A stretch of DNA of 33,229 bases from Patescibacteria group bacterium (GTDB lineage Bacteria; Patescibacteriota; Minisyncoccia; Phycocordibacterales; UBA9973). The stretch is from NCBI GenBank assembly GCA_018816985.1, contig JAHIVA010000035.1:1-33229 (forward strand), read 5' to 3'. Under the pieces are notes generated by a model that saw only the letters and a list, made by a program, of their open reading frames with translations, made no database searches and had not been told where the DNA came from. This document shows positions 1 through 33,229 of this stretch, piece by piece. The translations under genes were made by a program, and so were the position numbers. How positions within the stretch are numbered: position 1 is the first letter of the stretch; the number at the start of each line of letters is the position of its first letter.

Positions 1-56
1 CTTTTTACCATTTTACAATTATCACAAATTTTTTTTACAGTTGATTTTATTTTCAT
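1..56 (-). CDS. rpmJ: 50S ribosomal protein L36, N-terminal part (runs off window edge)
   Basis: Reverse complement of 1-56 reads ATG AAA ATA AAA TCA ACT GTA AAA AAA ATT TGT GAT AAT TGT AAA ATG GTA AAA = MKIKSTVKKICDNCKMVK, the canonical L36 start with the C-x2-C zinc motif; directly downstream of infA. Missing from the ORF track (too short). Confidence 0.88.
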   Translation of the reverse strand, partial: MKIKSTVKKICDNCKMVK

Positions 57-245
57 AATTCAATTTTATTCACTATAACCCTAAATTTTTATTGAAGGGT
101 CATATAAAATTTTATAAAATACTTTGAAACAAGATAAGAGAAAAACAAGGAAATTACCCTTATTTTTGAATACTTTTACTTTTTTAAAATTAAAAACAAA
201 CCGTAGATAACATCATACACCATTCTTAAAAAAATTACAACCCCC

Positions 246-467
246 TTATAGCCTTTTGACTATTCTACCCTTTCCGCCATAAGAATCTAGTATAACCTCA
301 ACCGAATCCCCAATCAAAACCTTGATTCTATGCATTCGCATTTTACCTCCCAGGTACGCCAAAATTTCTTTCCCGTCTTCCATTCTGACCCTGAATAAAG
401 TAGAAGGCAAGGCCTCAGTGATGACCCCTCTCGCAGTTACTATCTTTTCTTTTCTTAGATCACTCAT
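246..467 (-). CDS. infA: Translation initiation factor IF-1
   Basis: 73 aa with typical IF-1 pattern: GVITEALPSTLFRVRMEDGKEILAYLGGKMRMHRIKVLIGDSVEV. Confidence 0.95.
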   Translation of the reverse strand: MSDLRKEKIVTARGVITEALPSTLFRVRMEDGKEILAYLGGKMRMHRIKVLIGDSVEVILDSYGGKGRIVKRL

Positions 468-530
468 GTAGATACCACAAATTATAGTAAATTGGGTAAA
501 TTAAGTCAAATAAATATATTTTTTAAAAAA

Positions 531-1772
531 CTATTTTGCATAATCTACAATAACTTTTATATCCTTGGTCTTACCTGGAAGAGATTGAATCCAGGGAGGG
601 CTTAATTTTACCAAAGCAGAGTTAATGCTAGTATATTGTGAAAGAATTTGGTCAAAATCTTTTTTAGGCTTATCTAATAAGTCAGTCGTAAATTTATCTA
701 CATCGAGTTCCCAAACAATTTTTACGGAACCGGATAAATTAAAATTTATATTTTTTACACTATCAAATAAAATATTTTCTTTACCAGAAAGGGAAAAATT
801 TAAATCTTTAATATTAGGTATAAAAACTTCACTACTGTCATTTTTTTCAAAATTATCTTTTGTAATTTCTTGAGTTAATTTATGCTCATTAAAAATGATA
901 CCATAGAGAGTGCCTCTCTCAGTTAAAATTACCGACCCGTCAGAAGCCACCGGACCAATCACAAAATCCTCGACACTTAAGAAAGTAGCATCTTTGTACA
1001 GCAAAAATCCTGGAATTTTATTTGAAATTTTATCAAAAAGTTCATTCTTTAGGGTTGCTTTTAGCTCTTTTTCTATTTCCATTTTTTGGAGATCACTAAC
1101 TTGACGAGACCTGCCAACAATCCCACCAGTAATATCTCCCACTGATCTACCATAAAATTTTGCATATTTAGATGTTCCTTTAAAACCAAGTATTTTAAAA
1201 TCAAGCGGGGTACTGTTATATTCTGCCCCCTCAGTGGAAGCGTAAATATCAACATTAGTCTGCCCCGGGGTGCCATCTTTACTCATACCTGGAATTACTA
1301 CTTTTGTTTTTGTTTTATAAATTTTATCATTAGATCCTTCTAAACGAGTATCAATTAGAAGTGTCTGAGGAATTGAGCTAAATTTATTATAAAGAATAAC
1401 TTTACCTTCCGCCTTTTCTTTCAAATCTTTTTCTTCCAGAAAAATCATTTTTGACGCATCTCCAGAAAGATGTGTTAACTCAAAAGGAAGAACGGTAGTA
1501 TTAAAATCAAGGCTAGCAGATAAATTTTTATCTAGAACGACATCTTTTGTCTTTAACATTATTGAAACCTCTGCTCTTGAAAATAAAAAAGAAAATGCAA
1601 AAAAACAAAATATTATGGAAATTAAAGCCACAAACCAAAGCAGATATCTATGTTTATTATTAGAGTATTTTATCTCCACATCAGCTTTTAGCTGTTCTTT
1701 TGTCTTTATTTCAAGAGTGTGTTTTTTATTACCCTTCACTCTAACCATATCTTCAAAAAAATGTTTAGGCAT
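531..1772 (-). CDS. Single-pass membrane protein, possibly baseplate J-like/CPR conserved surface protein
   Basis: 413 aa; one strong TM helix near N-terminus (YLLWFVALISIIFCFFAFSFLF), long extracytoplasmic region with TPGQTNVDIYASTEGAEYNS-type motif; next to a PilM/FtsA-like gene. Family assignment from memory only. Confidence 0.5.
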   Translation of the reverse strand: MPKHFFEDMVRVKGNKKHTLEIKTKEQLKADVEIKYSNNKHRYLLWFVALISIIFCFFAFSFLFSRAEVSIMLKTKDVVLDKNLSASLDFNTTVLPFELTHLSGDASKMIFLEEKDLKEKAEGKVILYNKFSSIPQTLLIDTRLEGSNDKIYKTKTKVVIPGMSKDGTPGQTNVDIYASTEGAEYNSTPLDFKILGFKGTSKYAKFYGRSVGDITGGIVGRSRQVSDLQKMEIEKELKATLKNELFDKISNKIPGFLLYKDATFLSVEDFVIGPVASDGSVILTERGTLYGIIFNEHKLTQEITKDNFEKNDSSEVFIPNIKDLNFSLSGKENILFDSVKNINFNLSGSVKIVWELDVDKFTTDLLDKPKKDFDQILSQYTSINSALVKLSPPWIQSLPGKTKDIKVIVDYAK

Positions 1773-1780
1773 AATTATCT

Positions 1781-2956
1781 TTAAATTAAAAAACGATTAA
1801 TATAAACGGAGTCAATAACAATAATAAACGGTTCGAGAACATTATTTTCTTCAAAGACTGCAATTCTATGGAGCAACTCTGTCTTTAAAAAAATAACTTC
1901 AAACTTTGATTCAGTCAAGGTATATTGACTAAATTGTTCAGTTTTAATTGTTTCACAAAAATAATCCACTAAATTTTTATTAATAGCAATATAAATAGTT
2001 GACGGAATAGAAATATCATTTGACAAATTGGCCAAAGAATCCTGAAACTTTTTAAGCCACTCTTCTCTTATTTTATTTAAAATTAAAGTAAGTTTTTTAG
2101 TTACAGATTCTTCCGCATGTTTATCTTTAAAAAGAGAAATAAAAGAACCCGCTTCACTTACGGTACAACCTAAATTAGAGGCTACTTCTCGAGTTAAAAA
2201 ATTACACCCAAGAGGAAAAGATATTGATTCACGCAAAGTATTTTTTTTAATCATAGAAATATCCGTTACCTCTCCCCCAATATCTACCAAAAGAAAGTTC
2301 TCTTGTTTTGGGTAAAGATCGCGTACTGCTGTAAAAAAAGACAAAATGAAAGAAGAAAATTTTATTTGTTTAAAATGAAAATATTTACCTACTATATCTT
2401 CTATTTTTTTTAACATCCGTTCTTCGCTCATGGCAATAAAAACAGTCATTTCTAATTCTTCAATTTTTTTGCCTAAAACTTCAGATGTTTCATATCCATT
2501 TAACATTGTTTTAATATTTTTAAGTTCAATTACCCTAATCCTATTGTCAGGATTCTTATGTAATAGTAAATATTCTTCTTCAAAAAGTTTTACTTCTTTT
2601 TTGACTAATTCATCGGCTAATTTAAGAGTAAATAAAAAAGGTGTATTTTTTTTAAAATTAATTATCCTTGTTTGGAAAACATACCAAGGTAAAGACAAAA
2701 CACAAAAAATCTGACTCGGTACCCCCAAGCCTGCTTGATAAATTTTACCAGCAACAATTTGAAGAGACTGCATTGCCAACGATAAAAAATTATCAAAGTC
2801 AACTTTCTCTTCTGTCTTTATTGGTTCTTGAGCAGAAAAAATTATTTTGGGTATTCCAGAACTTTGTGCCTCAAAAAGTGCTCCATCCACAGTAGAAGAC
2901 CCGATATTAAAAACCAAAATCAATTCATCTTTCTTTTTAGTTCCAAAGATGTTCAT
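1781..2956 (-). CDS. PilM/FtsA-like actin-fold ATPase (start re-assigned to MNIFGTKKKDELILVFNIGSSTVDGALF)
   Basis: Actin-fold phosphate 1 motif VFNIGSSTVDGALFE and later LLVDIGGEVTDISMI; the longer ORF start (3148) would be antisense to alaS, whereas ATG at 2956 starts 13 nt after the alaS stop. Confidence 0.72.
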   Translation of the reverse strand: MNIFGTKKKDELILVFNIGSSTVDGALFEAQSSGIPKIIFSAQEPIKTEEKVDFDNFLSLAMQSLQIVAGKIYQAGLGVPSQIFCVLSLPWYVFQTRIINFKKNTPFLFTLKLADELVKKEVKLFEEEYLLLHKNPDNRIRVIELKNIKTMLNGYETSEVLGKKIEELEMTVFIAMSEERMLKKIEDIVGKYFHFKQIKFSSFILSFFTAVRDLYPKQENFLLVDIGGEVTDISMIKKNTLRESISFPLGCNFLTREVASNLGCTVSEAGSFISLFKDKHAEESVTKKLTLILNKIREEWLKKFQDSLANLSNDISIPSTIYIAINKNLVDYFCETIKTEQFSQYTLTESKFEVIFLKTELLHRIAVFEENNVLEPFIIVIDSVYINRFLI

Positions 2957-2969
2957 CTGCTTAATTGTA

Positions 2970-4787
2970 TCACATAAGCACTGCTTTGATACGCCTAATA
3001 CCTTGCGCGACCGCCTCTTCTTTTTGAATTTTAAATGGTCCGCCATCCCTCGAATACTCTCGGGATGGCGAACACAACTCCGCTGTGTTCGCCACATGCG
3101 GACCGCCACAGAATTCTCTGCTAAAATAGCCTGCTTTTTCATCTCCAACAGAGTAAACTTTCACTGTATCACCGTATTTCTCGTTAAATGCATGAGCAGC
3201 GATTTTTTCAGCCTCGGCTTTAGGCATTTCTATAAAACTAACCGGCAGTTTTTCGGAAATTTTTTCATTTATAATATCTTCTACTTTTTTCTTTTCTTCT
3301 TCGGTCATTTTTTGTGGATGAGTAAAATCAAAACGCAGCCGTTCGTTGGTAATATTGCTCCCCTTTTGCATCACATGATTACCCAGAACAATCCGCAAGG
3401 CAGCGTTTAGTAAATGCGTAGTCGTATGTAATTTTTTAGTTTCCTCACTCATCTCCGTCAACCCACCCTTGAACATACCCGCAGAAGCAGTACGGGAAAG
3501 TTCTTGGTGTTTTTTAAAAGCATCATCAAACTCTTTTTCGTCAACTTTGTAACCTAACCCTTTCGCAACTGCAATACTTAAACCAGGTGGAACTCCATAC
3601 ATTTGATAGTTTTGGTATATATATAAACCAGAGACAATCCCATTATTTTTAATTATTGGCATATTCCCAATTTTTTTAATTAAACCTAATTTTACCGCCT
3701 CAAGATCTAAGCGATATAATTCAATTTTATCAAAAGACTTTTTAAATTTTTCTTTTTCTTCCCTAAAAATTTTTATAATATATTCTGATTTTTCTCTAAT
3801 TCCAAGATAGATATTGTTATAAATATCAATTATTATCTTAACAAGTCCAATCCAAAATTCTTTTAGGAGCTTAAGTGAAGTGGAATGCCGTAAAAATCTT
3901 CTAATAAGGCGACGTAAAACATAACCTCTTCCATTATTTGAAGGTATCACTCCCTCAGCTGTAATAAATATTGCTGTGCGGATATGATCAGCAATAATCC
4001 TTGCAGATCTTTCATTGTCATTTGTGGAATTTTTTTGAATAAACTGCATTAATGGTGTAAATAAGTCTGTTTCGTAAACACTTTTCTTTTTTTGAACAAT
4101 ACTCAGCAATCGCTCAAAACCCATACCTGTATCAACACCCAAAACATCCAGCTTTTTTAAAGTGGCTTCACCTTTGTCTAATTTATCTCGTGAGCCATTA
4201 CAAAAATATTCATTAAAAACTATATTCCAAATTTCCACATCCTGATTATCCACATTTTTGCAATAAATTTCTGTAGTTGGTCCACAAGGGCCAGAATCTC
4301 CTGTTGGTCCCCAGAAAACATCACTGCCATCTTCACGTATATCTTTCACTCCAAGTTCCTTCCAAATATTTCTTGATTCTTCATCCCTTGGTACAACTCC
4401 TTCTCCTTTATAAAAAGTTATAAAAGAAATTTCTAACCCTAATTCTTTAATAATAAAATCATGCGCGTAAGTAATTGCCTCCTTGCGACCATATCCCCCA
4501 AAAGAAAAATTACCTAACATTTCAAAAAAGGTCAGATGCGTTGCATCTCCAACCTCATCTATGTCACCAGTACGAATACATTTTTGTATGGTTGCAATAT
4601 TTCTGTTACTAAAATCTTTATCCGCATTTTTCGGGTTAATATAATAGGGCTTAAATTGTTGCATTCCGGCAGTCGTAAAAAGCACTGAAGGGTCATTCTC
4701 TGGAATTAATGAAGAAGAAGGAATTATTTTATGCCCTCGGTTTTCAAAAAATTTTAAAAATTTTGACCTGATTTCATCTGATTGCAT
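2970..4787 (-). CDS. alaS: Alanyl-tRNA synthetase (short form without C-Ala domain)
   Basis: Motifs FTTAGMQQFKPYY, GDATHLTFFEMLGNFSFG, TTHLLNAALR (HxxxH-type editing site), CGGPHV, GIRRIKAV; 605 aa. Confidence 0.95.
   Translation of the reverse strand: MQSDEIRSKFLKFFENRGHKIIPSSSLIPENDPSVLFTTAGMQQFKPYYINPKNADKDFSNRNIATIQKCIRTGDIDEVGDATHLTFFEMLGNFSFGGYGRKEAITYAHDFIIKELGLEISFITFYKGEGVVPRDEESRNIWKELGVKDIREDGSDVFWGPTGDSGPCGPTTEIYCKNVDNQDVEIWNIVFNEYFCNGSRDKLDKGEATLKKLDVLGVDTGMGFERLLSIVQKKKSVYETDLFTPLMQFIQKNSTNDNERSARIIADHIRTAIFITAEGVIPSNNGRGYVLRRLIRRFLRHSTSLKLLKEFWIGLVKIIIDIYNNIYLGIREKSEYIIKIFREEKEKFKKSFDKIELYRLDLEAVKLGLIKKIGNMPIIKNNGIVSGLYIYQNYQMYGVPPGLSIAVAKGLGYKVDEKEFDDAFKKHQELSRTASAGMFKGGLTEMSEETKKLHTTTHLLNAALRIVLGNHVMQKGSNITNERLRFDFTHPQKMTEEEKKKVEDIINEKISEKLPVSFIEMPKAEAEKIAAHAFNEKYGDTVKVYSVGDEKAGYFSREFCGGPHVANTAELCSPSREYSRDGGPFKIQKEEAVAQGIRRIKAVLM
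3038..3104. repeat. Compound palindromic element inside the 3' part of alaS
   Basis: Outer GGTCCGC (3038-3044)/GCGGACC (3098-3104); inner CGCCATCCC/GGGATGGCG (3041-3049/3062-3070) and GGCGAACACA/TGTGTTCGCC (3067-3076/3084-3093); inner stems overlap outer and each other at their edges. Confidence 0.88.
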
Positions 4788-4793
4788 ATTTCT

Positions 4794-5264
4794 TTAATTA
4801 ATTGGATGATCTATTTCTTCCGAAATTTTTTTAATTGGTTTTTCTAGAATATTTACCAAAATTAAAATCAAGAGTACTAACATAGTAGCAACAAAAGCTA
4901 AACCAAAAAATCCAAACCCAGTAGCCATACCCACACCAGCCATTACCCAAAGTCCACCAGCCGTAGTTAAGCCCCTTAGACGTGTTCCATAAATCATAAT
5001 AGAACCAGCTCCCAAAAACCCAATACCAACAATTATTTGAGCGGGAATCATCGTGGGATTAAGCCCCGGAAGATTTGCATATTTTTGTATTAAAATTTCT
5101 GAAACTAAGACAAATACCGCCGAACCCAAAGACACTAAAGCATGTGTTTTCATGCCGGCATCTTTATGCACCAAAAGTCTCTCCGCTCCCACTAAAAGTC
5201 CAAGCCCTACTGCCACCACTAACCTTAAAATAATTTCACTATTTTGGGTAAAAAATTGTTCCAT
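4794..5264 (-). CDS. MgtC/SapB family membrane protein
   Basis: RLVVAVGLGLLVGAERLLVHKDAGMKTHALVSLGSAVFVLVSE...GIGFLGAGSIM...RGLTTAGGLWVMAGVGMATG is the MgtC N-terminal membrane domain pattern. Confidence 0.9.
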   Translation of the reverse strand: MEQFFTQNSEIILRLVVAVGLGLLVGAERLLVHKDAGMKTHALVSLGSAVFVLVSEILIQKYANLPGLNPTMIPAQIIVGIGFLGAGSIMIYGTRLRGLTTAGGLWVMAGVGMATGFGFFGLAFVATMLVLLILILVNILEKPIKKISEEIDHPIN

Positions 5265-5271
5265 AAGTTAA

Positions 5272-6444
5272 TTATACAATAACCCCTCCACCAATACAAA
5301 TATCTTTATCATAAACAACACAAGACTGGCCAGAAGCAACTAATATAGGTTTTTTAAAAATTACTTGTACCCTTACAGGTAAAGAACCTTCAATTTTTAT
5401 TTGGCAAGGTAAAAACTCACTATGATAACGAATTTGAGCAGTATAAGTTTTATTGGATTCGGGAATTTGGGAAATCCAATTTACATTTTCTATTCTATAA
5501 TTCGTTAGAATATTAGAATGAGAAATATTTTTGTCTTGCGATACTGTCAAAATATTTTTTTTTATATCTTTGCTTACTATATAATAAGCACCATCATTAG
5601 ATGTCTTTTTAGTAATCGTAAAACCATGACGTTCTCCTAAGGTATAAAAAACAACTCCTTCATGGTAACCAATTACTTCACCCTTTTTTTTCTTGGCTTC
5701 GCTCGGAACAAGAACTACCTCACCTTTTTTTTCTTTAATATAGTGTTTTAAAAACTCTTTCAAATCAACCGCCCCTAAAAAACAAATACCCTGACTATCT
5801 TTTTTCTCTGCCACTGGAAGATTGAATTTTTTAGCTAATTTACGAACTTCTGTTTTCTTTAAATATCCAATTGGAAATAAAATTTTCTTTAACTGTTCTT
5901 GTTTTAATGTCCATAAAAAGTAACTTTGGTCTTTGGAAGGATCTTTTCCTTTTAGTAACGAAGTCAGAAAATGCTTTTTCGAACGGTTGACGTTGCATAG
6001 CAGGAAATCCTGAGGAAAAGCATTTTCTGACGAAGTTCTTGCATAATGTCCCGTTGCCACAAAATCAGCTCCCATTAAAAGAGCTTTTTTTAAAAAAGCC
6101 CCAAATTTTACTTCTTTATTACACATTACATCTGGATTGGGTGTTCTCCCCATTTTATATTCCCTAATCATATAATCAGCCACTTCTTTTTTATAAACAT
6201 CTTTAAAATTAAAAGTTAAAAAGGGAATATCCAAATGCGCCGCTACCCGCATAGCATCTAAATGTTCCTCTTCTTCGTTACACTCTAAAAAATCTGGATG
6301 CCAAGTTTTGATAAAAACTCCGACAACTTCATAACCCTGTTTTTTTAGTAATGCAGCCGAAACAGCGCTGTCTACTCCCCCCGAAAGTCCTATAAACACA
6401 GTTCGACTTTGCTCACCGTAAACTTTTTTCTTCTTCATAAACAA
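5272..6444 (-). CDS. mnmA: tRNA-specific 2-thiouridylase MnmA
   Basis: PP-loop SGGVDSAV, GRTPNPDVMCNKEVKFG, ATGHYAR, KDQSYFLWTL, GICFLG, YTLGERHGF, ASGQSCVVYD. Confidence 0.95.
   Translation of the reverse strand: MFMKKKKVYGEQSRTVFIGLSGGVDSAVSAALLKKQGYEVVGVFIKTWHPDFLECNEEEEHLDAMRVAAHLDIPFLTFNFKDVYKKEVADYMIREYKMGRTPNPDVMCNKEVKFGAFLKKALLMGADFVATGHYARTSSENAFPQDFLLCNVNRSKKHFLTSLLKGKDPSKDQSYFLWTLKQEQLKKILFPIGYLKKTEVRKLAKKFNLPVAEKKDSQGICFLGAVDLKEFLKHYIKEKKGEVVLVPSEAKKKKGEVIGYHEGVVFYTLGERHGFTITKKTSNDGAYYIVSKDIKKNILTVSQDKNISHSNILTNYRIENVNWISQIPESNKTYTAQIRYHSEFLPCQIKIEGSLPVRVQVIFKKPILVASGQSCVVYDKDICIGGGVIV
5958..6036. repeat. Palindromic element inside mnmA, with flanking ACGAAGT direct repeat
   Basis: GTCAGAAAATGCTTTT (5963-5978) / AAAAGCATTTTCTGAC (6016-6031), 16-bp perfect arms; ACGAAGT at 5958-5964 and 6030-6036; inner mini-hairpin CAGGA-aa-TCCTG (6001-6012). 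Confidence 0.9.
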
Positions 6445-6447
6445 ACC

Positions 6448-6975
6448 TTACAGTTCCATCAACTTTTTGTAAAGCTCGAAAGTCGCACGCGCGTCAGAAA
6501 GAGCACTATGCGCGCGCTCATTTTTTATTCCAAAATATAAACACATTTCTCGCAAAGAAAAATGTTCAAAATCTATATCCTTATGAAGTTTGGCCCAAGC
6601 GATAGAAATAGTATCCAGTTTGTGATAATGCATACTATTTTTTATTCCGGTTTTAGAAAATGCATGCTCTAAAAAACCTGAATCAAAAGCAACATTTTGT
6701 CCCACCATAATTGAATCCTTAACTTTCTCAGACAATATTTTAATCGCTTTTTTAAGAGGATATGCATCAGCCCATAATACCTCTTGATAATGACTTATTT
6801 TAAGCGAAACAGGAATAGCTTTTTCGATATGCTCTGGTTTAATTTTCAATTCAAATTCTTCAATAATTTCAAGCTTGTTTGTAACAAGCACACAACCAAT
6901 TTCAATAATCTCATGATCAAAGACATTCAATCCAGTGGTTTCTATGTCTATAAAAGCAAAATTATGTTTTCTCAT
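6448..6975 (-). CDS. DnaQ-like 3'-5' exonuclease (DNA Pol III epsilon-like)
   Basis: ExoI FIDIETTGL, ExoII VGQNVAFDSGFL, ExoIII HSALSDARATFEL. Confidence 0.9.
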   Translation of the reverse strand: MRKHNFAFIDIETTGLNVFDHEIIEIGCVLVTNKLEIIEEFELKIKPEHIEKAIPVSLKISHYQEVLWADAYPLKKAIKILSEKVKDSIMVGQNVAFDSGFLEHAFSKTGIKNSMHYHKLDTISIAWAKLHKDIDFEHFSLREMCLYFGIKNERAHSALSDARATFELYKKLMEL

Positions 6976-7002
6976 TTTATTTATTTAATTTAACAAAATC
7001 AC

Positions 7003-7935
7003 CTACTGGGTTAAATATTTTAAGATATTTTTTTGATGTTCAGAAAAACTTTTCGCATAATGAATGTTTCCACTTTTATCGTGCAAATAATAAAGATAAA
7101 GTGAATTCTGCGGATGAATAGATGCCAAGATGGCCGCCATCCCCGGATTCCCAACTGGACTCTTTGGTAATCCTTTTGTTTTATAAGTTTCAAGCGCAAC
7201 ATCCACCTGAAGTGGCATATTCAAAGATATTCTTTTCCATAAAATTCCAGAGATAACTCCCCTATCAGTCTCTCCTTTTGCTTCTCCCTCAATAATTGAA
7301 GCCATGATTATAATGTCTCTCTTGTTTTTCCCTAAAGAAACGATTTCTGGAAGAAGGGGGGTAATTTTTTTTTCAAAATTTTCGCCCATTGATTTTAAAG
7401 CTTCTATTTCAGTATCAGTAGTAAAGAAAAAATAAGTGTCCGGGAAAAGGTATCCCTCCTGGTCTTTTGCCAAGAGCAAAAATTTTTCTTTATTAAAATT
7501 TACCAGTTTCTGCACAAAAGTATCGGCAATATCGTCAATATTAAATCCTTCTGGAATTGTCACCTTAATTGGCGCCAAATGTCTTTCTCCGCGGGAAATC
7601 CTCCTAGCCACTTCCCAAACCGGTTCTTTTTCTTCAAATAAATAATCTGCCGGAATGAGGTGTTTTTCTCCTCCGTAAGCTATTGCGAAAAATTCAAAGA
7701 CCGGTCTAAAAGAAATTATGTGTTCTTGTTTTAACTGCAAAGAAACACTCCGCAAACTTGCCCCTAACTCTATTTTCAATATCTTGCCAACTGGAAAATC
7801 AGCTGGCGCGCTTAAAAAAAGAAAATAAAAAATCAAAAACAAAACAATCAAACTAATCGCGTAAAAACTAACTTTTTTATTTTTTTCACTGTCAAACATC
7901 CGATGTTTGACAGATTCGTTTGGTAAGTTTTCCAT
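7003..7935 (-). CDS. mltG: Endolytic transglycosylase MltG (YceG-like)
   Basis: N-terminal TM helix; TIPEGFNIDDIADTF; DIIIMASIIEGEAKGETDRGVISGILWKRI; LPKSPVGNPGMAAILASIHPQNSLYLYYL. Confidence 0.93.
   Translation of the reverse strand: MENLPNESVKHRMFDSEKNKKVSFYAISLIVLFLIFYFLFLSAPADFPVGKILKIELGASLRSVSLQLKQEHIISFRPVFEFFAIAYGGEKHLIPADYLFEEKEPVWEVARRISRGERHLAPIKVTIPEGFNIDDIADTFVQKLVNFNKEKFLLLAKDQEGYLFPDTYFFFTTDTEIEALKSMGENFEKKITPLLPEIVSLGKNKRDIIIMASIIEGEAKGETDRGVISGILWKRISLNMPLQVDVALETYKTKGLPKSPVGNPGMAAILASIHPQNSLYLYYLHDKSGNIHYAKSFSEHQKNILKYLTQ
7889..7913. repeat. 25-bp palindrome in the mltG N-terminal coding region
   Basis: CTGTCAAACAT-ccg-ATGTTTGACAG, 11-bp arms. Confidence 0.93.
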
Positions 7936-7938
7936 AAT

Positions 7939-9321
7939 TTATGTTGGCAAATTTGCCGGTGGAGAAGCTTCTTTAGATTCAATACGTTCCAAAGTTGGAA
8001 CTTTCAAAATCTGTCCTGGGAAGTGCCAAATGGTTGCAAGCTCTTCTGTATTTAAAACAAAGGTTTTATGATGAACATAGGCCTTAATAAGACCATCAAG
8101 AGTAAGAACTTTAGGAATGGGCCATTGCCAATGATTTTGAGAAAAAATATGATGTCGAAGAGGTAAGCGGAAAAAAGCACGTTCACGATATTCATTGAGC
8201 ATTCTGTTGGCTAACATCATAACTGTTTTTGGAGAAGCTAATAGTACGCCACCATAACGATCTGCTTGAGCTGAATTTATACGATCAAAACCATTTGAAT
8301 CAGGAGCTGTGTATTGACGAAAAAGAAGACGAAGATTTCTTCTGGTACTAAAATCGAAGGCTTCTTTTTTTGCCACATATACAACCCTAATTCCAGTGTC
8401 AAAACCAAGCTTGCTTACCTTATTATTCATCCTTTCTACTGCCTTTTTATAAATATCAGGGGTACGAACTTCAATTCTGGCTCTTGTATCAGCCCCTGGC
8501 TTAATTTCTTTTGTGCTAGTATAAGGAGCTAATAATTTACTTATTTGAACTAGGGATTCAGCTACCCAGTTATGTTTGCCAAAATAAGTCCCTTTTGTTC
8601 GCCATGTTTTCTTTGAAGCGGTAATAACAATCTGAAGCCAGGCTTGTTCATCTTTTTTAAGCGAACCAAAAAGTTCAATCACTGGAGAAATTGGATCAAC
8701 CTTATATTCTTCTTTAGGGTCTTTGTCTAATCCAAAATCAACATATGTTTTAATCGGAAAAGCTTCAGGTTTCAATAAAGCAAATTCTGCTCCCCAGCCA
8801 TTCCAAGCACTCTTGGAAGAAATCTCGTCTACTGCTAAAGTATAATCTTCCACTGCCTTAATTTGAGCTTGAGGATATTGCGCATACATTTGGGTTTCAA
8901 TTAAACCCCTAACTCGCGTCGGCGTACGAATAAAAAAATGCACTTGCCCTTCAATGGACGCAATCTCCAAAGAAAACCAAAACCACACTGCTCCTTGCCA
9001 CCACTCTTCCTTACCTCCTTTTTCTGTCCATTGATAAAGAGCGTTAGTTAAAAAAAGTTCCATTGCTTTCGGACTGCGATCCACTTCGCGGGGTGGAATT
9101 ATTTCCAATAAAACGAAATCTATTCCAGAAATAAAATCCTGTTGGATATAATGAAGCCATAATTTCCAAGCTAGCCAACCTAAAAATATTGTCCCAGCCA
9201 AAGCCAAGACCACTATTCCTAAACTATATTTCCAGACAAAATAACCTAAGATTATAACTACAATCAAAAGCCAAATTTCTTTTATAAAATTTAAAATAGA
9301 TTCAACGACCGGATCCTTCAT
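7939..9321 (-). CDS. Conserved membrane protein (N-terminal TM pair, large soluble domain), unknown function
   Basis: 460 aa; two N-terminal hydrophobic helices, then soluble domain (LEIIPPREVDRSPKAMELFLTNALYQ...). Possibly linked to T4SS-like loci in CPR genomes (inference). Confidence 0.6.
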   Translation of the reverse strand: MKDPVVESILNFIKEIWLLIVVIILGYFVWKYSLGIVVLALAGTIFLGWLAWKLWLHYIQQDFISGIDFVLLEIIPPREVDRSPKAMELFLTNALYQWTEKGGKEEWWQGAVWFWFSLEIASIEGQVHFFIRTPTRVRGLIETQMYAQYPQAQIKAVEDYTLAVDEISSKSAWNGWGAEFALLKPEAFPIKTYVDFGLDKDPKEEYKVDPISPVIELFGSLKKDEQAWLQIVITASKKTWRTKGTYFGKHNWVAESLVQISKLLAPYTSTKEIKPGADTRARIEVRTPDIYKKAVERMNNKVSKLGFDTGIRVVYVAKKEAFDFSTRRNLRLLFRQYTAPDSNGFDRINSAQADRYGGVLLASPKTVMMLANRMLNEYRERAFFRLPLRHHIFSQNHWQWPIPKVLTLDGLIKAYVHHKTFVLNTEELATIWHFPGQILKVPTLERIESKEASPPANLPT

Positions 9322-9339
9322 CCTTACATTTTAATATGT

Positions 9340-10371
9340 TTAAGCTATGGTGTAAAGTCCACCCTTGTCCTTCTTGAAATATTTTATATTAGCCAGATTT
9401 ACTAAAATAGTATTTTTCTTAAAATATCTCTCTTTCATCACTCTTTTAATGATTTCATCCTTTGACAAAGGTTCTCCTTCTTTTTTAAGAATATCCTGAA
9501 TAACTTCTCGGGCAATACCCGCTTTATAACCCCACTCAGAAAGAGCATACATTCCTCTACCCACTAATACAAAACGAGAATCTTTAATAAGTTCGTTGTG
9601 ACAAGTGGCATAATGAGTTTTTTTGCCAAAAGTTTTAGAAATAGAATCAGCTACTTCTTTAAAATGCATTGGCGAACCGTGGCGTCTCATTACCAAAAAG
9701 GCATAGTCTTTCACTCCGCGAGTGCGAATATTAGGCGAGGAAGCCTTACCCCATTCCCCTAATTCATTCTTCGCAATAGTTTTAGACATAGACAGCCATC
9801 TTTTAGCCATTTCCGCATCTCGGCACTCTTCAGTCACATCTTTCATCTGCTCAAAAAACTTCTTAATCATTTCAGTCTCAGGAATTAAGTCTTCGTCTTT
9901 CAAACTAGTATAAAGTTTTCGCAAAGTTTCGTGAATCTTATCAGCCATAGCGTCGTTGATACTATAACGAGTATGAAAATGCTCATCTTCGCGATATTTT
10001 TTAAAAACATCAGCTAATATCAGAAAAAAATTAATGTGATTCTGGGTATTTTTGTCTTTTGAAACATAAGGCAAAAATTCATGTTCAGCAACAATTGACC
10101 CCAAGTTATGCACTATCTGTTTCAGCTCGTCAAAAATCGCTTGCTCATTTTTATAAGCATCAGATTTTTTAATAAGATTAATGGCAGCTTCTTCAACTTG
10201 ACGGACACGCTCTCGAGTAATGTTATATTTTTTACCAATATCTTCAAGGGTTTTTTTCTTTCCATCAGCGGTCAAACCAAAACGATTCATAATTACATCC
10301 AAAGCCCTATCAGCTAAGTGTGAAGTTATTTTTTTAGTTATTTTTTGGGGTTTAAAAGTTATTGTCGACAT
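9340..10371 (-). CDS. Sigma-70 region 4-like HTH fused to C-terminal HARE-HTH domain
   Basis: Sigma r4: DVIMNRFGLTADGKKKTLEDIGKKYNITRERVRQVEEAAI; C-terminal HARE-HTH-like GSPMHFKEVADSISKTFGKKTHYATCHNELIKDSRFVLVGRGMYALSEWGY. Confidence 0.75.
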   Translation of the reverse strand: MSTITFKPQKITKKITSHLADRALDVIMNRFGLTADGKKKTLEDIGKKYNITRERVRQVEEAAINLIKKSDAYKNEQAIFDELKQIVHNLGSIVAEHEFLPYVSKDKNTQNHINFFLILADVFKKYREDEHFHTRYSINDAMADKIHETLRKLYTSLKDEDLIPETEMIKKFFEQMKDVTEECRDAEMAKRWLSMSKTIAKNELGEWGKASSPNIRTRGVKDYAFLVMRRHGSPMHFKEVADSISKTFGKKTHYATCHNELIKDSRFVLVGRGMYALSEWGYKAGIAREVIQDILKKEGEPLSKDEIIKRVMKERYFKKNTILVNLANIKYFKKDKGGLYTIA

Positions 10372-10376
10372 ATTTT

Positions 10377-12200
10377 TTATCTTTTTGCTCTTGCTCGGTC
10401 AAGCTCAGTTAAATATTTTTTACGCAACCGAACAGATTTTGGTGTAATTTCTAGATATTCATCCACATTCATAACCTCCAAACCTCGCTCAATACTCAGA
10501 ATAAAAGCGGGATTTAAGGTTATTGCTTCGTCGTTACCAGAGGCCCTCATATTCGTAAGTTGTTTCCCCTTAGTGGGATTGACAGACATATCATCCCCCT
10601 TCAAAACATTACCCACAACCATTCCTTCATAAACCTCTGTCCCGTGAACTACATACAATATACCACGTTCCTGTAAATTTGCAAGAGAAAAAGCTACTAC
10701 TTTGCCCGCAACCATTGAAACCATAGAACCGTATTCTCTTTTTTTTATTTCTCCAGCAGATTCTTTAAATCCAGTTACCCTAGAACTCATAATTCCTTCT
10801 CCTTTTGTATCTATAATAAATTCACTACGATAACCTAAAAGTCCACGAGTAGGTATGTCAAAAATAATCCTAGCAATTCCTTCTTTTTCCACCATATCTT
10901 TCATAGTGCCACGCCTTTTGCTAATTTTTTCAATAACGCTTCCAGAAAATTCCATTGGAACATCAATCACTAATTCTTCATAGGGTTCCGTTTTAACTCC
11001 ATCTTTTTCTTTAATAATAACCTCCGGTTGAGAAACTTGCATTTCAAAACCTTCCCGGCGCATATTTTCAAGGAGTATCGCTATATGAAGTTCACCCCGT
11101 CCATAAACTTTAAAAAAAGAAGGACCTGATTGCTGACTATTTTGATCTGGAGAAAAATCAACTTTCAGTCCGACATTTATTTCTAATTCTTTTTCCAATC
11201 TTTCTTTAATTTGCCTAGAGGTAACATATTTACCTTCCAATCCAACAAAAGGAGAATCGTTGACTAAAAAATTAAGAGAGAGAGTCGGTTCATCTATAGC
11301 AATATGTGGCAATTGCTCAACGCTCTCGTCTTCACATAAGGTTTCCCCAATATAAATATCTGGAATTCCAGCCAAAAGAATAATGTCGCCTGAAGTAGCA
11401 AAATCTGTTTCCTTTCTATTAATACCCTCAAAAACGAAAAGCTTAGCAATCTTTCCCTTGCGTGTCCCATTTTCTCCCTTCACAAAAACCTGACTGGAGG
11501 TTTTTATTTTTCCGGAATAAATTCGTGCCACCGCCAGCCGGCCCAAAAAATTATCGTAACCTAAGTTAAAAACTTGCGCAGACATTTTCCTTTCTTCATT
11601 AATAGAAGCTGGTGAAACTTTTTCTAAAATTACCTCAAGCAAAGGCGATAAATCTATCGATTTGTCACCTAAGTGGCGAAAAGCTAATCCCTGCCGTCCA
11701 ATAGCGTAAACTGTTTCAAAATTTGCCTGCTCCTCGCTAGCGCCTAACTCAAAAAATAAATCTAAAATTTCACTATGGACTCGATTAGCATCCGCCGCCG
11801 GTTTATCTATTTTGTTTATGACCACAATCGGCTTCAAACCCAACTCCAAAGATTTTTTTAAAACAAATCTAGTTTGCGGCATTGGCCCTTCAACCGCATC
11901 TACCAAGAGAAGAACTGAATCAATAGCACGCAAAACGCGTTCTACCTCCGAACCAAAATCAGCATGACCAGGAGTATCTACAATATTTATCTTTGTTGTG
12001 GGACGTCCTGAGTCTTTCGAAGGATAATTAATAGAAGTATTTTTAGAATAAATAGTAATACCCCGCTCTTTTTCAAGATCGTTTGAATCCATAGAAACTC
12101 CCTCATCTTGAAGCCCACCATTTTGCTTCATTAAAGCATCAGTCAAGGTTGTTTTGCCGTGGTCCACGTGAGCTATGATTGCTATGTTTCTAATTTCCAT
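10377..12200 (-). CDS. typA: Translational GTPase TypA/BipA
   Basis: AHVDHGKTTLTDALMKQ, RGITI, DTPGHADFG, NKIDKP, and the BipA C-terminal region RGTMKDM...RGLLGYRSEFI. Confidence 0.95.
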   Translation of the reverse strand: MEIRNIAIIAHVDHGKTTLTDALMKQNGGLQDEGVSMDSNDLEKERGITIYSKNTSINYPSKDSGRPTTKINIVDTPGHADFGSEVERVLRAIDSVLLLVDAVEGPMPQTRFVLKKSLELGLKPIVVINKIDKPAADANRVHSEILDLFFELGASEEQANFETVYAIGRQGLAFRHLGDKSIDLSPLLEVILEKVSPASINEERKMSAQVFNLGYDNFLGRLAVARIYSGKIKTSSQVFVKGENGTRKGKIAKLFVFEGINRKETDFATSGDIILLAGIPDIYIGETLCEDESVEQLPHIAIDEPTLSLNFLVNDSPFVGLEGKYVTSRQIKERLEKELEINVGLKVDFSPDQNSQQSGPSFFKVYGRGELHIAILLENMRREGFEMQVSQPEVIIKEKDGVKTEPYEELVIDVPMEFSGSVIEKISKRRGTMKDMVEKEGIARIIFDIPTRGLLGYRSEFIIDTKGEGIMSSRVTGFKESAGEIKKREYGSMVSMVAGKVVAFSLANLQERGILYVVHGTEVYEGMVVGNVLKGDDMSVNPTKGKQLTNMRASGNDEAITLNPAFILSIERGLEVMNVDEYLEITPKSVRLRKKYLTELDRARAKR

Positions 12201-12216
12201 AAGTAGTTTTCATTAA

Positions 12217-12246
12217 AAAAAGCCCAACAAAACATTGGAGCTTTTT
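12217..12246 (-). terminator. Intrinsic-terminator-like hairpin in the typA 5' leader
   Basis: Minus strand: AAAAAGC-t-CCA-atgttttgt-TGG-GCTTTTT followed by more T; lies 17-46 nt upstream of the typA ATG. Confidence 0.55.
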
Positions 12247-12275
12247 ATTATAATAACACAGTTTTAAAGAAACAA
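12247..12275 (-). promoter_or_regulatory. Candidate sigma70-type promoter for typA
   Basis: Minus strand TTGTTT - 17 nt - TATAAT. Confidence 0.5.
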
Positions 12276-12404
12276 CAAATTTAAAAATAAAAAGATGCAA
12301 AAGATATTATTTTATGTTATTTTATAGTCAATGCGTCGGTATAGAGTGTGCGGGAGAGACTGTTATGTTAGTGTAAAGATTTGGTATGAAGAAAAATAAA
12401 TAAT

Positions 12405-12487
12405 GCGTCGGTGGTAGAGTGGTCAATTACAACAGACTGTAAATCTGTCGCCTTCGGGCTACGAAGGTTCGAATCCTTCCCGGCGCA
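12405..12487 (+). tRNA. tRNA-Tyr (GTA), class II with long variable arm; CCA not fully encoded
   Basis: Acceptor GCGTCGG/CCGGCGC, anticodon stem-loop CAGACTGTAAATCTG (anticodon GTA), T arm GAAGGTTCGAATCCTTC, discriminator A. Confidence 0.93.
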
Positions 12488-12491
12488 CCCC

Positions 12492-12520
12492 TTGACATTT
12501 GGTACATAAAGTGCTATACT
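12492..12520 (+). promoter_or_regulatory. Consensus -35/-10 promoter upstream of the TIG-domain gene
   Basis: TTGACA - 17 nt - TATACT. Confidence 0.75.
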
Positions 12521-12529
12521 TATAGTATT

Positions 12530-13177
12530 ATGAAAATAAATAAAAATTCAATGGTTTTGAGCTTGAAAATATTATCTATTTTGTCGTTTAGCTTATTGCT
12601 TATACCCGTTAAGGCTTTGGCGACTCCAGGATATGTAGACAATCCAATACCCTATATTTCGTCTATTAGTCCAGATTCCAGTAATGGCCTTGTGGGAACA
12701 AATATTATCATTACAATTACTGGAAATGGATTTATCCCAAACTCAATAGCGAGAGTTAACGGTGCCGACCGAGCAACCACTTTTATAGATTATTCTCATC
12801 TTTTGGTTAGATTAAATCCAAATGATACTTATAACACTAATGGAATTTACATTAATATTTTTAATGGATTTCCGGGTGGAGGATATTCTAATGCAGAATA
12901 CTTTACTGTTAATAAACTGACTCCCGTTGCTAGCACAAATAATAATTATTCGAATACAGGCCAAACAGAAAATTCGACAAACGAAAACAATGATGCTAAC
13001 GACAACAACCGTAGCCTTGCCGCCACTGCCCTTTTCGGAACACCAAATAGTTTTCTGCCTTCCGGTTTGATTCAGTGGATTATCTTAGCAATAATTGTTT
13101 TGATTATTGTCATTATGGTCAGGAGAGTTTTTGGCGCCCAGAAAAGATACGATGATATGCCACTAAAACACGAATAA
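12530..13177 (+). CDS. Secreted/cell-surface IPT/TIG-domain protein with C-terminal TM anchor
   Basis: Signal peptide (LKILSILSFSLLLIPVKALA), IPYISSISPDSSNGLVGTNIIITITGNGFIPNSIARVNGADRATTFID (IPT/TIG pattern), low-complexity N/T/S linker, C-terminal TM helix WIILAIIVLIIVIMVRRVF. Confidence 0.78.
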   Translation: MKINKNSMVLSLKILSILSFSLLLIPVKALATPGYVDNPIPYISSISPDSSNGLVGTNIIITITGNGFIPNSIARVNGADRATTFIDYSHLLVRLNPNDTYNTNGIYINIFNGFPGGGYSNAEYFTVNKLTPVASTNNNYSNTGQTENSTNENNDANDNNRSLAATALFGTPNSFLPSGLIQWIILAIIVLIIVIMVRRVFGAQKRYDDMPLKHE

Positions 13178-13193
13178 AAATATAAAATCTCAA

Positions 13194-13227
13194 CAAAAAA
13201 GTCAGCCCTAAGGGGTTGACTTTTTTG
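13194..13227 (+). terminator. Rho-independent terminator of the TIG-domain gene
   Basis: CAAAAAAGTCA-gccc-taa-ggggt-TGACTTTTTTG hairpin with T run. Confidence 0.75.
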
Positions 13228-13244
13228 TTTTTGTATGATACAAT
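13216..13244 (+). promoter_or_regulatory. Candidate promoter for the SPFH operon, overlapping the preceding terminator
   Basis: TTGACT - 17 nt - TACAAT. Confidence 0.55.
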
Positions 13245-13280
13245 ATAAGGGTATTTTCTGTCCCTTGAAAACTAAAAAAT

Positions 13281-13333
13281 ACATAGGAAGTTCCTATGTT
13301 GAAAGATAAAGATTACATAGGAATTTCCTATGT
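13281..13333. repeat. Tandem pair of 19-bp palindromes ACATAGGAAnTTCCTATGT in SPFH operon leader
   Basis: 13281-13299 ACATAGGAAGTTCCTATGT and 13315-13333 ACATAGGAATTTCCTATGT, identical apart from the central base. Confidence 0.9.
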
Positions 13334-13397
13334 ATCTGTTATTAAACTCGCGCCCGCGGGGCGCTTAACTAACAGCGCTTGGCGCAAGGAGGAAGTT

Positions 13398-14180
13398 ATG
13401 GGGTACTTGATTTTTTTTGTCATCGTTTTGGCGCTGATTGCTGTCCTTGTACTGCTCGTTACACAGTCAAGGACAGAGGTGAAGCCGGCGACGGCTTTAG
13501 TCTACAACAATATGTGGACTGGGCAACCGGATGTTGTTTTTCCTGGGACTGGTTTCATCGTCCCTGGAATTCATCGTATCCTTGAGAGAGAGGTCTCTCT
13601 CAAGAACGAAGCGGAAAATCCATCAAATGTGAACTTAATCACAGGAGACGGAATCGAGCTGGAGGTGGATTATATTGTCCGCCGCCTTCAGGTTGGTTGC
13701 CCTAATCCTGAAAAAACAACCAACTGGGAAGATTTAAAAAAATGTGTAATCAAAGCAGTTACCATAATCAATTACTCGGGGCGTCGTGATAAAATTCTCA
13801 CTCGAATCGTAGCGCGACTTCAAGAAGCTCTCCAGCGTAGGACTGTCAATGAACTTTTCTCTGAAATTGACGTAAAAACGGGGAAAAGAGGGAAAGTTAA
13901 CAAGGAGGTAATGCAAACAATAGAAACCGAGGTAAACACCAAACTCCGTGACGACATTGTTACTACTGAGTGGGGCTTCTGGGTAGAGATAGACCTAGAA
14001 GACTACAATCTTCCAATCGTGATTCGCAAAGCAAGAGAACAACGATCTAGCGCCGAAATCGCTGGTAGCGCACTCAAGGAAAAAGCGACAGCAGCAGGAG
14101 TGAAACCCGAATGGCTTATTGTCGGAGAAGCTCTTTCCAGCATTTTCGGAAACAGGAAAAAAGGGGGTGACAAAGAATGA
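13398..14180 (+). CDS. SPFH/Band 7 family membrane protein (start re-assigned to ATG 13398)
   Basis: N-terminal TM; SPFH-like ALVYNNMWTGQPDVVFPGTGFIVPGIHRILEREVSLKNEAENPSNVNLITGDGIELEVDYIVRRLQ...; AAGGAGG Shine-Dalgarno about 7 nt upstream of ATG 13398. Confidence 0.75.
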   Translation: MGYLIFFVIVLALIAVLVLLVTQSRTEVKPATALVYNNMWTGQPDVVFPGTGFIVPGIHRILEREVSLKNEAENPSNVNLITGDGIELEVDYIVRRLQVGCPNPEKTTNWEDLKKCVIKAVTIINYSGRRDKILTRIVARLQEALQRRTVNELFSEIDVKTGKRGKVNKEVMQTIETEVNTKLRDDIVTTEWGFWVEIDLEDYNLPIVIRKAREQRSSAEIAGSALKEKATAAGVKPEWLIVGEALSSIFGNRKKGGDKE

Positions 14181-14842
14181 ATCTCATTATTTGGCTTGCG
14201 GTAGCGGTGGCACTCTTCGTACTGGGTTTCATTAGTTGGGTTACCTGGTTTTCGATTCTGGCCATCGTTGCGGGAATATTCCTACTCATCTGCACCGGTG
14301 TGGGAATAGCAATTATCGCGGGAATTACGACCATCCATCCTGTGGTTCGGAAAATCATTATCTGGATGGTGGTTCTCTGCCTCGTGGTTATCGTCTGGGC
14401 AGGGATCAACAAATACAGGAAGGAGTTGAAAGCAGAGAAAAAGGCGGACAAAATCGGGATGGCAAACTCTTCGTTGTGTAAAAACGATGAGAGTAAGTGG
14501 GTAGCCATCCCCACCGGTTTTTACAAGGATGGCACTGGGGCTTGCGTGGAAGGAACGCCACCCCCACCGCCGGCACCACCGGCTCCGCCTGTCGAGGCAC
14601 TCGTATTGGAAAAAGAGTGTCTCACACCCTGCAGTAGTTTTGTGGGGTGGAATTACAAAGTCCGAACGGATGGAGATCCGGTCCGGGTCTATAACGCGAA
14701 CTATTCCTGGGAAATCCCAGGAAAGGGGATGGCCAACCCACCCAAAAATTTCAAACCCGGCGATGCACAAATTATTTCGTCGGGGAAAAATCCACAGGTT
14801 GGGGTGTGGGTTTACAAAAAAATCACTGTCCCTAGACAGTGA
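14177..14842 (+). CDS. Membrane protein with Pro-rich linker and C-terminal globular domain, coupled to SPFH gene
   Basis: ATGA overlap with upstream stop; TM helices at N-terminus; PPPPPAPPAPP linker; C-terminal domain with CLTPCSSFVGWNYKVRTDGDPVRVYNANYSWEIPG. Confidence 0.7.
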   Translation: MNLIIWLAVAVALFVLGFISWVTWFSILAIVAGIFLLICTGVGIAIIAGITTIHPVVRKIIIWMVVLCLVVIVWAGINKYRKELKAEKKADKIGMANSSLCKNDESKWVAIPTGFYKDGTGACVEGTPPPPPAPPAPPVEALVLEKECLTPCSSFVGWNYKVRTDGDPVRVYNANYSWEIPGKGMANPPKNFKPGDAQIISSGKNPQVGVWVYKKITVPRQ

Positions 14843-14907
14843 GTAGCGCCCGACCAGCGCGAAAGAGGTCAAAGATATGGCTAATATTATCGCGTCTGGC
14901 CAACGCA

Positions 14908-14940
14908 AAAGGGCGGCGTTCTATCGAACGACCGCCCTTT
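14908..14940 (+). terminator. Rho-independent terminator after the SPFH module
   Basis: AAAGGGCGG-CGTTC-tatc-GAACG-a-CCGCCCTTT, followed by T-rich sequence. Confidence 0.8.
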
Positions 14941-14960
14941 CTAATTTCTACTCAATTATT

Positions 14961-15281
14961 CTACTCACTTAAATGCACTGTTCCCTGTTCTGGATTTATT
15001 TGATCTTTAGAGATGCCTAGAGTGTTTAAAACTACACCAAGGATAGTCCAAACTCCCATCATAATAGTAATTCCAATAATTCCCCAAATCATATGACTTT
15101 TACCAGTTGTCTTCTTTTCTTCATTTTCTTGATTGGAAAGAAATTCAAAAACCCCATACAGAAAATACACAATAGCTAAAGCAAACAAAAGACCAATGAG
15201 CGGATTTATAATCATTGTATCAACATTTCCGATAAATCCATCTAGACTCGTGCTTGCGGCATAAGCTATTTTTGTAGACAT
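14961..15281 (-). CDS. Small pilin-like (T4SS_pilin-type) membrane protein
   Basis: IGLLFALAIVYFLYGVFEFLSNQENEEKKTTGKSHMIWGIIGITIMMGVWTILGVVLNTLGI: two TMs with a charged loop, paralogous to neighbours. Confidence 0.65.
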   Translation of the reverse strand: MSTKIAYAASTSLDGFIGNVDTMIINPLIGLLFALAIVYFLYGVFEFLSNQENEEKKTTGKSHMIWGIIGITIMMGVWTILGVVLNTLGISKDQINPEQGTVHLSE

Positions 15282-15298
15282 ATTTCAGAGATTCAAAA

Positions 15299-15682
15299 TT
15301 AATAATTTATCGTCGGCAAAGTAATAGTACCAGTATTACCAACGTTAAAAGTATTTGTCAAAATACTCACCAGCCCCCACATAGCCACGATAACAGCCAA
15401 ACCAATAATGCCGTAAATTATTCTATTTCGGTCGGTTTTCTTGGCTTCTTCATCACTTGAAATAACATAAGTGATAACTCCCCAGACAAAATAAACTACC
15501 CCTAGAGCAATCAAAACTGGCACAACCGCATTAAGAAGTTGACTAATTTTACATAGCAATGAACCTATGTCTGTGACCTGTGCTCCAGTACAGACAGTAC
15601 CACCGTAAGTACTCACCGCCAAGGCAACCATCGGTGATAAACCCAAAACAGAACTCGACAATATAATTAATTTCTTTTTCAT
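15299..15682 (-). CDS. Small pilin-like (T4SS_pilin-type) membrane protein
   Basis: Signal peptide plus VVPVLIALGVVYFVWGVITYVISSDEEAKKTDRNRIIYGIIGLAVIVAMWGLVSILTNTF. Confidence 0.7.
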   Translation of the reverse strand: MKKKLIILSSSVLGLSPMVALAVSTYGGTVCTGAQVTDIGSLLCKISQLLNAVVPVLIALGVVYFVWGVITYVISSDEEAKKTDRNRIIYGIIGLAVIVAMWGLVSILTNTFNVGNTGTITLPTINY

Positions 15683-15778
15683 ATGATTTTCTAAAAATAC
15701 TTTCTAATAATTTTGCGACCTAATAATAAACTAATAATATCTTTTAATTATAACCCTTGTGAAAAATTGAAGCAAATA

Positions 15779-16528
15779 TTAAGGAGGGGAAACGTGTGGA
15801 AGCACGGAAGTGTCAATACTAAAAGTGCTTCCTAGAATTCCAACCAATCCCCAGACAGACAACATCACCGCTAAAGCAATAATCCCCCAAATCATAAACT
15901 GTTTGCCTTGTTCCCGCTTTTTTTCCTCATCGGCATTTAAAATAAAGAACTGCACTACTCCCCAGACAAACATCACGGTTGCCAAGGCAAAAATCAAAGG
16001 AATGATAGAATTGTTAATAATACCAGTGATATAGCACAAAACATCTTGAAATTTTGGATCCCCTGCAAGACTACAGGTAGCACCTCCAGCCACAGTTAAA
16101 GGTGTGATAGTCGGCGCAGAAGCACTCAAGTCGAAAGTTTTAACGATAATATTCACCAACCCCCATAGGCCAACAATAACAGCAAAGCCTATAATGCCAT
16201 AAATTATTCTGTCTTTCCCTTTTTTCTTTGCCTCCTCACCGTCAGCAATAACGTATTGCACTACTCCCCAGACAAAATAAACCACTCCCAAAGCAACCAG
16301 TAATGGAATAATTGAATTTAAAATTTGTTTAAATTGACATATTAATTTCCCTAAACCACCTAAGGCAAGGCAGGGTGATTGACTTGACGACTCAGAATAA
16401 GAATAAAAATCAACTAGCGCATTATAATTAGAATTTTCATCGGCAGCCTGAACTCCAAAAACTGGAACAAAAATCCCAACAAGCATAATTAATAGGATAG
16501 TGGATAAAATATATTTTTTAATTTTCAT
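15779..16528 (-). CDS. Tandem-duplicated pilin-like membrane protein (two T4SS_pilin-type units fused)
   Basis: Two in-frame copies: IIPLLVALGVVYFVWGVVQYVIADGEEAKKKGKDRIIYGIIGFAVIVGLWGLVNIIVKTF and IIPLIFALATVMFVWGVVQFFILNADEEKKREQGKQFMIWGIIALAVMLSVWGLVGILGSTF. Confidence 0.75.
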   Translation of the reverse strand: MKIKKYILSTILLIMLVGIFVPVFGVQAADENSNYNALVDFYSYSESSSQSPCLALGGLGKLICQFKQILNSIIPLLVALGVVYFVWGVVQYVIADGEEAKKKGKDRIIYGIIGFAVIVGLWGLVNIIVKTFDLSASAPTITPLTVAGGATCSLAGDPKFQDVLCYITGIINNSIIPLIFALATVMFVWGVVQFFILNADEEKKREQGKQFMIWGIIALAVMLSVWGLVGILGSTFSIDTSVLPHVSPP

Positions 16529-16541
16529 AATATTTTTTAAT

Positions 16542-16922
16542 TTACAATGAAAGCACAGTTGCCGAGATCATCTTGGCAATCGCCCAGGCTCCTAATAATA
16601 TTGCCGCCCCTATTAGAGTATAAAGAAGAGCATCTTTGGCTTTGGTTAATTTTTCTGAATTACCTCGAGCGGCCACAAAAAGAAAACCACAATATATAAT
16701 GGCAAGCGCTACGATTGGTATACCAATTTTAAGCGCTCCTTCCAAAATCTTTTGAACGAGGCTGGGGATGGAGGTAATGTTTGGAATTGGATTGACAATT
16801 TTCCCTCCAAGGGCAGGATTACTAGGAGTATCACCTTCTCCAGCAAAAGAAACAACAGGTAAAACCAAAAGAGAACTGAATATAAATATTTTCTGCCAAT
16901 TTTTCTTAACTAATTTTATCAT
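16542..16922 (-). CDS. Pilin-like (T4SS_pilin-type) membrane protein (start re-assigned to MIKLVKKNWQ)
   Basis: Signal peptide, then LKIGIPIVALAIIYCGFLFVAARGNSEKLTKAKDALLYTLIGAAILLGAWAIAKMI. Confidence 0.72.
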   Translation of the reverse strand: MIKLVKKNWQKIFIFSSLLVLPVVSFAGEGDTPSNPALGGKIVNPIPNITSIPSLVQKILEGALKIGIPIVALAIIYCGFLFVAARGNSEKLTKAKDALLYTLIGAAILLGAWAIAKMISATVLSL

Positions 16923-16938
16923 TGTATTATTATACATA

Positions 16939-17328
16939 TTATAAAGGATTAAAACCAATCCAGGAACCCTCATAACCTAAAATGGATAATATTGTTCTGA
17001 TAATCAAAAAGGCTGCCATGGCAAAAATCAACCCAATAATAGCGTTAGTAAAAATTGATTTCGCTTTGGTTCTGGCACTGGCTATCTCCCCGCCCGCCGT
17101 GACCATCAGGAATCCGGCATAAGCGAACATAATGGCTGCAATTGGAATAACCATATAGTAAAGAATAAAATGAATAACTGTATTAATAAGATTCATAAAT
17201 GCCTTAAAATCGCAAGGCTGTCCTTCTGAATTATCACAAGGAACCAAGCCTGCTGCCAAAGAAAAAGCTGGCATAATTAAAATTAAAAATACGGCTAGAT
17301 AGATTATAAATTTTTTTGTTTTTTGCAT
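16939..17328 (-). CDS. Pilin-like (T4SS_pilin-type) membrane protein
   Basis: Signal peptide; IPIAAIMFAYAGFLMVTAGGEIASARTKAKSIFTNAIIGLIFAMAAFLIIRTILSILG. Confidence 0.75.
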   Translation of the reverse strand: MQKTKKFIIYLAVFLILIMPAFSLAAGLVPCDNSEGQPCDFKAFMNLINTVIHFILYYMVIPIAAIMFAYAGFLMVTAGGEIASARTKAKSIFTNAIIGLIFAMAAFLIIRTILSILGYEGSWIGFNPL

Positions 17329-17332
17329 TATG

Positions 17333-18622
17333 CTATTTTAATAATAAAAGATTCAGCTTGGCATTAGCATCTTTGATGGCACCCGCTACCGACAGATTAT
17401 TAGAAAGCACCGCATTGACCATTCCATTAAAAACAGAATCTGTATTTTTAGGTGCTGGGTCAAGCCAGCTTTTCCCATACAAAGCTGAACTATAAAAGAT
17501 GGAAGAGTAAGCGTCATCCGGCACAATTGTTAATAAATCCCGACGAGCTGGAGCTACTCCCGTAGCTACTACCAACTTTGAAGCAAAGTCCCCAGCAGCC
17601 ATTAAACTTGCCGTAATAAAAGCAGCATCAAAATTCTTAGAAAAAGACGAAATAGCCAATCCTGTCACTCGGGCTCCGGTTATTTTTAAATTGGAATTCC
17701 TAATTTGGGGCAAACCGGCAACAAAAAAGTTTTGATTAGGGTTTCTGTTAACCAAAGATTGGAGTTCTCCGGCAAAACCAAAATAAAATGCCAAATCTTC
17801 TCTGGAAAAAGCATCAATGGAGTTTGGTAATGATTTATTCCAAGAATATGTCACATTATTAGGATCCGCAAAGTCAGTATAAAATTTTAAAATTGAAGGA
17901 AGATTAAAACTTCCAATCGATGAATCTAAAGCAGAGACAAGGGTTCCGTTTTTTTCTTGAATAATAGGATTCCCAGCCTGCATAAAAAGAGTAGCCATAA
18001 TATCTTTAGCATGAGTCACGTTAGAGAACTGTCCGAAAGCTATCGCGCTTTTTATAATCTTATTTGCATTGTCTTTTTGGGTGAGTAAAGGCGCAAGATC
18101 AGTCATTTCGTCCCAATAAGTAGGAGGATAAATAACTCCGTTTGCGTCAAGAATACTACGATTATAATACATCATCAATGGGTCAATAGATATTGGAAAA
18201 GCTAAAATACCATTAGCGGTTAAAAAAATTTCCCCGGCAGTAGCAAAATTATTCTTAAAAGAAGCCAAGGGATAACTCTGATACGGAATAGTAAAAATTT
18301 TATCGATATAATGAAAAACTAAATCATTCGGTAAAAAAAATATATCCGGCCCTGTCCCCGAAGCCGCAGCTTCAAGTAAATCTTGGTCAAAAGTATCGGC
18401 AGATTTTTCTTCATAAGTAACGACAATGGTAGGGTTAGCACTATTGAAATCCTTTATTGCGCTAGCCATTAACACATTCGGAATGGTTCCCCACAAAACT
18501 ACTTTACCTAGACTCCCCGTGCTATTTTTACCGAGTGGGATGGCGCCAGAAAAAACCAAAACACCTAAAATGGCTGCAACAACAAATATAATTAAAACAA
18601 TTATTTGAAAATTTCCTTTCAT
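17333..18622 (-). CDS. Family 1-type extracellular solute-binding protein, N-terminally membrane anchored
   Basis: N-terminal TM; VVLWGTIPNVLMASAIKDFNSANPTIVVTYEEKSADTFDQDLLEAAASGTGPDIFFLPNDLV; YNRSILDANGVIYPPTYWDEM. No ABC permease/ATPase gene in the window. Confidence 0.82.
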   Translation of the reverse strand: MKGNFQIIVLIIFVVAAILGVLVFSGAIPLGKNSTGSLGKVVLWGTIPNVLMASAIKDFNSANPTIVVTYEEKSADTFDQDLLEAAASGTGPDIFFLPNDLVFHYIDKIFTIPYQSYPLASFKNNFATAGEIFLTANGILAFPISIDPLMMYYNRSILDANGVIYPPTYWDEMTDLAPLLTQKDNANKIIKSAIAFGQFSNVTHAKDIMATLFMQAGNPIIQEKNGTLVSALDSSIGSFNLPSILKFYTDFADPNNVTYSWNKSLPNSIDAFSREDLAFYFGFAGELQSLVNRNPNQNFFVAGLPQIRNSNLKITGARVTGLAISSFSKNFDAAFITASLMAAGDFASKLVVATGVAPARRDLLTIVPDDAYSSIFYSSALYGKSWLDPAPKNTDSVFNGMVNAVLSNNLSVAGAIKDANAKLNLLLLK

Positions 18623-19167
18623 TGCTTTGTTAATATCATACCATAATGATGCTCCCCTGCGTCAATTTCTCTATCCATTACAAAATCTTTCTTTTGAAAC
18701 ATTTCCAGGGCTTTATCTTTAGAAATAACATTCGTTTCATTCATAAGAGACGATTCGGACCAATCAATTAATAAAACTTTGCCTTTGGGTTTTAAAATTC
18801 TTTTTATCTCTTCAATAAATTTTTCTTTATCTTCTACTTGAAAGAGTACATTGGAAGCAATAACCGCATCCGCCACTACATCTCCTATCCTAGTTCCTCC
18901 GAGCTTTTCTACATTTCCTAAAATAATCTCAACATTGCCCAAATGAGCTTCCTTCGCTCTATTTTTGATGGTGTCTAAAAAATCTTTTTGTAATTCAATA
19001 GCATATACTTTTCCTTTAGGCACCAACGCCCCAGCTGCAATAGCATAATAGCCTGTCCCCGCACCCAAATCCGCCACAATACTATCTTCCTTTAATCCAA
19101 AAGCTTTTAAATTTTTTACTGGATCAGTGAACATCCGTATATTATAGTATATAAAAAACTTATCCAC
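18619..19167 (-). CDS. Class I SAM-dependent methyltransferase
   Basis: VADLGAGTGYYAIAAGALVPKGKVYAIELQKDFLDTIK...NVEIILGNVEKLGG; 4-nt overlap with the following gene. Confidence 0.88.
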   Translation of the reverse strand: MDKFFIYYNIRMFTDPVKNLKAFGLKEDSIVADLGAGTGYYAIAAGALVPKGKVYAIELQKDFLDTIKNRAKEAHLGNVEIILGNVEKLGGTRIGDVVADAVIASNVLFQVEDKEKFIEEIKRILKPKGKVLLIDWSESSLMNETNVISKDKALEMFQKKDFVMDREIDAGEHHYGMILTKQ

Positions 19168-19182
19168 TAGCGGTTATTGTCA

Positions 19183-19209
19183 AATTGTCAAAGGTGCCCT
19201 TTGACAATT
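19183..19209. repeat. Left palindrome flanking the RAYT gene
   Basis: AATTGTCAAAGG-TGC-CCTTTGACAATT (12-bp arms). Confidence 0.92.
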
Positions 19210-19220
19210 ATAATAAAAGA

Positions 19221-19847
19221 ATGAAAAATAGAGATTTAAAAAATTTTGTTCCGGAAACTATTTTCCACATATATAATAGAGGCAATAATAAAGAAAAGAT
19301 ATTTTTTGATGATCAAGACTATAGAGCTTTTCTTTTTCGACTTGGATTATGTTTTGGATTTACTGAAGAAGAATTAAATAAGGAAAAGCTTATAGCTATA
19401 CCCTACTCTAGAATAAGAATTACTTCAATAAATAAAAATAATTTCAAGTTACATGCTTTTTGTCTAATGCCTAATCATTTTCATTTAATGATCGAACAAA
19501 TTGGGAATATTCCAATTTCAAATTTAATGTTAAAAACTTGCACAAGTTACGCAAAATATATTAACAAAAAATACAAAAGAATTGGACACATTTTTCAAGA
19601 CCAATTTAAGGCTGTATTAATAGAAGATAATCCTCAACTCATGTGGACATCAGCTTACATACACATGAATGCAGTAAAAAACAAAATCGTAAAACATCCA
19701 TCAGAATATATGTGGAGTAGTTATAATGATTATGCAAAAGAAAGAAATTTACTAATAGTGAATAAAGAATTATTAATATCTACCTTTGGCGACATAGAAA
19801 ATTTCATAAAACAAACACTAATCTACTATGTCAAAGGTGCCCTTTGA
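19221..19847 (+). mobile_element. REP-associated tyrosine transposase (RAYT; IS200-like Y1/HUH family) gene
   Basis: PETIFHIYNRGNNKEKIFFDDQDYRAFLFRL; HUH motif in HAFCLMPNHFHLMIEQ; candidate catalytic Tyr in SYAKYINKKYKRIGHIFQDQFKAVLIED; AYIHMNAVKNKIVKHPSEYMWSSYNDY. ATG at 19221 (the ORF track TTG start at 19185 lies in the palindrome). Confidence 0.9.
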
Positions 19848-19849
19848 CA
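19829..19849. repeat. Right palindrome flanking the RAYT gene, overlapping its stop codon
   Basis: TGTCAAAGG-TGC-CCTTTGACA; the 23-bp string TGTCAAAGGTGCCCTTTGACAAT occurs at both 19186-19208 and 19829-19851. Confidence 0.93.
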
Positions 19850-19876
19850 ATCTTTGATATTTCATTTTTAACATTA

Positions 19877-20206
19877 CTACACTCCTTCTCTTTTTATATA
19901 AATAAAATCCAAAAGAAAATCCATAATTAAACCAATACCTAAAAACATTAATGGGCGATAAAAAAGCATTAATACTGCAAAAAAAGTTATTATTTTCCAG
20001 TTTTTATGAATAAAGTGAGTCTTAAATGGATTTCTTTTTGGGTGATAAATCGGACGAGAAAATAAATGATCTAAGTCAATTAAATTTGAACCCAACATAA
20101 GCACTAGGTCTATATAATTTGGATTAATGTTTTGAACATGCATCAAGGCATAAAATACGATTAAATTTGATGCAACATGTGTGGGTGTAATCATTTCTAG
20201 ATACAA
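19877..20206 (-). CDS. Small membrane protein, DUF6122-like
   Basis: [19 protein letters not shown]..., [32 protein letters not shown]: conserved His/Asp pattern of small YdjM/DUF6122-like membrane proteins (from memory). Confidence 0.55.
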
Positions 20207-22659
20207 GCCAGCGAGGCAATACCATCTCCGGAACGCAGGCGCATAATCGTCACCCCTTGAGTCTGACGGCCGAGAGAAGAGATATCTTTTAAAGCTGTCC
20301 TAATAACCTGTCCTTTTTTAGACATAGCAATTAACTCCATTTCCTCTCCGGTTAAAACTTTTGCTACAATAAGCTTTCCAGTTTTTGAAGTCACTTTAGC
20401 TGTTTTTACACCAGAACCACCACGCTTCTGAACTTTGTATTCTTTTAAGTTGGTCTTCTTACCGAAGCCATTAGCACTCATAGTTAGAAATGCACCTTTT
20501 TCTGTACTTTTTTTCACAACATCAACGCCAATAGCTTCATCAGTTTTTTTCAATTTAATACCACAAACTCCTCCAGCTGTTCTTCCCATTTCACGCACGT
20601 CGGATTCTTTAAACCTAATAGATTGACCATCCATTGTCGCAATCATAACTTCATCTCCTTTTTCTGTAGAAAGTGCAGAAATAAGCTGGTCGTTTTTATC
20701 TAAACGAATAGCGATAATACCACTTCGACGCACATCTTTAAAACTTTCAGAAGACATTTTCTTGGCAGTACCAGCTCTAGTTACCAACATTAGTGAAGAT
20801 GGAGATTTTGCTAGATCTTTTGGTAAAGCTAGAATAGAAGTCACTTTTTCCTCTCCCGAAAGAGCTAAAAAGTTCATAATGGATTTACCGCGAGTGGCTC
20901 GTCGGCCTTCAGGAATCTCATACATTTTCATTTGATAAACCTTTCCTAAATTTGTAAAGAAGAGCAAATTGCTATGAGTCGAGCCGGAAACAAGCATAGT
21001 CACAAAATCCTCTTCTTTTGTTTCTAAATCAACTACTCCTACTCCTCCCCTTTTTTGAGCATGATATTCAGAAGGGTCGGTACATTTAACGTAACCACCC
21101 GCCGTGAGCACGAGCATTGTTTCTTTTTCTGGAACTAAATCCTCATCAGAAATCTCTTTGACTCCTCCTTTTACTATTTTTGTCCTTCGCTCGTCGGCAT
21201 ATTTCTCGCGAATTTCTTTTAATTCATCAGCGATCGTCTTGAGAATTTTTTTAGGACTAGCTAATAAATCTTTCATAGTCGCAATAAATTTCTGTTTTTC
21301 CAGAAGCTCATCTTCTACCGCCTTACGCTCCAATCCAGCCAATTTGGATAATTTCATTTCTAAAATAGCAGCCGCTTGCAAATCTGAAAACTTAAATTCT
21401 TTCATTAAATTTAGTTTAGCAATTTGAGAATTTTTGGAAGCGCGAATAACAGTAATCACACGGTCTATCTTATCTAGCGCTTTTTTCAAGCCAAGTAAAA
21501 TATGTTCGCGTTCCTGCGCTTTTCTTAAATCATACGCACTTCGTCTTTTCACCACTTCTTTCCGGTGTTCAATAAAAAGATCTAAAATTGATTTAAGCGA
21601 TAAGGTTTGAGGAACACCATCAACCAAAGCCACCATATTAAAATTAAAATTTGATTCAAGTTGGGTATTTTTATAAATATAATTTAAAACTTTTTCCGGA
21701 TGAGCGCTCGGTTTCAGGTCTATGACAATTCTAATATCTTTTGTGGATTCATCGCGTAGCCCTTTGATACCTTCCAGTTTTTTTTCTTGAACCAATTCAG
21801 CTATCGACACAATTAAATTTGCTTTATTAACCCGAAACGGAATAGATGTGACGATAATAGAAAAGTTGCCGTCCTTTTGTTCCACTATCTCTGCCTCACC
21901 CCGACAAACAACTCCACCTCTTCCTGAACCATAAGCGTGCAATATGTCTTTATGTCCATAAGCAATCCCGCCAGTAGGAAAATCGGGTCCTTTAATAAAC
22001 TGCATTAAATCTTCCGTAGTAGCATCATTATTTTCAATTAAATAATTTGTCGCATCTAATACTTCCGCCAAATTGTGTGAAGGAATATTTGTTGCCATAC
22101 CAACAGCAATACCTAACGTACCATTCAGTAGAAGTGCCGGCACTGCCGTGGGAAAGACTATTGGCTCCTGCCGAGTCTGGTCATAATTCGGGCGAAAATC
22201 TACTGTTTCTTTTTCCAAATCCCGCAAAAGTTCTCCCGCAATTTTAGACATTTTTGCTTCGGTATAACGCATCGCTGCGGCATTGTCTCCATCAATGGAA
22301 CCAAAATTTCCTTGACCTAAAACAAGTGGATAACGATAAGAAAATTCCTGGGCCATCCCAACCATAGAATCATAAACAGCCGTATCTCCATGAGGGTGGT
22401 ATTTTCCAAGCACATCTCCAACAATAGCTGCAGATTTTCGAAAACGGGCAGAAGAAGTAAGCCCCATTTCATTCATTCCGAACAAAATTCGGCGGTGCAC
22501 AGGTTTTAACCCATCCCGAACATCTGGCAGAGCACGAGCCGTGATAACAGTCATAGCATAAGCGATATAGGATTCTTTCATTTCTGCCACAATATCAACA
22601 GGCAAAATCAAATCTGCCGGTATTTCTTCTTTTGATTCAGTTGAAGGCTTTTTTGCCAT
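20197..22659 (-). CDS. gyrA: DNA gyrase subunit A
   Basis: [76 protein letters not shown] (GyrA-box-like), six C-terminal blades. Confidence 0.95.
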
Positions 22660-22663
22660 AAAA

Positions 22664-22888
22664 TTATTTAAGATTATTAAACCCGTTAGTTATACTATCT
22701 TTTAAAATGGAAAGTGGTTGTAAATCTTGGCTTATCTTTGCCTGAGTATCCGTATTTGTAAAATTTTTTCCCAAAGAGTAAATCCACAGAAAAAATAAAA
22801 TAATTGCAAAAAATAAAATAAAAGTATGTAAAATATGCCTTTTCACTTCTTCTGGTTGTTGTCTAATATTGTGAATTATTTTTTTCAT
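22664..22888 (-). CDS. Small single-TM protein, unknown
   Basis: 74 aa; [25 protein letters not shown] helix; located 4 nt upstream of gyrA. Confidence 0.55.
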
Positions 22889-22901
22889 AACTTTATATTG
22901 A

Positions 22902-23537
22902 CTAAACTGCTTGCAAAATAACTACTTCTCCTTCTTTATTTTCTAAATCTTTTCTCTTCAGAGTTAACTTATCCATCACTTGCGCTTTTTCTTCTCCTAA
23001 TTCCTTTAAAAATACCTTAAGTGAAGTCTCATCGTAATCCATTGGTATTATTAATTTAGATTCAAGGGATGATGCAAATTTTGCAGCCGTCTTTGCATCT
23101 AACATATCTTTTCCTCCAATTGGAATAAAAATAATATCAGGACTATTAATAGCTTCATGAGATTCTTTAGAAAGCTCCAAGTCTGACAATGCGCCTAGAA
23201 AAGCAACATTGATACCATCTAAAGAAAATAAATAAACTGTATTAATATATTTTTTACCACCAATAAGAGCATTTGAAAACACACCCTTAATAAAAATTTC
23301 TTTTATTTCATAATCTCCAGGCCCATTGATGATGAAAGGTGCTCGCTCACCATGAGATAGCTGTTCTACCCCGCTATAATCAGGATGATTGGTGGTCACA
23401 AAAGCGACATCTGCGCCAAAATGGGAAGAAATGCCGGTTTTAGAGCTTTTGCTGACAGGATTAAAGGCTAAGACCATCTCCCCTTGCCCAATCTTAAAAA
23501 ACTGTTTGCCAAAATATGTGATTATCATTAATTGCAT
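22902..23537 (-). CDS. Metallo-beta-lactamase-fold hydrolase-like protein (UlaG-type)
   Basis: ITYFGKQFFKIGQGEMVLAFNPVSKSSKTGISSHFGADVAFVTTNHPDYSGVEQL...INGPGDYEIKEIFIKGV. Confidence 0.75.
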   Translation of the reverse strand: MQLMIITYFGKQFFKIGQGEMVLAFNPVSKSSKTGISSHFGADVAFVTTNHPDYSGVEQLSHGERAPFIINGPGDYEIKEIFIKGVFSNALIGGKKYINTVYLFSLDGINVAFLGALSDLELSKESHEAINSPDIIFIPIGGKDMLDAKTAAKFASSLESKLIIPMDYDETSLKVFLKELGEEKAQVMDKLTLKRKDLENKEGEVVILQAV

Positions 23538-23658
23538 TATAACAAATTTTTTGTTAAAGTAAAAGTATTAAAAGCAGGATTAGGGTAACCCTATTGAGTG
23601 TAAGCAACCTCCTTAGAACCTAAACCTTATATCCGCTTTAGAGCGGATGTTTTAATTT

Positions 23659-24744
23659 ATGATAAAAAAAGACGAAGTATTAATCGAAGAAAATACAGTT
23701 TTAAGTTCTATCGTCGACCGTAGCGCCATTAGACCAGAAATTGATTCTCTAATAGAGGGTCGGGTAATATTAATAGAAAAATCTTCCGTTTACGTAGATT
23801 TAGCGCCCTTTGGTACCGGAATTATTTATGGCCGTGAGTTTATTAATGCCAAAGATGTTATCAATAAAATTAGTCTTGGCGACATTGTTAAGGCAAAAAT
23901 TGTCGAAGTAGAAAATGAAGATGGTTACGTAGAACTTTCCTTAAAAGAAGCAAAGCAAGCTCTTTCTTGGAGTGAAGCAGAAAAAGTAATTAAGGCAAAA
24001 ACAATTTTGAATTTAGAAGTAAAAGATGCTAATAAAGGAGGTCTTATTTTAGAATGGCAAGGTATTGCCGGGTTTCTTCCCGCCTCACAGCTTAAAGCTG
24101 ATCATTATCCTAGAGTCCTTGATTCAGATAAAGACAAAATATTGAAAGAATTAAAAAAGCTTATCGGGGAACACATTTCAGTAATGATTATTTCCACCCT
24201 TCCAAAAGAAGGAAAATTAATATTTTCTGAAAAAGATAATAACCCTGAAGAGAAAAAGGAGATTTTAAGCAAATACAATATTGGCGATGATTTAAATTGC
24301 ACCGTAGCTGGAATAGTTGATTTCGGCGTATTTCTAAAATTAGAGGACGGACTGGAAGGACTAGTGCATATTTCAGAACTTGATTGGGGGTTAGTGGAAG
24401 ATCCTCGTAACATTTTTAAAATCGGTGACAAGGTAAAAGCTAAGGTAATTGAAATAAAAGATGGCAAAATATCTCTTTCTATCAAAGCATTGAAGGAAAA
24501 TCCTTGGAAAGAATTTGAAGGAAAATTGAAAAAAGGAGACATCATTAAAGGTGTAGTTATCAAATACAATAAACACGGCGCGCTTATTTCTATTAAAGAA
24601 GGCGTCGCTGGATTAGTTCACAATTCAACCTTCTCTTCCGAAATAAAACTACGCGAAACATTAGAACTAGGAAAAAATTACAATTTCCAAATTACTTTAT
24701 TTGAGCCAAAGGAACAAAAAATGACTTTGATACATTTGGAATAA
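23659..24744 (+). CDS. rpsA: 30S ribosomal protein S1 (four S1 repeats)
   Basis: Repeated S1/OB motifs: EGRVILIEKSSVYVDLAPFGTGIIYGREF, GVFLKLEDGLEGLVHISELDWG, GDIIKGVVIKYNKHGALISIKEGVAGLVHNS. Confidence 0.92.
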   Translation: MIKKDEVLIEENTVLSSIVDRSAIRPEIDSLIEGRVILIEKSSVYVDLAPFGTGIIYGREFINAKDVINKISLGDIVKAKIVEVENEDGYVELSLKEAKQALSWSEAEKVIKAKTILNLEVKDANKGGLILEWQGIAGFLPASQLKADHYPRVLDSDKDKILKELKKLIGEHISVMIISTLPKEGKLIFSEKDNNPEEKKEILSKYNIGDDLNCTVAGIVDFGVFLKLEDGLEGLVHISELDWGLVEDPRNIFKIGDKVKAKVIEIKDGKISLSIKALKENPWKEFEGKLKKGDIIKGVVIKYNKHGALISIKEGVAGLVHNSTFSSEIKLRETLELGKNYNFQITLFEPKEQKMTLIHLE

Positions 24745-24759
24745 AAAAAACAATTCTAC

Positions 24760-24788
24760 AAAAAATCCCGCCAGAAACGGGATTTTTT
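24760..24788 (+). terminator. Rho-independent terminator of rpsA
   Basis: AAAAAATCCCG-ccagaaa-CGGGATTTTTT (11-bp stem). Confidence 0.88.
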
Positions 24789-24792
24789 GCGT

Positions 24793-24819
24793 AATGAAGA
24801 ACGCCAGGCGTTCTTCATT
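24793..24819. repeat. 27-bp perfect palindrome between convergent genes
   Basis: AATGAAGAACGCC-a-GGCGTTCTTCATT (13-bp arms, single central base). Confidence 0.92.
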
Positions 24820-25455
24820 TTATGTAGTTAAATTAGGAATTACTATTTCATCCGCTTCTCCAATAGCATTCATAATAGACATCACCTGTTGTGCATAACG
24901 AGGCACCACAGAAGGAGGATTATAAGCCTGCAAAATTTGTTTCAGAGTTTTATTATCATAATGATGAGCAGTGTTTGGGTTGTTCCCGCCTAAATTTTTA
25001 GCCACCACTTCAATGGCTTCTTCGTTTGATTTAAAACTAATTTTGCAAGAACCCCAACCGAAAGCATTGTTAGAAACTTTTTTACAATCAAACTTTCCAC
25101 CAGTCGATTCACGAATAGCTATTGCCGGCAATAAACGCCAATCAAGATTATTTTTTTCGGCTTCTTCAACCATTTTTGCGCCAGTACCTTCTAAGGGCAT
25201 ATCACGCTCTTTAAAATAAGCATCAATAAATTCAGCTTTTTGGACTTTAGCCTTCAAAATTTCAACTTCGGGATCCACTGCTTGATTAATAGCGAGCATT
25301 CCAAAGGAGGTTATATTTATTTGTTTAGCTAATACATTCTGAGAAATCCCAGAATTAATACCTGTATTATAAGCATTCCCAAAAGGGAGAGTCATAGTCA
25401 TAACAGGTAAAAATATCAGAGACTGGACAAAACGTATTAGGTTTTTATTTTTCAT
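24820..25455 (-). CDS. Secreted lysozyme/glucosaminidase-like protein (start re-assigned to MKNKNLIRF)
   Basis: Signal-like N-terminus; LDWRLLPAIAIRESTGGKFDCKKVSNNAFGWGSCKISFKSNEEAIEVVAKNLGG...NPPSVVPRYAQQVMSIM: lysozyme-superfamily pattern. Confidence 0.65.
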   Translation of the reverse strand: MKNKNLIRFVQSLIFLPVMTMTLPFGNAYNTGINSGISQNVLAKQINITSFGMLAINQAVDPEVEILKAKVQKAEFIDAYFKERDMPLEGTGAKMVEEAEKNNLDWRLLPAIAIRESTGGKFDCKKVSNNAFGWGSCKISFKSNEEAIEVVAKNLGGNNPNTAHHYDNKTLKQILQAYNPPSVVPRYAQQVMSIMNAIGEADEIVIPNLTT

Positions 25456-25757
25456 ATTTGGGCGGTATGTGCTCCGCCAACGTCGCATCTGTTAAGTCAG
25501 CCAGTTTGGCTAAAAACTAAAAAACCCTTGTACTATAAGCCTTACGCGTATACTACAAAGGTACTCTAATATGATAGCATATTCTGTTTCAAAAGTCAAT
25601 AGTTAGACAATAAATTTTTAATATGTCAAATTAAAAAAACCTTGTAAAATAAGAGTATTTTTTAATATACCCTTTAACAAATAAGGCTTAAAATATAACA
25701 ATAAAAGACTTTTTTTATATATTTGCAAAGACAATCAAAATAAAGTAGCATAAGACT

Positions 25758-26984
25758 ATGAATTTAGACCTAAAAACAGAAATAACCCAAATAATTAAAG
25801 TCTTAAAAAACTCTAAAAAAAATAATCTGGCTAGGCAAATTGAGGGAAACTGGGATAAAACCTGTTTACAATACTCCAAAAATTTGAATTCCTATAAAAC
25901 TGCGCATAAACTTGAGCCTATTTTTGAACAAGCCCTAGCTTTAGAATTTAAAAGACTCGGCCACTTAGCGGTAAGAATAAAAGAAATAATAAAATATTTA
26001 AAGGATCATAGAGTTATTCAAACTACCCCACACCTATCCCCCGCAGGCAAACCACGCTTTTTTTTTGTAAACTGGCTGGCTTCCTTGGCACTTGAAAAAA
26101 AAGATTATTTTAACGTAGCTATGTTTTCCGGTGTTCCATTTTCTAATAAAACCCGCCCTGGCAGACTGTGTTCTAAAAATGGAGATATAAATTTAATTCC
26201 CAGCAATATGCAAGATGCCTTGGTCTACCGAAGTAAAATTACGGAAAAAACAGTCTCTGAGCTAGAAAAATTGCCACCGGAACTAAAAGAATTATTTCCG
26301 GAAGCAAAACTAGGCGACTCATACACAAAATGGGCACTTAAATCATCAGAAAAAATAGAAAGCAAATTTTTAAAAGGCAAGCCTGTTTTTTTTGATTTCA
26401 ATGAGGTAATCACCAATTACCTTTTGCTCACCTTGAAAGAAAAAGATCATCCAATTTATAAAATTTTATTTACCAAAGAAAACAGGAAAAAAATGAGCTC
26501 TTTGTTTGCTAACGAGATATTTTTCTATAATTCTGTAAAAAAAGGAAAATACGAAGTGATGGAGGGTTTTAGCTTAAAAGGTGAATATTTAGAAAGTCCG
26601 TCCAAAAAAATTCTCTTAACCCCCGACAACCTTAAAAAAGAAATAGCGAATGGTTTGTGCGCCGGCTTACCGTTGAGTTTTCTAATAATTACTTTTCTGA
26701 ATCATTTCAAGTGTTTTGGTTCTTTCGCCCAGACAGAATATTTGCCGATGTATAAAAAAGATTTTGAAAAAATACCTTGCCTTAAAAAATACAATATAAA
26801 AAATGCTCCGACCGATAATCTTACTACCACTGGCGGTTTTCCTTCTTCTCCCAATTTACACCCGCTCGATCTATACCTCGGTGAAAAATTAAAAATAAAA
26901 AAAGAAATGCTTTTTGGTGAAGTTATTATAACTATCAAAGATGTTCTTTTACATCAAAACTATTCTACAAATATGACAAAATAA
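25758..26984 (+). CDS. Unknown 408-aa protein
   Basis: Long ORF with normal codon structure; no recognised motif; 7 nt upstream of an Mpl-like ligase gene. Confidence 0.6.
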   Translation: MNLDLKTEITQIIKVLKNSKKNNLARQIEGNWDKTCLQYSKNLNSYKTAHKLEPIFEQALALEFKRLGHLAVRIKEIIKYLKDHRVIQTTPHLSPAGKPRFFFVNWLASLALEKKDYFNVAMFSGVPFSNKTRPGRLCSKNGDINLIPSNMQDALVYRSKITEKTVSELEKLPPELKELFPEAKLGDSYTKWALKSSEKIESKFLKGKPVFFDFNEVITNYLLLTLKEKDHPIYKILFTKENRKKMSSLFANEIFFYNSVKKGKYEVMEGFSLKGEYLESPSKKILLTPDNLKKEIANGLCAGLPLSFLIITFLNHFKCFGSFAQTEYLPMYKKDFEKIPCLKKYNIKNAPTDNLTTTGGFPSSPNLHPLDLYLGEKLKIKKEMLFGEVIITIKDVLLHQNYSTNMTK

Positions 26985-26991
26985 TCTTATT

Positions 26992-28419
26992 ATGAAAAAT
27001 TCTAAAAAAATAAAAAAAGTGCACTTGGTCGGTATTTGCGGAAAAGGTATGTCTGCTTTGGCTTTTATTTTAAAACAAAAGGGCGTTAAAATTAGCGGAT
27101 CGGACGAGGGTTTTTATGATCCGATAGCTGGCTTGCTTAAAAAAAATGGTATAAAATTCTCTCCCTTTTATTCCCCTGCAAATATACCGAAGGATTCTGA
27201 TTTAATAGTAATAGGCAAACATACCAAGCTCATCCCTGAAGAAAATAAAGAAGTAAAAGCTGCTTTTAAGTCTGGAATTAAAATCCAGTCTCTAGGGGAA
27301 GCTTTGGGAGAATTATCAAAAAAAAATGAAAATACTGTGGTAGCTGGAAGCTTCGGAAAATCCACAATGACTTCCCTTTTAGCTTGGTGCCTGGAAAACT
27401 CTAAAAAAAATCCTTCGTATTTCATCGGAGCCGTTCCTTTTGGTTTTAAAACAAATGCAAAATTAGGAAAAAGCAAACATTTTATTTTTGAAGGTGATGA
27501 ATATCCTTCTGCTAATTGGGATTCAAAATCAAAATTTTTACATTTGCACCCAAAAAATTTAATTTTAATTTCCGCTGAACATGACCATATCAATGTTTTT
27601 CCAACTGAAAAAGCTTATATCCAACCCTACAAGAAACTAATCTCTTTATTACCTAAAGACGGGCTCTTGGTGGTATCTAAGGAAGGGGAAAATATCAATA
27701 AAGTAATAACCAACGCTAAATGTAAAATAATAAATTATGGCTTTGATAAAAAATCAAAGTGGTACCCTGAAAATATAATTTATGGAGAAAAAACTTCTTT
27801 CGATTTATTTAGAGGCAAAAGTAAAATAATTAATTTAGAAACAAGTTTATTAGGAAATCATAATATTGAAAATATTGTCGGCGTTTCCGCCTTTCTTTTA
27901 GAAAAAAAATTAATCACACCGAAAGAACTACAAAAATCTATTAAAACTTTTAAGGGCTTGTCTGGAAGAATTGATTTAAAAACAAAAAAATCATCTGTGC
28001 TAGTTTATGAAGGTTTCGGCTCTTCCTATTCAAAAGCCAAATCGGTTTTTGATTCTTTAAAATTACATTTTCCAGATAAAAAATTAATCACAGTATTTGA
28101 ACCACATACTTTCGGCTGGAGAAATAAAGAAAATAAAAAATGGTATAAAAATATCTTCAATACTAGCTCTGCCGTTATTCTCGTTCCCCCACCTGAGCAT
28201 GGCGCAAAAACTCATACTCAATTAACTTTTTCTGAAATCATTAGAGAAGTGAAAAAAAACAATACAAAAGTATGCAAAACAAAAAATGAAAAAGAAGTTT
28301 TAAGTATTCTCAAAAAAATTGTAAAGAAAGATAATCTAGTAGCGCTTATTTCTTCCGGGTCACTTTTAGGACTCACCGCTTCAATTCCAAAATTAATGGA
28401 AAAAATGTTCCCTAAATAA
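26992..28419 (+). CDS. Mpl-like Mur ligase (UDP-MurNAc-tripeptide or UDP-MurNAc ligase family)
   Basis: VHLVGICGKGMSALAFILKQKGVKISGSDEGFYDP, P-loop VAGSFGKSTMTSLLAW, FIGAVPFGF, FEGDEYPSANWDSKSKFLHLHPKNLILISAEHDHINVF (Mpl-like order). Confidence 0.82.
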   Translation: MKNSKKIKKVHLVGICGKGMSALAFILKQKGVKISGSDEGFYDPIAGLLKKNGIKFSPFYSPANIPKDSDLIVIGKHTKLIPEENKEVKAAFKSGIKIQSLGEALGELSKKNENTVVAGSFGKSTMTSLLAWCLENSKKNPSYFIGAVPFGFKTNAKLGKSKHFIFEGDEYPSANWDSKSKFLHLHPKNLILISAEHDHINVFPTEKAYIQPYKKLISLLPKDGLLVVSKEGENINKVITNAKCKIINYGFDKKSKWYPENIIYGEKTSFDLFRGKSKIINLETSLLGNHNIENIVGVSAFLLEKKLITPKELQKSIKTFKGLSGRIDLKTKKSSVLVYEGFGSSYSKAKSVFDSLKLHFPDKKLITVFEPHTFGWRNKENKKWYKNIFNTSSAVILVPPPEHGAKTHTQLTFSEIIREVKKNNTKVCKTKNEKEVLSILKKIVKKDNLVALISSGSLLGLTASIPKLMEKMFPK

Positions 28420-29722
28420 AAGCCTTTCTGAACTCCTCCATATCGTCAAAATGATGCTTGACACCTTTGATTTCCTGATAATCTTCGTGCCCTTTGCCGG
28501 CACAAAGAACAATATCTCCTTTTTGCGCAATTTTAATTGCTTCAAGAATCGCTTCACGTCTATTTGGTATTATTTTTACCTTTTTTAAATCTTCTGAAGA
28601 TAAATTTATTTTCATCTGTTCAATAATTTTATCCGGATCTTCGCTTCGCGGATTGTCTGAAGTAAAAATAGCAATATCTGATAATCTTGCACCCAGCTTG
28701 CCCATAAGTGGACGCTTAAGCGGGTCGCGATCACCTCCGCAACCAAAGACTGAAATTACTCGCCCTGAGCTTGTCGAATAGGTTTTTATTCCTTGCACTG
28801 TTTTTAAAACATTTTGGAGAGCATCAGGAGTATGGGCATAATCTACAATTACCATAACTCCTGAGATATTTTTAAAATAATCAAATCTCCCTTTAGGTGG
28901 TAAAACATTTTTAAGTTGCTCTTTTACCTTTTCTTTATCAAAACCTAATAACACACAAGCACTCCAAACAGCCAATAAATTGTAAGCATTAAATTTACCC
29001 AGCAAGTTTGTTTTTACTTTTTCCTTGTTTATTTCAAGTTCCAGTCCAGAAAAATCTAGTTTTTTAATTTCTCCAAAGAAATAACTACTTTCTTCCCCGA
29101 AGTCAGACTTAGGGGAATTTCCCCTAAGTCTGACTTCGGGGAAATCCTGAAATCCATAGAAAAATTTACGGGCTTTTATAGCTTCTAACATTTTTATCCC
29201 GTATTCGTTATCTGTATTAGAAAGCGCAAAAGCTTTTTCATTTAACATATTAAAAAATTTCTTTTTTGCGCCAAAATAATTATCAAAATTTTGATGGTAA
29301 TCTAAATGGTCGTGGGTTAAATTCGTAAAAATTCCTCCAGTAAAATTTATCCCTGCTACTCGACCCTGATCCAAGGCATGAGAAGAAACTTCCATAAAAA
29401 CGTATTCACAACCTTTTTCCATCATTTTATTAAATAATCTATATAAAGTTATGGGGTCCGGAGTAGTGCCGGGAATTGGTCTATCCTCAAGAACAGTAAG
29501 AACCTCTCCGTTAATAATATTTTCTACTGTACTAATTAGTCCAGCTTTGTGCCCAAGCGCAATTGTAATTTTATAAAGCAAGGTTGCTGTTGTAGTTTTA
29601 CCATTAGTTCCCGTCACTCCAACAATTTTCAACTTCACCGAAGGGTTGCCAAAAAAATGCATTCCTGCCAGCATCGCAATCCCCCGCCTTTTAAGTTTTA
29701 AACTTTTAATTATGTTTTTCAT
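28412..29722 (-). CDS. murE: UDP-N-acetylmuramyl-tripeptide synthetase MurE-type ligase (short N-terminus)
   Basis: GVTGTNGKTTTATLLYK, PGTTPDPITLYRLF, MEVSSHALDQGRVAGINFTGGIFTNLTHDHLDYHQNF, VDYAHTPDALQNVL, VFGCGGDRDPLKRPLMG, DNPRSEDPDKI, GKGHEDYQEI. Confidence 0.93.
   Translation of the reverse strand: MKNIIKSLKLKRRGIAMLAGMHFFGNPSVKLKIVGVTGTNGKTTTATLLYKITIALGHKAGLISTVENIINGEVLTVLEDRPIPGTTPDPITLYRLFNKMMEKGCEYVFMEVSSHALDQGRVAGINFTGGIFTNLTHDHLDYHQNFDNYFGAKKKFFNMLNEKAFALSNTDNEYGIKMLEAIKARKFFYGFQDFPEVRLRGNSPKSDFGEESSYFFGEIKKLDFSGLELEINKEKVKTNLLGKFNAYNLLAVWSACVLLGFDKEKVKEQLKNVLPPKGRFDYFKNISGVMVIVDYAHTPDALQNVLKTVQGIKTYSTSSGRVISVFGCGGDRDPLKRPLMGKLGARLSDIAIFTSDNPRSEDPDKIIEQMKINLSSEDLKKVKIIPNRREAILEAIKIAQKGDIVLCAGKGHEDYQEIKGVKHHFDDMEEFRKAFI
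29093..29143. repeat. 51-bp perfect palindrome inside murE
   Basis: TTCCCCGAAGTCAGACTTAGGGGAA-t-TTCCCCTAAGTCTGACTTCGGGGAA: 25-bp arms, one central base. Confidence 0.95.
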
Positions 29723-29954
29723 TTGGTTTTGCCAAATTTTCTAGTTCAACCTTTTGAAATCTTTCAATTTCTTTTCCATCTAAAACAATATTTTCCAAAA
29801 ACATATGTTTCGGCCGAGCCCAAATAACACCATCTTCTAAATGCATATATATAACCAAATGCTCTTTTGTTTCACTGTCTTTTGCCTCAAAAAGAACCTT
29901 AACCTTAGTTCCCTTATAGTGTTTATAAACTGCGCCAATTTCTAAGTTTTTCAT
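29706..29954 (-). CDS. DUF1653-like small protein
   Basis: GAVYKHYKGTKVKVLFEAKDSETKEHLVIYMHLEDGVIWARPKHMFLENI matches the DUF1653 'YxHYKGxxYxV...LxDGxxWxRPxxMFxE' pattern. Confidence 0.82.
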   Translation of the reverse strand: MKNLEIGAVYKHYKGTKVKVLFEAKDSETKEHLVIYMHLEDGVIWARPKHMFLENIVLDGKEIERFQKVELENLAKPNEKHN

Positions 29955-29978
29955 AAAAAATTTAATACTTTAAACTTT

Positions 29979-32528
29979 CTAATTAACCAACGATTTACGG
30001 TGTTGCGGAGCGTTGATGAGACCGCATTTTTTATATTTATAAACTTCACCGGTAGCTGGGTTAATGGCACCACAAGGACAAGGATCATTACGGCCAGGCT
30101 CCTTCTTCATCCCACTCACTTGCATAACTGTATCTTTTTTACCCCCAAGCTCACTTGGTTCGTCATGACTAGTAATTAAAGTTTGTTTTGGCGCATTATT
30201 TTCTGTTCCTACCCTTATCGCACTTTCAGTGTTAATCGTACCAATCAGCGAAAGAACTTGCTCTTTAAAGGTTTCTTCCATTTCTTTAAACATCATTAAT
30301 CCATCTTTTTTATACTCAACAATGGGCTCTCTTTGTCCATAGGCTCTCAAATTAACCGAACCACGCAAATAATCCATCGCTTCTAAATGTTCCATCCAAA
30401 GAGTGTCAGTGGTATATAAAGCAATTCTTCTCACTGTTTCAAAGAAAGCCTCATCTCCAAGTTTTTTTCTTTTTTCTTCAATTATTTTATTAAAATCATT
30501 TCTGGTCTCCAAAATATTAACAAGCAAAGCTTCTATTTCAATTTTGTCCGCTCGTAACATTTTCTGTCTTCTTTCATAGATAATTTTACGCTGATGATTC
30601 ATTACATCGTCATATTCCAAGGTATGTTTTCTGGCATCAAAATGAAAACCTTCTATCTTAGCCTGCGCTCCTTCCAGGGTTTTATTAATAAATCGATTTT
30701 CTATCGGTTGATCTTCTGGTATGCCAAACCGCCCCATCATATTTTTTATTCTTTCTGAACCAAAAACACGCATTAAATCATCTTCTAATGATACATAAAA
30801 TTGTGTCGCTCCAGGATCACCCTGTCGGCCAGAACGGCCACGAAGTTGATTGTCTATTCTGCGTGCCTCATGCCTTTCTGTGCCCAAAACAAAAAGCCCC
30901 CCTACACTTTTAACAAATTCATATTCTTCTTTTATTATCGGATTTCCACCGAGCTTAATGTCAATTCCTCGTCCAGCCATATTGGTTGCAATAGTTACCG
31001 CTCCCCGCTTGCCAGCCTGAGCAATTATTTCACCCTCCTTTTCATGATTCTTTGCATTTAAAATAACATGCGGTACTCCTTCTTGTTTTAAATACATAGA
31101 AAGAAGTTCATTTTTCTCAATAGAAATTGTTCCAATTAAAACAGGTATTCCTTCCATATTTAATTCTTTTACCTTTTTCGCAATAGCCTGAAACTTGCCT
31201 TTTTCTGTTTGAAAAATTAAATCACTATAATCAAAACGGACAACTGGACGATTAGTGGGAATGATAATTACATCTAGCCCGTAAACTTTCAAAAATTCTT
31301 CCGCTGAAGTAGCTGCAGTACCGGTCATCCCAGAAAGCTTTTTATAAAATCTAAAATAATTTTGAAAAGTAATCGAACCCGAGGAACGAGTTTCTTTTTC
31401 AATTTTTACACCTTCTTTGGCTTCAATCGCCTGATGAATTCCTTCCGACCAACGCCTACCCGGTTGTAAACGGCCGGTAAAAGGATCAACAATGACGACT
31501 TCCCCTTCTTTTACGACATAGTCTTTATCCCGTTCAAAAATAGCTTGTGCTTTTACCGCTGTCTCTAAGTGATGTACATATTTAATACCCTTTTCGGTAT
31601 AAATATTTTCCACTCCGAGAAGTTTTTCTGCTTTACTGATACCTTCATCGGTAAGTGAGATGGCTTTTAATTTTTCATCCACCTCATAATCTGTATCACG
31701 TTTTAACTGTTTCGCAATTTGAAAAAATTTAATATAAAAATCCTCTGAATCTCCTGAGGCAGATGAAATAATAAGCGGAGTACGCGCTTCGTCTATCAAA
31801 ATAGAATCCACCTCATCAACAATTGCAAAATTATGCCCTCTTTGAACCATCTCAGGAAATGAAGTTACTAAATTATCTCGCAAATAATCAAAACCGTATT
31901 CATGGTTTGTGCCATAAGTTACATCTGCCAGATACGCTTCTTTTCTAGAGCACGGTTGCAAAAAATCGTAAACAATTTTAAATTCTCCGACTTTGTCTCG
32001 CTTTGTATCCTCTTCTTTATGAGTTGCATTGTATAAATAAGAAACATTTTGCGAATTGATAATACCCACACTTAATCCTAAAAAATTATAAACTTGACCC
32101 ATTAAAACTGCCCCGATGCGTGAGAGATAATCATTCACAGTAACAATGTGCACTCCCTTTCCCGACAGTGCATTCAAGTACGCTGGCAAAACGGCCACCA
32201 AAGTTTTTCCTTCACCGGTTCTCATTTCAGAAATTTTACCTTGATGTAGAACAATACCTCCAATAAGTTGAACATCGTAATGTCTTTCTTTTAAATTTCT
32301 CTTGGCCGCCTCTCGCACCAAAGCGAAAGCCTCTGGCAATAAATCATCCAAGCTTTCTCCTTTTGCTAACCTTTCTTTAAATTCCTGTGTTTTTAAGGGA
32401 AAATCTGAATCAGACAACTTTAAAAAAGTCTCCTCTAGGGAATTTATTTTAGCTATTATTTCCTTTGTATCTTTAATGAATTTAGAGCTTTCGTCCCCAA
32501 ATATTTTACTGAATAAACTCATAGACAT
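29979..32528 (-). CDS. secA: Preprotein translocase ATPase SecA
   Basis: MRTGEGKTLVAVLPAYLNAL, VDEVDSILIDEARTPLIIS, GMTGTAATSAEEF, ATNMAGRGIDIKLGG, RQGDPGATQFYVSLEDDLMRVFGSER, C-terminal NDPCPCG. Confidence 0.96.
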   Translation of the reverse strand: MSMSLFSKIFGDESSKFIKDTKEIIAKINSLEETFLKLSDSDFPLKTQEFKERLAKGESLDDLLPEAFALVREAAKRNLKERHYDVQLIGGIVLHQGKISEMRTGEGKTLVAVLPAYLNALSGKGVHIVTVNDYLSRIGAVLMGQVYNFLGLSVGIINSQNVSYLYNATHKEEDTKRDKVGEFKIVYDFLQPCSRKEAYLADVTYGTNHEYGFDYLRDNLVTSFPEMVQRGHNFAIVDEVDSILIDEARTPLIISSASGDSEDFYIKFFQIAKQLKRDTDYEVDEKLKAISLTDEGISKAEKLLGVENIYTEKGIKYVHHLETAVKAQAIFERDKDYVVKEGEVVIVDPFTGRLQPGRRWSEGIHQAIEAKEGVKIEKETRSSGSITFQNYFRFYKKLSGMTGTAATSAEEFLKVYGLDVIIIPTNRPVVRFDYSDLIFQTEKGKFQAIAKKVKELNMEGIPVLIGTISIEKNELLSMYLKQEGVPHVILNAKNHEKEGEIIAQAGKRGAVTIATNMAGRGIDIKLGGNPIIKEEYEFVKSVGGLFVLGTERHEARRIDNQLRGRSGRQGDPGATQFYVSLEDDLMRVFGSERIKNMMGRFGIPEDQPIENRFINKTLEGAQAKIEGFHFDARKHTLEYDDVMNHQRKIIYERRQKMLRADKIEIEALLVNILETRNDFNKIIEEKRKKLGDEAFFETVRRIALYTTDTLWMEHLEAMDYLRGSVNLRAYGQREPIVEYKKDGLMMFKEMEETFKEQVLSLIGTINTESAIRVGTENNAPKQTLITSHDEPSELGGKKDTVMQVSGMKKEPGRNDPCPCGAINPATGEVYKYKKCGLINAPQHRKSLVN

Positions 32529-32548
32529 ATACTAACATAAAATAAAAA

Positions 32549-32578
32549 AAACTTCCGACTTTCGACGGAAGTTTTTCA
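32549..32578 (-). terminator. Rho-independent terminator downstream of the Lys/Ala-rich mini-ORF
   Basis: Minus strand AAACTTCCG-tcgaaagt-CGGAAGTTTTTTTTAT. Confidence 0.8.
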
Positions 32579-32594
32579 AAAAGACAAAATGAAA

Positions 32595-32675
32595 CTATGC
32601 TCGTTTCTTTCCCTTCTTTGCTGCCTTTTTCTTTCCCTTCTTTGCTGCCTTCTTTGCTTTCTTTTTTGCTGCCAT
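32595..32675 (-). CDS. 26-aa Lys/Ala-rich basic mini-protein MAAKKKAKKAAKKGKKKAAKKGKKRA
   Basis: Minus strand ATG GCA GCA AAA AAG AAA GCA AAG AAG GCA GCA AAG AAG GGA AAG AAA AAG GCA GCA AAG AAG GGA AAG AAA CGA GCA TAG; followed by its own terminator. Below the ORF-track length cut-off. Confidence 0.72.
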   Translation of the reverse strand: MAAKKKAKKAAKKGKKKAAKKGKKRA

Positions 32676-32697
32676 AATATTTTTTTAAATTAAATTA

Positions 32698-32752
32698 TTA
32701 AATTAGTTTACAATAAACCGACCAAAATATTTATTGCTTCAAACTAATTTAA
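32698..32752. other. Long AT-rich hairpin upstream of the mini-ORF
   Basis: TTAAATTAGTTT (32698-32709)/AAACTAATTTAA (32741-32752), plus inner CAATAAA/TTTATTG (32711-32717/32730-32736). Confidence 0.75.
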
Positions 32753-32837
32753 TTATCTCGCATATCAAAACATAATACAATACTTTTTTTACAAAACTGT
32801 GGATAACTCTTCGACTTCGCTCAGAATAAACTTTTTA

Positions 32838-32880
32838 AAAATAAAAAAACACAAAAAATTATTTTGTGTTTTTTTATTTT
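32838..32880. terminator. Bidirectional-type terminator, 19-bp stem
   Basis: AAAATAAAAAAACACAAAA-aatta-TTTTGTGTTTTTTTATTTT. Confidence 0.75.
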
Positions 32881-32895
32881 TTTATTTTCATTTGA

Positions 32896-32950
32896 GGCGG
32901 GTGATGGCGAAACTCCAACATATGTGCCTATGTGAGTGCGATCACCCGCC
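32896..32950. repeat. Palindromic element downstream of the cyclodeaminase-like gene
   Basis: GGCGGGTGAT (32896-32905)/ATCACCCGCC (32941-32950) with interior ACTC..ACAT/ATGTGAGT pairing. Confidence 0.85.
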
Positions 32951-33013
32951 ACAGATAAAAACAATTCTTCGTAAAAAATTATATCACAATAAAGATTAAA
33001 ACGCTTCAAGTAA

Positions 33014-33229
33014 TTAATTTATCAGGGAAATTAAGTTTTTGGGATTGGTTAAAACCGGTGTAAAATTTAAGTTTTTTCCAAGTTTGTATTTTTCCGCTAA
33101 TTCATAAGTAAACCGTAGCACAGAGTAATCTTCTAGTCCTATCCCCACGGAATCATAAAGAGTGATCTCCGTCTCTGAGCTCCGTCCTTCTTTTATCCCA
33201 GTAAAAAGTTCATAAAGTTCAGCATGCAC
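33014..33229 (-). CDS. Ornithine cyclodeaminase / mu-crystallin family protein, C-terminal part (runs off window edge)
   Basis: GIKEGRSSETEITLYDSVGIGLEDYSVLRFTYELAEKYKLG matches the OCD/mu-crystallin C-terminal motif. Confidence 0.72.
   Translation of the reverse strand: MHAELYELFTGIKEGRSSETEITLYDSVGIGLEDYSVLRFTYELAEKYKLGKNLNFTPVLTNPKNLISLIN

Follow-up and report, generated by a model that had tools for sequence, protein, structure and literature searches.

The protein encoded at positions 19221..19847 (+) of the DNA analysed here, a stretch of 33,229 nucleotides referred to as the window, resembles RAYTs (REP-associated tyrosine transposases), and its gene is bracketed by a palindrome pair. 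The most probable explanation is that of a resident RAYT with cognate hairpin repeats. Comparisons made at the sequence level argue that Patescibacteria have a RAYT-REP system without tag and mainly intragenic, in which we infer movement of the repeats. A tiny uncultured bacterium closely related to Candidatus Nomurabacteria is the source of the window, which forms contig C129 of its draft genome (1.02 Mb; estimated completeness 100%, contamination 8%). This genome was examined by pattern searches and in chosen stretches. All genomes used are drafts, obtained from metagenomes or similar sources; contamination is about 8% in the genome under study, yet the same pattern is found in relatives with 1%.

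The sequence TGTCAAAGGTGCCCTTTGACAAT is found at two sites in the window, 19186-19208 and 19829-19851, on either side of the Y1/HUH transposase gene, exactly where the sequence-only reading had placed this 23-bp repeat. The left palindrome, AATTGTCAAAGGTGCCCTTTGACAATT (19183..19209, no strand), is 27 bp long and perfect, with 12-bp arms and a 3-nt loop, and ends 11 nt upstream of the RAYT ATG. The right one, TGTCAAAGGTGCCCTTTGACA (19829..19849, no strand), is a perfect 21-bp palindrome, and corresponds to the core common to both. Allowing up to 3 mismatches, this 21-bp core has no third site in the window (chance expectation 0.00). The ORF (208 aa) is intact from the ATG at 19221 to the TGA at 19845-19847; the stop codon is read from the right palindrome, and the C-terminal VKGAL* is therefore palindrome-encoded. 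The left palindrome is the spacer of a promoter-like TTGTCA-18-TATAAT site (19185..19214, +), recognised by consensus only (11 of 12 positions) and by the flanks in orthologues. Binding of the protein to this palindrome, which overlaps the promoter-like site, may autoregulate the gene. The right palindrome is the sole terminator-like site in the RAYT region. The syntenic anchors of the locus are a methyltransferase gene on the left (18619..19167, -) and gyrA on the right (20197..22659, -). Scanning the window against Rfam yielded one tRNA and no other match, and zero exact copies of the palindrome TGTCAAAGAGACACTTTGACA were found in viral contigs.

The window protein scores 42.5 bits with Pfam Y1_Tnp (cut-off 23) and 58.2 bits with the NCBIfam RAYT model NF047646 (REP_Tyr_transpos). 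The latter score is under the cut-off of 80, and the protein is accordingly regarded as a divergent RAYT member or as belonging to a sister group. The HUH motif H86-F87-H88 (19476..19484, +) and Tyr146 (19656..19658, +), the candidate catalytic residue within YIHMN, are invariant in 25 orthologues, H86, H88 and Y146 being unvarying in all; the frames of the orthologues are similarly intact. The catalytic role of Tyr146 is presumed from what is familiar of these enzymes. The motifs of the orthologues read NHFH and YIHMN[APS]. The second fits the class-2 pattern Y-x-x-x-N(P), with A replacing P in the window protein, which features YIHMN instead of the Y-x-x-x-Q motif of TnpA(IS200). An AlphaFold model built on 25 aligned sequences (pLDDT 85, pTM 0.86) predicts a TnpAREP fold. 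Its closest PDB match is 4er8 (E 2.8e-5, prob 1.00, TMt 0.68), the E. coli REP-associated tyrosine transposase in complex with a REP hairpin; IS608 and ISDra2 rank behind.

The genome hosts 12 Y1 genes, 11 besides the window RAYT, and same-genus relatives have up to 13. A shared palindrome pair brackets 64 of 86 testable Y1 genes, compared with 13 of 478 other ORFs at the same loci. Across the bracketed genes the left palindrome begins about 50 nt before the ATG and the right one starts close to the stop codon, with which it overlaps in 32 of the 64 genes; the span is about 735 bp. Each Y1 gene has its own palindrome, and the more alike two proteins are, the more similar their palindromes tend to be (Mantel rho 0.36, p 0.001), palindrome and protein lineages tracking each other. 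The tree of Y1 proteins comprises 90 sequences. No conserved flank tag or cleavage site, and no GT[AG]G/GTAG-type foot, was found at 24 left and 21 right palindromes. In some Y1 subfamilies a third palindrome copy lies in frame within the transposase gene; the window RAYT gene has no internal copy. Distant relatives in Cyanobacteria, Bacteroidota and Chloroflexi (L324-L373) often feature longer palindromes at both ends, as AGATCCCCGACTTCTT..AAGAAGTCGGGGATCT. Two RAYT copies encoding an identical protein reside in a mosaic of repeats at L054 (G004:C3:95500-101000); their left ends fall within terminator hairpins, a different one for each copy, and close to either hairpin there is a paralogue of it without interruption. 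These duplicates were discarded as clean occupied/empty pairs, since about 200 bp of downstream DNA are duplicated too, and only the left boundary is informative.

That palindromes are also scattered in the genome, as proposed in general terms by the sequence-only reading, is borne out: TGTCAAA-N0-12-TTTGACA occurs at 12 places in the genome under study, against 1 for the reversed-pattern control. The pattern TGTCAARG-N3-7-CYTTGACA is present in 27 of 60 genomes, and the reversed control gave zero matches. Doublets 4-12 bp apart occur, mostly inverted, as in REPINs. Across the genus, copies of the flanking REP are dispersed in the host genomes. The expected co-occurrence of RAYT and palindromes holds as a difference in number: ten genomes with a window-type RAYT feature a median of 4.5 further copies, same-genus genomes without it a median of 1 (Mann-Whitney p 2e-5). 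It does not hold as strict dependence, as some relatives lacking the window-type RAYT keep copies (six in G035, five in G014). The RAYT-REP arrangement originally proposed is supported by these figures together with the bracketing of Y1 genes and the 4er8 match.

The tips of the hairpins flanking window-type RAYTs have diverged into 11 types among 25 loci. In 22 of 25 species the left tip equals the right one (2.7 expected, p 1e-5), and the two hairpins are direct or inverted with equal frequency (11:11). The exact resident tip is carried by 26 of 56 dispersed copies in ten genomes, compared with 6.6 expected by shuffling residents among genomes (p 3e-5); the species are related, and both copy-number and tip tests overstate independence and are somewhat weakened. 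Resident-tip dispersed copies are missing in 3 of the ten genomes. Among these is the genome under study, whose four dispersed TGTCAARG palindromes have related stems and other tips, none that of the window RAYT. Such tips would suit a situation in which another enzyme, for example one of the 11 other Y1 gene products, spreads the palindromes, and the window RAYT stands by inert, having itself been decorated; the copies kept by relatives lacking a window-type RAYT fit as well. We hold this to be improbable, as resident-tip matches are well above chance elsewhere in the genus, and HUH motif, tyrosine and reading frames are preserved in the orthologues.

The window-type RAYT is found between the same methyltransferase gene and gyrA in all nine same-genus loci compared, and at this place in most of the GTDB loci read, some under other group names. 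The RAYT gene is next to gyrA in almost every one of some 25 related species. Its close relatives are found in MAGs named Candidatus Nomurabacteria and Zambryskibacteria. A gyrA-linked RAYT of Nomurabacteria type is also present in L314, a MAG labelled Simkania sp., probably mislabelled or a mixed bin. Within the genus there is one copy per genome. Single copy and single gyrA-side locus are RAYT-like behaviour and argue against an insertion sequence; by comparison of these loci, the gene is vertically inherited, long resident and RAYT-like. A methyltransferase-gyrA locus without RAYT was not seen, the neighbouring DUF6122 gene being absent from the relatives searched. That the gene is an ordinary autonomous IS200/IS605-type insertion sequence, with two end hairpins near-perfect by chance, is very improbable: the Y1 domain, a hairpin at each end, the span of about 735 bp and the two copies of another subfamily lying about 2.2 kb apart in G004, with left ends in two different hairpins, are in line with it, but against it stand the single copy of the window subfamily at one gyrA locus in the various species, with no set of near-identical copies at varying sites, the class 2 motif Y-x-x-x-N in place of Y-x-x-x-Q, a top fold match to a RAYT and not to IS608 or ISDra2, and left and right hairpins as often inverted as direct.

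Most dispersed copies lie within protein-coding genes, and the palindromes are therefore not 'extragenic', a point missed by the initial reading. Ninety-two distinct palindromes were read, and 74 were left after removing by hand about 12 RAYT-flanking ones and six of G054, which belong to another family and are all intergenic. About 61 of the 74 are located wholly within ORFs of at least 110 aa. Reading frames are used in the proportion 49:13:0, the third one containing TGA. Profile searches identified as host genes those encoding LeuRS, a HolB-like protein, PurH, LigA, DusB, UvrC, TypA, ArgRS, RNase H, KsgA, PurD, cysteine desulfurase and a Mur ligase. The PurH gene of the genome under study has 27 additional nt in frame, palindrome included, relative to six relatives without insert (74-79% identity), which read ...F[QE]G-xx-LRYGENPHQ or near; in PurH of G014, 57 additional nt in frame correspond to a doublet. 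PurH excepted, species-level genomes are too distant for clean empty sites. In nine of 30 species an intact palindrome lies in the same helix-helix loop of the HolB-like gene; its stem is of the window type in eight and the TATCAAGG variant in one. Of the remaining species, some have apparent decayed remnants and the rest none. In seven species (L264, L266, L272, L273, L274, L277, L279) the insert in this loop is a different one, some 20-25 residues long and similar to FSGLTLPGVPxGTHTxQNS, which may represent a second type of in-frame element. At sites shared by different species (HolB-like loop, KsgA, a methyltransferase, cysteine desulfurase, LeuRS) tips differ from species to species. When PurH, LeuRS and PyrF were aligned to PDB structures, inserts fell in variable regions, and their ends are not fixed. 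Palindromes are also found in frame in the same gene at L137 (G017) and L138 (G013); the L137 copy lies in a reverse transcriptase gene, according to Pfam.

The location within genes weighs against a purely regulatory role, in which the left palindrome would be an operator, the right one a bidirectional terminator between the convergent RAYT and gyrA genes, and the dispersed ones operators or terminators of the same regulators. The promoter spacer formed by the left palindrome, in a strong promoter-like site, and the terminator-like nature of the right one agree with it, but most dispersed copies are in frame within ORFs and add codons relative to homologues, and from species to species the two arms vary in concert, something that a fixed regulator would not require; this role is rejected as the main explanation, and we give it very little credit.

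Some other palindromes in the window resemble those of different Y1 genes. The one in mltG (7889..7913, no strand), noticed earlier and taken as a sign of mobilisation by the window enzyme, does exist and spans codons 8-16 in the N-terminal tail. The link to the window enzyme falls, because the palindrome has the stem of a different RAYT, located on contig C23 (TGTCAAACA..TGTTTGACA). The palindrome is a likely insertion, likely rather than proven, since in the alignment it sits in a variable N-terminal tail. A murE-like gene hosts a 51-nt in-frame doublet (29093..29143, -) encoding FPEVRLRGNSPKSDFGE; the doublet is similar to the palindromes that go with the RAYTs on contigs C8 and C107. The palindrome TACATAGGAATTTCCTATGTA at 13314-13334, near the start of a Band-7 gene and probably upstream of its true start codon, has its match in the palindrome of a RAYT located on contig C89 (L009). 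The 29-nt palindrome TGGCGAACACAACTCCGCTGTGTTCGCCA (3066-3094) lies within an alanyl-tRNA synthetase-like gene, and no matching RAYT was identified. Long intergenic palindromes at 24759-24819 and 32837-32881, with 12-bp and 20-bp arms, are perhaps terminators.

With a resident RAYT acting on cognate hairpins, the protein would bind the palindrome as a single-strand hairpin, and Tyr146 would nick near the hairpin foot, as may be expected from family knowledge. The excised or copied hairpin, single or as a REPIN-like inverted pair, would be joined into single-stranded DNA at replication forks. Insertions keeping the frame in surface loops or linkers would survive, others would be purged. Tips may be replaced through conversion or when a new palindrome inserts at or next to an older one, and copies would drift together within a species. 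Among the genomes compared, no insertion in action was caught for the window RAYT subfamily. The data suggest that the RAYT family writes short peptides into essential proteins. A bolder proposal, possible but rather doubtful, is that the resident HUH enzyme re-edits the same sites, rewriting intragenic hairpins in place, with tips that often match the RAYT of the species concerned and with concerted peptide changes across essential proteins.

Elements of the IS200/IS605 group, as IS608 and ISDra2, similarly have hairpins at both ends, and Y1 chemistry and hairpin recognition are typical of this family. The system described here differs for the fixed orthologous locus, the one copy per genome, the lack of an adjacent TnpB and the class-2 Y motif. 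Groups of RAYTs have reportedly been defined by Bertels et al. 2017. Closer are the RAYT/TnpAREP-REP associations, or REPtrons, of class 2 of Quentin et al. 2018 (PMC6006769), in which a single-copy HUH/Tyr transposase of RAYT fold and low mobility is likewise flanked on either side by gene-specific palindromes, and REPs are dispersed as singlets and inverted doublets. In contrast to these, here the GT[AG]G foot is missing, palindromes are short, vary at the tip and flank the gene not only in inverted but often in direct orientation, dispersed copies are mainly intragenic, and many RAYTs are hosted by genomes of about 1 Mb or less. The GT[AG]G tetranucleotide is likewise missing in TnpAREP subclasses 2.6 and 3 (PMC6006769). 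In subclass 2.4 (Bertels group 4) REPs are inserted in the transposase gene (PMC6006769), which recalls the in-frame internal palindromes of several sister subfamilies and the long palindromes at both ends in the wider relatives from Cyanobacteria, Bacteroidota and Chloroflexi. In subclass 2.4, however, internal REPs lie between HUH and Tyr and motifs are WQ and YIxNNP, whereas here internal copies mostly precede the HUH motif, motifs are FQ and YIHLNP/YIHMN, and the window gene lacks an internal copy.

Rickettsia palindromic elements (RPEs) and intragenic CGTC/GTAG REPs (PMC3733652, PMC10969869) similarly lie in frame in unrelated housekeeping genes, DNA ligase and UvrABC genes included, as singles or doublets. 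The in-frame insertion in unrelated coding genes seen here would be a functional parallel only. CGTC repeats, including RPE-4 and RPE-6, are stated to have no association with transposase genes (PMC3733652), in contrast to the palindromes described here, which are linked to a cognate transposase. RAYT-REP systems, REPs within their own transposase gene (subclass 2.4) and intragenic REPs were already known (PMC6006769, PMC3733652). A literature search found no paper on such a RAYT-palindrome system in Patescibacteria. As far as the searched literature shows, the host group, the missing GTAG foot and the mainly intragenic distribution are new, as are the abundance of private RAYT-palindrome pairs in genomes so small and the tip barcode tying intragenic copies to the resident enzyme.

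The route by which Rickettsia-type palindromes enter protein-coding genes has been an open question since 2000. Here intragenic palindromes coexist with a cognate, vertically inherited enzyme and the hairpin tip is a barcode that connects source and copies, which makes the mechanism directly testable. The findings extend RAYT systems to Patescibacteria, where, opposite to the reported trend of RAYTs towards large genomes (PMC6006769), as many as 13 Y1 genes are found in small genomes, and the majority of these genes have a private palindrome.
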